Source: Hyphomicrobiales bacterium (lineage in GTDB: Bacteria > Pseudomonadota > Alphaproteobacteria > Rhizobiales > JAJFHB01). From it: 64,000 nucleotides of DNA. Below are positions 1 to 64,000 of this stretch, in pieces; positions within the stretch are counted from its first letter, which is position 1; each line of letters opens with the position of its first letter. The position numbers and the translations under genes are program-made. The stretch covers positions 124,001-188,000 of the forward strand of contig JAJFHE010000025.1 in assembly GCA_021775755.1 (NCBI GenBank), written 5' to 3'. The notes under the pieces were generated by a model, which was not told where the DNA came from, did no database searches, and worked only from the letters and a program-made list of their open reading frames with translations.

Positions 1-679
1 CGCGGGCCCGAAGGCGCGCGACATTTTGAGCTCCATTGCACTGTCCGACGTGTCGGGAGATGCCCTGCCGTTTCTCAGTGCGCAACGGCTTGAGCTGCAA
101 GGCGCCACCGATGCGATCGCCGTGCGCGTCTCCTTTACCGGCGAACTCGGCTACGAGGTCTATACGCCCTCCATGTATCAGCGTGGCCTTTGGGATGCCC
201 TGATGGCCGCGGGCGCCGATCACGGCATTCGCCCCGCCGGCGGGCGAGCCTTGATGAACCTCAGGCTTGAAAAGAGATTCCAGAGCTGGGGCAGCGAACT
301 TGCACCGGACTACACGGTCATGGAGCCGGGCATGGACCGGTTCGTCGACTGGAACAACGAAGACTTTGTCGGCCGCGATGCGTCGCTTGCAGCAAGAGAC
401 GCGGGCAGCCCCGAGACCTACGCGACCCTGCTGGTCGATGCGTCCGACATGGATGCATGGGGCGGCGAGCCGGTGTTCCGCGATGGCGGCTATGTCGGCT
501 ATGTCACCTCGGGCGGGTATGGCCACGCCGTCGGTTCAAGTCTCGCGCTGGGATACCTCAAACCGGCAGCCTATGAGGAAGGCGCAACCGTCGAAGTCGA
601 GATCAACGGCGAGAGGCGGCTGGCAACAATCTCGCCCGGCGTTCCCTTCGACGCCAATGGCGGACGCATGCGCGCGTGA
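1..679 (+). CDS. GcvT-like C-terminal part of a dimethylglycine/sarcosine dehydrogenase-type protein (5' end outside window)
   Basis: The frame is open from base 2 to the stop at 677-679, so the gene begins before the window. The first visible residues include GPKAR, a motif of folate-binding aminomethyltransferase domains, followed by GELGYEVY and an R-L-E-K segment with WG. The end (SPGVPFDANGGRMRA) resembles the C-terminal barrel of GcvT-type domains. In the family these domains transfer a one-carbon unit from glycine, sarcosine or dimethylglycine to tetrahydrofolate. The spacing of the RLEKRF..WG segment fits the FAD-linked dimethylglycine/sarcosine dehydrogenases better than free GcvT; the FAD half cannot be seen. 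It converges on the ABC transporter ATPase gene, with only a few bases between the two stops. Confidence 0.8.
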   Translation, partial: AGPKARDILSSIALSDVSGDALPFLSAQRLELQGATDAIAVRVSFTGELGYEVYTPSMYQRGLWDALMAAGADHGIRPAGGRALMNLRLEKRFQSWGSELAPDYTVMEPGMDRFVDWNNEDFVGRDASLAARDAGSPETYATLLVDASDMDAWGGEPVFRDGGYVGYVTSGGYGHAVGSSLALGYLKPAAYEEGATVEVEINGERRLATISPGVPFDANGGRMRA

Positions 680-684
680 TGCGG

Positions 685-1686
685 TCAGTTTATGGCGTTG
701 CCATTCTCGTCGAACAGCAGGACACGCGTGCGCTCGAACGTGACATGAAGATCGCCGTCGCCGGACACTGAAAAGTCCGATGGCGCGCGCAGGATCAGGG
801 GCCCAAGCGCGTCCGAACGCAGATGCACATGCGCCTCGCTGCCGAGCGGTTCGACATGCACGACGCGTGCGGCATATCCCTTGCCGGATGGCGATAAGGT
901 GAGATGCTCGGGGCGCAGTCCAATGCTTGCCGCGCCATATTCCGCGGCGATAGCACCGGTGACGATGTTAATTTTCGGGTGGCCGAGAAACCCGGCGACG
1001 AACAGATTGGCGGGTTTGCGGTAAACCTCAAGCGGCGTGCCGATCTGCTCAATACGCCCGTCCTTCATGACGACCATTTTGTCGGCCAGGGTCATCGCCT
1101 CCGCCTGATCGTGCGTCACGTAGATCATGGTCGCACCGAGCGCCTTGTGCAGACGTGCGATTTCAAGACGTGTGGTGGCCCGCAACGCGGCATCGAGATT
1201 GGAGAGCGGTTCGTCGAACAGAAAGACTTTTGGATTGCGCACGATGGCACGACCGATGGCGACGCGCTGGCGCTGCCCGCCGGAGAGTTCGGCAGGTTTG
1301 CGGTGCAGAAGATCCGAAATTCCGAGCATTTCAGCCACCGAGCGTACGCGCTCATCAATGTCCGGGCGCGAGACCTTCTGAAACTTCAGACCGAAGCTCA
1401 TGTTGCGGTAGGCCGTCATGTGCGGATAGAGCGCGTAGGACTGAAACACCATGGCGATGCCGCGTCTGGCCGGTGCAAGCGCTTGCGCGTCCGCGCCGCC
1501 GATCGACAGGCTGCCTTCCGTTTCCGTTTCAAGCCCGGCAATGATGCGCAACAGCGTGGTCTTGCCACATCCCGACGGCCCGACGAGAACGCAGAACTCG
1601 CCGTCGGCCACCGAAAGCGAGACGTCTTCGAGAGCTGCCGTTTCGCCAAAGCGCTTGGCGAGCCCCTTGATATCGACATCAGCCAT
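685..1686 (-). CDS. Carbohydrate ABC transporter ATP-binding protein (MalK/UgpC type)
   Basis: A 333-residue ATPase of the CUT1 (MalK/UgpC) class that would energise a sugar or polyol importer. Walker A is GPSGCGKTT (about residues 37-45), the signature is LSGGQRQRVAIGRA, Walker B is VFLFDEPLSNLD, and the switch histidine is in YVTHDQAEAMT. A C-terminal regulatory barrel follows (IGLRPEHL). It lies 15 bp downstream of the MalG-like permease on the same strand, so the two are probably one transcript. The MalF-like permease and binding protein that would complete the system lie more than 11 kb away at 13317-15519 in the same orientation. Substrate cannot be assigned from sequence. Confidence 0.93.
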   Translation of the reverse strand: MADVDIKGLAKRFGETAALEDVSLSVADGEFCVLVGPSGCGKTTLLRIIAGLETETEGSLSIGGADAQALAPARRGIAMVFQSYALYPHMTAYRNMSFGLKFQKVSRPDIDERVRSVAEMLGISDLLHRKPAELSGGQRQRVAIGRAIVRNPKVFLFDEPLSNLDAALRATTRLEIARLHKALGATMIYVTHDQAEAMTLADKMVVMKDGRIEQIGTPLEVYRKPANLFVAGFLGHPKINIVTGAIAAEYGAASIGLRPEHLTLSPSGKGYAARVVHVEPLGSEAHVHLRSDALGPLILRAPSDFSVSGDGDLHVTFERTRVLLFDENGNAIN

Positions 1687-1701
1687 GCGGCGATCCCCCC
1701 A

Positions 1702-2529
1702 TTATCTGAGCGCACCTTCCGTCAGCCCGCGCACCATCATGCGCGACAGGGCGAGATAGAGGACGAGGATCGGCACCACCGCCAGCGTCAGCGCCGCCAA
1801 TACCGCACTCCAGTCCGTCACATACTGGCCGATGAACTGCTGCACGCCGAGGGTGATGGTGCGCGTTCCCTCGCCGGGCGCCAGAATGAGCGGAAACCAC
1901 AGGTCGTTCCAGATCGGCACCATGACGAAGATTGCAACCGTTGCAATGGCCGGGCGGATCAGCGGCAACACAATGTGGGCGTAAATCCTGAATTCCGGCA
2001 CGCCGTCGCAGCGTGCCGCATCGGCGAGATCGCGCGGCACCTGGGCCATAAACTCGGAGAATATGAACACCGCCACAGGTAATCCTTGCGCGATGTAGAC
2101 GAGGATGAGAGCGGCCAGCGTGTTGGTCAGTCCAAGGCTCGTCATGAGATCGAGGATCGCGACCGTTCCAAGCCTGATCGGCACCATGATACCGAGTGCC
2201 AGGAACAGGCCGACCACAAGACGGCCGCGGAACCTGTAAGCGGCAAGCGCCCAGGCCGCCATCGTGCCGAATACGACGACGGCTGCAAGCGTGACGACGG
2301 TAACGACCAGACTGTTGGCAAACCACAGCCATAGATCTGAATTGGCGAAAACCCGTTCATACCCCACGGTTGAGAATGTCTCGCCTGTCGGCAGCGCCAG
2401 CGGGTCGCGGAAGATACCTTTGCGCGACTTGAAGGAATTCATGGCAATAAGCAGGACAGGCGCCAGCGCGAGCACTGCATATACGAGCAGCATCACATGC
2501 ACAGCCCACAGGCGCATCCGCGTCGTCAC
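1702..2529 (-). CDS. Carbohydrate ABC transporter permease (MalG type)
   Basis: A 275-residue inner-membrane permease with about six hydrophobic helices. The conserved EAA-type loop (DAARCDGVPEFRIYAHIVLP, about residues 180-200) contacts the ATPase. The start is a GTG at 2529 preceded on the minus strand by a purine-rich AGGAAGGGG site. It is immediately followed by the MalK-type ATPase. No partner permease is adjacent upstream. Instead the upstream side is a divergent methyltransferase gene, and the likely MalF-type partner is at 13317-14252. Confidence 0.92.
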   Translation of the reverse strand: MTTRMRLWAVHVMLLVYAVLALAPVLLIAMNSFKSRKGIFRDPLALPTGETFSTVGYERVFANSDLWLWFANSLVVTVVTLAAVVVFGTMAAWALAAYRFRGRLVVGLFLALGIMVPIRLGTVAILDLMTSLGLTNTLAALILVYIAQGLPVAVFIFSEFMAQVPRDLADAARCDGVPEFRIYAHIVLPLIRPAIATVAIFVMVPIWNDLWFPLILAPGEGTRTITLGVQQFIGQYVTDWSAVLAALTLAVVPILVLYLALSRMMVRGLTEGALR

Positions 2530-2728
2530 TGTATTCCCCTTCCTGGCCCCGTCCTCGCAGAGTGGCGATGGCAGTTTGGCGCGATTCGCGCGGTTCGGAC
2601 CTATTTTCCATCATCTCCCCAGGAGATCTCCATACTTCCCTCATAAACAAATCAAGCAACACCTCGCCGCCGCCCCTATCTATTGTTCATACACAACGCA
2701 CAGCCCTTTCAATGAGGAACATCTCACC

Positions 2729-3616
2729 ATGAGCGACGTCACACAGCCTCTAACCACCCCGGAAGATTCCGATTTCGTTCAGTTCTGGAATGACGTGCTT
2801 GCGCCCAAGTTCATCCGCTTCAAGCACGTTCTGGTCGACGGGCTGACGCAGCACAGCGAGGCCGTATTTCCTTCACTCCCCGTGAACGAAGGCGACCGCG
2901 TGCTCGATGTGGGCTGTGGTTTCGGGGATACCGCGATCAAGCTCGCCAAGCTCGTCGGCGATAGCGGCGAAGTCGTCGGCATCGATTGCTGCGATACGTT
3001 TCTCGACTACGCACGCAACGACGTGGAAGCGCGCGGTCTGAAGAACATCTCGTTTATGCGCGGCGATGCGGAGATCGCCCTGCCGAGCGAGGGTTTCGAC
3101 TTCGTGTTCGCGCGGTTCGGTACAATGTTTTTCGCCAATCCCGTGGCCGGCCTGCGCAACATGCGCAAGGCGCTGAGGCCCGGCGGTCGCATGGTGCACA
3201 TCGTCTGGCGCAACCGTGCCGACAATCCCTGGCTGTCAATGGCCAAGGACGTGGTGCTGCAGTTCCTGCCGCAACCGGGCGAAGACGCGCAGACCTGCGG
3301 CCCCGGCCCCTTCTCAATGGCGAATGAAGACACCGTGCGCGCCATGATGGAGGCCGCGGGCTACGAAAACATTGAGTTTAAGCGCGTCGATGCGCAGGTC
3401 CTTGTCGGCAACGACACTCAGGACGCCATCGACTTCCAGCTTGCAATCGGCCCTGCCGGCGAAGTTTTCAGGGAAGCCGGCGACGAAGCCGAAGGCAAGC
3501 GCAGAACGATCGAGGCTGCTTTGGCCAAGGCGATCAAGCAGCAGAAAATTGCCGCGGACGGCATCGTCATGGACAGCTCGTCGTGGGTCATCAGTGCGAC
3601 AAACCCCGAGCAGTGA
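2729..3616 (+). CDS. Class I SAM-dependent methyltransferase
   Basis: A 295-residue predicted methyltransferase. Motif I is VLDVGCGFGDTAIKLA (about residues 57-72), followed by an acidic GIDCCD that would bind the SAM ribose, and a later RPGGRMVHIVWR strand typical of UbiE/COQ5-like folds. The start at 2729 has GAGGA at 2714-2718. An open frame extends further upstream but is antisense to the permease and is probably not translated. It ends 12 bp before cysK, so the two are likely co-transcribed. The substrate is unknown; the pairing with cysteine synthase hints at sulfur or SAM-linked metabolism, which is inference only. Confidence 0.88.
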   Translation: MSDVTQPLTTPEDSDFVQFWNDVLAPKFIRFKHVLVDGLTQHSEAVFPSLPVNEGDRVLDVGCGFGDTAIKLAKLVGDSGEVVGIDCCDTFLDYARNDVEARGLKNISFMRGDAEIALPSEGFDFVFARFGTMFFANPVAGLRNMRKALRPGGRMVHIVWRNRADNPWLSMAKDVVLQFLPQPGEDAQTCGPGPFSMANEDTVRAMMEAAGYENIEFKRVDAQVLVGNDTQDAIDFQLAIGPAGEVFREAGDEAEGKRRTIEAALAKAIKQQKIAADGIVMDSSSWVISATNPEQ

Positions 3617-3628
3617 GGAGAAATTCAT

Positions 3629-4618
3629 ATGAACATCCAGGACACACGACGCCTTACGTTCGATAAGCCGGGCCGCGGCCGCGTGTATGACAGCATTCTG
3701 GAAACCATCGGCAACACGCCGCTTGTGCGCATCAGAAAACTTGCCGATGCACGCGGATGCCAAGCAGAGGTTCTCGCCAAGCTCGAATTCTTCAACCCGA
3801 TCGCCAGCGTCAAGGACCGCATCGCAGTGTCGATGCTCGAGGCGATGGAGGCGGACGGCACCATCGGGCCCGGCAGTGTCATCGTTGAACCGACATCGGG
3901 AAACACCGGCATAGGCCTTGCCTTCGCGTGCGCCGCAAAGGGCTACAGGTGCATTTTGACAATGCCCGACAGTTTTTCCATTGAGCGGCGCATGCTTATG
4001 AAATTCCTCGGTGCGGAGCTGGCGCTGACGCCGCGGGAAAAAGGCATCAACGGGGCGATCGAGAAGGCAAACGAAATCATCGCCGAAACCGAAAACGCGG
4101 TTATGCCGTGGCAGTTCGGACATCCCGCCAATCCCGAGATCCATCGCAAAACGACAGCGGAGGAAATCTGGCGCGACACAGACGGCGTCGTCGACGCCGT
4201 GGTGCTCGGCGTGGGGACAGGCGGAACGCTGACGGGTGTTGGCGAAGTGCTCAAGGAACGCAACCCTGACATCAAGATCATCGCAATCGAGCCCGAAGCG
4301 AGCCCGGTTCTGTCGGGCGGGGAGCATTCTCCGCATATGATCCAGGGCATCGGTGCGGGCTTTGTTCCCGATGTCCTCAACACGGACCTCATCGACGAAG
4401 TCATGCTGGTCGGGAACGAAGAAGCAATAGAGACGGCGCGGCAGGTCGCGGCACTCGAAGGTATTCCGGCGGGCATTTCGTCGGGTGCGGCGCTTGCCTG
4501 TGCCATGCGAATTGCGGCCCGCGATGAAATGAAGGGCAAAACGGTGGTAACGGTTCTGCCGAGCTGCGCTGAGCGCTATCTCTCGACCGCGCTGTTTGAA
4601 GGCTACGGCGACGATTGA
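3629..4618 (+). CDS. cysK: Cysteine synthase (O-acetylserine sulfhydrylase)
   Basis: A 329-residue PLP enzyme that makes cysteine from O-acetylserine and sulfide. The PLP lysine is K62 in the SVKDR motif, the substrate loop is TSGNTG (residues 89-94), the phosphate loop is [10 protein letters not shown], and IQGIGAGF is the conserved GIGAG-type segment. Length matches the CysK family. The start lies 12 bp after the methyltransferase stop, with GGAG shortly upstream. The first 20 residues are an extra leader relative to the shortest family members. CysM or a cystathionine beta-synthase-like side activity cannot be excluded. Confidence 0.93.
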
Positions 4619-4769
4619 CCGGACGTTCGGAAGGGTTGTTCGGAACTCCCGGACAACCGCCTGGCAGCGGGGACTGATTTTGGGTTCATCCCGCCGCCGG
4701 AATACTTACAATAACGCGAGCGCAACAGCGACCTTCGCGAACGCAATTCCGGGGCGCGTGGAGACGAAC

Positions 4770-6863
4770 ATGCAAAGAAAACTGACGACCATCGTTGCAA
4801 TGGATGTTGTCGGTTACAGCCGCCTCATGGAACGCGACGAGGAAGGCACCCTCAGCCGCCTGAAAGACGTGCGCGGCACCCTCATCAGCCCCGCGATCGA
4901 GCGCCACTCGGGCCGTACGGTCAAGCTGATGGGCGATGGAATTCTCGTTGAATTCACGAGCGTCGTCGGTGCCCTGCAGTGTGCCGTTGAAATCCAGGAA
5001 AAGCTTGCCGAATGCAACGGCACGGTCAGCGAAAAGCACAAGGTGCATATGCGCATCGGGCTGCACCTCGGCGACGTCATTGTCGACGGCGACGACATTT
5101 ACGGCGACGGCGTCAACGTGGCGGCGCGGCTGGAAAGTATCGCTCAACCGGGCGGCGTTGTTTTGTCGAAACAGGTACACGATCACATAGGCGGCAATGT
5201 CGCGGTGCAGTTCGCTTCTCTGGGCGAGCAGAAAGTGAAGAACATCAGCCGGCCGATTGAAGCCTATCGCGTCGAGTTCGCGCCGGAAAGCGCCAGTGCC
5301 AATGTCATCCGGTTCGGCACGTTTGAACTCGATACCGCGCTTTACGAGTTGCGTGAGGCCGGTGAGCGCATCGCAGTTGAACCGCAGGTATTTGACCTCC
5401 TGGTCTATCTTGCGCAAAACAGCGACCGCACGGTCACGCGGGAAGAGGTGTTTGAGGAAATCTGGGGCAACAGGATCGTCTCGGACGCCGCCCTGAGCAG
5501 CCAGATCAAAGCGGCCCGCCGGGTGCTCGGCGATGACGGAGCCTCGCAACACACAATTCGAACCATACACGGGCGTGGCTTTCGTTTCGTTGCGCCGATA
5601 GAAAGCGCAGCGCCCGCATCGGCGGGCGAGGAAGACGCCGCCCCCGTACCCGACATGCTGGCGACAATCGCTTTAAAGCCGTCGGTCGCAATTCTGCCGT
5701 TCGAGAACCTGAACCACGACCCGGCTGAGGACTATTTTGCTGACGGAATTACCGAAGACCTCACAACTGCCCTGTCGAAAAACAGATGGCTGAACGTCGT
5801 TGCGCGCAATCCCGCCTTCGCTTTCCGCAACTCCTCAGACAGCATCAAGACCATCGGGCAGAAGCTCGACGCCAATTACATCGTTACCGGAAGCGTCAGA
5901 AAGGCCGGCACGCGGGCGCGCATCTCCGTCCAGATCATCGATGCAAGCTCGGAGCACAGCATCTGGTCGGAACGGTTCGACCGCGACATCGTCGACATAT
6001 TCGATCTTCAGGACGAGATCACCGAAACGGTGGCCGCGCGCATCGAATCGGAACTCGGACTGACGGAGCAGAAGAAAGCCGAGCGGCGGCCGCGCAAGAA
6101 CCTCGGCGCCTGGGATCTCTATCAGCTTGGTGTCGCGGAGTTCTACAAATTCACCCGCGAAGGCAACCTCAAGTGTCAGGACCTGCTTCGCCAGGCGCTC
6201 GAACTCGACCCGGAATTCGCTGCCGCCCACTCGCGCCTCTCATATGCCCAGGCGCTCAGCATGGTGTATTTCGACGCAACGCCGGACGATGCCGTTCTGG
6301 ATGAAGCGCTGTCATCGGCACAACGCGCGATCGAGCTGGATGACCAGGACGCCATCGGTTACTTCGTAATCGGGCGCGTGCACCTGGCACGGCGGGAATA
6401 CGACCAGGCCATAAATGCGCTGGAATACGCCCTGGAACTCAATCCCTGCCTCGCCCAGACCTATTGCGGGCTCGGAGATTCCCTTGCCTACGAAGGCCGC
6501 CTCGATGAGGCCATCGACCAGTTTGAGATCGCCGTGCGGCTTAGCCCACACGATCCGTTCCGCTGGGCGTTTTACTCCTACCGCTCGCTGGCGCATCTGT
6601 TCAAAAACGAGTTTGACGACGCCGTCTCCTGGGCGCGAAAGGCAGTGCAGGTGCCGAATGTGCAGTACTGGGCACGGGCTCACCTTGTCGCGGCTCTTGG
6701 ACAGGCGGGTGAAAGCTCTCAAGCCGAGACCGCGATCAAGGAGCTGAAGAAGGTGAAGCCGGAGTTCTCCGTCGACTTCGCCAGAGAACATCTCTTCTAT
6801 CTGAAGCGCGACGATCAGATCGAAACCTACCTTGGCGGACTGACGAAAGCCGGATTGAACTGA
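4770..6863 (+). CDS. Fusion of class III adenylate/guanylate cyclase, OmpR-type winged helix, TolB-like domain and TPR repeats
   Basis: A 697-residue protein. Residues about 1-170 are a class III cyclase: metal aspartates D12 (AMDVVGYS) and D56 (LMGDG), a purine-contact lysine K52, and the NVAARLE asparagine/arginine pair. All key positions are present, so activity is plausible. Residues about 178-272 form a winged helix of the PhoB/OmpR C-terminal (CadC-like) type, ending HGRGFRFVAPIE. Residues about 305-435 match the TolB N-like domain seen in cyclase-TPR proteins (SVAILPFENL, then GSVRKAG). TPR units fill the rest. There is no receiver domain and no transmembrane helix. The start at 4770 has GGAGA just upstream. 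It looks like a regulator able both to bind DNA and to make cyclic nucleotide; ligand and targets are unknown. Confidence 0.88.
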   Translation: MQRKLTTIVAMDVVGYSRLMERDEEGTLSRLKDVRGTLISPAIERHSGRTVKLMGDGILVEFTSVVGALQCAVEIQEKLAECNGTVSEKHKVHMRIGLHLGDVIVDGDDIYGDGVNVAARLESIAQPGGVVLSKQVHDHIGGNVAVQFASLGEQKVKNISRPIEAYRVEFAPESASANVIRFGTFELDTALYELREAGERIAVEPQVFDLLVYLAQNSDRTVTREEVFEEIWGNRIVSDAALSSQIKAARRVLGDDGASQHTIRTIHGRGFRFVAPIESAAPASAGEEDAAPVPDMLATIALKPSVAILPFENLNHDPAEDYFADGITEDLTTALSKNRWLNVVARNPAFAFRNSSDSIKTIGQKLDANYIVTGSVRKAGTRARISVQIIDASSEHSIWSERFDRDIVDIFDLQDEITETVAARIESELGLTEQKKAERRPRKNLGAWDLYQLGVAEFYKFTREGNLKCQDLLRQALELDPEFAAAHSRLSYAQALSMVYFDATPDDAVLDEALSSAQRAIELDDQDAIGYFVIGRVHLARREYDQAINALEYALELNPCLAQTYCGLGDSLAYEGRLDEAIDQFEIAVRLSPHDPFRWAFYSYRSLAHLFKNEFDDAVSWARKAVQVPNVQYWARAHLVAALGQAGESSQAETAIKELKKVKPEFSVDFAREHLFYLKRDDQIETYLGGLTKAGLN

Positions 6864-6864
6864 G

Positions 6865-7743
6865 GTGGACGCGCCCACACATCGCTGGGCAAGCCTGAGT
6901 GCTGCAGAGCAAGCCCAAAAGGAGCGGTACGAAGCACGCTATGCGGCCGGCCGCTCGCCGGTCATGCTGGCGATCGAGCGCTGTGTCTGCGGGTGCGATT
7001 ACGGGGCCGACAGCTGGACGACCCAGACCGAGGCCGAGCGGATCGCGGAACGCTTGGTGTTGGGTAGCGGCAGCCGCTTGCTCGACATCGGCGCGGGGTC
7101 CGGCTGGCCAGGCCTCTATCTTGCCGAAAAAAGCGGCTGCGCCGCTGTTCTCCTCGACCTTCCCCTCGCCGGCCTTCGCATCGCCCGCGACCGCGCGCGG
7201 ACCGGGGGATTGGGAGACAGAATTTCGGCGGTCCAGGCCGACGCCTCGGCAGTGCCTTTGGCGTCCGCCAGCTTCGAGGCCATCAGTCACAGCGATTTGC
7301 TGTGCTGTCTTGAGCGAAAGCGCGAGGTGCTTGCGCAGTGCCGGCGCGTCATATCCCCAGCCGGCCGCATGGCGTTCACGGTTATTTCCATCGCACCCGG
7401 CCTCGGCGAGCGAGAGTATCGCAGGGCGGTCGAGAACGGACCGGAGTTCATAGAGACCGACACCGACTATGCAACTCTGCTCCTGCAGACGGGCTGGGTT
7501 GTCGCGGCCTGCGAAGACGTCACTGCGGAGTTTGGCGCATCGTGCCGTCGGCAACTGCACGCGGATGAGACGAATGCCCGGGAACTCGCCAAACTTCTCG
7601 GCGAACGCGAGTACGCGGAACGGGTGTCCGGCTGGCGCTCGAAGATTCCGGCAATCGACGAGCGGTTGCTGCGGCGCGAATTATTTTCAGTCAGGCCGGC
7701 GAGTGCCGCCGGCGGCGGGCTCCTTCACGCACAACAGAATTGA
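6865..7743 (+). CDS. SAM-dependent methyltransferase
   Basis: A 292-residue protein starting at GTG 6865, directly after the cyclase-fusion stop, which suggests translational coupling. Motif I is LLDIGAGSGWPGLYLAE (about residues 72-88), an acidic residue follows in the next strand (LLDLP), and a DLLCCLE region matches the methyltransferase core. The N-terminal half has CVCGCDYGA, a small Cys cluster. The 3' end overlaps the convergent EamA-family transporter gene by 57 bp. The substrate is not recognisable. Confidence 0.82.
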   Translation: MDAPTHRWASLSAAEQAQKERYEARYAAGRSPVMLAIERCVCGCDYGADSWTTQTEAERIAERLVLGSGSRLLDIGAGSGWPGLYLAEKSGCAAVLLDLPLAGLRIARDRARTGGLGDRISAVQADASAVPLASASFEAISHSDLLCCLERKREVLAQCRRVISPAGRMAFTVISIAPGLGEREYRRAVENGPEFIETDTDYATLLLQTGWVVAACEDVTAEFGASCRRQLHADETNARELAKLLGEREYAERVSGWRSKIPAIDERLLRRELFSVRPASAAGGGLLHAQQN

Positions 7744-8589
7744 TGCCAGAACGAGAGCGAGCGCCGCCAGCCTTTGCCAGGTCAGCGGATCGCCGAGGAT
7801 GACCACTGCCGACAACACGCCGACGACCGGAATGATAAGGGTTCCGATTGCCGCGACGCCCGCGGGCAGGCGCGCAACGAGGAGAACCCAGGCGACATAG
7901 CAGGCAACCATCGGGAACGCGACGTGATAAGCAAGCGTCGCAAGCACCGTTGTGGACGGCCAGGGCAGTTGCGCCGGGCTGTCGATCGCCAGGGCCATGG
8001 CAACCGCGGGAACCGCTGAAAATCCGACCATCCAGGCGGCGCGGGCGATGGGGCCGAGTGTCCAGTCCGTACCTTTGAGAAGCACAGTGCCGGCCGCCCA
8101 GGAGATTGCCGATCCCAGCATCAGTAACGGACCGGCCGGATTCGCCGTAAACGCCGGGATATCTTCACTGGACAGAAGGACAAGGCCCGCCATTCCCATG
8201 ATGAGCGCAAGCGCGCGATACCGCGTGAAAGCTTCCGCCAGAAAGACATAGGCAAAAAGGCTCGCCCATACCGGCATGGTGAAGGCGATGATCGCGGCCT
8301 TCGATGTCTGTGTGAGCAATTGTCCAAAGGCGGTCAGGACATTGAAACCGAAAACGGTCAGCAACCCCGCCACCGCAATCATGCACCACTCGCGCGGTGC
8401 AGGCCGAAGCGTTTCCCGGCGCCAGACCGCGATTGCAGCGAGGATCGCCGCGCCGAGCGAAAACCCGATGGCACGCAGCGTCCATGGCGGGATCTCGCCA
8501 AGGATGATCTTTACCGCAGGCCAGTTCAGCCCCCAGAAGAGGCCAATAGCAGCAATCAGGAAAAGCTCCCGGCCCGTGACCCGGGTCAA
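7687..8589 (-). CDS. EamA-family (DMT superfamily) transporter
   Basis: A 300-residue integral membrane protein with about ten hydrophobic segments in two internally similar halves, as in EamA/RhaT drug and metabolite exporters. The N-terminus (FLIAAIGLFWGLNWPAVK) is the family's typical first helix. The start is a TTG at 8589 that overlaps the stop of the upstream GNAT gene by four bases, so the two are translationally coupled. Export of an acetylated or amino-acid-like compound is a reasonable guess from the pairing, but unproven. Confidence 0.87.
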   Translation of the reverse strand: MTRVTGRELFLIAAIGLFWGLNWPAVKIILGEIPPWTLRAIGFSLGAAILAAIAVWRRETLRPAPREWCMIAVAGLLTVFGFNVLTAFGQLLTQTSKAAIIAFTMPVWASLFAYVFLAEAFTRYRALALIMGMAGLVLLSSEDIPAFTANPAGPLLMLGSAISWAAGTVLLKGTDWTLGPIARAAWMVGFSAVPAVAMALAIDSPAQLPWPSTTVLATLAYHVAFPMVACYVAWVLLVARLPAGVAAIGTLIIPVVGVLSAVVILGDPLTWQRLAALALVLASILLCVKEPAAGGTRRPD

Positions 8590-9038
8590 ACCGGCATCTC
8601 GTAGAGGTTCCAGGAGGTCTTCTTCGACAGCCGGTCGTAGAGCGAGCGGGCGCGGTAGTTATCGTCCGCCGTGATCCAGCGCACGATATCCCAGCCGCGT
8701 GCCTTCGCTTCGGCGTGCAGATGCTCAAACAGCACATCGGCAATGCCCCGGCCACGCATGGCCGGATCGATGAACATGTCGTCAAGGAACCCGATATCGG
8801 CACCGCGCAGGGGGCTGGGCATGCGCCGGAAATGGATCAAACCGGCAGGCGTTCCGTCAACGAGCGCCACCGCACCGTTGAGCTCGTGCGCCGGATCGTT
8901 GATCCACGACCAGACCGCGGCGGCGATATCGTCGGTCATCTCGCGATTGTAGAACGTGGCGTAGCCATTGTAGAGCGTCCGCCAGCCGGCCTTGAGTGCG
9001 TCGTTCGGGCTGGCGATGATTACATCGGGTGACGGCAT
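8586..9038 (-). CDS. GNAT-family N-acetyltransferase
   Basis: A 150-residue acetyltransferase. The acetyl-CoA loop is MRGRGIADVLFEHL (the R/Q-x-x-G-x-G/A motif), preceded by the beta strand DIGFLDDMFIDP and followed by WITADDNYRARSLYDRL, the usual C-terminal strand-helix. The ATG at 9038 (MPSPDVIIAS) is chosen over an in-frame upstream start because the extra N-terminal 32 residues are unlike the family. It forms a two-gene unit with the EamA transporter. The acceptor is unknown. Confidence 0.85.
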   Translation of the reverse strand: MPSPDVIIASPNDALKAGWRTLYNGYATFYNREMTDDIAAAVWSWINDPAHELNGAVALVDGTPAGLIHFRRMPSPLRGADIGFLDDMFIDPAMRGRGIADVLFEHLHAEAKARGWDIVRWITADDNYRARSLYDRLSKKTSWNLYEMPV

Positions 9039-9153
9039 GTGGCGGTGTCCTCTGCATCGGTTCGTATTTCCCGACACTTGACACAACCGCGCACATCCGC
9101 AAAGGACCAGTTTCCCTATGGAAGGTGCGGCCACCCGGCTCCGGAGTATCAGA

Positions 9154-9561
9154 ATGCAGAAATCACTTGTGCACGTGTTCTACGACGAGATCTGGAACAA
9201 AGCCGACAAGAGCCGCATCGCGGACGTGTTCGGCGACGGATTCGCGTTCCGGGGATCTTTGGGCGCGACACTTACCGGGCATGAGCAGTTTGCCGGTTAT
9301 GTCGACAAGGTCACCGGCGCTTTGTCGAACTACCGGTGCGACATCCTGGAACTCATCGAAGAAGACAACCGCGTCGTTGCGAAAATGCTGTTTCACGGCA
9401 CGCATACGGGCGAGATGATGGGCTATGCGCCGTCCGGCAAGCGGGTCGAATGGCACGGCAGCGCGCACTTCACGTTCGCGGACGGCAAGGTCTGCGATCT
9501 TTGGGTGCTCGGCGACGTGCACGGCCTGCTGCTGCAGCTCTATGACAACTCGTCGGCGTGA
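9154..9561 (+). CDS. SnoaL/NTF2-like fold protein
   Basis: A 135-residue small alpha+beta protein with the cone-shaped SnoaL/NTF2 pattern: FYDEIWNKAD near the N-terminus, a G-H-E-Q-F turn, and a C-terminal strand set ending in DLWVLGDVHGLLLQL. These proteins are often polyketide-cyclase-like or limonene-epoxide-hydrolase-like enzymes, or ligand binders. An upstream in-frame ATG at 9118 would add 12 residues. The final 60 codons are duplicated at 10317-10499. The upstream GNAT gene is divergent. Confidence 0.78.
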   Translation: MQKSLVHVFYDEIWNKADKSRIADVFGDGFAFRGSLGATLTGHEQFAGYVDKVTGALSNYRCDILELIEEDNRVVAKMLFHGTHTGEMMGYAPSGKRVEWHGSAHFTFADGKVCDLWVLGDVHGLLLQLYDNSSA

Positions 9562-9563
9562 TC
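9381..9563 (+). repeat. Direct repeat, copy 1 (3' end of NTF2-like gene)
   Basis: These 183 bases recur at 10317-10499 at a constant offset of 936. By eye I count seven mismatches, about 96% identity. Six lie in the first 26 bases and one is at 9450 versus 10386. Identity stops abruptly just past the stop codon (TGATC, then TGCTT here versus ACTCC in copy 2). Confidence 0.95.
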
Positions 9564-9625
9564 TGCTTGGGACCAACCAACTGCAGCATGCGAAGCGCGA
9601 TGTCTATGCTTCTCAGTCGGCCACA

Positions 9626-10087
9626 TCAGGAACCGCCCGCACCGTCACTTTCAATGTGAATTCTGGCAATACTGCCGAAGAAACCTTTTTCCAAAACCCG
9701 AAACTCCGCAAAGAATGCATCAATTTCAGCTTCTTTGAGTGGCTCGCCTTCTTTTAGCTTGCGCCAGTCGAGCCTTGCTTTGACGTCAAACAGCTCATTT
9801 AGCGCGTCAGCATTTTGGATAAACTTTTCCCTCGGCTTTGTCGCGCTTTCCCATGCGCTCACTATTGTGATAATCGCGCTCGCAATGAGAGCCAGGATAC
9901 TAAGATAACGCGCTGCCGCAAAATCGTACTGGCTGATGGCTATAAACAAGGTGCTGGCAGCCCCCAAGCAAGCAAGTTGGACCGACAGTGTTCTGTTCAG
10001 ATCCCTGAACTTGGCCATGGCACTTTGAACAGTGCTAATTCTGTTTGATATTCGCCCTTCCAGATCCTGCAACTTGCCGTCACTCAT
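9626..10087 (-). CDS. Small two-TM membrane protein, SLATT/DUF4231-like
   Basis: A 153-residue protein: a charged helical N-terminus with coiled-coil character (about 1-35), two hydrophobic helices (about 36-55 and 63-80), then a charged helical tail. This layout matches the SLATT family, pore-forming 2-TM effectors usually found with nucleotide-signal synthases or other conflict systems. The family call is by architecture and pattern, not by search. The ATG at 10087 follows an AGAGGGG site; a GTG lies one codon upstream. The three lines 9661-9840 are 83/180 G+C (46%), well below neighbours. No sensor or partner enzyme is adjacent on its strand. Direct repeats flank it on both sides. Confidence 0.65.
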   Translation of the reverse strand: MSDGKLQDLEGRISNRISTVQSAMAKFRDLNRTLSVQLACLGAASTLFIAISQYDFAAARYLSILALIASAIITIVSAWESATKPREKFIQNADALNELFDVKARLDWRKLKEGEPLKEAEIDAFFAEFRVLEKGFFGSIARIHIESDGAGGS

Positions 10088-10314
10088 CACGCCCCTCTTG
10101 TCTTTCTCCGCGTATTTTGGAAACTACTCGGTGCTATTCTTCTAGTCCCTTGATTTAGCAGATGATCCCATCGCTCAATCGTGAAAACAAACTCAAATCT
10201 TCTTGATCATGACGGCAACTGGATTCCTATGTTGTCGGTTCCGTCTGACACACAACACATTGCGCAGACGTCAAATTCAGATGAGGATCCCCCTCAGGCA
10301 ACACCTGGTGTGCT

Positions 10315-10497
10315 GTGAAAATACTGTTTCACGGCCTACACTCGGGCGAGATGATGGGCTATGCGCCGTCCGGCAAGCGGGTCGAGTGGCACGGCAGCGC
10401 GCACTTCACGTTCGCGGACGGCAAGGTCTGCGATCTTTGGGTGCTCGGCGACGTGCACGGCCTGCTGCTGCAGCTCTATGACAACTCGTCGGCGTGA
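10315..10497 (+). pseudogene. Truncated duplicate of the SnoaL/NTF2-like gene
   Basis: An open frame of 60 codons from a GTG at 10315 encodes only the C-terminal portion of the NTF2-like protein (FHGLHSGEMMGYAP to the stop). The N-terminal helices and the first strands of the fold are missing, so a folded product is unlikely. No ribosome binding site is visible upstream. It is best read as the displaced or duplicated 3' end left by an insertion. Confidence 0.8.
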
Positions 10498-10499
10498 TC
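10317..10499 (+). repeat. Direct repeat, copy 2 of the NTF2-like 3' end
   Basis: Second copy of 9381-9563. The divergent bases cluster at its left edge (10323 and 10336-10342), while the right 110 bases differ at one position only. This looks like a duplication made, or partly homogenised, recently. It marks the right end of a GC-poor segment. Confidence 0.95.
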
Positions 10500-10524
10500 A
10501 CTCCGGTTTGCAACTGGCCCTCAG

Positions 10525-10827
10525 ATGCTCTCAACTTCAGGTCTTTCCGAATTCCTCGATATCGTCAAAGAGGCGAGCCTGTTGCTGGCGCTGCCGGAGA
10601 ACGATTTCTCCTGGTCTTCCTGGGACAATGCTCTGGATGCCCTTGAGGAGCTGAAAGATATCGCCGGGACCGTCGGCACAGACGAAGAAAGCGCACACAG
10701 GCGACTTGCTCTGCTGTTTGCACCGACCGGTCCGATACAAGAGGTTAGCCTTTCGAGCGATTGGGCCGACGAGTTTCTCAAGCTTGCGGAGCGCTTCGAG
10801 CAAATCGCGGATGACAGTGCGGGATAG
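10525..10827 (+). CDS. Hypothetical protein, 100 aa
   Basis: Family not recognised. The protein is acidic and mostly helical by pattern, with no signal peptide or membrane segment and no cysteine or histidine cluster. G+C and codon use look like the host chromosome rather than the adjacent SLATT segment. It begins 28 bp after the duplicated NTF2 fragment, so it may originally have followed the intact NTF2-like gene. An SRPBCC gene follows 73 bp later on the same strand. Confidence 0.5.
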   Translation: MLSTSGLSEFLDIVKEASLLLALPENDFSWSSWDNALDALEELKDIAGTVGTDEESAHRRLALLFAPTGPIQEVSLSSDWADEFLKLAERFEQIADDSAG

Positions 10828-10900
10828 CCCGCTCTTGCGCGGTAGACGTCACAGCGTAAGTTTGCCCAAATCCGTTTGCTGGAGGACAATGGGCCCGGCC

Positions 10901-11344
10901 ATGACCGTCGATGTCTCCACGCAAACAGAAATCCGCGCTCCGCGCGCGCGGGTGGCGGCGTTTGCATCCGATCCCGACAACGTGCCGGCGTGGTATGTGA
11001 ACATACGGTCTGTCGAGTGGAAGACGCCGCGTCCGGTCACAATCGGTTCGCAGATCGCCTTTGTCGCGCAGTTTCTCGGACGGCGGCTTTCCTACACATA
11101 CGAGGTCGTTGAGTTCGTACCGGATGAGCGCATGGTGATGCGCACGGCCGAAGGGCCGTTTCCGATGGAAACGAGCTACATGTGGGAGCCGGTTACGCCG
11201 GACACGACCCGCATGACCTTGCGCAACCGGGGAACGCCCACCGGCTTCTCACGTGTGTTCGCACCTTTCATGGCGATGGCGGTGCGCCGTGCCAACCGCA
11301 AGGATCTCGCGCTGTTGCGCAAGATCCTGGAGCACGGCACCTAA
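10901..11344 (+). CDS. SRPBCC-family (START-like) protein
   Basis: A 147-residue single-domain protein with the SRPBCC/polyketide-cyclase pattern: an N-terminal strand and R-A-R-V-A-A-F helix, DPDNVPAWYVNI, EWKTPRP, then long antiparallel strands (YTYEVVEFVPDERMVMRTAEG) and a C-terminal helix. Such proteins bind hydrophobic ligands in a cavity. Two starts compete: ATG 10901, used here because MTVDVSTQT fits the family start, and ATG 10889, only 3 bases after GGAGG. It converges on the DUF899 gene. Confidence 0.8.
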   Translation: MTVDVSTQTEIRAPRARVAAFASDPDNVPAWYVNIRSVEWKTPRPVTIGSQIAFVAQFLGRRLSYTYEVVEFVPDERMVMRTAEGPFPMETSYMWEPVTPDTTRMTLRNRGTPTGFSRVFAPFMAMAVRRANRKDLALLRKILEHGT

Positions 11345-11356
11345 ACGTATCTCCCC

Positions 11357-11926
11357 TCATCCGTATTTGTACTTCGGTTGCCAGCCGTCCGAGCCTTCGG
11401 GAATGAGGTCGAGAAGGTGCCAGACACCGCAGAAGTCATCGCCCGGGCCGAAATGGGTATCGGAGACGCGCAGGAGTTTGTCCCCGTCGCGCTTGAACAC
11501 GGAAACGCCGGGCATCCACCCCTCACCGGCCTTGTAGCCCATGTCTTCGGCAAAACTTGAGCCCTCGTGCGACACCATACGGAAGGACCAGCCACGCGAC
11601 GCGGCGAACTTCGCCTGGGCATCGGGCGCATCGGGGCTCGACATGACAAAGGCAGCACGGTTTTGCAGATGGCCGAGCACACCGTTGAAGCCGTCTGCCC
11701 ACAGCGTGCAGTAGGGGCAACTTGCCCCCATATTATGGATGACGAACAACGTGTCCCTGTCACCGAACAGCTCCGAAAGCGTTACCGTTCCCGATGACGT
11801 GCTGAAGGCATAGTTGCTCACTTCCTGGGGCTCTATGGCTTCCTGAAGCGTCCGCAGTTCTCCTCGCAACTCGCTGATATTCCGGCGGATAGTATCGATT
11901 TTCGACCTGGTTTCTGCGTACACCAT
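11357..11926 (-). CDS. DUF899/thioredoxin-like family protein
   Basis: A 189-residue protein with a thioredoxin-like core. GASCPYCTLWADG gives a C-x-x-C pair where thioredoxins carry their active site, preceded by the strand TLFVIHNM, and FVMSSPDAPD follows. The C-terminal GDDFCGVWHLLDLIPEG is characteristic of DUF899. An N-terminal helical hairpin (about 1-35) precedes the domain. It lies about 30 bp downstream of the ArsR-type regulator on the same strand, so it is probably the regulated gene. Disulfide or peroxide-related chemistry is inferred. Confidence 0.8.
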   Translation of the reverse strand: MVYAETRSKIDTIRRNISELRGELRTLQEAIEPQEVSNYAFSTSSGTVTLSELFGDRDTLFVIHNMGASCPYCTLWADGFNGVLGHLQNRAAFVMSSPDAPDAQAKFAASRGWSFRMVSHEGSSFAEDMGYKAGEGWMPGVSVFKRDGDKLLRVSDTHFGPGDDFCGVWHLLDLIPEGSDGWQPKYKYG

Positions 11927-11956
11927 ATTGCGTTTCTCCCTGTTGAATGTTTGCTG

Positions 11957-12328
11957 CTACCGTTTTTTTGTCTCATCGAGATCTTCAAGCCAGGCCGCCA
12001 GAGTTTCGAATTGCGCCTGCCAGTATTTCGAATAGCGGTTGACCCAGACCGCCGCGTCGTAGATCGGGCCCGCATCGAGCCGGCAGCGGCTGATACGGCC
12101 GGTGCGCTCTTGCGAGATCAGTCCGGCGCGCACGAGCACCTGGATGTGTTTCGACACCGCCTGCAACGAAATGTCGAACGGTTCCGCAAGTTCCGAAACG
12201 AGCAGTTCCTCTCCGTCCAGCCGCTCCAGGATGGCGCGGCGGACCGGGTCGGAAAGCGCCGCGAACACGGCGTTCAGGCGGTCAGCCTGTTGCATATCCG
12301 GAACGGTCGCAGCCTGTTCATCAATCAT
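11957..12328 (-). CDS. ArsR-family winged-helix repressor
   Basis: A 123-residue HTH regulator. LNAVFAALSDPVRRAILERL is the classical ArsR N-terminal helix, and the recognition segment is VSELAEPFDISLQAVSKHIQVLVRAGL. The C-terminus (DAAVWVNRYSKYWQAQFETLAAWLED) resembles the ArsR subgroup often found beside SRPBCC/AHSA1 genes. No cysteine metal site is visible. Start choice is uncertain: ATG 12328 lies inside the operator-like repeat; TTG 12343 and ATG 12295 are alternatives, and none has a clear ribosome binding site. It probably represses itself and DUF899. Confidence 0.83.
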   Translation of the reverse strand: MIDEQAATVPDMQQADRLNAVFAALSDPVRRAILERLDGEELLVSELAEPFDISLQAVSKHIQVLVRAGLISQERTGRISRCRLDAGPIYDAAVWVNRYSKYWQAQFETLAAWLEDLDETKKR

Positions 12329-12354
12329 TTGATTGATATTCAATCATATGATTG
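12322..12354. promoter_or_regulatory. Tandem palindromic operator candidate for the ArsR regulator
   Basis: Two 14-bp dyads, CAATCATTTGATTG (12322-12335, one imperfect position) and CAATCATATGATTG (12341-12354, a perfect palindrome), have centres 19 bp apart. The sequence between also forms GATTGA-TAT-TCAATC. The block is strikingly AT-rich and sits over the start of the ArsR gene, between it and the divergent SMP-30-like gene. Autoregulation is the simplest reading. Confidence 0.7.
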
Positions 12355-12464
12355 ATTAATGGTCAATGGCTGCCCCTGTTCCCTCCCTGTTTGCAGGCTG
12401 CCAACGGCACGAAAATTGCTGCATAACTCACAAAACCGGAGTACGAAGCCCAAGGAGCTTCAAA

Positions 12465-13307
12465 ATGAAACAATTGCGATTTTTAACGCTGGGCGCTGTG
12501 CTGGCCGCCGCGGCCACCGGCGCGTGGATGATATGGGATTCAGAGTTCGAACGTCCCGTGGCGTCCGGCCCCTGGGAGTACGAGGTCTATGCAACCGGCC
12601 TAGACAAGGTCGACAACATTGTCGCTGTGGCGGACCAGACACTCTACATCAGCCTCGAAATGTCCGATGGACAGGGCCAGATCATCCGGCTGCAGGGCGG
12701 CGAGCGGCACGTGCTGCTCGATGGCCTGCATCGTCCCGATGGCCTCACACACGCGTCCGATGCGCTTTACGTGACGGAGGAAACGGCAAACGGCCGCGTC
12801 TTGCGGCTCGACCCAGAGACGGGCGAAACGCACCTCTATGGACGGTTCCGGAATCCTGAAGGCATAAGAGTGCTTGCAGACGGGAACCTGGTGATCTCGG
12901 AAGACGTGGTCGACAGCGGCCGGGTGCTGAGCGTCTCCGCTCTCGGCCAAGTCGATGAGTTAGCGGAGGGACTGGACAAGCCTGAAGGGCTGGACCTCGG
13001 CGCGGACGGCACCATCTATTTTGCCGAAAGCAATACCGGGAGAATCCTGAGCATTTCAGAGGGCGAAACACGGACGGTGGTAGTCGGGTTGAACAACCCT
13101 GACCAGATATCTCTAGGCCCGGACGGCGCGATCTGGATTACCGAGGACCGGCGCAACGGACGACTGTTGCGCTATTTGAACGGCCGCCTCGAAACAGTGC
13201 TGTCGAACCTGCGGGAACCACAGGGCATAGCTCTCGGCGATGACGGATGGATCTACGTCGCCGAGCAGGGCCGCGACCGGATCCTGCGCTTGCGGATACC
13301 CTCTTAG
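12465..13307 (+). CDS. SMP-30/NHL-type beta-propeller protein with N-terminal signal/anchor
   Basis: A 280-residue protein. Residues 4-23 form a hydrophobic signal or anchor, so export to the periplasm is likely. The rest is a chain of short repeats with the pattern (L/P)-D-G-L...D-A-L-Y-V-T-E and P-E-G-L-D-L-G-A-D-G-T-I-Y-F-A, typical of SMP-30/gluconolactonase/strictosidine-synthase-like propellers. The start at 12465 follows AGGAG (12453-12457). It diverges from the ArsR gene across the palindromic operator and converges on the MalF-like permease, with 9 bp between stops. Substrate unknown. Confidence 0.8.
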   Translation: MKQLRFLTLGAVLAAAATGAWMIWDSEFERPVASGPWEYEVYATGLDKVDNIVAVADQTLYISLEMSDGQGQIIRLQGGERHVLLDGLHRPDGLTHASDALYVTEETANGRVLRLDPETGETHLYGRFRNPEGIRVLADGNLVISEDVVDSGRVLSVSALGQVDELAEGLDKPEGLDLGADGTIYFAESNTGRILSISEGETRTVVVGLNNPDQISLGPDGAIWITEDRRNGRLLRYLNGRLETVLSNLREPQGIALGDDGWIYVAEQGRDRILRLRIPS

Positions 13308-13316
13308 CGACATGTC

Positions 13317-14252
13317 TCAAATGGCACGCAGCATGCGTTTCTGCATAAAGAACAAGTAGATCATGACGCCCGCCAGAATGATGAGAAACATCACCGTGGC
13401 CACGGTCGCCCCCATCTCCGCGTTGCCGGACTGTAGTTGGTAGCCGAAGAATGTGCGGTAGAAGTAGGTGCCGAGAATGTCGGTCGAAAAGTTCGGTCCC
13501 GCCAACGCACCCTTCACGGCATATATCAGATCGAAAGCATTGAAATTGCCGATAAATGTGAGGATCGACACAAGGCCGACCGTCGGCATAACCAGCGGCA
13601 GTTGAACATGCCGGAACACCCCGAACGCCCCCGCCCCGTCGACGCGTGCCGCATCAATCAGATCACGCGGGATATTGAGCAGTGCAACGTGCACCAGCAG
13701 CATCGGGATGCCGACGAACTGCCACACCGATATGAGCGACAAAGTGACGAGTGCTGAACTCTCCTCGCCGAGCCACGGTGCAAACCAGCTTCCAAGCCCT
13801 ACCGCCGTCATCAGTTCCTCGCCCACGCCCCACAGCGGCGAGAGAACCAGTTGCCAGATGAAACCGACAATCACGACGGAAAGCATGGTCGGCAGGAACA
13901 GTGTCGTGCGGTAGAGGCTCCGTCCCTTGAGGCCCGGCACCGCAAGCAGCGCCGCAAGCGCAATGCCGACCGGGTTCTGCACGGCCATGTGGACGGCAAA
14001 GAAAATCAGATTGTTCCACAACGCATTGAAAAAGCCCTCCGACCAGTATGGATCGGCGAACAATGTGACGAAATTGGCGAGGCCGGCGAACTGCGCCGCA
14101 CCGCCTTCTTGCGGCCTGTAGAAGCTGAACGCGATGGTGCGTGCCAGCGGGTAGACCGAAAACACCCCGTAGATCAGCGCCGCCGGGGCGAGAAAAGCGG
14201 TGAGCGTGATCCAGCCAGGATGTACGCCGTCGCGTGTTCGCGTTCGCGTCAT
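13317..14252 (-). CDS. Carbohydrate ABC transporter permease (MalF type)
   Basis: A 311-residue inner-membrane protein with six predicted helices. The EAA loop is DAARVDGAGAFGVFRHVQLP (about residues 207-226). The sequence TAFLAPAALIYGVFSVYPLARTI is the usual MalF/UgpA first helix. It lies 10 bp downstream of the binding-protein gene. A MalG-type permease would normally follow; here the next gene downstream is the convergent SMP-30-like gene, and the MalG/MalK pair is at 685-2529 in the same orientation. Confidence 0.92.
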   Translation of the reverse strand: MTRTRTRDGVHPGWITLTAFLAPAALIYGVFSVYPLARTIAFSFYRPQEGGAAQFAGLANFVTLFADPYWSEGFFNALWNNLIFFAVHMAVQNPVGIALAALLAVPGLKGRSLYRTTLFLPTMLSVVIVGFIWQLVLSPLWGVGEELMTAVGLGSWFAPWLGEESSALVTLSLISVWQFVGIPMLLVHVALLNIPRDLIDAARVDGAGAFGVFRHVQLPLVMPTVGLVSILTFIGNFNAFDLIYAVKGALAGPNFSTDILGTYFYRTFFGYQLQSGNAEMGATVATVMFLIILAGVMIYLFFMQKRMLRAI

Positions 14253-14262
14253 GGGCCGAACT

Positions 14263-15519
14263 TCATTGCTGTGGCCCGTACCAGTTTGCGAGCCCTTCCT
14301 GCAACCGCGCGGCCCCGTCTTCAGGCGTCATCGTGCCGTGAATAACCTGAACGGAAACGTTCCAGATCTCGTTTTCCAGATTGGGCGTGCCGCGCGACAG
14401 GATCTGGTAGGAATTGCGGATCGTCGATGCGCATGTGCCGCGCCAGCTCATGAAGGCGCGCGCCAGCGGGTCCTCGATTTCAACCGCGTGATCGGAAAGC
14501 GGAAAGAAGCCGGGCAATGCATTGGCGAATGTGCCGGCGAACCCGGCTCCGGCCATCCAGGTCAGAAACGTTTTTGCGTCGCCGATATTCGGCGAGGCCG
14601 CATTGATGCCGATGCCGATATCGGTGTGATCGGAAATGTGGCAGCCCTCCATTCCCTCCGGCACCGGCGGCGGAAATGCGCCCATTTCAAACTCCGCATC
14701 CTTGCGGAAACCGGCAATCTCCCACGAGCCCGCCGGATAGACGGCCGCGCGGCCCAGCGTAAAAAGCGTCTGGCTGTCGGCATAGGACTGCGCCTTGAAG
14801 CCGCGACCGAGATAGGCGCCCCAGCGCGACAGGTGCTCAAGCGTGGCCACATAGGACGCATCGCTCAGCCGCCCCTCACCTGAAATGAGGGCCCGCCTGC
14901 CTGCCTCGCCGCCCCAGTAATTCGGGCCGATATTCTGAAATCCCATGGTTGCGGCTTCCCATTGATCGGCGGTCCCCATGGACATTGGAATGTAGCCGCC
15001 ATCGTCCTCAAGACGCTGCAGAACCGCGAAGAACTCTTCAACGGTTTCGGGTTCGGCCAGCCCGAGTTCTGTAAAAGCGTCCTTGTTGTAGATGAAGCCG
15101 TGGATAACCGAGGCCATAGGCAGGCAATAGGTGACCGCGCCGTCATCGGTCTGCCAGGCGGACTTGGCGACGTTGGAGAAGTTCTCCATTCCGGGAAGAT
15201 CATCCAGCGCCAGCAGATGGCCCTGCTCATGGAGCGTGAGCGACGCATCGAACGGGCGGCAGGTGATCAGGTCGCCGGCGATACCGCCTGTGAGGCGGAC
15301 ATTGAGGGCGGCATTATACTCTGTCGGCGGTGTTGGCGCGAAACGTGCAACGATTTCAGGGTGCGCGGCGTGAAAGGCCGGCAGTATGGTGTCGCTCCAG
15401 ATCGCCGCATCGTCGCTGCGCCAGCTTTCAATGGACAGCGCCCCGGCGTGGGCGAGCGGCACGGCGCCCGCCATCACCAACAAACCAAGGCAGCGTGCGG
15501 CGGTCGTACCCCATTTCAT
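14263..15519 (-). CDS. ABC transporter extracellular substrate-binding protein (sugar type)
   Basis: A 418-residue periplasmic binding protein of the MalE/UgpB cluster. A cleavable signal peptide spans about residues 1-25 (ending AHAGA). Typical features are the IESWRSDD start of the mature protein, GDLITC..D, YNKDAFTELGL and a GSWEIAGF segment. It is the first gene of the importer half-operon, followed by the MalF-type permease after 10 bp. The ligand is unknown. Confidence 0.92.
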   Translation of the reverse strand: MKWGTTAARCLGLLVMAGAVPLAHAGALSIESWRSDDAAIWSDTILPAFHAAHPEIVARFAPTPPTEYNAALNVRLTGGIAGDLITCRPFDASLTLHEQGHLLALDDLPGMENFSNVAKSAWQTDDGAVTYCLPMASVIHGFIYNKDAFTELGLAEPETVEEFFAVLQRLEDDGGYIPMSMGTADQWEAATMGFQNIGPNYWGGEAGRRALISGEGRLSDASYVATLEHLSRWGAYLGRGFKAQSYADSQTLFTLGRAAVYPAGSWEIAGFRKDAEFEMGAFPPPVPEGMEGCHISDHTDIGIGINAASPNIGDAKTFLTWMAGAGFAGTFANALPGFFPLSDHAVEIEDPLARAFMSWRGTCASTIRNSYQILSRGTPNLENEIWNVSVQVIHGTMTPEDGAARLQEGLANWYGPQQ

Positions 15520-15684
15520 ATGTCAGTCTCCCGCATCTTTAGGCGCTTGCACGAATCAATTGCCTTACCTTCCATGACCGTAGCGCGGTTTCGCGCAAAT
15601 TGTGAGATGGCCGGAAACACCGGAAAGCGCCAAGATTTCGCCCGGGTTTCAGCGCATCACACATCCGGACATGAGGGGCCCTGC

Positions 15685-16983
15685 ATGACGAACCGACTGG
15701 CGGCACTGGGTATCGCGGTTTTGATGCTGGCTGTGACCGGCCCCGGCCTTGCCGCATCGCGCAGCGAGTACCGCAAGGACGTCGAAACACTCTATCTGGA
15801 ATGGCTGCCGCAACTGCGCGCCGAGGCCATCGACAAGGGCGTTTCAGAAGAGACGCTCGATAGTGCGTTTGATGGTGTAACCCTCGACTGGTCGCTGCCA
15901 GATCTCGCCCCTCCCGTGCTGGAAAGCTCGCCGCCGACACAAACAGAGCCGCAGGAAGACGACCGCCAGCAGCCCGAATTCGACCAGCCGTTCCGCTACT
16001 TCCCCGAACGCACTCTCAACAATCTCGTCACCGCCGGCCAGCGCCGCATGTCGCGGCACCGCACGACGCTTGCCCGCATTGAGGAAGAGTACGGTGTGCA
16101 GGGCGAGATTCTTGTTGCCCTGTGGGCGCGCGAAACAAGCTATGGCCGGGTCGACATTCCGCATTACGCCATCCGCGCACTTGCCACGCAGGCCTTCATC
16201 GGGCGGCGCGCGGCGTTTTTCCGCACGCATCTGCTTGATGCCCTGCGCATCCTGGAAGCAGGCCACGTAACGCCTGCGAGAATGCGCAGCTCCTGGGCCG
16301 GAGCCATGGGCCACACCCAGATGATGCCCGGAGAGTTCGACGACTACGCGGTCGACTTCGATAATGACGGGCGCCGCGACATCTGGAACACCATCGGCGA
16401 TGCGCTGGCCTCAACTGCAAAGAACCTGCAAGACCACGGCTGGCGCTCGGGCGAAACGTGGGGCTATGAAATCGTCGTGCCCGAGAGCTTCGACTGTACT
16501 CTTGAGGGGCCCGACAAGGGCCGGCCGATATCTGAGTGGGTGGCGCTTGGCGCGGCACGAACCTTCGCGAGGAGCTTTCCGGAGGAACGGCTCGCGCAAA
16601 CCGGATTTCTCCTGATGCCGGCAGGCCGTTATGGCCCCGCGTTCATCGCGCTTGAGAATTTCTACGTCATCAAGTCTTACAACACGTCCGACCTTTACGC
16701 GCTTTATATCGGTCACCTTGCGGACCGCTATCTCAACAACCGACGCTTCCACACAGGCTGGGGCCGGGTGTCACGCTTCACCCGCTCCGACGTAAAAGAC
16801 CTGCAACAGCGCCTTGTTGCACGTGACTATGACGTGGGCGGGATCGACGGCCTCATCGGGTTCCGGACTCGCGTTGCCGTCGGGCTCTATCAGAAAAGCG
16901 CTGGCCTTGCTCCCGGCTGCTATCCAAGCCCGGACCTCATCACGCATATTCGCGAAGCCGATGAGACCGGCAACGAGCGCTAA
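15685..16983 (+). CDS. Lytic murein transglycosylase (MltB/SLT2 family) with peptidoglycan-binding domain
   Basis: A 432-residue exported enzyme that cleaves peptidoglycan glycan strands to 1,6-anhydro-muropeptides. A signal peptide spans about residues 1-25 (ending LAASR). The catalytic glutamate is in WARETSYG (about residue 149). WAGAMGHTQMMPGEF and DFDNDGRRDIW are MltB-family signatures. A C-terminal PG_binding_1 domain covers about residues 363-412 (LQQRLVARDYDVGGIDG). The start at 15685 follows GAGGGG; the frame is open far upstream but antisense to the binding protein. There is no lipobox, so this is a soluble periplasmic form. Its stop overlaps the convergent SulP stop. Confidence 0.92.
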   Translation: MTNRLAALGIAVLMLAVTGPGLAASRSEYRKDVETLYLEWLPQLRAEAIDKGVSEETLDSAFDGVTLDWSLPDLAPPVLESSPPTQTEPQEDDRQQPEFDQPFRYFPERTLNNLVTAGQRRMSRHRTTLARIEEEYGVQGEILVALWARETSYGRVDIPHYAIRALATQAFIGRRAAFFRTHLLDALRILEAGHVTPARMRSSWAGAMGHTQMMPGEFDDYAVDFDNDGRRDIWNTIGDALASTAKNLQDHGWRSGETWGYEIVVPESFDCTLEGPDKGRPISEWVALGAARTFARSFPEERLAQTGFLLMPAGRYGPAFIALENFYVIKSYNTSDLYALYIGHLADRYLNNRRFHTGWGRVSRFTRSDVKDLQQRLVARDYDVGGIDGLIGFRTRVAVGLYQKSAGLAPGCYPSPDLITHIREADETGNER

Positions 16984-18626
16984 CCGGTTTTCACGGGGTC
17001 GGCTTGCTTCAGCAAGTCGCGTGCGGCGGTCAGGGCGAACAGCCGGTCGGCCGCAAGCTCGCCGTTATCAAAGAGTTCCGAGATGCCTATCCTGTCGAGG
17101 ATCTCCTTCACCCTCGGCGCGACGCCGCACACCAGCACATGACCACCATGGCCTTTTGTATCGAGGATGATGTCCTCGATGGCAAATGCGCCGCTGGTGT
17201 CGACAAGCGGCACATCGGTCAGGTCGATGATCACCACCTCGTGATGAGCGACGTTCAGAAAGCTGGATGTCAGATCCTTGGCGGCGCCGAAACTCGTTGG
17301 ACCGTGCAGGCGGTAGAGCAGCACCCGATCGCCGCACTCTTCCATGATGGCGGCCTCTTCGTAACTTAGACCCGTGTGCGCCTGCGCGCCGGTCACCATC
17401 TCCATGCCCTCAACCTGCAGGTCGTGCATGCGCTTGACGAAAAGAACGCTCGACATGACAACACCGACGGCAACCGCGGTGACCAAGTCGACAAGAACGG
17501 TAAGCGCCAGCACGGTAAGCATGATGACGACACCGGAAACCGGTGCGCGGTGAAGGCGCCGAATGTAGCGCCAGTCGATGATGTCGTAGCCAACCTTGAG
17601 CAGGATGCCGGCGAGGACCGCATGCGGGATGCGTTCGGCAAGCGGCGCAAGTCCGAGCATCAGGGCCAGCAGCACAAGCGCGTGGAGCGCACCCGATACG
17701 GGGGTTCGTCCACCGGAGCGGATGTTGACCACGGTACGCATCGTCGCGCCGGCGCCGGGAATGCCGCCGAAGAGGCCGGCGATCATGTTGCCGATGCCCT
17801 GCCCGATCAGTTCGCGGTCGGACTTGTGCTGGGTGCGGCTCACATTGTCGGCGATAAGCGACGTCAGGAGGCTGTCGATGGCGCCGAGCAGCGCCAGAAC
17901 AATGGCTGAGCCCACCATGTCCGGCAGGGCTTTCAGGGTAAATGCAGGCAACTGCGGGCTCGGCAAACCTTGCGGTATGTTGCCGATGACCGGCGCGTCT
18001 TTCAGAACGTAGAGAACCAACAAGCTTCCCAAGACCAGCGCGATCAACGGAGCGGGGCAGTATCTGGTCAGGCGCGCCGGGGCGAACATGGCGATTACCA
18101 GCGCCACAAGCCCCGCCAGCAGGGCATCGGAGTTGAAATTGCCGATGAATTCCGGCAACGCCAGCAACGCGGCCAAAGGGCCGCCTGGCGGGTTGGACAA
18201 CCCGAGCAGCGGCGCCAGCTCCAGAATGATGATGATACAGCCAATACCGGTCATGAAGCCGGAAATGACGGTATAGGGAATGAGGCGGATGTACTGGCCG
18301 AGGCGAAAGACGCCGAAAACAATCTGGATCGCACCGCCCATCATGACGACGGTGAAGGCCATTGCGGGCTCGTGCGCATATTGTGTAATGATCGCCGCCA
18401 TAACGACAGTCATCGGTCCCGTCGGCCCGGACACCTGAGCAGGCGTTCCACCGAACGCGGCGGCGAAGAAGCCGACGAAAATGGCACCGTAAATCCCGGC
18501 CACTGGACCGGCGCCCGAGGCAACCCCGAAGGCGAGTGCCAGGGGAAGCGCCACAACAGCAGCCGTCAGTCCGCCGTAGATATCACCGGCGATGGCATCT
18601 TTGCGCAGTCCATTAATGAGTTGCAT
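16980..18626 (-). CDS. SulP-family anion transporter with STAS domain
   Basis: A 548-residue inner-membrane protein. The N-terminal 400 residues hold many hydrophobic helices with SulP hallmarks (GLTAAVVALPLALAFG, and NIIAGLFGGIPGAGA-like NMIAGLFGGIPGAGATMRT). Residues about 430-540 are a STAS domain (VVIIDLTDVPLVDTSGAFAIED). The family carries sulfate, bicarbonate or dicarboxylates; bacterial relatives of this type are often Na+/bicarbonate or C4-dicarboxylate carriers, so substrate is open. It diverges from sthA. Confidence 0.92.
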   Translation of the reverse strand: MQLINGLRKDAIAGDIYGGLTAAVVALPLALAFGVASGAGPVAGIYGAIFVGFFAAAFGGTPAQVSGPTGPMTVVMAAIITQYAHEPAMAFTVVMMGGAIQIVFGVFRLGQYIRLIPYTVISGFMTGIGCIIIILELAPLLGLSNPPGGPLAALLALPEFIGNFNSDALLAGLVALVIAMFAPARLTRYCPAPLIALVLGSLLVLYVLKDAPVIGNIPQGLPSPQLPAFTLKALPDMVGSAIVLALLGAIDSLLTSLIADNVSRTQHKSDRELIGQGIGNMIAGLFGGIPGAGATMRTVVNIRSGGRTPVSGALHALVLLALMLGLAPLAERIPHAVLAGILLKVGYDIIDWRYIRRLHRAPVSGVVIMLTVLALTVLVDLVTAVAVGVVMSSVLFVKRMHDLQVEGMEMVTGAQAHTGLSYEEAAIMEECGDRVLLYRLHGPTSFGAAKDLTSSFLNVAHHEVVIIDLTDVPLVDTSGAFAIEDIILDTKGHGGHVLVCGVAPRVKEILDRIGISELFDNGELAADRLFALTAARDLLKQADPVKTG

Positions 18627-18731
18627 ACAATTCAGTCCGTGCGCTGCCCCCGCGATGACGCTTGTGACTCAAGCTTTAACACTTTAGGCAGGCGATGAGG
18701 AAACATGTGCGCCTCTGTTGGGGGGAGGACC

Positions 18732-20129
18732 ATGACGGACCATTATAAACTCATTGTCATCGGCAGCGGGCCCGCCGGCCGGCGCGCCGCCATTCAGGCG
18801 GCCAAGCTCGGCCGGTCTGTGCTCGTGGTCGAGAAAGGCCGAAGGGTTGGCGGCGTTTCGGTACATACGGGCACCATCCCGTCGAAGACGCTGCGCGAGA
18901 CCGTGCTCAACCTGTCGGGCTGGCGCGAGCGCGGCTTTTACGGCCGCGCCTACCGGGTCAAACAGGATATCGGTGCGGAGGACCTGCGCAAGCGGCTGCA
19001 CATCACGCTCGACCATGAGGTCGAGGTTCTGGAGCATCAGTTTGCCCGCAATCACGTCGCCACCCTGAAGGGCGCGGCACGCTTCACCGATGCCCACACG
19101 GTGGAAGTGGCCGGCGAGGACGGCGAGACCGTTACCGCAAGCGCCGACAAATTCATGCTTGCCGTCGGCACTCACCCCTACCGGCCCGATCATGTGCCGT
19201 TCGATGGCGAGCGCGTTCTCGACAGTGACGACGTGCTCGATCTGGTCCGGCTGCCACGCACCATTACGGTGATCGGCGCGGGTGTGATCGGCGTGGAGTA
19301 CGCGACAATCTTTTCCGCGCTCGATGTGCCGGTAACGTTGGTCGAACCGCGGCAGACAATGCTCGATTTCATCGACCGCGAGCTGATCGAGGACTTCATT
19401 CACCAGCTGCGCGACCGTGGCGTCGTCATGCGGATGGGGTGCGAGGTGGAATCCATTACCCGCGACGATGGCGGTAATTGCATCGTCAGCCTCAAGGGCG
19501 GACGCATGGTGCGTTCCGATGCCCTGTTGTTCGCCGCCGGCAGGATCGGCGCCACGGAGGCGCTTAACCTTCACGCCTGCGGCCTTGAGGCGGACACGCG
19601 CGGGCGCCTCAAAGTGGACGCTGCAACCTTCCAGACGTCGGTACCGCATATCTATGCCGCGGGCGATGTGATCGGCTTCCCTTCGCTTGCCTCAACGTCC
19701 ATGGAACAGGGTCGCATCGCGGCATGCCACGCCTTCGACGCGAAGCCGCTCGTGCCGCCGAAGTATTTTCCCTACGGCATCTACTCCGTGCCGGAAATCT
19801 CGACGATCGGCATGAGCGAGCAGGAAGTTCTCGAACGCGGCATCCCCTATGAATGCGGCGTGGCGCGCTTCCGCGAAACTTCGCGCGGTCACATCATGGG
19901 CCTCGATACCGGCATGATGAAGATGATCTTCTCGCTGAAGACACGTCGCCTGCTTGGATGCCACATCGTCGGCGAAGGCGCGACGGAACTCATCCACATC
20001 GGCCAGGCGGTCCTGAACCTCAAGGGCACGCTCGACTATTTCGTTGAAAACACCTTCAACTACCCGACGCTTGCGGAAGCCTACAAGATCGCCGCGCTGG
20101 ACGCGTGGAACCGCATGCCGCCGGAGTAA
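18732..20129 (+). CDS. sthA: Soluble pyridine nucleotide transhydrogenase (Si-specific)
   Basis: A 465-residue FAD flavoprotein that moves reducing equivalents between NADPH and NAD+. It has an N-terminal dinucleotide fold (IVIGSGPAGRRAAIQAAKLG), a second NAD(P) fold (ITVIGAGVIGVEYATIFSAL), and an FAD-binding AAGDVIGFPSLAS segment. The redox-active Cys pair of related disulfide reductases is lacking: the site reads GGVSVHTGTIPSKTLRE, as in SthA. Length matches E. coli SthA. The start at 18732 sits just after GGGGGAGG; an upstream in-frame ATG at 18705 would add nine residues. Confidence 0.93.
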   Translation: MTDHYKLIVIGSGPAGRRAAIQAAKLGRSVLVVEKGRRVGGVSVHTGTIPSKTLRETVLNLSGWRERGFYGRAYRVKQDIGAEDLRKRLHITLDHEVEVLEHQFARNHVATLKGAARFTDAHTVEVAGEDGETVTASADKFMLAVGTHPYRPDHVPFDGERVLDSDDVLDLVRLPRTITVIGAGVIGVEYATIFSALDVPVTLVEPRQTMLDFIDRELIEDFIHQLRDRGVVMRMGCEVESITRDDGGNCIVSLKGGRMVRSDALLFAAGRIGATEALNLHACGLEADTRGRLKVDAATFQTSVPHIYAAGDVIGFPSLASTSMEQGRIAACHAFDAKPLVPPKYFPYGIYSVPEISTIGMSEQEVLERGIPYECGVARFRETSRGHIMGLDTGMMKMIFSLKTRRLLGCHIVGEGATELIHIGQAVLNLKGTLDYFVENTFNYPTLAEAYKIAALDAWNRMPPE

Positions 20130-20138
20130 CGATTGTTG

Positions 20139-21695
20139 TCAACCGCGCACGGCTTTCACCGGCAGCAGGATGTTGAAGCGCTCGCGGATCTTGCGGTCCG
20201 CTTCGAGGGAAATATAGGCCGGGCCCGGCTCGCCGAGAATTTCGCGAACACGCAGCCGCGCGCGCTGCCACATGTCGGTGGAGCCCGCTTCCAACCAGGC
20301 GTCCGGGCTGTCGCGGTCGCCAAGGTCAGGGTACACGTAATCGCGCTCCATGGCCGCTATGGTCTGGTCGTGGCCGAGGAAGTGGCCCGGACCGTTGACG
20401 ACCTCTTCGATGACATCGAGCCCGATGGTTTCATCGTTCACCTCGATGCCACGAATGACGCGCTGCACGACATTCAGCATTTCATCGTCAATGATGAACC
20501 CCTCGAAGGAGGCCACCATGAGGCTTGCGAACATGCCGGCGGATTCATAAATCATGTTGCCGCCGGCGAGGCCGGTCGCGAGCGTCGTTACACCCTTCTC
20601 AAAGCCAGCCTGAACATCGGGGATCTTTGAATCCGCCATGCTGGCCGAAACGCCGCCGGGCAGATCGTAATGGTTGGCCATTTGCGCGGCGGCGGCGTTG
20701 AGCACTGCCGTTTCGCCGCCGGCGCCTGAGAACGCCCCGGTGCGCAGGTCAATGACGAACGGCCAGTTCGAGAAGATCACCGGATAGCCCGGCGCAAAGA
20801 GATTGACGAGGACAAGGCCGGCCAGCGTTTCGGCAAGCGACTGCACAAGCATGCCGGCAAGCGGCGCCGGCGCCGTGGCACCTGACTGGGCGCCGATGAT
20901 TGAGTTGATCGGCATGCCGTGGTCAATGGCCGCGAGCATGACGGAAACCGCGTCCTCGCCATACCGCATCGGCGACACCACGGGCGAGATGTGGGCCTTG
21001 CAGAAGGGCCGCTTGCGGAAGCCGCCTTCCGATCCCAGCACCGTGTCGAACATTTTCACAACGGGGGCCACCGTCTCGCCGGAGACAAAGCTCATGCCCA
21101 CATGTTTCTGCGTGCCGGCGGCAATCGCGTAGGCCGTATTGATATCGAGGTCGACGACGTCTTCAATGTCGGTGGCAATGACACACCGGGTGAACCAGCA
21201 GACATTGTCGAGCCGGTCGACAAGTCGGGCGAAATCGTAGAGATCGCGCAACGTCGAGGGACGGTGTTCGGAGGTCTCAAGATCGAGCACTTTCACTGCC
21301 GCACCGCCAGTGCCGTAGTAAACCCGCTCTTCGCCGATTTCGATGTCGTGACGGGGGTCGCGGCCATAGAGCGTAAAATTGCGCGCCGCCCCGTCTATGA
21401 CATCCTCAACGAAGGCGGCGGGGAAGCACAATCTTCCCCGGTCGTTCAATGTGCAGCCAAGAGACAGCGCCTTATCGGTCACGATCTGAGGCACTTCCGC
21501 CATGCCGACGCGCTCAAGCAGCTCAAGCGCTGCGTGATGAATGCGCTGAACATCCGGCTCGCTCAAAGGCTTGTAGCGCCCACCCGGCAGCCCCGGGCGC
21601 ACCGCCCGCATCTCGACGCTCAGGCCCTCGGCCCGGCGCGCCTTGCGCGCGGCGCGGCCGCCCTGGCGGCGTTTGTTTTCCAGTGCGCGCGGCAT
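20139..21695 (-). CDS. Trimethylamine methyltransferase (MttB) family protein, non-pyrrolysine
   Basis: A 518-residue MttB-superfamily TIM-barrel protein. In the family these enzymes transfer a methyl group from a quaternary or tertiary amine to a corrinoid protein. Here the frame is continuous with no in-frame amber codon, so it belongs to the non-pyrrolysine branch that includes glycine-betaine methyltransferases. Conserved-looking segments include YGTGGAAVKVLD, KRPFCKAHISPVVSP and PGYPVIFSNWPFVIDLRTG. The first 30 residues are very Arg/Ala-rich. No corrinoid protein gene is adjacent. With the dehydrogenase-type gene at the window start it hints at methylated-amine use. Confidence 0.87.
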   Translation of the reverse strand: MPRALENKRRQGGRAARKARRAEGLSVEMRAVRPGLPGGRYKPLSEPDVQRIHHAALELLERVGMAEVPQIVTDKALSLGCTLNDRGRLCFPAAFVEDVIDGAARNFTLYGRDPRHDIEIGEERVYYGTGGAAVKVLDLETSEHRPSTLRDLYDFARLVDRLDNVCWFTRCVIATDIEDVVDLDINTAYAIAAGTQKHVGMSFVSGETVAPVVKMFDTVLGSEGGFRKRPFCKAHISPVVSPMRYGEDAVSVMLAAIDHGMPINSIIGAQSGATAPAPLAGMLVQSLAETLAGLVLVNLFAPGYPVIFSNWPFVIDLRTGAFSGAGGETAVLNAAAAQMANHYDLPGGVSASMADSKIPDVQAGFEKGVTTLATGLAGGNMIYESAGMFASLMVASFEGFIIDDEMLNVVQRVIRGIEVNDETIGLDVIEEVVNGPGHFLGHDQTIAAMERDYVYPDLGDRDSPDAWLEAGSTDMWQRARLRVREILGEPGPAYISLEADRKIRERFNILLPVKAVRG

Positions 21696-21857
21696 GCGGT
21701 TCCCTCATGGTCAGGCGCTTATCGTACTGCACGCGCGAACGCGCGCGATACCCTGGCGCAGATGAAAAATATTCGCCGCGGCAAACCGGCATTGCGCCCG
21801 TTGGCGAGCCTGATAGTTTGGCACAAATTTCCAACCCCAAAACGAGGAGCCGCAGAC

Positions 21858-22166
21858 ATGATCACCGCCATTGTCCGTTTCCCGCTCACCCCCGGCACGA
21901 CGCTGGAAGAGGCTGCCGCGCTGTTTGAAAGCACCGCGCCGCGCTATCAGGCGCTACCCGGTCTTGTGCGCAAGTACTATCTCTATGGCGAGGACGGCAG
22001 CGCCGGCGGCGTTTATCTCTGGCAGACGCGCGAAGACGCCGAGCGGGTCTATTCGGAAGAATGGCGCGAGCTTATCGCTGCGAAATACGGCACGGAACCG
22101 GACATTACCTATTTCGAGACGCCGGTCATTGTGGATAACGGCATCTCCGCGCAGGCGGCGGAGTAG
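21858..22166 (+). CDS. YdhR/ABM-like putative monooxygenase, small dimeric alpha-beta barrel
   Basis: A 102-residue protein with the ferredoxin-like ABM pattern: strand ITAIVRFPL, helix TLEEAAALFESTAPRYQAL, then PGLVRKYYLYGEDGSAGGVYLWQTREDAERVY. This matches YdhR-like putative monooxygenases. The ATG at 21858 has GAGGAG at 21844-21849. It is monocistronic and convergent with ndk across a bidirectional terminator. Function is unverified in this subgroup. Confidence 0.78.
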   Translation: MITAIVRFPLTPGTTLEEAAALFESTAPRYQALPGLVRKYYLYGEDGSAGGVYLWQTREDAERVYSEEWRELIAAKYGTEPDITYFETPVIVDNGISAQAAE

Positions 22167-22174
22167 ACAAGCAA

Positions 22175-22205
22175 AAAGGGCGGCCCCCGGGGGGACCGCC
22201 CTTTC
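22175..22205. terminator. Bidirectional rho-independent terminator between the ABM gene and ndk
   Basis: A perfect GC-rich hairpin: AAAGGGCGG and CCCCC pair with GGGGG and CCGCCCTTT around a one- to two-base loop. A-rich sequence lies on the left and TTTCTAATTT on the right, so it can end transcripts arriving from both convergent genes. The run of five A at 22173-22177 gives a U-tract for ndk. Confidence 0.9.
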
Positions 22206-22227
22206 TAATTTCATGCTTGGATTAGGG

Positions 22228-22650
22228 TCAGCCGACGATTTCGCCGTCCGAAAAGCACATAGCGATTTCGATGGCGGCGTTCTCGGCGCTGTCGGAACCG
22301 TGCACGGAATTCGCCTCGATGCTTTCCGCGAATTCCTTGCGGATCGTGCCGACGGCGGCGTCCGCCGGGTTGGTCGCACCCATGACTTCCCGGTTCTTGG
22401 CAACGGCGCCCTCGCCTTCAAGCACCTGCAGCACGATCGGGCCGGAGGTCATGAAGGCGACAAGGTCATTGTAAAACGGGCGTTCGGCGTGAACGGCGTA
22501 GAATTTCTCCGCATCGGCCTGGCTCCACCGGGCGCGCTTTTGCGCGACGACGCGCAATCCGGCGCTCTCGAACTTGTCGATAATTTTTCCGGTAAGGTTC
22601 CGGCGCGTCGCGTCGGGTTTGATGATGGACAAAGTGCGTTCAACAGCCAT
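22228..22650 (-). CDS. ndk: Nucleoside diphosphate kinase
   Basis: A 140-residue enzyme that balances NTP pools by phosphate transfer through a phospho-histidine. The active-site His is H117 in [17 protein letters not shown] at the N-terminus and [15 protein letters not shown] are family motifs. Length is standard. It is monocistronic with its own promoter (22706-22734) and a strong terminator. Confidence 0.97.
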
Positions 22651-22705
22651 GGTGTCGAGAATCCCTGAATTGTGTGATGGAAGCTTCCGTTACGGGTTGG
22701 CGCGG

Positions 22706-22734
22706 GTTATATCGGGAGCCTCGCCCGCCCGCAA
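22706..22734 (-). promoter_or_regulatory. Sigma-70-type promoter of ndk
   Basis: Read on the minus strand: TTGCGG (22734-22729), a 17-bp spacer, then TATAAC (22711-22706). The predicted start of transcription is roughly 50 bases before the ndk start codon. Spacing and hexamers are good for a housekeeping promoter. Confidence 0.6.
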
Positions 22735-22782
22735 GCGCGGTGCGTTGTCTCACAAGCTCCAGATTTCACCACGCCCGGCCCA

Positions 22783-24696
22783 ATGATCCAGATCGACAAC
22801 CTGACTTACCGGATTGAAGGCCGTCTCCTGTTTGACGGCGCCAGCGCCAGCGTGCCGTCCAACCACAAGGTTGGACTGGTGGGCCGGAACGGTACCGGCA
22901 AGACCACGCTGCTGCGCCTTCTGACCGGTGAGATCCAGCCTGAAACGGGCTCGGTATCCATTCCGCGCAATGCCCGCATGGGCGGCGTGGAACAGGAAGC
23001 GCCGGGGGGCGATATTGCCGTCGTCGACTGCGTGCTGGCCGGCGACCGCGAGCGCACGCAACTGCTGGCGCGCCAGGAGGCGGCGACGGACGCCCACGAG
23101 ATTGCCGAGATCCAGATGCGGCTGGTCGATATCGACGCCCACTCCGCTCCCGCCCGGGCTGCCGCAATCCTGCACGGCCTTGGGTTTGAAAGCGGCGAAC
23201 ACACCCGGCCGGTGGCGGAGTTTTCCGGCGGCTGGCGCATGCGCATCGCGCTCGCCTCGGTGCTGTTGAGTCAACCCGATATCCTGCTCCTCGACGAGCC
23301 GACCAACTATCTCGACCTTGAAGGCACGATTTGGCTTGAAAACTATATCCGGCGTTACCCCTATACAGTGGTCATGGTGAGCCACGACCGGGACCTCCTG
23401 AACCGTGTCGCGGGCTCGATCCTGCATCTGGAACATCTGAAACTCACCCTTTACGCCGGCGGCTACGATCGGTTTGAGCGCACGCGGCGCGAGAAGCTTG
23501 AGCTGCAGACGAAGATGCGCACCAAGCAGGAGGCGCATCGCAAGCACATGCAGTCCTTCGTCGACCGCTTCCGCTACAAGGCCAAGAAAGCGCGCATGGC
23601 GCAGAGCCGGATCAAGGCGATCGAGCGCATGGAGCCGATTGCCGCGGTGCTCGAAGAGGCGGTGACGCCGTTCAATTTTCCAGAACCCGAAAAGGCGCTC
23701 GCTCCGCCCCTGATCACACTGGACAACGTGTCGGTGGGTTATGAACCGGGCGTTCCGGTGCTGTCTGGTCTTGACCTTCGTATCGATCCCGATGACCGCA
23801 TCGGGCTGCTCGGCGTCAACGGCAACGGCAAAAGCACCTTTGCCAAGCTGATTTCGAAGCGGCTGCAGACAATGTCCGGCACCATGACCCGGTCTTCCAA
23901 GATCGTGGTTGGGTATTTCGCGCAGCACCAGCTCGATGAGCTCGACGCCTCGCGGACGCCCTACGACTATGCGCGCGACCTGATGCCCGATGCGCGCGAT
24001 TCACAGCGCCGCGCGCGGCTCGGGCAGTTCGGGTTCGGCGTTGAAAAGGCCGATACGAAAATCGATAACCTTTCCGGCGGCGAGAAGGCGCGCCTCCTGT
24101 TTGCGCTTGCGGTGTTCCACAAGCCGCACATTCTCATACTCGACGAGCCGACGAACCACCTCGATGTCGACAGCCGGCAGGCTCTCGTTCAGGCGCTCAT
24201 GGAATATGAAGGCGCGGTCATCTTGATCTCGCACGACCGCCACCTGATCGAAACAAGCGCCGACCGTCTGTGGATTGCCGCGCGCGGTACGGTGCGCGCT
24301 TACGACGGCGACCTCAACGACTACCGAAAATACGTGCTGTCGGGAGCAAAAGATGCAGCGCTGGAAGGAGTTGCACCGCAAGGCGGAGAAATCGAATCAC
24401 CTCGTGGTTCGGCCCAGGAGCGCCGCCGGCAGGCCGCCCAACGACGCGAACGCCTTAAACCGCTAAAGAAAAAGATCGCGGAATTCGAGCGCGAAATCGC
24501 ATCCGCCCAGAAGCAGATCGCCGCCCTCGATGTGGAGCTTGCGGATGCGGACCTTTATGAGCGAGACCCGCAAGGTGCAAAAGACGCGGTACGCCGGCAC
24601 GGAGATATGAAACGCACCCTTGAAGCTCTTGAGGCGCAGTGGCTTGAGGCGACGGAAAGCTATGAGACGCAATCAATTGCCGCCGCGGGTGCCTGA
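22783..24696 (+). CDS. ABC-F family ATPase (Uup/YheS-like)
   Basis: A 637-residue soluble protein with two ABC domains and no membrane segment. First Walker A is GRNGTGKTT with signature FSGGWRMRIALA; the second is GVNGNGKST with LSGGEKARLLFA; both have DEPTN Walker B motifs. A charged inter-domain linker (about residues 235-300) and a C-terminal coiled-coil of about 100 residues fit the YheS/Uup type. ABC-F proteins act on ribosomes to relieve stalling or modulate translation. A resistance role is unlikely from this architecture but not excluded. Confidence 0.93.
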   Translation: MIQIDNLTYRIEGRLLFDGASASVPSNHKVGLVGRNGTGKTTLLRLLTGEIQPETGSVSIPRNARMGGVEQEAPGGDIAVVDCVLAGDRERTQLLARQEAATDAHEIAEIQMRLVDIDAHSAPARAAAILHGLGFESGEHTRPVAEFSGGWRMRIALASVLLSQPDILLLDEPTNYLDLEGTIWLENYIRRYPYTVVMVSHDRDLLNRVAGSILHLEHLKLTLYAGGYDRFERTRREKLELQTKMRTKQEAHRKHMQSFVDRFRYKAKKARMAQSRIKAIERMEPIAAVLEEAVTPFNFPEPEKALAPPLITLDNVSVGYEPGVPVLSGLDLRIDPDDRIGLLGVNGNGKSTFAKLISKRLQTMSGTMTRSSKIVVGYFAQHQLDELDASRTPYDYARDLMPDARDSQRRARLGQFGFGVEKADTKIDNLSGGEKARLLFALAVFHKPHILILDEPTNHLDVDSRQALVQALMEYEGAVILISHDRHLIETSADRLWIAARGTVRAYDGDLNDYRKYVLSGAKDAALEGVAPQGGEIESPRGSAQERRRQAAQRRERLKPLKKKIAEFEREIASAQKQIAALDVELADADLYERDPQGAKDAVRRHGDMKRTLEALEAQWLEATESYETQSIAAAGA

Positions 24697-24710
24697 AGGA
24701 TAGACCGCGG

Positions 24711-25871
24711 ATGAGCCGGATTGCCAAATTCCCCGCCATTGTACTGCCCGGCGGCGTGCGGTCCAGACTTGTTGAAAATGTAAACGGCCTGACGATGCAC
24801 GTTCTGGAGGCGGGGTTTGAGCCCCCTGCCAGGCCGCGTCTGTTGCTGCTGCACGGTTTTCCCGAACTCGCCTATAGCTGGCGGAAGCTGATGGGGCCGC
24901 TCGCGCAAGCGGGCTACCATGTGATCGCGCCGGATCAGAGAGGATACGGGCGCACAACCGGCTGGAGCGCCGACTATGGCGGCAGTCTCGCACCATTCAG
25001 GCTTCTCAATCTTGTACGCGATGCCGAAGCCTTGATTTCGGCGCTTGGGCATGGCTCGGTGACGGCGGTCATCGGCCACGATTTCGGCTCTCCTGTCGCT
25101 GCCTGGTGTGCACTGACACGGCCGGATGTTTTCCGCTCGGTGGTACTGATGAGTGCGCCTTTTGCGGGTCCTCCCGGTGCGCCGGCTGAAATTGCAACGC
25201 CTGGCCAGCGCGAACTGGACGAGAATCTCGCGTCGCTCACTCCGCCGCGCAAGCATTACCAGCACCATTACAGCAGGCGCGGCACGGAACGGGAGATGCG
25301 CGATTGCCCGCAAGGGCTCGGCGCTTTCCTGCGCGCCTACTTCCACATGAAAAGCGCTGACTGGTCCGGCAATGATCCATTCCGGTTAGGCTCGTGGTCG
25401 GCGGAGGAAATGGCGAAAATGCCGCGCTACTACGTCATGGATCGCGGTGCCGGCATGGCCAAAACGGTTGCGCCGCATATGCCGTCAGATGAGGAAGCGA
25501 CTGCCTGCCGCTGGCTTACCGATGAAGAGCTGCGCTTCTATTCAGCCGAGTTCTCCCGCACAGGCTTCCAGGGCGGGCTGCAGTGGTACCGCTGCACGTT
25601 TACGGCCGAACAGACGGCGGAGTTGCGGGCCTTTTCCGGGGAAACCATCGACGTTCCGGCCTGCTTTATCGCCGGCGAAAAAGACTGGGGCGTCTATCAG
25701 CAGCCTGGCGTTCTGGAGTACATGCAAACCAGCGCCTGCACGAACATGCTCGGCTGCGAGCTTGTGCCAGGTGCAGGCCACTGGGTGCAGCAGGAGCAGG
25801 CCGGCGAAACCGTCTCCCGTATCAAGTGGTTTTTGTCGCACACCGGGGCACCGCTGCACGTTACCGAATGA
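24711..25871 (+). CDS. Alpha/beta hydrolase, epoxide-hydrolase-like
   Basis: A 386-residue hydrolase with the epoxide-hydrolase/haloalkane-dehalogenase pattern. LLHGFPELAYSWRKL gives the oxyanion HGFP motif, the nucleophile is an aspartate in GHDFGSPVA, a cap region holds tyrosines, and GAGHWVQQE supplies the catalytic histidine. An aspartate rather than serine nucleophile supports epoxide or halide chemistry over ester hydrolysis. It follows the ABC-F gene by 14 bp and may be co-transcribed. Confidence 0.87.
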   Translation: MSRIAKFPAIVLPGGVRSRLVENVNGLTMHVLEAGFEPPARPRLLLLHGFPELAYSWRKLMGPLAQAGYHVIAPDQRGYGRTTGWSADYGGSLAPFRLLNLVRDAEALISALGHGSVTAVIGHDFGSPVAAWCALTRPDVFRSVVLMSAPFAGPPGAPAEIATPGQRELDENLASLTPPRKHYQHHYSRRGTEREMRDCPQGLGAFLRAYFHMKSADWSGNDPFRLGSWSAEEMAKMPRYYVMDRGAGMAKTVAPHMPSDEEATACRWLTDEELRFYSAEFSRTGFQGGLQWYRCTFTAEQTAELRAFSGETIDVPACFIAGEKDWGVYQQPGVLEYMQTSACTNMLGCELVPGAGHWVQQEQAGETVSRIKWFLSHTGAPLHVTE

Positions 25872-25953
25872 CACCGCCGATCATAAATTTCCGGCGACTG
25901 CTCGCGAGCGGCAGCCATCGGCGTCCAGTCCGGGTGAACAACGTCATTGGAGA

Positions 25954-27000
25954 TCAGGTCTGGCCGCGGGCGCGCTTACGCACTTCGGAGAACGACATCA
26001 GGCGTTGCGCGGCTTCGTCCCACAGCACGAGCCGCACACAATTGAAGCTCTCAAGAAGGCCAATACGGCCGACCGAGGCCAGTTCGGGATGATCGCGCAG
26101 CACGTGGGGCAGCCGGTAGAACGGAATGCGGCTGCTCAGGTGGTGGATGTGATGCATGCCAATATTGCCGGTAAACCAGCGCAAGGGTTCAGGCAAATCG
26201 TAATGCGAGCTACCGTGCAGCGCCGCGTCGTGAACGGACCAGTCCTTCTCGGACGCCCAGGATGTGTCCTCGAACTGGTGCTGAATATAGAACATCCAGA
26301 CGCCGATTGATGCCGCCAGCAGCGTGACCGGAACATGCACGGCGAGGAAATCGCCAACACCCGCCCACCACATCATGACAACAATCAAAAGCGCGATGGC
26401 GCCATTGGTCGCCATTGTGCTGAGCCAGGGACGCCAGCCTGCGCGCATCAGCCCGACGGGCAGGCGATATTGCAGAGCGAACAGGTAGACGGGACCCAGG
26501 CCGAACATGACCGCTGGATTTCTGTAAAGGCGGTAGCGGAACCGGCCCCACCAGGGCATCGCCAGATATTCGCGCACGGTTAGCGTTTCAACGTCGCCAA
26601 TGCCGCGACGGTCGAGATTGCCAGAGCTTGCGTGATGAATGGCATGAGAGCGCTGCCAGTAGTCGTAGGGCGTCAGTGTCAGGACGCCGAGCGTGCGCCC
26701 GACCCAGTCGTTGGTTGCGCGCCGCCTGAAAAAGGCACCATGACCGCAGTCGTGCTGGATCATGAACAGCCGCACAAGGAAACCGGCGGTAGGCACCGCC
26801 AGCAGCAGGCAGACCCAATAGCTCCAGTCCAGCGAAAGCCACATCAAAATCCAAAGCAAAACGAAAGGAGCTATCGTAACAGTGAGCTCAAAAAGGCTTC
26901 GCTTACGGTTTGCGCCCCGGTAGATGGCGAGATCCATCGCCAGCTGCCGGGCCTCGGGCATGGCGGTGGCCGCGTCCGGCGTCTTCAAGTCTTCAGCCAT
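25954..27000 (-). CDS. Membrane fatty acid desaturase
   Basis: A 348-residue membrane di-iron enzyme that introduces a double bond in acyl chains. The three histidine boxes are visible: HDCGHG, HAIHHASSG and HHIHHL. Several hydrophobic helices separate them. The ATG at 27000 is preferred (GGAAGAGG just upstream) over a TTG at 27039. Regiospecificity cannot be read from sequence; the type resembles DesA-like acyl-lipid desaturases. Confidence 0.9.
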   Translation of the reverse strand: MAEDLKTPDAATAMPEARQLAMDLAIYRGANRKRSLFELTVTIAPFVLLWILMWLSLDWSYWVCLLLAVPTAGFLVRLFMIQHDCGHGAFFRRRATNDWVGRTLGVLTLTPYDYWQRSHAIHHASSGNLDRRGIGDVETLTVREYLAMPWWGRFRYRLYRNPAVMFGLGPVYLFALQYRLPVGLMRAGWRPWLSTMATNGAIALLIVVMMWWAGVGDFLAVHVPVTLLAASIGVWMFYIQHQFEDTSWASEKDWSVHDAALHGSSHYDLPEPLRWFTGNIGMHHIHHLSSRIPFYRLPHVLRDHPELASVGRIGLLESFNCVRLVLWDEAAQRLMSFSEVRKRARGQT

Positions 27001-27187
27001 GCCCTCTTCCGTGTCATAGCCGAGACTGCCGCCATGCAATTTGCCTGTTCGCCGCGGGTCGCTGGGCCAAAGTTTGCCGGACCATATACTGAGCCACCGC
27101 CGCTGTCTCTAATTTCTGTTCGAATATCGCCATGCTTACCGGGTGTTCTGGCGTGTATTCAGCTCTGAACGGACGCTTTTGACCATG

Positions 27188-27652
27188 TCAGGTATCGATC
27201 TTCATGAGCGAGCTTGCTTCACCGTCCCAATCGAAGTGCTCGATCAGCCGCCAACCGAGCCGGGCGTAATACTCTTCAGCGCCACTCGTATAGAGGTAAA
27301 GCCCGTCAAAACCGAAATCGCGCGCACGATCCTCGATCGCCTTCACAAGAGCCGCTCCGATGCGCTGGCAACGGAATTCCGGCGCAACGAAAAGGCCGGC
27401 GAGCCACGGGGTCACGTCGTGGCGCTGGTCAAGTTCGTCGCGTACCAGGAGGCAAGTGCCGGCGGGGCGGCCGTCATGGCGCGCCAGTAGCGCCGCTTCA
27501 TTCGGAGGACATTCCTGGAGAAATTCAACAAGCTGACTTTCGGACTGCTCCGGCGTGAAGCCAAATTCGTGCAGCCACTCATCGTGGCGCCACCGCCAAA
27601 CCTGAGCGATGGCATCGCTTTGCGCATCCATGCGCTCGATAACGAGAGACAC
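27188..27652 (-). CDS. GNAT-family N-acetyltransferase
   Basis: A 154-residue enzyme starting with GTG. The CoA-binding loop is RCQRIGAALVKAIEDRA after the strand WLAGLFVAPE, and the C-terminal YTSGAEEYYARLGWRLIEH carries the typical aromatic Y-x-x-L-G-W. It lies 14 bp after the SDR gene on the same strand. Acceptor unknown. Confidence 0.87.
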   Translation of the reverse strand: MSLVIERMDAQSDAIAQVWRWRHDEWLHEFGFTPEQSESQLVEFLQECPPNEAALLARHDGRPAGTCLLVRDELDQRHDVTPWLAGLFVAPEFRCQRIGAALVKAIEDRARDFGFDGLYLYTSGAEEYYARLGWRLIEHFDWDGEASSLMKIDT

Positions 27653-27666
27653 GCGTGATCTCTCCT

Positions 27667-28377
27667 TCAGAAGTTCTCGACCCAGGGCCGGACCTCAACC
27701 TCCCAACTCCAGGCGCTGCGATGTTGATTCAATATGGCCATGTAAGTCTCAGCAATAGCGTCAGGATCGAGCATGCTGTCCGGCTTGCCGGCAGGTGCGA
27801 TGCGTTCCGGGCGCTCCATATTTTCGATGCCGCCATCAATGACGAAATGAGCAACATGGATGTTCTTCGGCTGCAACTCGCGGGCCATGGATTGCGCGAG
27901 ACCGCGTAGCGCGAACTTGCCCATGGCAAACGGTGCCGAATGCGCATAACCCTTCACGGACGCAGATGCGCCGGTAAAGAAAATTGCGCCCTCGCCTTTC
28001 TCCAGCATGCGCTTTGTCGCTTCCTGCGCCACGAGGAACCCGCCAAAAGCACTTACCAGAAGCGTGTTCTTGACCTCTTCGGCGTCAAGTTCCGCAATCG
28101 GTCCGCGGGAGCGGGCGCTCGGATTGTAGAGCACGAAATCAGGCGCTCCGGCATCCTTGTCGAGCGCGGCGAACAGACCGGTGACGCTTGCAGCGCTTGC
28201 CGCGTCGCACGAATACGCGCTCGCCCCGATCTCCTCGCACAGGCCGGACAGCTTGTCTGAATTGCGGGCGGCCAGCGCAACCTTGACACCAGCTCCGGTG
28301 AGCTTGCGCGCCATGGACGCGCTCAATCCGGATCCGGCCCCAACGATCAGTGCGGTTTTCGGTGCGAACTGTGACAT
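27667..28377 (-). CDS. SDR-family oxidoreductase with atypical active site
   Basis: A 236-residue Rossmann protein. The NAD(P) motif is GAGSGLSASMA (about residues 12-22). The usual catalytic Y-x-x-x-K reads F-A-M-G-K within SAPFAMGKFALRGLAQS, so the tyrosine is phenylalanine. The NNAG-type motif is YNPSA. I recall the FAMGKFALRG form as a family trait, so it is probably not a sequencing error, but standard SDR chemistry is doubtful. It diverges from the crotonase gene and precedes a GNAT gene by 14 bp. Confidence 0.85.
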   Translation of the reverse strand: MSQFAPKTALIVGAGSGLSASMARKLTGAGVKVALAARNSDKLSGLCEEIGASAYSCDAASAASVTGLFAALDKDAGAPDFVLYNPSARSRGPIAELDAEEVKNTLLVSAFGGFLVAQEATKRMLEKGEGAIFFTGASASVKGYAHSAPFAMGKFALRGLAQSMARELQPKNIHVAHFVIDGGIENMERPERIAPAGKPDSMLDPDAIAETYMAILNQHRSAWSWEVEVRPWVENF

Positions 28378-28566
28378 GTCGAACTCCTCATCCTCATGTT
28401 TCCAACGTGTTCACCGCAACGTCGGACGTGCGCCCGAGGCATTCAAGGTGTTTCCCTCATCCTGAAATCACAAGGGCGGGACATTGGCACAGCCTGTCGC
28501 ACTCGGGTGGATCGTGGCTATAGTTCCAAAGACCCGGAACCCCACGATATCGAACAGGGATACATC

Positions 28567-29385
28567 ATGACAGTACGCATTGAGAAAAACGGCAGCGTTT
28601 GGACGGTAATCCATTCAAGGCCCGAGGCGCGCAACGCAATGGACCCCGACAGCGCCGACGCCCTGACACAGGCGTTCCTTGAATTCGATGCCGACGACAG
28701 TGCGTCGGTGGCCGTGTTCTGGGGAGAGGGTGGGGCGTTTTGCGCCGGTTGGGATCTCAAATATGTCAGCACGCTGGATGCGGAGTATCCACTGGGGGAA
28801 CTCGACATTCCACAAGATGCCGTCAACGGTGCCAATGGCGGTGATATCCCTCGCGGTCCGCTTGGTCCGAGCCGACTGGAACTCGATAAACCGGTGATTG
28901 CCGCGGTCGCCGGGCCAGCCGTTGCCGGCGGCATGGAACTGGCGCTGTGGTGCGATTTCCGCGTCATGGAGGAAAGCGCCTATCTCGGCGTTTACTGCCG
29001 GCGGTGGGGCGTGCCCCTGACCGATGGCGGCACTGTGCGCCTGCCGCACATTGTCGGCCAGGGCCGTGCGCTGGAAATCATTCTCACCGGGCGCAAAGTG
29101 CCTGCGGATGAATGCGAACGGCTAGGCCTATGCGAATACGTGGTGGGCGATGGCGGTTCACGCGAACGCGCCGAGGAACTGGCGCAGGACATCGCACGCT
29201 TTCCGCAGGTGTGTGTGCGTGCCGACCGCCGTTCAGCTATTCGCGGCCAGGGAAAACCGGTCCGCGAAGCGCTCATAAACGAGTGGTACAATGGGCGCGA
29301 GGCGCTCATCAAAAATGGGGTTGCAGGTGCATCGCGATTCAAGGACGGGCTTGGACGGCACGGCGACTTCGGCAAGATCTGGTGA
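28567..29385 (+). CDS. Crotonase/enoyl-CoA hydratase-family protein
   Basis: A 272-residue crotonase-fold protein. RPEARNAMDPDSADAL and GAFCAGWDLKYV give the first oxyanion-hole region, PAVAGGMELALWCDFRVMEE the second. Aligned by eye to classical hydratases, the first catalytic glutamate (in PE-x-x-x-G) falls on a cysteine (VYCRRWG). Hydratase activity is therefore uncertain; isomerase, hydrolase or dehalogenase-like roles are possible. The ATG at 28567 matches the usual N-terminus (MTVRIEKNGSVWTV). It is divergent from the SDR gene. Confidence 0.87.
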   Translation: MTVRIEKNGSVWTVIHSRPEARNAMDPDSADALTQAFLEFDADDSASVAVFWGEGGAFCAGWDLKYVSTLDAEYPLGELDIPQDAVNGANGGDIPRGPLGPSRLELDKPVIAAVAGPAVAGGMELALWCDFRVMEESAYLGVYCRRWGVPLTDGGTVRLPHIVGQGRALEIILTGRKVPADECERLGLCEYVVGDGGSRERAEELAQDIARFPQVCVRADRRSAIRGQGKPVREALINEWYNGREALIKNGVAGASRFKDGLGRHGDFGKIW

Positions 29386-29388
29386 CGA

Positions 29389-30186
29389 TCATTCAACACG
29401 CAAGCGGTCGAGGCGAAGCCGGTGCCTCTCGTCAGTGAGGCGCATGACACTTGCCAGCACGGCACCGACAACGCCGAGCGCTGTTGCGCCGCCGATCAGG
29501 AACATCACCAGGATCTGGTATTTTACCGCTTCCACCGGGTCAACGCCTGCGAGCACCTGACCGGTCATCATGCCCGGCAGCGTGACGATACCGGTGGCGG
29601 ACATGGCGTTGATGATCGGCATCAGCCCGGTACGCAGGCTTGACCGGTAGGCATCACCCAGAGCTTCGAACCGCGTATGCCCCAGCGCAATTCTTGCTTC
29701 GATCGCGCTGCGCTCACGCCGCGCCGTGGCAATCAGGGTTTCAAGACCGAGACTGACGCCGCTCAACGTGTTGCCAAGCAGCATGCCGAGCAATGGCAGT
29801 GCGAAACGCGCCGCGTACCACGGCTCCGGCCTGACCAGCACCAGAAGCGCGAATGTGAGAACGAGTGTCGTTGCAAATGTCATTGCCGCTGTGCCGATGC
29901 CGTACGTCCAAAGCCCGCGAAACAGCGTCGTCTGCCGACCCAGAACCTCGCGTCCGGCGATCAGCAGCATCATTGCGGCAAGCCCGATGGTCCACAGCGG
30001 CGATGACTGGGCAAAGATGAACTTGAGCACGAAGCCGATGGCGCCGAGCTGCACGCACATACGAGCCGCGGCGATCAGCATTTGCTGCCCGACACCAAGG
30101 CGGAAGGCGAGCGACAACGCCCCGCTGATCAGGATCAGCGTCGCGGCGAGCGCCAGATCGGCATAACTGAGGACCACATAGCTCAC
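29389..30186 (-). CDS. fetB: FetB/UPF0014-family ABC exporter permease
   Basis: A 265-residue membrane protein with about seven hydrophobic segments. The family signature ARMCVQLGAIGFVLKFIF and the late block TGIVTLPGMMTGQVLAGVDPVEAVKYQI are diagnostic of FetB/YbbM. In E. coli FetAB is linked to iron efflux and oxidative-stress resistance. The GTG start at 30186 overlaps the fetA stop, so the pair is translationally coupled. Confidence 0.9.
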   Translation of the reverse strand: MSYVVLSYADLALAATLILISGALSLAFRLGVGQQMLIAAARMCVQLGAIGFVLKFIFAQSSPLWTIGLAAMMLLIAGREVLGRQTTLFRGLWTYGIGTAAMTFATTLVLTFALLVLVRPEPWYAARFALPLLGMLLGNTLSGVSLGLETLIATARRERSAIEARIALGHTRFEALGDAYRSSLRTGLMPIINAMSATGIVTLPGMMTGQVLAGVDPVEAVKYQILVMFLIGGATALGVVGAVLASVMRLTDERHRLRLDRLRVE

Positions 30187-30851
30187 GGCGTGGTCTCAAC
30201 GCATCCGCCACGGATCTCAAGTCCCCGGTCCGCCAGCCGCGCGATCTGACCGCGATCGTGCGACACCAGCAGCACGGCTGTGCCACCGGCACGCTTCGCC
30301 ATGATCAGTGTTTCAACAAGGTCGCGCGTGTCTTCATCGAGCGCCCCTGTCGGCTCGTCCAGCAGCAGGACGCGCGGGCCGTCTTCCAGTCCGCGCAGCA
30401 ACGCCAGGCGTTGGCGCTCGCCACTCGACAGGCGGTCAATCTGCCAGTCCGCGGCGTCCGCCGGGAGGCCGACAATGTCAAGCGAGCTGCCGACACTGCC
30501 TTGATCGCGGAAATGGTCGCGCACGCGACCTCCCCACCAGCCGCTTTCCGCCGCAAAGTAGCGCACGGCGCGGCGCCAGTTCGGGCCGGAAACCTCCGTG
30601 CGCGGTGTGCCGTCCAGGGCCAATTCGCCAGCACGCGGATCGAGATCTGCCAGCGCGCGCAGGATGAGACTTTTGCCGCTGCCCGATGGACCGCTCAGAG
30701 AAACACATTCACCGGAGCTTACGGTCAGTGACACCGGCTCCAGCCCCGGCACCTGCAACCCGGCTGCCGTTAGCCGCGCAACGGCTCCCCGTTCACTCCG
30801 TTCCCGAACCGCCGGCTCTTCCAAAGATCCAACCATCTTCCAATGATCCAA
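30183..30851 (-). CDS. fetA: FetA-like ABC exporter ATP-binding protein
   Basis: A 222-residue single ABC domain. Walker A is GPSGSGKSL, the signature is RLSSGERQRLALLRGL, Walker B is VLLLDEPTGALD, and the switch histidine is in LLVSHD. The partner permease follows with overlapping codons. The start is uncertain: TTG 30851 or ATG 30836, both inside a 19-bp tandem repeat. The first 25 residues look unlike the family core. Confidence 0.88.
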   Translation of the reverse strand: MDHWKMVGSLEEPAVRERSERGAVARLTAAGLQVPGLEPVSLTVSSGECVSLSGPSGSGKSLILRALADLDPRAGELALDGTPRTEVSGPNWRRAVRYFAAESGWWGGRVRDHFRDQGSVGSSLDIVGLPADAADWQIDRLSSGERQRLALLRGLEDGPRVLLLDEPTGALDEDTRDLVETLIMAKRAGGTAVLLVSHDRGQIARLADRGLEIRGGCVETTP

Positions 30852-30854
30852 TCA
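30817..30854. repeat. Tandem 19-bp direct repeat at the start of fetA
   Basis: Two adjacent 19-bp units (30817-30835 and 30836-30854) share TCTTCCAA-GATCCAA-CA and differ at two positions. The second unit lies at the alternative start codons of fetA. It could be a duplicated operator or a simple slippage duplication. Confidence 0.7.
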
Positions 30855-30938
30855 TTTGTCCTAACGTAGCATGTCGCCACCGGGTTGCCTGCGCGCATAT
30901 TGCAAATGCCCGCCGCGACAGGAGAAGCGTGCCTAATT

Positions 30939-32075
30939 ATGACAAAACAAGTCGACATCATATCGCTTGCGCCGTTCAGCCTCGGAACGTCGCGAACGCT
31001 GAATGTTTACCGCTTCGGAACGCGCGGCGCGCGGCCTCGGGTCTATATCCAGGCCGGATTGCACGCCGATGAACTGGCCGCCCCCCTCACCGCCCACCAT
31101 CTCGTTTGCCTCCTGAGCGAGGCCGACGCAAAGGGCGAGGTCATTGGCGATATCACCGTCGTTCCGATGGCCAATCCGGTCGGTACGTCGCAATACACAC
31201 TCACCCGGTTTCACGGGCGCTACGAACTCGCCATGGGGCGCAACTTCAACCGCGGCTTTCCCGATGCCAGCGAAACGACACTCGGCGCGGTGGACGGCGA
31301 AATCGGTGCAGACGCCAATGCGAACAGAGATATTGTCGCATCGGCAACACGTGCTGCACTGGCGGAAATGACGCCCGGCTCGGAGGCCGAAGCCCTGCAA
31401 CTGGAGTTGCTGAAGCAGGCCTGCAGTGCGGAAATCGTTCTCGACCTCCACACGGACTCCGATGCTGAGATGCACCTTTACCTCGACCCCGAACAATGGC
31501 CGGATGCAGAAGACCTTGCGGCCCACCTTGGCGCGGAGGTGGTCATGCTGGCGCGCGCCTCGGGGGGGAACCCGTTCGAGGAGACGGTTGCCGCACCGTG
31601 GCTTGCGGTGCGCGGCAAGTACGGCGCCGGAGCGGTCGAACTGCCGCTCACGACCGTCGTTGAACTGCGCGGCGTTGCAGACGCCTATGACGACATGGCG
31701 CATGGGGACGCACTCGGCCTTTTGGCGTTCCTTCGCGGGCGCGGCGCGATTTCAGGCAAACCGCGCCAGCACAAGAAGTTCGGCGGCATCGCGGCGCCGT
31801 TCGAGGCGACCCAGCTCATCATTGCTCCCTGCCCCGGCATCGTCGCGTTCAAACGCGACCTCGGCGCCATGGTCTCTAAGGGCGATGTGGTGGCGGAGAT
31901 TGTCGATGTGACCCGCGACAACGCAAAGGCGGCGCGCACGCCTGTGTTTGCCGAAACCGATGGCCGTCTGTTTGCCCGCTCGCTTGAAAAGCTGGCGCGC
32001 CCGGGCCTCCCGATCGGGAAGATCCAGGGGACCGAACCGATCAGGCCGTCCGACAGTTACCTGCTGACGGATTGA
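30939..32075 (+). CDS. Succinylglutamate desuccinylase/aspartoacylase (AstE/AspA) family protein
   Basis: A 378-residue zinc carboxypeptidase-like protein. The zinc ligands appear as H and E in GLHADELAAP and the later histidine in VLDLHTDSD. PMANPVGTSQ and GRNFNRGFPD are M14-type substrate-binding segments. A C-terminal barrel (about 285-375, CPGIVAFKRDLGAMVSKGD) resembles a lipoyl-like domain seen in AstE/AspA relatives. The ATG at 30939 follows GGAGAAG. The target acyl-amino acid is unknown. Confidence 0.88.
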   Translation: MTKQVDIISLAPFSLGTSRTLNVYRFGTRGARPRVYIQAGLHADELAAPLTAHHLVCLLSEADAKGEVIGDITVVPMANPVGTSQYTLTRFHGRYELAMGRNFNRGFPDASETTLGAVDGEIGADANANRDIVASATRAALAEMTPGSEAEALQLELLKQACSAEIVLDLHTDSDAEMHLYLDPEQWPDAEDLAAHLGAEVVMLARASGGNPFEETVAAPWLAVRGKYGAGAVELPLTTVVELRGVADAYDDMAHGDALGLLAFLRGRGAISGKPRQHKKFGGIAAPFEATQLIIAPCPGIVAFKRDLGAMVSKGDVVAEIVDVTRDNAKAARTPVFAETDGRLFARSLEKLARPGLPIGKIQGTEPIRPSDSYLLTD

Positions 32076-32087
32076 CCGGCGGGAGGG

Positions 32088-32699
32088 TTACTGGTGGCCC
32101 CAGTTGTCCGGATCGCCGGTGTCGCTGGGCGCAAGGCCGAGTTGCTCGCCCTCATGGGTCACTCCAAGTCCGAGCACCGTGCGGTTGGCGTAGGCGAAAT
32201 ACGCGGTCACCTGATTGATCTCAAGAATCTGCCCGTCGTCCAGACCTTCCACACGCATGTCGGCGATGAGAGCCTCGCTCATCTGCGCCGGCGCGAGGGT
32301 CAGTGCTTGTGCGTAACGCAATCCTGCAAGTTGGGCAGTATGGAAGGCATTCTCCGGCGACCGCTGCTCAAATGCGGCGCGGATTTCCACGGCGCGGGAA
32401 TCGTCCTTCAGCAGCTCGCGCATGCCGGCGAAATGATGTTCCGCGCAATAGGCGCAACCGTTCAGCAAACTGACGAACACACCGATCGCCTCGAGATACC
32501 ACTTGGGCAGCGTGTTGGCGCTGTGATGCAACACATTCTTATAAAGCGCCATGTGGCCTTCGAGGCTGTGCGGGCGCAGGCTGTGGATCGACATGACGCG
32601 GTCAATCTGACCGGCCGGTGACCTGATGCGATCGTAAATCGTGCGGAGGCGGCCGGTCGCGTCCTCGTCGGCAACTATATCAATCCACGGGCTTGACAT
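32088..32699 (-). CDS. Carboxymuconolactone decarboxylase/AhpD-like peroxidase-related protein
   Basis: A 203-residue all-helical protein with the AhpD core: the redox motif C-A-Y-C-A-E-H-H (about residues 81-88) followed by the helix FAGMRELLKDD. DRVMSIHSLRPHSLEGHMALYKNVLH and VTAYFAYANRTVLGLGV are typical of the peroxidase-related (YciW-like) subgroup. It probably acts as a thiol-dependent antioxidant. An AT-rich upstream stretch (32700-32780) could hold its promoter. Confidence 0.87.
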   Translation of the reverse strand: MSSPWIDIVADEDATGRLRTIYDRIRSPAGQIDRVMSIHSLRPHSLEGHMALYKNVLHHSANTLPKWYLEAIGVFVSLLNGCAYCAEHHFAGMRELLKDDSRAVEIRAAFEQRSPENAFHTAQLAGLRYAQALTLAPAQMSEALIADMRVEGLDDGQILEINQVTAYFAYANRTVLGLGVTHEGEQLGLAPSDTGDPDNWGHQ

Positions 32700-32781
32700 G
32701 ACGTTCGCACTCCGATTCGAAATATTCGCATAACATACTGAAACATATCGGCATTACACAAACAATACATCCGACCTAACG

Positions 32782-32952
32782 TTACGCAGGAGGCAGAACA
32801 AGGGCCTGGGCAACGATGACCGTTTCGCCGTTGCAAGTGATGGAGGGCGAGCCGTGCAGTTCGTAACCATCGTCGAGAGCCGCGGAGATGCGTTCGCAAA
32901 AGTTGCGGTCGTCCGGGCCCGTCAAGACGCGATAACGTAGTTTTTCACTCAT
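32782..32952 (-). CDS. DUF1737 domain small protein
   Basis: A 56-residue protein with the short DUF1737 pattern Y-R-V-L-T-G-x-D-D-x-x-F-C-x-R-I followed by G-Y-E-L-H-G-S-P. The ATG at 32952 overlaps the holC stop (ATGA) and has AGAAGAAGG just upstream, so it is coupled to holC. Function unknown. Confidence 0.8.
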   Translation of the reverse strand: MSEKLRYRVLTGPDDRNFCERISAALDDGYELHGSPSITCNGETVIVAQALVLPPA

Positions 32953-33398
32953 GCCTTCTTCTCCCATTTGCCCGCTTCGCCCTGCTGCCAGTAGGTCACG
33001 TCGTGACCGGCATCCTTAAACGCGCTCCATTGCTTTCGGGCCCTCGCGACGGCACTTTCGTCATTCCCATCGAACAGGCAAACAACCCTGACATAGCACG
33101 ACACGTCCCCGGTCTCGGCGCCATCAACAAGGAACCGGACTTCCGCCTCATTCGGTGTGACATCCGTATCGGTAAGAAAGACCGGTTGCGCCTCGCCATG
33201 ACCATCGGCACTGGTGCCATGCGGCAGGAAAGCCTCTTCTCGGTAGGACCACAAGATACCATCAAGAGCATCAACGCGTTCCGAAGTGCCCGCCTGCACG
33301 ACCGCGCGCCAGCCCCGCTGCAGGCTCTTTTCAAGCAAGGTGGGAAGTATGCGCTCAAGCGGCTGGCGCTCAAGATGATAGAACAGCACTTCCGTCAT
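32949..33398 (-). CDS. holC: DNA polymerase III subunit chi
   Basis: A 149-residue HolC protein, the clamp-loader accessory that bridges to single-stranded DNA-binding protein. MTEVLFYHLERQPLERILP is the recognisable N-terminus, with GWRAVVQAGTSERVDALD and a late LFDGNDESAVARARKQW helix. The open frame extends upstream to 33536, but the family start is the ATG at 33398. It lies directly after pepA, an arrangement common in alphaproteobacteria. Confidence 0.9.
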   Translation of the reverse strand: MTEVLFYHLERQPLERILPTLLEKSLQRGWRAVVQAGTSERVDALDGILWSYREEAFLPHGTSADGHGEAQPVFLTDTDVTPNEAEVRFLVDGAETGDVSCYVRVVCLFDGNDESAVARARKQWSAFKDAGHDVTYWQQGEAGKWEKKA

Positions 33399-33426
33399 CG
33401 TGCAATCTGCCCCATTCGCGGCGGGC

Positions 33427-34923
33427 TCAGTTTTCGTAGTTGTCGGACACCAGCCGGTCGAGCAACCGGACGCCATAGCCGGAGGCCCAACTGCGGCTGA
33501 TTTCCGTTTTCGGCGAATCCATGGCGGTGCCGGCAATGTCGATATGAACCCATGGCACGTCGTTGACGAAGCGCTGCAGGAATTGCGCCGCGGTAATCGA
33601 GCCCGCGTTGCGCCCGCCGATATTCTTCATGTCGGCATTCGGCGTGTCGATGAGCTTGTCATATGCTTTCGAGAGTGGCAGACGCCAGACTTTCTCGCCG
33701 GTCGCTTCGCCCGCGCCACTGAGGCGTTCGCACAGCTCATCGTCGTTTGAGAAAATACCAGCATGCTCCTTGCCGAGCGCCACCAGAATGGCACCGGTCA
33801 GCGTTGCAAGATTGATCATGAACCGGGGCTTGAAGCGGTCTTGGGTGTACCAAAGCGCGTCCGCCAGCACGAGGCGGCCTTCGGCGTCGGTGTTGAGAAT
33901 CTCGATGGTCTGACCGGACATCGACCGGATAATATCTCCTGGCCGTTGCGCGGCCGCGTCCGGCATGTTTTCCACAAGGCCGATAATGCCTATGGCGTTC
34001 ACCTTCGCCTTGCGTGCGGCCAGGGCATGCATGAGGCCGGTGACGCAGGCAGCACCGCCCATGTCACCCTTCATGTCTCCCATACCGGCGCCGGGCTTGA
34101 GGGAAATGCCGCCTGTATCGAAGGTTACGCCCTTGCCGACGAAAGCGACGGGCTTCTGGCCCTTGCGGCCGCCCTGCCATTGCATCACAACCAAACGGCT
34201 GTCACGGACCGAGCCAAGACCCACGCCCAGCAGCGAGTGCATCTGGAGCTTTTCCATGTCCTTTTCGGTGAGCACTTCCACCTTGACGCCGAGTTTGGTC
34301 AGCTTTTTTGCGCGTTTTGCAAACTCAACTGGATAAAGGATATTTGCCGGTTCGTTGACCAGGTCACGCGCGAGGTGAACACCTTCCGCGATGGCGCCGA
34401 GTGCGGCGTAGGCCTTGCGCGCGGCGGCGGCGCCCGCACTCATAACGGTTACGGCTTTCAGATCGCCGTTGCCATTATCGTCGCGCTTGGCGGCGGATTT
34501 ATACTTGTCAAATTTGTAGAGGCGCAGGCTCACGCCGGAGGCGAAGCGGCCGGCGAAATCGCCTGCATTCAGTTCGGCTCCCGCATGCAGTTCCGAGGCG
34601 ATGGAGAGTTTCCTGACGCGTGCCGAGGCAGCCCTGCCAGCCACCGAACCACCCAATTTTTCAACATCATAAGCCGCGAGGTCGCCCGAGGCCCCAAGCC
34701 CCACAAGGTAGATCCTGTCGAGTTTCAGCCCGTTCGGGGCGACAACATCAAGAATGGAGGCCTGTTTGCCGGTAAAATCAGCCGCTTTCATCGCGCGGCT
34801 GAGCTGCCCGCCTGTTGCAGCGTCGACCTCGGCGCCGAATCCGGCAAACTTCGCGCCTTTCGCGACGGTCAGGACAAGAGCACCGCTTTGCGGTACGGAC
34901 AGGGCTGAAAATTTCACGTTCAT
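33427..34923 (-). CDS. pepA: Leucyl aminopeptidase (M17)
   Basis: A 498-residue dizinc aminopeptidase. The M17 signature [14 protein letters not shown] is present. The metal and substrate site is visible in [27 protein letters not shown]. The N-terminal macro-like domain spans about residues 1-160. It acts in cytosolic peptide turnover. It is divergent from lptD across a 716-bp gap and is followed by holC. Confidence 0.95.
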
Positions 34924-35639
34924 GGGATGTTTGCCTCAATTCAATTCGCGGGTGCTCGGCCCTTCGTGGGCGGTAAAACGCTTACAATTTTCTTATCGGA
35001 CACGCCCGTGCCCAGCCTCTCTTAGCTGCTGCAGCCCTATCCGACAACTCCGGGAGTTGCGGGTCAGTGGATCTGCCAGTCGACTTCACGGAAGGATGCA
35101 ATCTGCAAACGGGAAACTTCCGCGCACATCACATTCTCGTCCACAAATCGTCCCGCGATGACCTTGAGGGCGCCAAATTGGAATGCGATTCGGCGTTCCG
35201 GGCACGGTTGATTTGTGGCTTTCCTGCACCGGGCCATTGCAGCCGTGCAACAGGTGTCACCTATTCGTCGCGATATTTACCGCAATACGATTTTTTCCAA
35301 TCGCAACAAAGGTTTTCGGATGCAAATCGAGGAGGAATCTACTAGCCTTCCTGCGAACGATCAGGCTAAAGTGGAGCGTAGAAAATTGAGCCGAGACGGC
35401 ACATTCACCCACCCCTTCCTGTACTGAGGGCCACAGTGAGGGGAAGGGAGTTTAGTGCTGAGTGACATATGCCGGAACGGCAAACGAAATACATGCCGGA
35501 ACGGCGAACGTAAAATGGCCGGGAAGGCTGGCGTAAAACGAATGAAGTTTGCTTGCACGAACGAGGGGAAACAAATCGCCGTGCGGAGACACACAAAAGG
35601 GGGAATACTGAACCAGTGACTGGTTTCGGTTGTCAGTGA
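34924..35639. other. Gene-poor interval between pepA and lptD (lptF/lptG absent)
   Basis: No frame here looks like a real gene. The short open frames have no family resemblance and unsuitable codon use. Related alphaproteobacteria usually carry lptF and lptG at this spot, just upstream of lptD. The stretch 35271-35350 is clearly AT-richer than its surroundings. The right end holds three degenerate copies of a short GCCGGAACGGC dyad. Confidence 0.6.
35471..35528. repeat. Three degenerate copies of a short dyad, about 24-bp period
   Basis: GCCGGAACGGC occurs at 35471-35481 and 35495-35505, and GCCGGGAAGGC at 35518-35528. Each can fold as a small hairpin (GCCG-GAA-CGGC), and each is followed by an A-rich CGTAAA-like tail. 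It resembles REP-like intergenic palindromes or a multi-site operator ahead of lptD. Confidence 0.65.
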
Positions 35640-37934
35640 ATGGCGGGTAACGAGCGACATCGGTTGCTGCACCGGCGCGGAAAGGCGCGGCGCGTTTTCG
35701 CGTGCGCCATTGCCTGCGCCTCTGCCGCCGTGCTGGCACTGCTGAGCCTGCCGCACACCGTGCAGGCGGCTACGAAGGACGAACAGCCCGTTCAGGTCGG
35801 CCTCATCGACAGCAATGATCGCGGCGCCCGGGCACCCGCCTATGTCGACCCGGGCCCTAATGCACCGATCAATGTCGACGCGGATCAGATGCAGCACGAC
35901 CGCAGCACAGGCGTCGTGACGGCGATCGGCGATGTGCTCATCGAGTACGGCCCCTACACCCTGATTGCCGACACCGTGGTTTACGACCCGCGACAGAACC
36001 TGATGACGGCAATCGGCAATGTTGTGTTCCGCGAACCCAACGGCAATATCGCGCGCTCGGAGCGTATGGTTCTAAGTGACGACTTCAAGGAAGGCTTTAT
36101 CGAGTACCTCCGCGTCACGCTGACCAACCGGGCGTGGATCATCGCGCAGACGTCGGAGCGGCACGGCAACGTCAATATCTTCTACAACGTCACCTATTCA
36201 CGCTGTAACGAATGCATCACCGACAATGGCACGCCCCTGTGGCAGCTTCGATCGCGCCAAGTCACCCACGACATGGACGAGCGCCGGCTCTACTACGAGG
36301 ATTCCACCCTTGAGTTTCTCGGCGTGCCGATATTCGGCCTGCCGTGGATGTCGCAGCCCGATCCGAGCGTCAACAAGGCTTCCGGTTTCCTCCTGCCACG
36401 TATCATTACGTCGGACGAACTCGGTGTCGGTGTCGAAATTCCGTATTTCTGGAACCTCGCTCCGCATTACGACGTGACGTTCCGGCCGACGGTCACGACA
36501 CGCCAGGGCCTTTTGTTGCAGACCGACTGGCGCCACCGGCTGGCGAACGGCCAGTACGACATAACGATAGCTGGAATTTATCAGCTTGACCCGGGCGTCA
36601 CTCCGCCGGGCGACCGGCGCTTTCGCGGCAGCGTCTCCTCAGCCGGTTCGTTCAGCCTCAACGAGCATTGGGACTGGGGCTGGGACGGCACGGCCACCAC
36701 CGATGACACGTTCCTGAGATCCTACAAAATCAACCGGCGGACCGATCTGATATCGCAACTCTACCTGATCGGCCTCAATGATCGTAACTACTTCGACGGC
36801 CGAGCATATTCGTTCCAGGGATTGCTGGCGGCTGACGATAACGACACCATTCCCTATGCCCTGCCCGCGATCCATCACTACTACTATTTCGATCAAGCGG
36901 TGTTCGGCGGCGAACTCGGGTTAGATACGCATATCTACAACCTGCAGCGCGACATTGGTGCCGACTCGGCGCGCCTTACCAGCGAACTGCACTGGCAGAA
37001 CCGTATTGTGAACGACTACGGGCAGGTCATTACGCCGTTTGCCGGGGTGCGCGGCGATGTCTACATCGTGGACAACGTTCCCGACCCGACCGTGCTCGGC
37101 GGTTTCCGGGGCCAGGAAACCGTGGCGCGTGTGTTCCCGACGGCGGGCGTCGACGTGCGCTGGCCGTTCTCGCGCGCAACCGAAAATACGACGCAGATTT
37201 TCGAGCCGGTCGGACAGATCATCACGTCAACGAACGAAACGAATACCGATCAGTTGCCCAACGAAGACAGCATCCAGTTTGAATTCGATGCGTCGAACAT
37301 TTTCCTGCAGAACAAGTTCAACGGCATTGACCGTGTCGAAGGCGGCACACGTGCCAATATCGGCGCCAATTACACGGTGCTCTTCAATGATGGATCGTTC
37401 ATCCGTGCAACGGCGGGTGAAACATTCCACATTGCCGGCGACAACAGCTTCGGCGCCGGCACCGGACTTGATACGACGCGCTCCGATTTCATTGCCGGCA
37501 TCGCATTCCAACCGATCCAGAATGTTCGCGTTTCATCGATGATGCGCTTCGATGAAGACACCTTCGATATCGAGCGTCACGATCTATCGGCACACGGTGT
37601 CTTTGGGCCAGTCACCATTAGTGCCCACTACAGCGACTTGGCGCGAGCTGCGGCCTTTGGCCGACCGTTCGCGACCGAGCAGATCAATGTGGGCGGAACG
37701 CTCTCGCTTTCGGACTACTGGCAGATTTTCGGCGGCTTCCGCTATGACATCCGCCTTGACAAGCAGATCAGCAACGTTGTCGGCCTAAGGTTCCTGTGCG
37801 AGTGCTTCAAGGCGGAACTGGTCTACAGCGAAAACTTTACCTCCGATCGGGAAGTCGATCCCGATACGTCGATCATGCTCAACGTCATTTTCAAGACACT
37901 CGGCGGCGGAAGCATCAGATCGGAAATCGATTAG
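35640..37934 (+). CDS. lptD: LPS-assembly outer membrane protein LptD
   Basis: A 764-residue outer-membrane protein that inserts LPS into the outer leaflet with LptE. A long charged signal region ends in VQAATKD (about residue 45). An OstA/LptA-like beta-jellyroll follows (about 80-180: NVDADQMQHDRSTGVVTAIGDV), then a large C-terminal barrel. The motif CNECITDNGTPLWQLRSRQVTHD with paired cysteines is typical of alphaproteobacterial LptD. A late C-x-C (LCECF) could complete the disulfides. It heads lptD-surA-pdxA-rsmA. Confidence 0.94.
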   Translation: MAGNERHRLLHRRGKARRVFACAIACASAAVLALLSLPHTVQAATKDEQPVQVGLIDSNDRGARAPAYVDPGPNAPINVDADQMQHDRSTGVVTAIGDVLIEYGPYTLIADTVVYDPRQNLMTAIGNVVFREPNGNIARSERMVLSDDFKEGFIEYLRVTLTNRAWIIAQTSERHGNVNIFYNVTYSRCNECITDNGTPLWQLRSRQVTHDMDERRLYYEDSTLEFLGVPIFGLPWMSQPDPSVNKASGFLLPRIITSDELGVGVEIPYFWNLAPHYDVTFRPTVTTRQGLLLQTDWRHRLANGQYDITIAGIYQLDPGVTPPGDRRFRGSVSSAGSFSLNEHWDWGWDGTATTDDTFLRSYKINRRTDLISQLYLIGLNDRNYFDGRAYSFQGLLAADDNDTIPYALPAIHHYYYFDQAVFGGELGLDTHIYNLQRDIGADSARLTSELHWQNRIVNDYGQVITPFAGVRGDVYIVDNVPDPTVLGGFRGQETVARVFPTAGVDVRWPFSRATENTTQIFEPVGQIITSTNETNTDQLPNEDSIQFEFDASNIFLQNKFNGIDRVEGGTRANIGANYTVLFNDGSFIRATAGETFHIAGDNSFGAGTGLDTTRSDFIAGIAFQPIQNVRVSSMMRFDEDTFDIERHDLSAHGVFGPVTISAHYSDLARAAAFGRPFATEQINVGGTLSLSDYWQIFGGFRYDIRLDKQISNVVGLRFLCECFKAELVYSENFTSDREVDPDTSIMLNVIFKTLGGGSIRSEID

Positions 37935-38025
37935 GCCGTGTACACGCAAATGCACAAGATCGGGAGCGCTTGATTTGCCACTTTTGTGCCTTATGCGTGG
38001 CGGATAAATCTAACCCCGAAACGAA

Positions 38026-39024
38026 ATGCCGTTTTGCAAGACCATGATCAAAAACAACAATATCCTGCCCTTCACCTGGATCGTCTGTGCGCTGTTAGTC
38101 GCGGCTGCGGCAATTTGGGTGCCGCAGATACAAATTGCGGATGCGCAAAGCTCAGGCAGCCTCGTTGCTATCGTCAATGACGAGCCCATATCCGAGTACG
38201 ACGTTTCCCAGCGCGTACAGTTCAACAAGACCATGCGCGGCGCGCGCGGCGGCTCGTTACAGCTGCGCCAGGAGGCGTTGCGAGAACTGATCGACAACAC
38301 GCTCAAGCGCCAGGAAGCCGAGCGGTTCAGTCTCGGCGTCACCGACCTCCAGGTCGATCAAAGCCTGGAAGGCATGGCGGCGCGCGCCGGCGCCAGCACA
38401 CACGACTGGAGTGCGGGCCTGCGTAGCGAAGGCATCGAAATCAAAACGGTGAGAGAAGAGATCCAGTCTTCACTTGCCTGGCGCCGCGTGGTGACACTCA
38501 GGTTCGGCCGGCGCATTCAGGTCGAGACGGAAGATGTCGACCGCGAGTACCAGGTTGTCGAAGAGACGTCCGCACAGGTGCGCTACGTCTACGTGATCCA
38601 GCGCATCCTCCTGCCGCTTGAAAGCGATGCCACATCGCAATTGCGCCAGGCGCGGTTGCGTGACGCACACACGGTGATGGGGCGCATCAGCGGATGCCGC
38701 TCGATCAGCAATGCGACGTCCGGCGTCTTCAACAAGCGCATCTTCAATGCCCAGCGCATACCGGCCGAGGGTCTGTCGGGGCCGTTGAAGCGGGCGCTGG
38801 ATCAGGTGGGCCCGGGACATGCCATCGGCCCAGCTCCCGATCCCGGTGGCGTTCTGGTCATCGTCTACTGCAACCGCGAATCCATCGAAGCGCCGCGGCC
38901 CACGCGCGAACAGGTCGAAGATGCGCTCCTGCAGCGCAAATTCGACCGTATCGGCGAGCAGTTCCTGCGCGATCTCAGGCGCGACGCCATCATCGAGTAC
39001 CGCGATCCCGAACTGGCATCGTGA
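38026..39024 (+). CDS. surA: SurA-like periplasmic chaperone (SurA N-terminal domain, degenerate rotamase)
   Basis: A 332-residue exported protein. A signal or anchor (about residues 13-35, ending ADAQS) is followed by the SurA N-domain start SLVAIVNDEPISEYDVSQRVQF and ALRELIDNTLKRQEA. The central region aligns only weakly with parvulin rotamase domains, so chaperone function is more likely than isomerase. An ATG at 38044 is an equally good start. Position between lptD and pdxA supports the name. Confidence 0.87.
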   Translation: MPFCKTMIKNNNILPFTWIVCALLVAAAAIWVPQIQIADAQSSGSLVAIVNDEPISEYDVSQRVQFNKTMRGARGGSLQLRQEALRELIDNTLKRQEAERFSLGVTDLQVDQSLEGMAARAGASTHDWSAGLRSEGIEIKTVREEIQSSLAWRRVVTLRFGRRIQVETEDVDREYQVVEETSAQVRYVYVIQRILLPLESDATSQLRQARLRDAHTVMGRISGCRSISNATSGVFNKRIFNAQRIPAEGLSGPLKRALDQVGPGHAIGPAPDPGGVLVIVYCNRESIEAPRPTREQVEDALLQRKFDRIGEQFLRDLRRDAIIEYRDPELAS

Positions 39025-39051
39025 TGCACGGCCCGCAGACGCGATGACGAG

Positions 39052-40074
39052 ATGACCCGGACGCCTCCACCTCTTGCCATGACCATGGGCGAGCCGGCGG
39101 GCGTCGGGCCGGAGATCACCGTGAAGGCGTGGTGCGCGCGCACCGCCACCGGGCAACTCCCCTGGATTTACCTCGGCGATCCCGACCTGCTCCGCACGGC
39201 GTCTTCCACTCTCGGCGAAGACATACAGGTTTGCGAGATTGAGGACGCCGCGGACGCAACGGATACCTGGCATGTTGCAATCCCGGTTTTGAAAGTCGAA
39301 ACCAGTGAAGCCGTAAAACCCGGCGCGCCGACAAAAACCAATGCAGCGGCAACTGTTTCTGCCATAGATCTTGCCGTTGATCTCGCACGCAGCGGCGAGG
39401 TGTCAGGCATTGTCACCAACCCGATCCAGAAGTCGGTTCTTTACGAGGCCGGATTTGCGTTTCCAGGGCACACGGAATATCTGGCACATCTGAGCGGCGC
39501 TACGACCGGTGCGGTAATGATGCTGGTTGCGGGATCGCTGCGCACGGTTCCCGTGACCATTCACATTCCCTTGTCTGAAGTGTTCGAGGCGCTTAGCACC
39601 GGCCTCATCGTCGCTACCGTCACGACCGTTGCCCGCGATTTGAGCTCACGATTTGCGGTCGAGCGGCCGCGCATCGCGGTTTCAGGACTCAATCCCCATG
39701 CCGGCGAGAGCGGCGCACTGGGCTGTGAGGAAACGGAAATCATCGCGCCGGCGATTGCGCATCTGCGGGAGGCCGGCATCGATGCGTTTGGCCCACTGCC
39801 CGCCGATACGATGTTTCATGCAGCGGCGCGGAAAAACTACGATGCCGCCGTTTGCATGTACCACGATCAGGCGCTCATTCCGGTCAAGACCGTGGGCTTC
39901 GACACTGGCGTCAACTGCACGCTCGGCCTGCCGTTTATCCGCACATCCCCCGACCATGGCACGGCGCTCGATATTGCCGGAACCGGCAAGGCGCATGCCG
40001 ACAGCCTGATCGCTTCGATCAAACTTGCGCAGGAGCTCGCCAGCAACGTTCGTGAGCGCCATGAGCATGCCTGA
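39052..40074 (+). CDS. pdxA: 4-hydroxythreonine-4-phosphate dehydrogenase
   Basis: A 340-residue NAD-dependent enzyme of vitamin B6 synthesis. [13 protein letters not shown] is the N-terminal motif. Metal-binding histidines are visible in [21 protein letters not shown] and [12 protein letters not shown]. The C-terminal 14 bases overlap the rsmA start, as often seen for this pair. Confidence 0.96.
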
Positions 40075-40912
40075 CCTGCCACCGCTTCGCGAGGTTATAG
40101 ACCGCCACGGCCTCAGAGCGCGAAAGTCGCTTGGCCAGAACTTTCTCCTGGATCAAAACCTGACGGACAAGATCGTGCGGGCGGTCGGACCGCTCGACGG
40201 TTTGACCGTCGTGGAAGTCGGGCCAGGACCGGGCGGCCTTACGAGAAGCCTGTTGCAGAGCGGCGCTGAGAAGATTGTTGCGCTGGAACGGGATCCGCGC
40301 TGTTTACCCGCTCTTGCCGAACTCAGCACGGCCTATCCGGGCCGGCTGAAGATATTGGAGCAGGATGCCCTGACCGTGGACTGGGGCCAGCTTGTTTCGG
40401 GGCCGGCCGCCATTGTTGCCAATCTGCCCTACAACATCGCCACACCGTTGCTGACGGGATGGCTGTGTTCGGAGCCCTGGCCACCCTGGTACACATCGAT
40501 GACGCTGATGTTTCAAAAAGAGGTCGCCGACCGGATCCGGGCTAAGCCCGGCTCGCGAACCTACGGTCGCTTGAGCGTTATTTCGCAGTGGCGCTGCACC
40601 GTGGAGCACCGGTTCGATATCCCGGCGCGCGCTTTTACGCCGCCGCCGAAAGTTGACTCAACCGTTGTCGGTTTCACGCCGCGCGCCTCCCCTGCGCCGG
40701 CCTGCGAGCGCGCCTCGCTGGAGCGCGTGACACAGGCGGCGTTTGGCCAGCGCCGCAAAATGCTGCGCTCAAGCCTGAAGTCCCTCGGTGTCGAAGTCTC
40801 CGCTCTCCTGCACGCATCGGGCCTTGCCGGCGACATCAGGGCGGAACAAATCGATGTTGCAGGATTTTGCAGACTTGCCGCATGTCTGGACGCGCTCGAT
40901 ACTGGTAGATAA
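40061..40912 (+). CDS. rsmA: 16S rRNA dimethyltransferase RsmA (KsgA)
   Basis: A 283-residue enzyme that dimethylates the two adjacent adenines near the 3' end of 16S r[21 protein letters not shown] and [16 protein letters not shown] are the classic motifs, and [14 protein letters not shown] is the catalytic N-L-P-Y. A C-terminal helical domain carries [13 protein letters not shown]. The start overlaps pdxA by 14 bases, so the pair is coupled. Starting at ATG 40067 would drop two residues. Confidence 0.95.
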
Positions 40913-40948
40913 GTGTTCCCGCCGTACACCGTTGAAGGAGACCGACAG

Positions 40949-41998
40949 ATGAAGCGCCAATCCATGATCGAGTACGGCGAACCGTTACAGGAAACCGAAG
41001 TCGAAACGCCCGCGCCCACCGGCACCGAGGTGCTCGTAAAAATCACCCATTGCGGGGTTTGCCACTCAGACCTTCATATGCATGATGGCTATTTCGATCT
41101 CGGTGGCGGCAAGCAGTTGGATGTGCGTGCGGGCCGCGAACTTCCATTTACGCTGGGCCATGAGATCGCCGGCGCCGTTGAGGCTGTGGGGCCGGACGCC
41201 GCGGGCGTCAGCGCGGGTGAGCAATATGCCGTTTATCCGTGGATGGGTTGCGGTGCCTGCGCGGTATGCACACGCGGCGATGAGCATCTGTGCAAGGTTA
41301 CGCACCACCTTGGAACCACGGTCGACGGTGGCTTTGCATCGCACGTCATGGTGCCGCATCCACGCTATCTCCTGTCGATGGAAGGTCTCGATGCAAAGCT
41401 TGCCGGCAGCTATATGTGTTCGGGTCTGACTGCCTTCAGCGCGCTGAAGAAGGTCGCGCCTTATCTTGAGGAAGGGCCGCTGATACTGGTGGGCCTCGGC
41501 GGCGTCGGGATGATGGGCCTGCGCTTTGCCCGTGCACTCTACGACACGAAAATCTATGGCGCCGACATCGATCCGGCCAAACGCCAGGCCGCGATAGATG
41601 CGGGAGCCGATGAGGTTTTTGACCCCTCCGAGGACGGCATCCGAAAAACGGTCTTGAAGGCTTCCGGCGGTGGAGTTTCCGCGGCTGTGGATTTTGCGGG
41701 CTCGGAAAAGTCTCTCCAATTTTCCCAAAGTGTCGTGCGCAAGGGCGGATGCGCGGTTGTCGCCGGGCTGATCGGCGGGAACTTTTCATTACCCGCGCCG
41801 ATGTTTCCCTTGCGCGCACTCGCCATCCTTGGAACTTTTGTCGGATCGCTCACCCATGCACGCGAGATGCTTGATCTGGTGCGTGCCGGCAAGGTCGAAG
41901 CCATTCCAGTCGAGCTTCGCAATCTCGATCAGGCCAACAACGCGCTCACCGACCTGCGCGAGGGCCGCGTTATCGGACGTGTGGTTCTGACACCGTGA
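40949..41998 (+). CDS. Zinc-dependent alcohol dehydrogenase family protein
   Basis: A 349-residue medium-chain dehydrogenase. Catalytic zinc ligands are C in CGVCHSD and H in LGHEIAG. The structural zinc site is four cysteines in MGCGACAVCTRGDEHLC. The NAD motif is VGLGGVGMMGLRFA. AAGGAG (40935-40940) precedes the ATG. It sits between rsmA and gmk, where many relatives carry no such gene, so it is probably a local insertion. Substrate unknown. Confidence 0.9.
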   Translation: MKRQSMIEYGEPLQETEVETPAPTGTEVLVKITHCGVCHSDLHMHDGYFDLGGGKQLDVRAGRELPFTLGHEIAGAVEAVGPDAAGVSAGEQYAVYPWMGCGACAVCTRGDEHLCKVTHHLGTTVDGGFASHVMVPHPRYLLSMEGLDAKLAGSYMCSGLTAFSALKKVAPYLEEGPLILVGLGGVGMMGLRFARALYDTKIYGADIDPAKRQAAIDAGADEVFDPSEDGIRKTVLKASGGGVSAAVDFAGSEKSLQFSQSVVRKGGCAVVAGLIGGNFSLPAPMFPLRALAILGTFVGSLTHAREMLDLVRAGKVEAIPVELRNLDQANNALTDLREGRVIGRVVLTP

Positions 41999-42002
41999 GA
42001 GA

Positions 42003-42656
42003 TCAAAGATCGTCCTGAAGGCGGCGTGCGAATTCAGACAAGCCAATGCGGCGGGAGCGTTTCAGGCGCTCGGCGTGAAGTATCGAGCGGATCGCAAGGC
42101 TGCATTTATCAACGTCGTCGTTAACGAGCACATAGTCATACTCCGCCCAGTGCGAGATCTCATTCGATGCCTGGGCCATGCGCGTTGCGACAACGGATGG
42201 AGAATCCTGTGCACGTTTGATCAGTCTGTCCTGCAGCACTTTGGCGGACGGCGGCAGAATAAAGACCCGTACCAGATCGTCACCGGCACGCTGATTAAGC
42301 TGCTGCGTGCCCTGCCAGTCGATATCGAACAGCACGTCGCGGCCCTCCGCGAGCGTCATGTCCACTGGGCCTCGGGGCGTGCCGTAGCGGCTGCCGAACA
42401 CTTCCGCCCACTCAAGCAACCCCTCTTCGGCGACCATTTCATCGAACTTCTCGCCGGAAATGAAATAGTAGTCCTTGCCGTGGGTCTCGCCGGACCGGGG
42501 CTGCCTGGTCGTCACCGAGACCGACATGTCGATCGAGTTATCCGAAGCCAGAAGCTGCTTGGCCAGGGTGGTCTTGCCGGCGCCAGAAGGCGACGAGAGG
42601 ACCAGCATTAATCCGCGCCGGGCAATGGGCTCCAATTCGTGCTTGTCGTCATTCAA
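42003..42656 (-). CDS. gmk: Guanylate kinase
   Basis: A 217-residue GMP kinase. The P-loop is SSPSGAGKTT (about residues 21-30), with VTTRQPRSGETHGKDYYF for GMP binding and LFDIDWQGTQQLN. A TTG at 42656 overlapping the yicC stop is the likely start, giving RRGLMLVLSSPSG its usual N-terminal leader. The next ATG would cut into the first strand. It is coupled to yicC. Confidence 0.95.
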   Translation of the reverse strand: MNDDKHELEPIARRGLMLVLSSPSGAGKTTLAKQLLASDNSIDMSVSVTTRQPRSGETHGKDYYFISGEKFDEMVAEEGLLEWAEVFGSRYGTPRGPVDMTLAEGRDVLFDIDWQGTQQLNQRAGDDLVRVFILPPSAKVLQDRLIKRAQDSPSVVATRMAQASNEISHWAEYDYVLVNDDVDKCSLAIRSILHAERLKRSRRIGLSEFARRLQDDL

Positions 42657-43542
42657 TGTTCTGCACCTGCTCGCGCATCTGGTCTATCACCGCCTTGAGA
42701 TCCAGTCCGATGCGGGTCAGTTCGGCCGCATTGGACTTGGAGCACAGCGTGTTGGCTTCGCGGTTGAATTCCTGGGTCAGGAAGTCGAGCTTTCGTCCAA
42801 CCGGCTGAGCCGATGAAAAGTGCTCCCGCGCGGCCTCGACATGGGCAAACAGACGGTCCAGTTCTTCTTGTATGTCGGCTTTCGCGGCGAGCAGAACCGC
42901 TTCCTGGTGCAAACGGTCCTCGTCGAATGTGCCGCTTTGCGACATCAGGCGTTCAATGTGCTCGTGCAGCCGCGCCGATATGGCCTCAACGGAGCGTGCC
43001 GGGCAGTCGCGTGCGGCTTCTGCAAGTTTTTCTATATCGCCGATCTGCGCGGCGAGAACCGCTTCAAGTCTCGCACCTTCTCCCTGACGCATTGTGCGCA
43101 GATCCGCAAGTGTCGCGCGCAGGCTATCCATCATCGCGCCGTTGCGGGCAGCCAGCGCCTCTTCGTCGTCATCTGCACCGGCATCGCTGACTTCAAGAAC
43201 GCCTTTCAGGGCCAGTATACCTTCAGCACTCGGCGGCGCGGTGTCGATTTCCGATGCCACCCGCTTCACCGCGGCAAGAGCAAGCTCCAGAGCACGGTCG
43301 TTGATGCGCAGTTCGCCAGCAACGTCCACGCGACTGACGTTTAAAGAAAGCTGGCACGACCCGCGCCGGACATATTCGGGAACCACGGCGCGGACTTCAG
43401 GTTCCATCGCTTCGAAACCATAGGGCAAACGCAGTCTCACATCTTGCGACTTGCCGTTTACGGTCTTGATTTCCCACGTCCAGCGCAGCCCATCGTGCTG
43501 GCCATCGCCGCGGGCAAATCCGGTCATGCTGACAAGTGCCAT
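42649..43542 (-). CDS. yicC: YicC/YloC-family endoribonuclease
   Basis: A 297-residue protein. MALVSMTGFARGDG is the invariant family start, and the C-terminus is KSNAAELTRIGLDLKAVIDQMREQVQNIE. LDFLTQEFNREANTL is the signature. Recent work on E. coli and Bacillus members assigns endoribonuclease activity. It overlaps gmk by 8 bases, as in many proteobacteria. The ATG at 43542 is chosen over an upstream in-frame start. Confidence 0.94.
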   Translation of the reverse strand: MALVSMTGFARGDGQHDGLRWTWEIKTVNGKSQDVRLRLPYGFEAMEPEVRAVVPEYVRRGSCQLSLNVSRVDVAGELRINDRALELALAAVKRVASEIDTAPPSAEGILALKGVLEVSDAGADDDEEALAARNGAMMDSLRATLADLRTMRQGEGARLEAVLAAQIGDIEKLAEAARDCPARSVEAISARLHEHIERLMSQSGTFDEDRLHQEAVLLAAKADIQEELDRLFAHVEAAREHFSSAQPVGRKLDFLTQEFNREANTLCSKSNAAELTRIGLDLKAVIDQMREQVQNIE

Positions 43543-43622
43543 TGATGAACCTTGAAACTGCAATTGATAGAATCGGTTAAGCCTGAAACCTCAGTCTACA
43601 TAGAGCAGTCCCGAGACCCCGG

Positions 43623-45185
43623 TCAATTGGCGTTGGCGGCCGGCAGCGGCACGACGGTCACGTCGACAGTCGGGCTCGCCGAAGACGCGCGCTGCGGCGG
43701 CTCCGGTTTGGGAAGCGGAAGAGGATACTCACGATCGGTTTCGGCCGATGGTTCCGCACCGCCCGTGGCGCCGCCGGCGCCATCGCCCGATTCGACGGGA
43801 TCCGATGACGCTCTCGCGTCAGGGCTTTCGGCGGGTTCGGGTTCGGGTTCGGGTTCCGCTGCCGGTTCCGGCGTTTCAGCCACACCTGCCTCGACCGCAG
43901 AGGGTTCCTGGGTTTCAGGCTGCTGCGCGTTGGCCTGTTCACCATCGCCGGCAGCGTCGGCCGCCGCGGTGTCACCGGGCGTCTGACTTGCCAATTCGCC
44001 AGCAGCAGCAACAGCGGGGTCGACAGTGTCGGCGTCATTGGCAGCAGCAACTTCGCCGGCTGCAGCGGCCTCGGCTTCGGCGGCTGCACGCTCAGCTTCG
44101 CGTTCGGCGTTGCGGCGCTCACGCTCGATCTTGCGCCATTCGGCGACATTTCGGTTGTGCTCAACCAGGCTTGCCGCAAAAGCATGGCCGCCGGTTCCAT
44201 CCGCAACAAAAAACAGATCGTCGGTCGTTGCCGGCTGCAGCACGGCGGCAATGGCGGCGCGACCCGGATTGGCAATCGGCGTCGGCGGCAGCCCGTCGAT
44301 CTTGTAGGTGTTGTAGGGTGTACGGGTGTTGATGTCGGTGCGCGTCAGAGGGCGGCCGAGCGAGCCTTCGCCACCGACGATGCCGTAGATGATCGTCGGA
44401 TCCGACTGCAGCCGCATGGACCGCCGCAACCGGTTGACGAAAACGCTGGCGACGCGAGCGCGCTCGCCGCCAACGCCGGTTTCCTTTTCCACGATCGATG
44501 CCAGGATCAGCGCCTCATAGGGTTTGTCGATCGGCAGTCCTTCAGCACGCGAAGCCCATAACTCTTCAACGAGTTCCTGCTGCGCGTCGCGCATGCGCGA
44601 GATCATTGCCTGACGCGACGTGCCGCGCGTGAATGCATACGTGTCGGGAAGCAGCGCTCCTTCGGCCGGGATTTGGCTAATTTCGCCAGTCAGGACCGGA
44701 TCGGCCTCAAGTTTCGCCACGATCTGCCGTGTCGTCAGCCCTTCGGGAACCGTAACCGAATACTGAATTGCCCGCCCCGCAGTGAGCGCGCTCATGACCT
44801 GATTCATGCTGGTGCCGGCGGGAAACTGGTATTCGCCCGCCTTCAGGCTGCCATTGGCGCGGTGAGCGAGAACACCCATGATGAAGATCTTGTCGCTGTC
44901 CACGACGCCCTCATCGTAAAGGGTGGCGGCGATTTCCTGCAGGCCCTGTCCCCGTGCGATGTCAACGGTGCGATCTGTCGCCAAAGGTCCGGGCGCATCG
45001 AATGCCGTCGTGACATACAAATAGGCGCCGCCCGCCACCGCGGCGAGCAGCAGGCACATCATCAGCAATCCACCAATCAGGTTGGCGGCGCGGCGCACCA
45101 GACTTCCGCCAGCCTCGGGTACGCGAGCGCTTCGCATGTCGCGAAAATCGTCGTAGTCGTCGTCGTAATCGTATTCGCCGGTCAT
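43623..45185 (-). CDS. mltG: Endolytic murein transglycosylase MltG with long disordered C-terminal tail
   Basis: A 520-residue inner-membrane protein that cleaves nascent glycan strands. An acidic cytoplasmic N-terminus with many D/Y is followed by one transmembrane helix (about residues 35-58), then a YceG core to about 345. The catalytic glutamate lies in ASIVEKETGVGGERARVASVFVNRL; SDPTIIYG and TYKIDGLPPTPIANPG are hallmarks. The last 170 residues are Ala/Glu/Pro-rich, with a (PE)n run and a coiled-coil-like RNAEREAERAAAEAEA. Standard MltG lacks this tail. Confidence 0.94.
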   Translation of the reverse strand: MTGEYDYDDDYDDFRDMRSARVPEAGGSLVRRAANLIGGLLMMCLLLAAVAGGAYLYVTTAFDAPGPLATDRTVDIARGQGLQEIAATLYDEGVVDSDKIFIMGVLAHRANGSLKAGEYQFPAGTSMNQVMSALTAGRAIQYSVTVPEGLTTRQIVAKLEADPVLTGEISQIPAEGALLPDTYAFTRGTSRQAMISRMRDAQQELVEELWASRAEGLPIDKPYEALILASIVEKETGVGGERARVASVFVNRLRRSMRLQSDPTIIYGIVGGEGSLGRPLTRTDINTRTPYNTYKIDGLPPTPIANPGRAAIAAVLQPATTDDLFFVADGTGGHAFAASLVEHNRNVAEWRKIERERRNAEREAERAAAEAEAAAAGEVAAANDADTVDPAVAAAGELASQTPGDTAAADAAGDGEQANAQQPETQEPSAVEAGVAETPEPAAEPEPEPEPAESPDARASSDPVESGDGAGGATGGAEPSAETDREYPLPLPKPEPPQRASSASPTVDVTVVPLPAANAN

Positions 45186-45228
45186 CGTTAGCCTATTTCC
45201 GCTCCGACGCAGGGCGCGACATGAACGC

Positions 45229-46494
45229 TTAGCCTTCGTGGCGCCGGAGGATCAGCGATGCGTTCGTCCCACCAAAGCCAAATGAATTGGACAATACTAT
45301 GTTGATGTCCGCGTTTTTGGCCTCGTGAGGAACCAGATCGATCCCCGTTTCGATCGATGGATTATCCAGATTGAGTGTCGGAGGCGCAAGGTTGTCGCGA
45401 ATCGCGAGAATCGAAAAAATGGTCTCCACAGCGCCCGCCGCACCCAACAGGTGACCGATGGCGGATTTGGTCGATGACATGCACAAGCTGCCAACGTCAC
45501 CGCCAAATAGCCGCTCGACCGCACCGAGTTCGATTTCGTCGCCGAGCGGCGTCGAGGTGCCGTGTGCGTTGATGTAGTCGATGTCCTTCGGCTCGATCCC
45601 GGCGCGCTTGATGGCAGCCTGCATGGAACGGAAGGCGCCGTCGCCATCTGACGCCGGCGCGGTGATGTGGTGGGCATCGCCGGACAGCCCGTAACCAATC
45701 ACCTCACCATAAATCTTGGCGCCGCGCGCGCGGGCATGCTCAAGTTCTTCAAGCACGACGACGCCCGCGCCCTCGCCCATGACAAAACCGTCCCGGTCAA
45801 CGTCGTAAGGGCGCGAGGCGCGTTGCGGATCATCGTTGAAATGAGTTGAAAGAGCCCTGCACGCCGAAAAGCCGGCGATGCTCAGACGGCACAGCGCCGC
45901 TTCGGTGCCGCCGGCGACCATAACATCGGCATCGCCCAGCATGATCAGGCGGGATGCATCGCCAATGGCGTGCGCGCCGGTCGAACAGGCCGTCACCACC
46001 GAATGGTTCGGCCCTTTCATGCCATAGCGGATCGATACATAGCCCGACGCGAGATTGATCAGGCGTCCGGGAATAAAGAACGGACTGACACGGCGCGGAC
46101 CCTTTTCGGCCAGAAGCAGAGACGTTTGCTCGATACCGATCAGCCCGCCGATGCCGGATCCGATCATGACGCCTGTGGCAATCTGGTCCTCGTATGACTC
46201 TGGTTTCCAGCCTGAATCTTCAACCGCCTGCACCGCGGCGCACATGCCATATATAATGAACGGATCGACGCGGCGTTGTTCCTTCGGGTCCATCCAGTCG
46301 TCGGCGTTGAAGGTTCCGTTCGACCCATCGCCGACCGGTATCGGGCAGCCGATTTTGGAGGCCAGATCGGAAACTTCGAAGCTGTCGATCTTGCGCGCGG
46401 CACTTTCACCGGCGATCAGCTTGGCCCACGTCTCTTCGACGCCGCACGCCAGCGGGCTGACCATTCCCATACCTGTGATGACTATACGTCGCAT
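45229..46494 (-). CDS. fabF: Beta-ketoacyl-ACP synthase II
   Basis: A 421-residue condensing enzyme of type II fatty acid synthesis. The triad is C170 (TACSTG), H311 (NAHGTST) and H348 (KSAIGHLLG). NSFGFGGTNASL closes the C-terminus. It follows acpP by about 120 bp and precedes mltG. The segment around residues 55-70 (VGDGSNGTFNADDWM) matches alphaproteobacterial FabF. Confidence 0.96.
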   Translation of the reverse strand: MRRIVITGMGMVSPLACGVEETWAKLIAGESAARKIDSFEVSDLASKIGCPIPVGDGSNGTFNADDWMDPKEQRRVDPFIIYGMCAAVQAVEDSGWKPESYEDQIATGVMIGSGIGGLIGIEQTSLLLAEKGPRRVSPFFIPGRLINLASGYVSIRYGMKGPNHSVVTACSTGAHAIGDASRLIMLGDADVMVAGGTEAALCRLSIAGFSACRALSTHFNDDPQRASRPYDVDRDGFVMGEGAGVVVLEELEHARARGAKIYGEVIGYGLSGDAHHITAPASDGDGAFRSMQAAIKRAGIEPKDIDYINAHGTSTPLGDEIELGAVERLFGGDVGSLCMSSTKSAIGHLLGAAGAVETIFSILAIRDNLAPPTLNLDNPSIETGIDLVPHEAKNADINIVLSNSFGFGGTNASLILRRHEG

Positions 46495-46612
46495 CGCCGT
46501 GAACCGACCCTCGCCGCCTCGCGTTAAACCTCTAGCCGTTCAAATTCCGGTCGCACTACAGTTGAGCGCGCCACCGGACGCCGCCCGGCAAGGGAACGTG
46601 TGAGAGGGCGCG

Positions 46613-46852
46613 TCAGGACGACGCGTTACCCTCGATGAACTTCACAGCGTCGCCAACCGTTTGGATGGTCTCAGCCGCGTCATCGGGGATTTCGATACCG
46701 AACTCTTCCTCGAACGCCATTACGAGTTCCACGGTATCGAGGCTGTCGGCGCCCAGATCATCAATGAAACTGGCTTCCTGACTGACCTTGTCCTCGGAGG
46801 TTCCGAGATGCTCCACTACGATCTTTTTGACGCGATCTGCGATATCACTCAT
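46613..46852 (-). CDS. acpP: Acyl carrier protein
   Basis: A 79-residue acidic four-helix protein that carries acyl chains on phosphopantetheine. The attachment serine is S37 in [19 protein letters not shown]. The start [17 protein letters not shown] at 46852 is the family norm; the frame is open five codons further. It lies about 200 bp after fabG and may have its own promoter. Confidence 0.97.
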
Positions 46853-47048
46853 GTTTGTAGTCCTCAAATTATCCTATTGACACCACTTGGCGCTAGAAGG
46901 TCACATCGAGGCATAATTGCCTTGCTTTTCAACTGCCTGATACGATTCTCACTATGTCCAAACCCCGGGTGGCCCGGCAGAAGTCCGGCGCTTCCTAACA
47001 CATATCCCACGCATTTTCCAGCGACGCGGGAGGTCAGAAAACACAGCG

Positions 47049-47786
47049 TCAAACCATCGCCATTCCACCATTAACGTGCAGCGTTTGCCCGGTTACATAA
47101 CCCGCTTCATCGCTTGCCAGATATACCGCCGCCGTCGCCACATCGGAAGGTTCGCCAAGTTTTGCTGCAGGAACTTTACTCAAGATCGCCTCTCGCTGGG
47201 CATCCGTCAATGCATCCGTCATCGGAGTGGCCACAAATCCGGGAGCAATGCAATTCACGGTGATGCCGCGATTCGCAACCTCTTGGGCCAGCGACTTGCT
47301 CATCCCAATCATGCCGGCCTTCGAGGCCGCGTAGTTGACCTGCCCCGGGTTACCGGTGACGCCGACAATAGACGTAATGCCGATAATCCGCCCCCAGCGG
47401 CGCTTCATCATGCCGCGCAGCGAGGCGCGTGCAAGACGGAACGATGCCGTGAGGTTCACGGCTATAACCTGATCCCACTCTTCGTCCTTCATGCGCATAC
47501 TGAGATTGTCGCGCGTCAAGCCGGCATTGTTGACGAGAACATCCACAGAGCCCATGGCGGCGCCGGCAGCGGGGATAAGCTCCGCGACAGACGCCGTGTC
47601 TGACAGATTGCACGGACACACATGCGAGCGTTCGCCAAGCTCCGCTGCAAGCGATGCCAGGGCATCTTCCCGAGTGCCCGACAGCGCCACCGCTGCGCCG
47701 CGCTCGTGCAGTGCACGCGCGATCGCCGCGCCGATGCCGCCGCTGGCACCTGTAATCAGGGCGTTTTTGCCGCTCAGGTCGAACAT
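47049..47786 (-). CDS. fabG: 3-oxoacyl-ACP reductase
   Basis: A 245-residue SDR reductase of fatty acid elongation. The NADPH motif is TGASGGIGAAIA. NNAGLTRDN, a serine in ITSIVG and Y-A-A-S-K (VNYAASKAGMIGMSKSLAQE) form the catalytic set. PGFVATPMTDAL and the VTGQTLHVNGGMAM ending are FabG-typical. The ATG at 47786 follows GAGGTGG. It is downstream of fabD with about 30 bp between. Confidence 0.96.
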   Translation of the reverse strand: MFDLSGKNALITGASGGIGAAIARALHERGAAVALSGTREDALASLAAELGERSHVCPCNLSDTASVAELIPAAGAAMGSVDVLVNNAGLTRDNLSMRMKDEEWDQVIAVNLTASFRLARASLRGMMKRRWGRIIGITSIVGVTGNPGQVNYAASKAGMIGMSKSLAQEVANRGITVNCIAPGFVATPMTDALTDAQREAILSKVPAAKLGEPSDVATAAVYLASDEAGYVTGQTLHVNGGMAMV

Positions 47787-47815
47787 TTCCACCTCTTGCT
47801 TACTCGCTGCCGGTC

Positions 47816-48757
47816 TTAGAGCGCGTTTAGAGCCGTCTCAATATCGTCCGGCGTGCCGACCGATTGAGCGTTCAGATCGCGGTTGATCCGGCGGGCAAGA
47901 CCACTCAATACCTTGCCGGCACCAACTTCGTACAGCGTCTCAACGCCGTTTTCAGCCATGAAACCGACACACTCGCGCCATCGCACCATTCCAACGACCT
48001 GCTCCACAAGGCTTGTGCGGATGTCGTCAGGAGCGACGAGACGGCCGGCTGACACATTGGCGACCAGGGGCACCTTGGGTGCCGCCATCTCCAGACCGCC
48101 GAGCGCTTCGGCCATGGCGTCGGCCGCCGGCTGCATCAAACTGCAGTGAAAAGGGGCGCTTACGGGAAGGATCATGGCGCGGCGCGCACCGTGCTCCTTG
48201 GCAATTTCAACCGCCCTTTCAACGGCGGCGAGATGACCGCTCACGACGACTTGCCCCGGGGCGTTGTCGTTCGCCGCCTGGCAAACGTCTCCAGCCGCCG
48301 CTTCGGCCGCCACTTTAATCGCCTGTTCGACATCGAGGCCCAACAGCGCGGCCATCGCTCCCTCGCCGACAGGCACTGCCTGCTGCATGGCCCGCCCCCG
48401 AACTTTCAGAAGTCGCGCCGCATCCGCGATGGAAAAACTTCCCGCCGCCGCTAGTGCAGAGTACTCGCCGAGCGAGTGACCGGCGACAAACGAGGCCTTT
48501 TCTGCAAGAGAAATTGAACCTTCGCGCTCCAGCGTGCGCATCGCGGCAAGACTGACGGCCATCAATGCCGGCTGGGCATTCTCCGTGAGCGTCAGTTCCG
48601 GTTCCGGGCCTTCCCACATCAGCTTTGAGAGATTCTGAGACAGCGCATCGTCGACCTCTTGGAAGACCTCGCGCGCGGCGGAAAACGCCTCGGCGAGATC
48701 GCAACCCATGCCGACCTGTTGGCTTCCCTGACCGGGGAAGGTAAACGCAACTGTCAT
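47816..48757 (-). CDS. fabD: Malonyl-CoA:ACP transacylase
   Basis: A 313-residue transacylase that loads malonyl units onto ACP. TFPGQGSQQVGMG at the N-terminus, nucleophile S95 in GHSLGEYSAL, and the catalytic histidine in VSAPFHCSLM are visible. It is the first gene of the fab cluster, driven by a promoter at 48867-48894, with tandem 11-bp repeats in its leader. Confidence 0.96.
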   Translation of the reverse strand: MTVAFTFPGQGSQQVGMGCDLAEAFSAAREVFQEVDDALSQNLSKLMWEGPEPELTLTENAQPALMAVSLAAMRTLEREGSISLAEKASFVAGHSLGEYSALAAAGSFSIADAARLLKVRGRAMQQAVPVGEGAMAALLGLDVEQAIKVAAEAAAGDVCQAANDNAPGQVVVSGHLAAVERAVEIAKEHGARRAMILPVSAPFHCSLMQPAADAMAEALGGLEMAAPKVPLVANVSAGRLVAPDDIRTSLVEQVVGMVRWRECVGFMAENGVETLYEVGAGKVLSGLARRINRDLNAQSVGTPDDIETALNAL

Positions 48758-48787
48758 GTCGTCTCGGTCCCGCTGTTTTAACCCAAT

Positions 48788-48831
48788 GCTGCGTTGGGGC
48801 TGCGTTGGGGCTGCACTGGCGCTGCGTTGGG
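48788..48831. repeat. Four tandem 11-bp units in the fabD leader
   Basis: Units at 48788-48798, 48799-48809 and 48821-48831 are identical (GCTGCGTTGGG). The unit at 48810-48820 is GCTGCACTGGC. On the transcribed strand they read CCCAACGCAGC. They lie 31-74 bases before the fabD start codon and downstream of its predicted transcription start. Confidence 0.9.
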
Positions 48832-48866
48832 CGAATGCTCTTTGGGAAGCGCCGCAATTTCGGCCA

Positions 48867-48894
48867 CTGATACTTGATTGGCCGGTACTGTCAA
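48867..48894 (-). promoter_or_regulatory. Predicted sigma-70-type promoter of fabD
   Basis: On the minus strand a perfect TTGACA (48894-48889) is followed by a 16-bp spacer and TATCAG (48872-48867), four of six matches to the -10 consensus. Transcription would begin near 48860, leaving a leader of about 100 bases. Confidence 0.6.
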
Positions 48895-48958
48895 GACGGG
48901 CGCGCTAGGGCCGGGATAACCGCGCCTGCGGCCGGGTGTCCGGCGCGCGCGATAGTCC

Positions 48959-48986
48959 TTGCCATTGGCGCCGTTTTGCGTATAAC
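48959..48986 (+). promoter_or_regulatory. Predicted sigma-70-type promoter of the rpsF operon
   Basis: TTGCCA (48959-48964), a 16-bp spacer and TATAAC (48981-48986). The leader to the rpsF start would be about 195 bases, long enough for the autoregulatory structures known for S6/S18 operons. Confidence 0.6.
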
Positions 48987-49105
48987 AGCGCGCAGATTCA
49001 AGGTTTCGGTCGGAGGCTGAACCTGGGAGCGCGCCTGTTGCGCGTCGGAAGGCTGATCGAGCCGCCCGGTCCCTCGGTGTCTCCGCTCTTTTGACGTACC
49101 TTCCT

Positions 49106-49133
49106 TTGAGCCTTTCCACAATTCGGGGCTCAA
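49106..49133 (+). promoter_or_regulatory. Leader hairpin upstream of rpsF
   Basis: TTGAGCC (49106-49112) pairs perfectly with GGCTCAA (49127-49133) across a 14-base loop. In many bacteria the S6:S18 complex binds an mRNA leader to repress the operon. Position fits such a role, but I could not match the conserved CCG internal loop with certainty. Confidence 0.35.
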
Positions 49134-49189
49134 GAGGGGCTCTGCGCCGGAACTTGAAGCAAGGAAAACGTTGGAAAGGCCTGAAATTC

Positions 49190-49717
49190 ATGCCGTTATA
49201 CGAGCACGTATTCATGGTGCGCCAGGATGTGTCGACCGCGCAGGTGGAGACTCTGACGGACCAGTTCAAGGACGTCATCCAAGAAGGTGGCGGCGAAATC
49301 AAAAAAGCGGAGTATTGGGGCGTCAAGTCGCTCAGCTTCCGCATCAAGAAGAACCGTAAGGCGCATTACTCGCTGATGAACATCGACGCGGGATCCACTG
49401 CGGTAGCGGAAATGGAACGCCAGATGCGTCTCAATGACGACGTCATCCGCTTCCTCACCCTGCGCGTTGATGAGCATGAAGAAGGCCCGTCGGCAATGAT
49501 GCGCAGCCGCGGTGGCCGTGACGACCGCAGAGGCGGCAACTTCGGCGACCGTGACCGCCGACCGCCGCGGCCCGCGCAGAGCGAAAGCACACCGGCACCT
49601 GCAGCAGCCAAGGACGCTGAAGCAAAACCCGCCGAAGCCAGCAAATCCGCCGAAGCCAGCAAACCCGGCGAAGCCAGCAAACCCGCCGAAGCCAGTAAAG
49701 AGGAGGCCAGCAAATGA
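49190..49717 (+). CDS. rpsF: 30S ribosomal protein S6 with repetitive C-terminal tail
   Basis: A 175-residue S6. The core is [43 protein letters not shown] and [20 protein letters not shown] (to about residue 105). After an Arg/Gly/Asp-rich stretch ([20 protein letters not shown]) the tail is a hexapeptide repeat of the type P-A-E-A-S-K. S6 binds S18 in the 30S platform. The ATG at 49190 starts the family N-terminus. Its stop overlaps rpsR (ATGA). Confidence 0.96.
49628..49699 (+). repeat. Four 18-bp tandem repeats encoding the S6 tail
   Basis: Four consecutive six-codon units encode [18 protein letters not shown] and PAEASK, followed by a shortened EEASK unit before the stop. The codons are nearly identical (GAAGCCAGCAAA core), so recent slippage expansion is likely. 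Confidence 0.9.
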
Positions 49718-49959
49718 GCATGTCACCCTCCCCGGCCCGCCGGCCGTTCTTCCGGCGCCGCAAAACCTGCCCGTTCTCCAGCGATAATGCGCCGAAGATC
49801 GACTACAAGGATACGCGGCTTCTACAGCGCTACGTTTCAGAGCGTGGAAAGATCGTGCCGAGCCGCATCACCGCGGTATCGGCAAAAAGGCAACGCGAAC
49901 TGGCGCGCGCCATCAAACGCGCCCGGTTTCTTGGACTGCTGCCCTATCTCGTAAAGTAG
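49714..49959 (+). CDS. rpsR: 30S ribosomal protein S18
   Basis: An 81-residue S18. [25 protein letters not shown] and [35 protein letters not shown] are the conserved core. It is translationally coupled to rpsF through an overlapping ATGA. It is encoded in the usual rpsF-rpsR order. Confidence 0.97.
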
Positions 49960-50030
49960 ACCGGGCACTTAGATTGAGGTTGGGGCAGGCCTGGACCTGC
50001 CTCTAACCGCTTAATGCGGGACAGCTGACC

Positions 50031-51023
50031 ATGGCAGGTTACATCTTTATATCCATAGGTTCGGGACTTACGTCGGCGCTTTTGTTCGGCTCCGTTCTGT
50101 CGCCCTCTCTGTTGTCGATCATCCTGCTTTATTTCGTGCCCCTGCCGCTGTTCATCGCAGCAATGGGCTGGGGTGCCACGAGCGCGGCAATCGGCGGTGG
50201 TGCGGCTGCCATTGCCCTCACCGCAGTGTTCGGATTCAAGGCCGGCGCAATTCACCTCATCGGCTTTTCGGCACCGGCCTTTATTCTTGGCTACCTTGCC
50301 ATGCTGGCGCGCTCCGGCGATGGCGGCGAGGCCGGTACCGCGGGCGCTGCTCCCGCGGAATGGTACCCGGCCGGACGGCTGATCATCTGGTGCGCGGGCA
50401 TCGCCGCGGTTCTTGCACTATTCCCCGTTGCCCTGCTCGGGCCCGATGCCGAAACCTTCTACTCGACAATGCGCGCTCAGGTCGTCGCCTGGCTGGAGGC
50501 GCAGCCGGAACTGAAGCGCAGCCTGACGGTTGGATCGGACGGTGCCGGTTTCGACTGGCTGGTGTCGCAGCTCGTGTTCGCCATGGTGCCGTCGGCGGCG
50601 ATCGTCACCATGCTCACCCTGCTGGCCAACGTCTGGCTAGCCAACAAGGTTGTCGCGGTGTCGGGGCGGCGCGCGCGCACCTGGAGCGCGTTCAGTGAGC
50701 TTGAGCTGCCGCGCAGCGCCGTCGTCGCAACGCTGATTGCCGCCGCGGCCGCGTTCGTGCCCGGTACCGTAGGCCTGCTGGCCACCGCACCGGCATCCAC
50801 CCTTTTCGCCGCCTACACGATTCTTGGTCTTGCGGTCATTCATTTCACCGCCCGGCACATCCCGGCGAGACCACTGATCCTCGGCTCGATTTATCTGGCG
50901 CTGTTCGTTTTCAGCTGGATTGCCGCCTTTGCCTTCGCCGCGCTCGGCCTTGCCGAGACGGTTCTCAAAATTCGCCGCCGGCGCCCGCCTCGTCCGGACA
51001 CCGGCGACCGCAAACCTGACTAA
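50031..51023 (+). CDS. DUF2232 integral membrane protein
   Basis: A 330-residue polytopic protein with about eight hydrophobic helices and a short charged tail ([13 protein letters not shown]). [34 protein letters not shown] matches the DUF2232 N-terminal region. A gene of this family between rpsR and rplI is a known arrangement in Rhizobiales. Biochemical function unknown. Confidence 0.85.
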
Positions 51024-51066
51024 CAGTTTATTTCAATCACAACGTACGAAAGTAAGGAGAAGCATC

Positions 51067-51741
51067 ATGGAAGTCGTATTGCTGGAGAGGATCGAAAGAC
51101 TCGGCCAGATGGGAGACGTGGTCCGCGTCAAGGATGGCTATGCACGGAATTTCCTGCTGCCACAGAAGAAAGCCTTGCGCGCCACAAAGGTAAACATGGA
51201 GCAGTTCGAGACACAGAAAGTGCAGCTCGAGGCGCATAATCTCGAGCGCAAGACGGAAGCGGAAGCCGTGTCCGGAAAAATCGAGGGCAGCGTATTCGTG
51301 GCGCTTCGCCAGGCCGGCGATTCAGGTCAGTTGTACGGCTCGGTCTCGACACGCGACGTCGCCCAACTCGTGACCGAAGGCGGCGCGACGGTGACGCGCA
51401 ATCAGATCATTCTGGACCGGCCCATCAAGACCGTTGGCCTGCACGATGTGCGCGTCGCACTCCATCCTGAAGTCGAAGTAAGCCTCACCATCAACGTCGC
51501 CCGTTCAGACGATGAAGCCGAGCGACAGGCGCGCGGCGAAACAATCGGCATCGACGATGAGTATTTGGACGACCAAGAGGAGGCGATTTCCGCCGAGGAA
51601 GTATTTGAAGACGAATCACTGGCGGAACAGGCCGAAGAAGAGCTTGCTGAAGGCGAGAGCGATGACGCTAACGAAACCGAAGAAGGTGGGAGTAGAGATG
51701 AATCCGGCACCGGGGATGAATCCAGCGACGAAGAAAGCTGA
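51067..51741 (+). CDS. rplI: 50S ribosomal protein L9 with acidic C-terminal extension
   Basis: A 224-residue L9. The N-domain is [37 protein letters not shown], followed by the connecting helix and the C-domain ([39 protein letters not shown], to about residue 150). The remaining 70 residues are mostly Asp/Glu/Ser ([26 protein letters not shown]). L9 of most bacteria is near 150 residues. It follows DUF2232 by 43 bp. Confidence 0.96.
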
Positions 51742-51846
51742 TGCCGTCTGCCCGGTGGCGCGTTAACCCTTAACTAAGTCGCCCTGTAAACTCTACCCAA
51801 TAGGGGCTTGCCGACGATCAAGAAATAATGGCAGATTATAGGGAAT

Positions 51847-51871
51847 GCGCGCATCACGTGGTGATGCGCGC
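51847..51871. terminator. Strong hairpin downstream of rplI
   Basis: GCGCGCATCAC (51847-51857) pairs perfectly with GTGATGCGCGC (51861-51871) around a GTG loop. No U-tract follows, so termination would be inefficient without Rho. It could also be a protein-binding palindrome ahead of the cyclopropane synthase gene. Confidence 0.5.
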
Positions 51872-51914
51872 GCCCTTGGAAATGGCTTGAGTGGGCAGAT
51901 ATCTGCATCTGCAA

Positions 51915-53165
51915 ATGTTGGCGGCACGCTTAATAGATAGAATTATCGAGTTCGGGCACCTTGTGGTGATAGACGCCCGGGGCGTCAGGCATGATTTCAA
52001 ACGTACCGACAAGCCAAAGGTCGTCGTTAAGCTGCACGACACATCGCTGCACTGGAAAATCGCGCTTTACCCGACAATGGTTGTTGGCGATGCCTATACA
52101 AACGGGTCGCTGACAATAGAGGAAGGCACTCTGCGCGACCTGCTGGTCATCGCCTTGAAAAGCATGGCAGCAGCGGAGCGAAGCCCGTTCAACCGCCGGC
52201 TGAACGCACTCAAGAATTGGTTCTACAGACGCGAAGTCGTCAACAAGATCGGCCGTGCAGAAGTCAACGTCAAACATCATTACGACCTGTCGGCGGAGCT
52301 TTACTCATTGTTCCTCGACCCGGATCGGCAGTATTCCTGCGCCTATTTCCGCACGCCGGACGACGATCTCGCGCTCGCGCAACTGCAAAAAAAGCAACAC
52401 CTTGCCGCCAAACTGGATCTCAAGCCCGGGCAGAAAGTGCTCGATATCGGCTGTGGCTGGGGTGGTCTTGCACTCTATCTGGCCAAGACATTCGGCGTTC
52501 GTGTCACAGGCCTCACACTGTCGCAAGAGCAGTACGACATCGCCGTTCGCAGGTCCCGGGCGGAAGGCCTGACCAAGCTCGTGGAATTCAAGCTTCTGGA
52601 TTACCGTCAGGAACGCGGCGTTTACGACCGTATTGTTTCGGTTGGCATGTTCGAACACGTCGGAGAACCGCATTTCCGGGAATTCTTCAAGCAACTGAGC
52701 AAGCTTCTTCAAGACGATGGCTTCGCGGTCATTCACACTATTGGCAAGCAATGTCTGCCCTCGCCGATCAGTGTTTGGATCCGCCGTTACATTTTCCCCG
52801 GCGCCTACCTGCCGACGCTTTCGCAACTTGCGCCGATTTTTGAAGATGAGGACCTCTGGCTGACAGACTTCGAAAACCTGCGGCTTCACTATGCCGAAAC
52901 GCTCAAGGCATGGGATGTCAACTTCCAGAACAACCGCGAGCGTGTTGCGGAGATTTACGACGAAGAGTTCTGTCGCATGTGGGAGTTCTATCTGCAAAGT
53001 TGCGAAATGGGTTTCCGTCACAGCGGCCTTACTGTGTTCCAACTGCAGCTTGCAAAGCAGATCGACGTCGTGCCGATGACCCGCGAGTACATGTTCGAGA
53101 TGGAGCAGGAGCTGCGCGACGATGTGCGCTCGATTTCCGAGCCGACCAAGATCCCTGCCGAATAA
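51915..53165 (+). CDS. Cyclopropane-fatty-acyl-phospholipid synthase family methyltransferase
   Basis: A 416-residue SAM-dependent enzyme that methylates membrane lipid double bonds. VLDIGCGWGGLALYLAKTFGVRVTGLTLSQEQY is the CFA synthase motif I, and the sequence VKHHYDLSAELYSLFLDPDRQYSCAYF is diagnostic. VGMFEHVGEPHF and GFRHSGLTVFQLQLAKQ fit the C-terminus. The ATG at 51915 is chosen; a GTG 24 bases upstream is possible. The desaturase at 25954 could supply its unsaturated substrate. Confidence 0.92.
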   Translation: MLAARLIDRIIEFGHLVVIDARGVRHDFKRTDKPKVVVKLHDTSLHWKIALYPTMVVGDAYTNGSLTIEEGTLRDLLVIALKSMAAAERSPFNRRLNALKNWFYRREVVNKIGRAEVNVKHHYDLSAELYSLFLDPDRQYSCAYFRTPDDDLALAQLQKKQHLAAKLDLKPGQKVLDIGCGWGGLALYLAKTFGVRVTGLTLSQEQYDIAVRRSRAEGLTKLVEFKLLDYRQERGVYDRIVSVGMFEHVGEPHFREFFKQLSKLLQDDGFAVIHTIGKQCLPSPISVWIRRYIFPGAYLPTLSQLAPIFEDEDLWLTDFENLRLHYAETLKAWDVNFQNNRERVAEIYDEEFCRMWEFYLQSCEMGFRHSGLTVFQLQLAKQIDVVPMTREYMFEMEQELRDDVRSISEPTKIPAE

Positions 53166-53288
53166 CCAGTCAATGCTCCGTTTAACTTTTTGCCCGCCTG
53201 ACGACACATTCTGTGGATATCGGGGATAAGCGCAAATGCCCTCCACGAATCGGTGTCGCGCATTGACGCGATTGGGTATCAAGGAGCA

Positions 53289-54794
53289 ATGGAATCGACC
53301 GCGATCATATCAACCTCACTAGACGGTTCAGATGATCGGGAGGTCGACTACCGGACATCGCCTCATAACATCGAAGCCGAGCAAGCGCTGCTCGGCGCGA
53401 TCCTTGTCAACAATGATGCGTGTGACCGTGTGTCGGGCTTTCTCGAATCGGAACACTTCTACGAGCCATTGCACGCGCGCCTCTATGAGGCGGCATCGTC
53501 GCTGATACGCGCTGGCAAGCTGGCGTCACCGGTGACGCTGAAATCGTTTTTTGAGACTGACGAGTCGCTTCGCGAAATCGGCGGCGCCGCTTATCTGGCG
53601 CGCCTCGCGGCTGCTGCAACAACGATCATCAACGCGGAAGAGTATGGGCGCACGATCTTTGAACTTGCCCAGCGGCGTGACCTGATCAACATCGGCGAAG
53701 ACATCGTAACGTCGGCCTATGACGCGCCGGTCGACATCACACCGCGTGAGATGATCGAGCGAGCCGAGCAGGAACTGTTCTCGATCGCGGAGACCGGAAA
53801 ATTCGGCAAGGGCTTTCTGCCCTTCGGCACGGCGCTGACCCATGCCATTGACATGGCGGCCAAGGCCTATGAGCGCGACGGCGGTTTGTCGGGCATTTCG
53901 TCCGGATTGCGCGACATTGATGAAAAGATGGGCGGTCTGCAGCCCTCCGACCTCATCATTCTTGCCGGCCGTCCGGCCATGGGCAAAACGGCGCTGGCCA
54001 CCAATATCGCCTATTCGGTGGCGCGCAAGTACCGCGCCGAAACCCGGCCCGACGGGGTGGAGGAGGCTGTCGAAGGCGGTGTGGTGGCCTTCTTCTCGCT
54101 GGAAATGTCGGCGGAACAACTCGCCACACGCATCATTTCCGAGCAGGCGGAGATCCCGTCGGAACGTATCCGGCGCGGCCGCATTACCGAGGACGAGTTC
54201 CACAACATTGTGCAGGCCTCGCAGGAGCTGCAGTCTCTGCCGCTCTATATCGACGACACCGGCGGCCTGAGCGTCGGACAGCTTGCGGCGCGGGCACGGC
54301 GGCTCAAGCGCCAGAAGGGCCTCGATCTCATTCTCGTCGACTATTTGCAGCTGCTCACCGGCTCTCACCGGCGGGCCATGGAAGGGCGCGTTCAGGAAGT
54401 GTCGGAAATCTCCACGACACTGAAAGCGCTGGCGAAGGAACTGAACGTGCCGATCCTGGCGCTCTCGCAGCTGTCGCGTCAGGTTGAGCAGCGCGACGAC
54501 AAGCGGCCACAGCTGGCGGATTTGCGCGAATCGGGTTCGATCGAGCAGGACGCCGACGTGGTACTGTTCATTTTCCGCGAGGAATATTACCTGCAGCGCC
54601 GCCAGCCACGCGAAAACACTCCCGAGTTTTTCGAGTGGCAGGAAGAGATGGACCGTGTCACCGGTCTGGCCGAGGTGATCATCGGCAAGCAGCGGCACGG
54701 CCCGACGGGCACAATCAGGCTGCAGTTCGAGGCCACAGTGACCAAATTCCAGAACTACATCTCAGAAGATCATGTGCCTGACCGCTTCGAATAG
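53289..54794 (+). CDS. dnaB: Replicative DNA helicase DnaB
   Basis: A 501-residue hexameric helicase of the replication fork. The N-terminal DnaG-interacting domain starts at YRTSPHNIEAEQALLGAIL. The RecA-like domain has Walker A GRPAMGKTALA, Walker B LILVDYLQLL, and the family block LKALAKELNVPILALSQLSRQVEQRDDKRP followed by DLRESGSIEQDADVV. AAGGAG at 53281 is only 2 bases from ATG 53289; a GTG at 53253 in the same frame is the alternative. Confidence 0.96.
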   Translation: MESTAIISTSLDGSDDREVDYRTSPHNIEAEQALLGAILVNNDACDRVSGFLESEHFYEPLHARLYEAASSLIRAGKLASPVTLKSFFETDESLREIGGAAYLARLAAAATTIINAEEYGRTIFELAQRRDLINIGEDIVTSAYDAPVDITPREMIERAEQELFSIAETGKFGKGFLPFGTALTHAIDMAAKAYERDGGLSGISSGLRDIDEKMGGLQPSDLIILAGRPAMGKTALATNIAYSVARKYRAETRPDGVEEAVEGGVVAFFSLEMSAEQLATRIISEQAEIPSERIRRGRITEDEFHNIVQASQELQSLPLYIDDTGGLSVGQLAARARRLKRQKGLDLILVDYLQLLTGSHRRAMEGRVQEVSEISTTLKALAKELNVPILALSQLSRQVEQRDDKRPQLADLRESGSIEQDADVVLFIFREEYYLQRRQPRENTPEFFEWQEEMDRVTGLAEVIIGKQRHGPTGTIRLQFEATVTKFQNYISEDHVPDRFE

Positions 54795-54803
54795 CCTCAC
54801 GTT

Positions 54804-55952
54804 ATGAATGATTTCACGCGAGGTGGAGCGGAGGCCGCGGACGAGGCCGGTGTCACCGTCCGTGTCGACCTTGCAGCACTTCGACGAAACTACCGGCTTC
54901 TAGCCGATGCGGCGGCGCCGGCACGCTGCGGCGCGGCAGTCAAGGGCGACGCCTATGGCACCGGCATCGCCCGCACCGCGCCGGCGCTTCATGCTGAAGG
55001 GTGCCGAGACTTCTTCGTCGCACTGCCGATGGAAGCACGCGAACTGCGCCGACATCTTCCCGACGGGCGCATCTATGTATTAAACGGCCTGGCACCGGAA
55101 TGCGCGCGCTTCTACACCGAAATCGATGCTGTGCCTGTGCTGGCAAGCCTTGAGGAAATCGAGGAATGGGCCGCGCTTGCCAGAGAACTCGGCCGACGCC
55201 TGCCCGCCGCGCTGCACGTCGAAACGGGCATCAACCGGCTTGCGCTGAGTGCCACCGACGTGGACAGGCTGGCATCCCGTCAGGACCTGCTCGACGCCTT
55301 CGACTGGCATTTCGCAATGAGCCACCTTTCTCATGCCGACCTGCCGGATGACCTGGAGAACGAGCGCCAACCCGACCGCCTTGAAGCCCTGCGCCGCTTG
55401 CTGCCCGCCATGCCGGCGAGCCTGGCAAACTCCGCCGCCACGCTCGGCGACCCCTGCCGGCACTTTGATATCGTGCGCCCGGGCATTGCCCTTTACGGCG
55501 GAAATCCGTTCACCGGCCGCTCCCATCCCATGGAGCCGGTGGTGACGGTGACGGCAAAAGTGTTGCAGGTCCGCGACGTCGCGGCAGGCGCCGGGGTGGG
55601 TTACGGCGCACTATGGCGCGCTCCCCGCCCGGCACGAATCGCGGTTGTTTCCATCGGCTATGCGGATGGCTTTTTCCGCATGCTGAGCACAAGCAACGCA
55701 CACGGCAAGGCAGGCGTCTCGGTCGGGGGTGAATTTGCGCCGCTCGCGGGGCGGGTTTCTATGGACATGATCACGGTAGATGTGACACACATAGCAGCCG
55801 AAAATGTAATGCGCGGCACGAATGTGGAGATCATCGGCAGGCAGATCCTGGTGGATGACTTCGCGGACTGGGCCGGGACGATCAGCTATGAAGTCCTGAG
55901 CCGGCTTGGTTCCCGGGGCAAGCGTGTTTACACCTCGGGGGATGTGGAATAA
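54804..55952 (+). CDS. alr: Alanine racemase
   Basis: A 382-residue PLP enzyme that supplies D-alanine for peptidoglycan. The PLP lysine is K47 in AAVKGDAYGTG. VETGINRLAL, NSAATLGD and VRPGIALYGGNPF are family motifs, and VGYGALWRAPRPARIAVVSIGYADG contains the second catalytic tyrosine. The usual VKANAYGHG is replaced by VKGDAYGTG, within family variation. It overlaps the mlaE start. Confidence 0.95.
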   Translation: MNDFTRGGAEAADEAGVTVRVDLAALRRNYRLLADAAAPARCGAAVKGDAYGTGIARTAPALHAEGCRDFFVALPMEARELRRHLPDGRIYVLNGLAPECARFYTEIDAVPVLASLEEIEEWAALARELGRRLPAALHVETGINRLALSATDVDRLASRQDLLDAFDWHFAMSHLSHADLPDDLENERQPDRLEALRRLLPAMPASLANSAATLGDPCRHFDIVRPGIALYGGNPFTGRSHPMEPVVTVTAKVLQVRDVAAGAGVGYGALWRAPRPARIAVVSIGYADGFFRMLSTSNAHGKAGVSVGGEFAPLAGRVSMDMITVDVTHIAAENVMRGTNVEIIGRQILVDDFADWAGTISYEVLSRLGSRGKRVYTSGDVE

Positions 55953-56742
55953 CGGGGGTCTGTCTCCTTTGAATTTTCTCGCTGTCATTGGTCAGGTGGT
56001 GCTTGCCGCATTTGCAGATGTCGGCAGGCTGTCCCAGTTCCTCTACAACTCGGTGATGCACTGCATTCTGCCGCCGATATACCCGCGGCTCATTTTCGAA
56101 CAGATGGTGCGCATCGGCTACAACTCGCTGCCCGTGGTCGGCCTTACGGCATTCTTCACGGGCGGTGTGCTGGCGCTGCAGATTTTCATCGGCGGCTCGC
56201 GCTTCAACGCCGAGAGCCTGGTGTCATCGATCGTCGCCCTTGGCATTACCCGCGAACTTGGACCGGTGCTCGCCGGACTCATGGTCGCCGGGCGCGTGTC
56301 CGCTGCCATTGCAGCCGAGATCGGCACCATGCGCGTTACCGAACAGATAGATGCACTTGTCACGCTGTCGACCAATCCATTCAAATATCTGGTCGCGCCG
56401 CGACTGATCGCAGCACTCGTTACACTGCCATTGCTCGTGGTTGTCGCCGATACGATCGGCATTATGGGCGGTTACATTGTCGGCACCCGCTCTCTTGGGT
56501 TCAACTCCGGCGTCTATATCAAGAACACAGTCGACTTCATCGAGTTCATCGATATCTTCTCCGGCCTCGCGAAATCAGCAGTCTTCGGCTTCATCATCGC
56601 GCTGATGGGTTGTTACCACGGCTTTTACAGCCGCGGTGGTGCACAAGGTGTTGGCCGCGCGACGACTAACGCGGTGGTGACTGCGTCCATCCTCATTCTT
56701 GCGGCAAACTACGTCATGACGTCGCTTCTGTTCACCGAGTGA
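55942..56742 (+). CDS. mlaE: MlaE-family ABC lipid transporter permease
   Basis: A 266-residue inner-membrane permease of the phospholipid/Mce-type transport family. FFTGGVLALQIFIGGSRFNAESLVSSIVALGITRELGPVLAGLMVAGRVSAAIAAEIGTMRVTEQIDAL is, in pieces, the MlaE signature. It overlaps alr by 11 bases and is followed by mlaF after 7. No mlaD (MCE) gene follows. Confidence 0.93.
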   Translation: MWNNGGLSPLNFLAVIGQVVLAAFADVGRLSQFLYNSVMHCILPPIYPRLIFEQMVRIGYNSLPVVGLTAFFTGGVLALQIFIGGSRFNAESLVSSIVALGITRELGPVLAGLMVAGRVSAAIAAEIGTMRVTEQIDALVTLSTNPFKYLVAPRLIAALVTLPLLVVVADTIGIMGGYIVGTRSLGFNSGVYIKNTVDFIEFIDIFSGLAKSAVFGFIIALMGCYHGFYSRGGAQGVGRATTNAVVTASILILAANYVMTSLLFTE

Positions 56743-56749
56743 GGGCCGC

Positions 56750-57526
56750 TTGAGCACAGACCGTCACATTGTTCTTGAAGACGTTCGCAAGGCGTTTGGC
56801 CCAAAACATGTGCTGAACGGCGTGACAGTCGACGTCGAGCGTGGCAAATCGCTGGTCGTGATCGGTGGCTCGGGCACCGGCAAGTCGGTGATGCTGAAAT
56901 GCATTCTCGGCCTGCTCGATCCAGACTCAGGCTCGATCAAGATCGACGATCGCGAGGTTGTGGGACTGCGCGGATCCGACCGCGACGCCGTGATGGCGAA
57001 AATGGGCATGCTGTTTCAGGGCGCCGCCTTGTTCGACAGTCTGACGGTTTGGGAAAATGTCGCCTTCGGCTTGATCCAGGGCAAGAAAATGAACCGGAAA
57101 GACGCCAAGGAAATCGCCATCCAGAAGCTTGGCCAGGTTGGCCTGGGCGCTGAGGTTGGCGAACTGTCGCCTGCGGAACTCTCCGGCGGCATGCAGAAGC
57201 GTGTCGGACTGGCGCGGGCGATTGCCGCGGACCCGGACATTATCTTCTTCGACGAACCAACCACCGGTCTCGACCCGATCATGGGCGACGTGATCAACGA
57301 TCTTATCGTTCACACGGTGCAGGAACTCGGCGCTACGACCGTGTCGATCACGCACGATATGACCAGTGCCCGCAAGATCGCCGACAAAATCGCAATGATC
57401 TACAAAGGCGAAATGATCTGGCACGGCGATGCCAAGGATGTCGACGAGAGTGGCAGCGATTACGTCGAGCAGTTCATCCACGGCAGTGCCGACGGGCCGA
57501 TCCAGATGGAAGTTTTGAAACCCTAG
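56750..57526 (+). CDS. mlaF: MlaF-family ABC lipid transporter ATPase
   Basis: A 258-residue ATPase partnering MlaE. Walker A is GGSGTGKSVMLK, the signature is LSGGMQKRVGLARA, Walker B is IIFFDEPTTGLDP, and the switch histidine is in SITHD. The start is TTG 56750, close to GAGGG. radA begins 4 bp after its stop, so alr-mlaE-mlaF-radA looks like one transcript. Confidence 0.93.
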   Translation: MSTDRHIVLEDVRKAFGPKHVLNGVTVDVERGKSLVVIGGSGTGKSVMLKCILGLLDPDSGSIKIDDREVVGLRGSDRDAVMAKMGMLFQGAALFDSLTVWENVAFGLIQGKKMNRKDAKEIAIQKLGQVGLGAEVGELSPAELSGGMQKRVGLARAIAADPDIIFFDEPTTGLDPIMGDVINDLIVHTVQELGATTVSITHDMTSARKIADKIAMIYKGEMIWHGDAKDVDESGSDYVEQFIHGSADGPIQMEVLKP

Positions 57527-57529
57527 ACG

Positions 57530-58966
57530 ATGGCCAAACCGGCCCGGAAATTTGTCTGCCAGAGTTGCGGTGCCGATACGCCGCAATGGGCGGGACGGTG
57601 CGATGCGTGTGGCGCGTGGAATTCACTACAGGAAGAAACCGGTACGCTGGCCGGTGTTGGCGGCTCACCTCGAGCCAAACCACCGCGCGGCAAGATCATT
57701 GAGCTGGTCGGCCTCGAAGGCGATGACACCGCGCCGGAGCGCATCGAAAGCGGCGTCGCGGAGTTCGACCGGGTAACCGGTGGCGGTCTGGTTCCCGGCT
57801 CAGTCCTCATCGTTGGCGGTGACCCCGGCATCGGCAAATCGACGCTGCTCCTGCAGATCCTCGCAGCACTGGCCAATCGCGGCAGTGCGGTAATGTACCT
57901 GTCGGGCGAAGAAGCCATTGCCCAGGTCAGGCTTCGCGCACAGCGTCTCGGGCTCGGCAAGTCGGCAATAGCGCTCGGCGTCGAGACCAATCTTGCCGAT
58001 ATCCTCGCTACCCTTGAGAACGCAACGCCGCCGGACGTTGTGGTGGTGGATTCCATGCAAACGGTCTGGTCGCCGGCACTTGACGCGGCACCGGGTACCG
58101 TCACCCAATTGCGCGCCGCCGCTCAAGCCCTGACGAATTTCGCAAAGGCGCGCGGCAGCGCCATCATCCTGGTCGGGCACGTCACCAAGGAAGGCCAGAT
58201 CGCCGGACCGAAGGTAGTCGAGCATATGGTCGACACCGTGCTCTACTTCGAAGGCGAATCAGGCCATCAGTTTCGGCTTCTGCGCGCGGTAAAGAACCGG
58301 TTCGGGCCGACCGACGAAATCGGCGTGTTTGAGATGTCGGACAAGGGATTGCGGGAGGTATCAAACCCCTCGCGCCTGTTCATCGGCAACCGCGACACCT
58401 CGTCGCCGGGTGCTGCGGTGTTTGCCGGGATTGAGGGAACCCGGCCTATTCTTGTGGAAATTCAGGCGCTCGTCGCCCCCTCGCCGCTTGGCACGCCGCG
58501 CCGCGCCGTGGTCGGCTGGGACGCCAACCGGCTCGCCATGGTGCTCGCGGTGCTGGACGCACACGCGGGCCTGCATTTTGCGGGCCACGACATATATCTG
58601 AATGTTGCCGGCGGCCTGAAAGTGCGCGAACCCGCCGCTGACCTTGCAGTCGCGGCGGCACTTGTGTCCTCGCTTCTCAACAGTTCCCTGCCGCTTGATG
58701 CCGTGTTCTTCGGCGAAGTCAGTCTGTCGGGTGCGCTGCGCCCGGTCGGCCAGGCGCCGGCGCGCATCAAGGAAGCTGCAAAACTGGGCTTCGAGCGTGC
58801 CGTGGTGCCCTCCGGATCGATCGAGAAAGCCGTAACGCCCGCGCCGGGTATGGGCGTTGAGCAGCTCGGCAATGTGGACACTCTGCTCGCCTGGATTCGC
58901 GAGAACGGCGACACCCGCGCGGTAACTATTGCCAGCCAAAACACAGACGCCGCACACGCCCAATAA
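57530..58966 (+). CDS. radA: DNA repair protein RadA
   Basis: A 478-residue RecA-like protein that drives branch migration in recombination. An N-terminal C4 zinc finger (CQSCGADTPQWAGRCDACG), Walker A GGDPGIGKSTLLLQ, the KNRFG motif, and a C-terminal Lon-protease-like domain (about 300-455, PLDAVFFGEVSLSGALRPVGQ) are all visible. Length is standard. Confidence 0.96.
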   Translation: MAKPARKFVCQSCGADTPQWAGRCDACGAWNSLQEETGTLAGVGGSPRAKPPRGKIIELVGLEGDDTAPERIESGVAEFDRVTGGGLVPGSVLIVGGDPGIGKSTLLLQILAALANRGSAVMYLSGEEAIAQVRLRAQRLGLGKSAIALGVETNLADILATLENATPPDVVVVDSMQTVWSPALDAAPGTVTQLRAAAQALTNFAKARGSAIILVGHVTKEGQIAGPKVVEHMVDTVLYFEGESGHQFRLLRAVKNRFGPTDEIGVFEMSDKGLREVSNPSRLFIGNRDTSSPGAAVFAGIEGTRPILVEIQALVAPSPLGTPRRAVVGWDANRLAMVLAVLDAHAGLHFAGHDIYLNVAGGLKVREPAADLAVAAALVSSLLNSSLPLDAVFFGEVSLSGALRPVGQAPARIKEAAKLGFERAVVPSGSIEKAVTPAPGMGVEQLGNVDTLLAWIRENGDTRAVTIASQNTDAAHAQ

Positions 58967-59094
58967 TTACCCGCTTTCACATTCATGTTGGTTTGTGGTG
59001 GCCAAGGCCGGAAAGTTGAAGTATGCCCAGTATACGGGAAGGTCAAAACTCGCCTCCAGAACCAAAGCGCGCACAAGATATCGTCTGAACACTC

Positions 59095-59763
59095 ATGACA
59101 TTTACGTTCGTTGATGCACTGCTCATTGGGATCATGCTGATCTCAGGCATACTTGCTTTGATGCGTGGCTTCACGCGTGAGGTTCTCTCCGTTCTGTCGT
59201 GGGGCGGCGCGGCGCTTGCCGCGTATTTTCTGCGCCCGTTCCTGACGGAAACCGCGCGGTCTTACTTTCACGAAGCCGACAAATGGGTTGCCGACATCGT
59301 TCTCGTCGCCGCAATCTTCCTGGTCGCGTTGATCATCATCTCGGTTCTCACAATGCGGATGTCGGACTGGGTTCTGGACAGTTCCATTGGCGTGCTCGAC
59401 CGAACCGTCGGATTTGCGTTCGGTCTGGTGCGCGGGCTTCTGCTTGTAGTGGTGTGCTACCTGTTCTTTATCTGGCTTGTGAACCGCGACGACCATCCCT
59501 CGCAACTGCGCAATGCGGCGACCCTGCCGTTTATTGACGCGACCGCCGAGGTGATCATCTCTTACCTGCCGATCGAGATTGCCGAGGCTCTCAAATCGAA
59601 GACCTATGGCAATGACGCGGGCTCAAGCGGGCCCGACGGAGACGTGCAACCCGGGATCGAACCGGACGCGCCGGCTGACAGCAGCAGCAACGAAGGCTAT
59701 AACGGTAACGAACGCAGTGGTTTGAATCAGCTTCTGCAGAGTACGCAGCAAAGCACCAATTGA
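59095..59763 (+). CDS. cvpA: CvpA-family membrane protein
   Basis: A 222-residue protein with four hydrophobic helices in the first 165 residues and a polar Ser/Asn/Gln-rich tail. ISGILALMRGFTREVLSVLSWGGAALAAYF and LDRTVGFAFGLVRGLLLVVVCYLFF match CvpA. In E. coli CvpA is linked to envelope homeostasis and colicin V production. It lies directly upstream of purF, the common arrangement. Confidence 0.92.
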   Translation: MTFTFVDALLIGIMLISGILALMRGFTREVLSVLSWGGAALAAYFLRPFLTETARSYFHEADKWVADIVLVAAIFLVALIIISVLTMRMSDWVLDSSIGVLDRTVGFAFGLVRGLLLVVVCYLFFIWLVNRDDHPSQLRNAATLPFIDATAEVIISYLPIEIAEALKSKTYGNDAGSSGPDGDVQPGIEPDAPADSSSNEGYNGNERSGLNQLLQSTQQSTN

Positions 59764-59820
59764 CCGCGCTCTGCCGGAGTCAGGTTCGCAGGGCTTTCCT
59801 TGGCTGGATGGAGCCGCCCA

Positions 59821-61296
59821 ATGCCGGACAGTGAAAACGCGCTATCGAGTTCACACAGCTTCGACGACGACCGGCTGCACGAGGAATGCGGCGTATTCGG
59901 TGTGTTCGAGCATGAAGACGCCGCCGCCCTGACGGCGCTCGGGCTGCATGCCCTGCAGCACCGCGGTCAGGAAGCAGCCGGTATCGTGTCGTTCGACGGG
60001 CACCGGTTCAATGCTGAAAAGCGCCTCGGGCTGGTGGGCGACCACTTTTCCAAAAAGAACACCATGGACCGCCTTACCGGGCGCAGCGCCATCGGCCACG
60101 TGCGCTATTCAACCACCGGCGAGACGATCCTGCGCAATGTGCAGCCGCTGTTTGCGGAGCTGTCTGGAGGCGGCTTCGCGGTATGTCACAACGGCAACCT
60201 CACCAATTCGATGACATTGCGCGATCAACTGGTCGGGAACGGTGCGATCTGCCAGACGACATCCGATACAGAGGTCATATTGCATCTCGTGGCGCAGAGC
60301 CGGCGGCCGCGCCTCATTGAAAAGTTCATAGATGCCCTGCGCTCCATCGAAGGCGCATACTCGCTTGTTGCCATGTCGAACAAGAAGCTCATTGGCGCGC
60401 GCGACCCGCTCGGCATCAGGCCGCTCGTGCTCGGCGACCTCGATGGATCGCCGATCCTGGCGTCCGAAACCTGCGCGCTCGACATCATCGGCGCCAAGTT
60501 TGTGCGCGAAATCGAAAACGGCGAGATCGTCGTCATCACACAAGACGGCATCGAGAGTCTGCATCCGTTTCCCAAATGCCCGCCGCGGCCTTGCGTGTTT
60601 GAATACATCTACTTTTCACGCCCGGACAGTATTGTCGGTGGCCGCAGCGTCTATGAGGTGCGCAAGGAAATGGGGCGGCAGCTTGCCCGCGAAGCGACCG
60701 GCGATCTGGACGTTGTGATCCCGGTGCCGGACTCAGGCGTTCCCGCGGCCATTGGTTATGCTCAGGAATCGGGTGTCCCTTATGAGCTCGGCATTATCCG
60801 CAACCACTATGTCGGGCGCACCTTCATCGAACCGACACAGCAAATCCGTGCACTCGGCGTAAAACTGAAACACAGCGCCAACCGCGCGGTGATCGAAGGC
60901 AAGCGAATTGTGCTGATCGACGACAGCATCGTGCGCGGCACCACGTCGGTGAAGATTGTGCAGATGATGTATGACGCCGGCGCGCGGGAAGTGCACATGC
61001 GCATTGCCAGCCCACCCATTTCACATCCCGACTTTTACGGCATCGATACGCCGGACCAGCGCAAACTGCTTGCGGCAAGCCATTCGGTCGAGGAAATGCG
61101 CGAACATATCGGCGTCAAATCCCTGGCGTTCCTGTCGGTCGATGGCCTCTACAGGGCGATGGGCTATGAAGGCCGCGATCCGGTGAACCCGCAATTTACC
61201 GATCATTGCTTCACCGGCGACTATCCGACGCCGCTGACCGACCGCAACGGCAGCAATGCGCCCCGGCAATTGTCGCTTCTGGCTGAGACCGGCTGA
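59821..61296 (+). CDS. purF: Amidophosphoribosyltransferase
   Basis: A 491-residue enzyme for the first step of purine synthesis. The glutaminase nucleophile is C23 (EECGVFGVF), exposed after removal of a 22-residue propeptide, as in the Bacillus-type enzymes. HALQHRGQEAAGI, RYSTTG and the PRPP loop VLIDDSIVRGTTS are present. The ATG at 59821 has GGAG about 7 bases upstream; an in-frame TTG 21 bases earlier is less likely. It is followed by an SDR gene 35 bp later. Confidence 0.96.
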   Translation: MPDSENALSSSHSFDDDRLHEECGVFGVFEHEDAAALTALGLHALQHRGQEAAGIVSFDGHRFNAEKRLGLVGDHFSKKNTMDRLTGRSAIGHVRYSTTGETILRNVQPLFAELSGGGFAVCHNGNLTNSMTLRDQLVGNGAICQTTSDTEVILHLVAQSRRPRLIEKFIDALRSIEGAYSLVAMSNKKLIGARDPLGIRPLVLGDLDGSPILASETCALDIIGAKFVREIENGEIVVITQDGIESLHPFPKCPPRPCVFEYIYFSRPDSIVGGRSVYEVRKEMGRQLAREATGDLDVVIPVPDSGVPAAIGYAQESGVPYELGIIRNHYVGRTFIEPTQQIRALGVKLKHSANRAVIEGKRIVLIDDSIVRGTTSVKIVQMMYDAGAREVHMRIASPPISHPDFYGIDTPDQRKLLAASHSVEEMREHIGVKSLAFLSVDGLYRAMGYEGRDPVNPQFTDHCFTGDYPTPLTDRNGSNAPRQLSLLAETG

Positions 61297-61331
61297 ACCA
61301 TCCAGCACAACAAGAACAAGCAGGAACACCC

Positions 61332-62060
61332 ATGAGCGCACGCCTGGAAGGACGTATTGCCGTTATCACCGGAGCTTCGCGCGGCATCGGACGCGCCGTG
61401 GCGCTCGCCTGCGCCCGCGAGGGAGCGCACGTCATTTTGCTGGCGCGCACGCAAGGTGGCCTTGAAGAAGTGGACGACGACATCAAAGCCGCCGGCGGCA
61501 ATGCGACGCTTGTGCCCGTGGACCTGCAGGACTTCGATGCTATCGACCGCCTCGGCGCCAGCATTTTCGAGCGCTGGGGCAAGCTCGACATCCTTGTCGG
61601 CAATGCAGGCATTCTTGGCAAACTGACACCTTTGGACCACATCGATCCGGAAGTGTGGGACCGGGTCATGGCGATCAATGTCACAGCAAACTGGCGTCTC
61701 ATTCGTTCGCTTGATCCGCTGTTGCAACAATCGGATGCGGGGCGCGCGGTGTTCGTTACATCCGGGGCCGCGGTCAACTGCGGTGCCTATTGGGGTGTCT
61801 ACTCCGTGTCGAAGGCGGCGCTCGATGCGCTGATCAAGACCTATGCGGCGGAAAACGCTTCGAAATCCGTTGCCGCAAATCTGTTCAATCCGGGGCCTGT
61901 GCGCACCGGCATGCGCGCTCAGGCGATGCCCGGTGAAGATCCCGAAACCCTGCCGACGCCGGAAATGGTGGCCGAGACCTTCATCCCGCTGGTGACGCCT
62001 GAATGTTCACAGAACGGCATGGTCTACGATTTCCCGACGCAGAGCTTCGCCAAGCGGTAA
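61332..62060 (+). CDS. SDR-family NAD(P)-dependent oxidoreductase
   Basis: A 242-residue reductase with TGASRGIGRAVALACAREG for the cofactor, GNAG (VGNAGILG), a serine in VTSGAAV and the canonical Y-S-V-S-K (WGVYSVSKAALDAL). It resembles the YciK-like subgroup. A member of this family directly after purF is a common Rhizobiales arrangement. Substrate unknown. Confidence 0.9.
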   Translation: MSARLEGRIAVITGASRGIGRAVALACAREGAHVILLARTQGGLEEVDDDIKAAGGNATLVPVDLQDFDAIDRLGASIFERWGKLDILVGNAGILGKLTPLDHIDPEVWDRVMAINVTANWRLIRSLDPLLQQSDAGRAVFVTSGAAVNCGAYWGVYSVSKAALDALIKTYAAENASKSVAANLFNPGPVRTGMRAQAMPGEDPETLPTPEMVAETFIPLVTPECSQNGMVYDFPTQSFAKR

Positions 62061-62066
62061 TGCGTT

Positions 62067-62495
62067 TCAGCTCTCGTCGCGCTGCCACGCGGCGAACCCC
62101 TCGTTGAGCCACCAGCGCTTCAAGACAAACAGCCGCCCATCGCCCAGCGGACCGTTGGAGGTTTCCACGGCGACGAGGTTCGGCTCGCGTGACTGAAAGC
62201 CGCCTTGATCGAACCTGCAGCGCACCCATTGCACCCTGCCCGGGCGGCCACGCATTCGGACGCGGTATTTGACCCGCACGGTGTTGTCATTGCGGTTCGC
62301 CTCAGACGACACAAAGTCAACGGCATCGGCCCCAAGTTGAAGATAACCGACGACGGACTGGCACATGTCGACACGCCTTGTGTCATCGGACGAGCAGGCT
62401 GAAATGGCCAGGGTGGTCACCACCAGAACGGCGGCCCGGAACAGGCAGGCGCTTCGCCGGCGCGCCGCCCCGATCTTTTTGTGTCCGTGCCGCAT
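62067..62495 (-). CDS. Conserved hypothetical lipoprotein-like protein
   Basis: A 142-residue exported protein. A basic N-terminus and hydrophobic stretch end in LAISACSSD, a lipobox-like site with the cysteine at about residue 34. The mature part has MCQSVVGYLQLGADAVDF and a strand-rich core with WVRCRFDQGGF, so two cysteines could pair. No enzymatic motif is seen. The ATG at 62495 is chosen because the codon at 62519 is TTG. It lies just downstream of der on the same strand. Confidence 0.7.
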   Translation of the reverse strand: MRHGHKKIGAARRRSACLFRAAVLVVTTLAISACSSDDTRRVDMCQSVVGYLQLGADAVDFVSSEANRNDNTVRVKYRVRMRGRPGRVQWVRCRFDQGGFQSREPNLVAVETSNGPLGDGRLFVLKRWWLNEGFAAWQRDES

Positions 62496-62552
62496 ACACT
62501 CACGTAACGCAATCCGCAACGTGAGGGAATAGACCGTTTGCAGCCGTGTTTT

Positions 62553-63905
62553 CTATGACTTTGCGTAAGGGTTGCTGCCCTTGCGGAACTGAACCCGAAC
62601 GGGCGTGCCCCACAGGCCGAAATCCTCACGCAGGGTGTTTGTCAGATAACGGCCATAGGATTCCGGCAACTCGTGTGCGCGGGAGCTGAAAAGCACGAAA
62701 GTCGGCGGCCGAGTCTTAGCCTGCGTAACGTAGCGCAGGGTTACGCGCCGTCCCTTTGCCGCGGGCGGCGGGTGGCGCTGTACGACCTCGTCGAGCCAGC
62801 GGTTCAGCGCACCTGTCGTCACGCGGCGGTTCCAGACATCGTAAGCCTTGAACACTGCGGGCATGAGCTTTCCAAGCCGCGAGCCGGTCAGTGCCGACAG
62901 CGTAACGATGGGGACACCGCGCACCTGCGGCAACAGGCGCGCGGCGCGTTCCTCGATCACCGCGAGATGTTCGCGTTTGTCCTTAACCTCGTCCCACTTG
63001 TTGATCGCGATCACCAGTGCGCGGCCTTCGCGCGCCACGAGATCGACAAGCTGAAGGTCCTGTTTCTCAAACGGCATCGATGCATCGATGACGACAACGA
63101 CAACCTCGGCAAAGCGCACCGCGCGCAACGTGTCGGCGACCGAGAGTTTTTCAAGCTTTCCGGTTACGCGTGCGCGTTTGCGCACGCCGGCAGTATCGTG
63201 CAGCCTGACACTGCGGCCGTCATGCTCGAACTCGACAGCGATCGCATCGCGGGTAATGCCGGCTTCCGGCCCCGTCAGCAGACGGTCCTCGCCCAGGAGT
63301 TTGTTGATGAGCGTCGACTTGCCGACATTGGGTCTGCCGATAACCGCGATGCGCATTGGGCGGTTTTCATCGTCGCCCTCATCATCGGGTTCAAGATGGC
63401 GCTGGCGCGCGGCTTCCGCGTACGGCAACAGCGCATCGTACAGTTCGCCCAGACCCTCACCGTGTTCAGCGGACAGAGCCACAGGCTCGCCAATTCCAAG
63501 CGAAAAGGCATCATAAAGCGCGGCCTCGCCGGCGCGACCCTCGCATTTGTTGGCAATGAGGATGACCGGCTTTTCGGTCTTGCGCAAAAAGTCCGCAAAG
63601 TGCTGGTCGAGCGGCGTGACCCCGGCACGGGCATCGATCAGAAACAAGCAGACATCGGCCTCGCCGATAGCCGCCTCGCTTTGCGCGCGCATGCGCCCCT
63701 CAAGCGAGGCGGCGGGTGCGTCGTCAAGGCCTGCGGTATCGAAGACTGAGAACTCCATGTCGGCGATGCCGCCCTCGCCTTCGCGCCGGTCCCGGGTGAC
63801 ACCGGGTGCATCGTCGACAAGCGCCAGCCGCTGTCCGACCAAACGGTTGAACAGTGTCGACTTGCCGACATTCGGCCTTCCGACAATTGCGACTGTGAAG
63901 GGCAT
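62553..63905 (-). CDS. der: Ribosome-assembly GTPase Der (EngA)
   Basis: A 450-residue protein with two tandem GTPase domains and a C-terminal KH-like domain. GRPNVGKST occurs twice (about residues 8-16 and 190-198). The second domain has G4 NKWD; the first has NKCEG. The DTAG switch motif reads DTAGLDD in the first and DTAGVRKRA in the second. Der supports 50S maturation. The KH domain holds [21 protein letters not shown]. Confidence 0.96.
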
Positions 63906-64000
63906 TGATGAAAATATCCAAACCGGTGCGGAGCGGCTGTTACACCGTTACCCGGACCGCTACGACGGGACGTATCAGCGCATCGCAATCAACGTGGCGT

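Follow-up and report, generated by a model that had tools for sequence, protein, structure and literature searches.

The LPS exporter of E. coli, LptB2FGC-A-DE, is built of the same protein families as the system considered here, from which it differs in the cargo and in the clade of the permease paralogues. In Caulobacter crescentus, the cluster CC_1168-CC_1152 encodes LptC2, LptF2 and LptG2, with LptF/LptG paralogues lying among ceramide genes, and the authors propose, in the part of their paper used here, that sphingolipids are transported like LPS via LptC2/LptF2/LptG2, a proposal that is unproven there and is accompanied by the statement that the route of bacterial sphingolipids to the outer membrane is unknown (PMC11324152). 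According to the same part of that paper, Sphingomonas koreensis lacks LPS, and Caulobacter makes LPS and retains the ordinary machine, unlike the genome analyzed here, in which neither LPS genes nor LPS permeases were found (PMC11324152). The LPS-free Borrelia burgdorferi possesses an Lpt-orthologous system, that is, an Lpt bridge without LPS as in our reading of the present genome, but the organism is distant, its glycolipid cargo was proposed from modelling, and the system is not linked to a sphingolipid cluster in the part of the report used here (PMC10353723). Sphingomonas resembles that reading in having sphingolipid instead of LPS and differs in belonging to another order. Orthologues of LptF2/LptG2 have reportedly been found in S. 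wittichii and Z. mobilis. A search of the open-access literature turned up neither a description of LPS-free Hyphomicrobiales nor a sphingolipid Lpt pathway that had been put to the test, which is weak evidence of absence; what is new here is the joint loss, across the order Hyphomicrobiales, of LPS and its permeases while the bridge was kept.

The genome in question (G000, order Hyphomicrobiales) comprises 5.47 Mb in 77 contigs and is 99.45% complete, with 3.88% contamination. The window, the whole stretch of 64,000 nucleotides that was analyzed, contains at 33427..34923 on the minus strand an ORF of 498 amino acids for the leucyl aminopeptidase PepA, the upstream border of the locus, and at 35640..37934 on the plus strand lptD, which encodes the outer-membrane translocon (PF04453, E 2.7e-67; best E 3.2e-21 against solved LptD structures in a phmmer search) and is the sole lptD found in the genome. 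Downstream of lptD follow, on the plus strand, the conserved neighbours surA (38026..39024), which encodes a periplasmic chaperone, pdxA (39052..40074) and rsmA (40025..40912, the longest ORF, with the true start probably further in), all three identified by synteny; the product names across the locus come from gene order and homology to the relatives' loci, supplemented for LptD by PF04453. The divergent pepA and lptD are separated by only 716 bp (34924..35639), the seat of the LPS-type lptF-lptG in LPS-bearing relatives, and a tblastn search with 13 LptF/LptG queries found no remnant of either gene in the gap (best E 0.20). The first-pass annotation, which had pointed out the missing permease genes and the otherwise conserved gene order, is thus borne out on both counts.

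The same annotation described the gap as an AT-rich scar with dyad repeats. The AT-richness is mild (GC content of 53.5% compared with 60.8% for the window, the seven called gaps of the window longer than 150 bp spanning 47-64%), and the repeats, namely, one doubled 21-mer, two further direct repeats present in two copies each, and inverted arms of 13 nt separated by 270-294 nt, are unremarkable. Accordingly, both a degraded lptF/lptG remnant (tblastn best E 0.20) and a repeat-made scar (slight repeats) were rejected. A 57-bp stretch of the gap (35293-35349 of the window) is about 72% alike to the sequence upstream of lptD in the family relative G002 (E 1e-4), and could be a promoter or leader of lptD.

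For LPS-bearing relatives, a gap of this size is abnormal. The spacing between pepA and lptD, estimated in 25 relatives from tblastn ends extended to the query start, ranges from 83 to 798 bp in the 16 LPS-less ones, with pepA divergent from lptD in all 16, compared with 2467-2709 bp, holding lptF-lptG, in the nine LPS-bearing relatives; the two genes were located there in LPS-bearing G004, G009, G022, G030 and G013. The estimate excludes G007, G055, G085 and G114, where pepA does not adjoin lptD, G002, whose contig starts just before lptD, G003 (LptD not found, 61% complete), G008 (lptD elsewhere) and G010 (contig end). In the family f5, the order lptD-surA-pdxA-rsmA is kept and pepA is not adjoining. 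In G114, a single-contig LPS-less genome, lptD (within L159, 4124001-4140000) is split into two parts that lie in adjacent frames, owing either to an error in the sequence or to decay of the gene.

The lptF/lptG genes are gone from the locus because the bacterium seems to have abandoned LPS. LpxC is absent in G000 and its three family relatives, and altogether in seven genomes of the set of 31 relatives; LpxB is missing from the same seven and also from the LpxC-bearing G009, G012 and G019, which makes LpxB a weak marker by itself. Of the 52 genomes tested, 26 lack KdtA, namely, the 23 without LpxC together with G167, G185 and G200, and the other 26 have it. G167, G185 and G200 have no LpxC other than a divergent copy (E about 1e-67 to 1e-70), and their initial assignment as LPS-bearing on the strength of the LpxC match was dropped given the absence of KdtA. 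Judging from these three enzymes, G000 very probably makes no LPS. With LpxC, LpxB and KdtA all absent, LPS export probably lacks a substrate, and the earlier suggestion that LPS export would rely on an unusual LptB2 partner, or that LPS would be altered, is superseded.

The rest of the bridge is in place. A genome-wide search of the kind that the first-pass annotation had proposed recovered LptA, LptB, LptC and two pairs of LptF/LptG homologues. The lptC, lptA and lptB genes lie beside rpoN on contig C10, with LptB well above its family threshold (TIGR04406, 366 bits for a cut-off of 240) and LptA over the Pfam cut-off and under that of TIGR03002 (57.2 of 71.7); there is one lptD (PF04453). 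By homology, then, the parts of the trans-envelope bridge, LptB, LptC, LptA and LptD, are present in G000.

Four PF03739 genes were identified, a pair on contig C13 (209 and 196 bits) and a pair on contig C38 (84 and 63 bits, for a cut-off of 27.9), and on these profile matches both pairs belong to the LptF/LptG permease superfamily. Compared with solved LptF chains, the C13 LptF yields E 1.1e-15, and no solved-structure relative of the C38 LptF was found by sequence. The C13 pair falls below the LPS-permease equivalog cut-offs (LptF 201.1 for TIGR04407, cut-off 230; LptG 211.7 for TIGR04408, cut-off 240); among the controls, 3/3 LPS-locus LptG, 1/3 LPS-locus LptF (228.7, 274.7 and 226.6) and 0/4 sphingolipid-type LptF/G exceed them. 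A tree computed from 74 LptF/LptG proteins by a quick search, with SH-aLRT support only, separates the LPS-locus from the sphingolipid-cluster sequences in both halves (support of 98 and 87 in the G half, 94 and 93 in the F half); the C13 pair lies outside the clade of the pepA-lptD locus genes, and the C38 pair with its relatives forms a third group. The LPS-bearing G009 carries an LPS-locus pair and, on another contig, a sphingolipid-cluster pair that is 55-59% identical to that of G000 (the match of the G009 LPS-locus LptG to LptG1 is only 22%), and the LPS-bearing G037 is a second genome with both kinds. The coupling-helix Glu, which is required for LptB docking in E. coli according to the part of that study used here (PMC5082905), is kept in 42/42 sphingolipid-cluster LptF/G sequences and in 20/21 LPS-locus ones.

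The C13 pair (L005, 9440-11736) is flanked on one side by an MsbA-like ABC exporter, nucleotidyltransferases and a phosphoesterase, and on the other side by a CDP-alcohol transferase, a DAGK-type kinase, serine palmitoyltransferase (SPT; NF047599, 589.8 bits for a cut-off of 500), an ACP, an NAD-dependent reductase and a fatty acyl-AMP ligase; in close relatives, the C13-type LptF/LptG sit in the same cluster. A protein of 388 amino acids without a Pfam match is, by position, the candidate ceramide synthase. The adjoining SPT and ceramide genes are what one would expect of an LptF2/LptG2 pair of the Caulobacter sphingolipid cluster, and in gene neighbourhood the C13 pair fits this type; as described in the part of the Caulobacter paper used here, the two clusters have in common SPT, ACP, the reductase, the acyl ligase and the flippase. 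A counterpart of the Caulobacter LptC2 is not among the genes recognized in the C13 cluster.

The C38 pair precedes a reducing type I polyketide synthase and an SPT/BioF-like aminotransferase (L006, C38 13000-32999; L188, C38 32500-52499), and around it are encoded a myo-inositol-1-phosphate synthase, a mannose-1-phosphate guanylyltransferase-like protein, PgpA, a CdsA-like protein, a short-chain dehydrogenase, a GT4 glycosyltransferase and an FGGY kinase. G002 carries a C38-type pair with GT4 and FGGY, and the C38-type LptG of both G000 and G002 has Gln at the site of the coupling-helix Glu. A C38-type pair with its own LptB-like ATPase is present in the LPS-bearing G022 (L052, 196001-216000), next to SPT-like, ketosynthase, MaoC, PgpA, inositol synthase and GT4 genes. 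Gene content suggests that the C38 pair could be a putative permease pair, or export module, for an inositol-bearing, perhaps mannosylated, lipid.

To place these observations in the order, 199 genomes at least 95% complete were surveyed, 178 with LpxC and 21 without; 20 of these 21 are named, and the last was inferred to be G195, which is outside the listed LpxC matches and lacks KdtA. An LPS-type LptG is encoded in 175 of the 178 genomes with LpxC compared with one of the 21 without (Fisher p 2.5e-23, ignoring kinship), the line for this type (profile A2, E 1.6e-44 or better) being drawn post hoc, with the next group at 1e-37 or worse and the family f6 close to it. The exceptions are G167, G185 and G200, which have LpxC and lack KdtA and an LPS-type LptG, and, in the reverse direction, G017, in which LpxC, LpxB and KdtA are absent despite an LPS-type LptG. 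In G017, this gene (L050, contig C197) adjoins another LptF/G-family gene, which has the opposite orientation, is surrounded by polysaccharide-transport-like genes, and is not at lptD. A non-LPS-type LptF (profile A1, at least 189 bits) was detected in 27 genomes, of which 18 belong to the 21 without LpxC and nine to the 178 with it. The LPS-less genomes include two named organisms, Aestuariivirga litoralis KCTC 52945 (G066) and Thermopetrobacter sp. TC1 (G025), each identified by a shared 300-base stretch, and the single-contig G055 and G114, which show the same absences as G000.

When the LPS-less set is defined as the 21 genomes without LpxC plus G167, G185 and G200 (n=24), LptD and a non-LPS-type LptF are kept in all 21 SPT-bearing members (in G114 with LptD in two pieces), and the three members without SPT over the line used (G051, G064 and G082) have neither LptD nor any LptF/LptG profile match. 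These three genomes of a diderm order, G051 and G082 from the family f48 and the 1.4-Mb G064 from f21, also lack LpxC and KdtA, and seem, by their gene content, to be devoid of LPS as well as of the Lpt permeases and translocon. Among 19 LPS-bearing controls picked regardless of SPT, none has SPT over the cut-off (G050 reaches 466 of 500 bits), and none was found in the LPS-bearing G148, tested outside these controls. Of the 21 SPT-bearing LPS-less genomes, 16 encode LptF no more than about 8 kb from SPT; this proximity was not seen in G017 and G141, where the genes are on different contigs of a draft, or in G025, G096 and G161, the latter two having only unpaired LptF-like genes in the stretches examined.

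The genus g36 of the family f34 is mixed with respect to LPS: G037, G073, G127 and G148 have the LPS genes and an LPS-type LptG, as opposed to G103, G167, G185 and G200. In G037, the LPS pair is in place, whereas in the latter four pepA directly adjoins lptD. A second, divergent LpxC copy persists in G167, G185 and G200. On a tree of rsmA, pdxA and pepA for 32 genomes (G141, with one of the three genes, excluded), four changes of the LPS state are needed, at least three of these on well-supported branches; such a tree treats loss and gain alike, but regain at exactly the pepA-lptD junction is the less probable of the two. The best reading is a repeated joint loss of LPS and its dedicated permeases, with the Lpt bridge retained for sphingolipids.

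From the observed gene losses, clades, clusters and co-retention, we infer the absence of LPS from the cell and a series of transport steps. The ceramide would be made by the SPT, ACP, reductase, acyl-AMP ligase and candidate ceramide synthase of the C13 cluster, and would receive its head group via the kinase and the CDP-alcohol transferase; the MsbA-like ABC protein would then flip the head group-bearing ceramide. The sphingolipid-type LptF/G, presumably capable of working with the ordinary LptB and driven by it, would extract the lipid from the inner membrane, and the sphingolipid would pass through LptC-LptA to LptD and fill the outer leaflet in place of LPS. That this lineage lost LPS and the LPS-dedicated LptF/LptG, and retained LptB, LptC, LptA and LptD with the sphingolipid-cluster LptF/G pair for sphingolipid, appears to us likely.

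The first-pass annotation left open whether the permease genes had moved elsewhere or been lost, and held that finding lptF/lptG at one relocated place in all close relatives would reveal an old, harmless rearrangement. On such a scenario, the LPS permease genes would have been relocated long ago to C13, with LPS still exported, and the LptF/LptG homologues on C13, in the same cluster in relatives, do look like a match. The match is only apparent because the C13-type genes are different paralogues, and G009 and G037 hold both kinds; relocation was rejected by the 74-protein tree, in which the C13 pair belongs to a separate clade and therefore is not the missing LPS pair. The position of the C13 pair under the NCBIfam LPS-permease cut-offs points the same way, although two of the three LPS-locus LptF controls narrowly miss theirs too, and so does the absence of LpxC, LpxB and KdtA. 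Relocation is thus very improbable, and of the two options it is loss that stands. Still more remote is an assembly artefact, with the LPS genes and lptFG in sequence missing from the draft: the genome is in 77 contigs, but the gap lies within one contig with both flanks intact, and these genes are likewise missing from relatives, among them the single-contig G055 and G114.

A more serious competitor, albeit an unlikely one, accepts the loss of LPS and holds that the Lpt bridge carries other lipids, such as inositol glycolipids, polyketide lipids or glycolipids, the sphingolipid link being shared neighbourhood only. The location of the C38 pair within an inositol-lipid/polyketide cluster, the single LptD that serves all, and the Lpt-like system without LPS described for Borrelia in the part of that report used here (PMC10353723) are compatible with this possibility. 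The clean co-retention with SPT (21/21 vs 0/3) and the presence of SPT within about 8 kb of LptF in 16/21 genomes argue against it.

A broader version of the sphingolipid reading, under which natural LPS-free diderms make up several Hyphomicrobiales families and a part, though not all, of one further genus, with the whole Lpt bridge given over to sphingolipid, and the second pair in G000 feeds an inositol/mannose-type, polyketide-derived lipid into the same LptD, is put forward tentatively, at slightly worse than even chances. If it is true, Lpt would be a general lipid bridge, with the cargo set by exchangeable LptF/G pairs. Lineages that have the sphingolipid-type LptF/G only, and one LptD, separate sphingolipid transport from LPS export, and therefore the question becomes testable without interference from LPS, and the genus f34/g36 offers a close before/after comparison for the loss of LPS and the LPS permeases. 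The presence of LptD or LptF/G in a genome is, then, not proof of LPS production.
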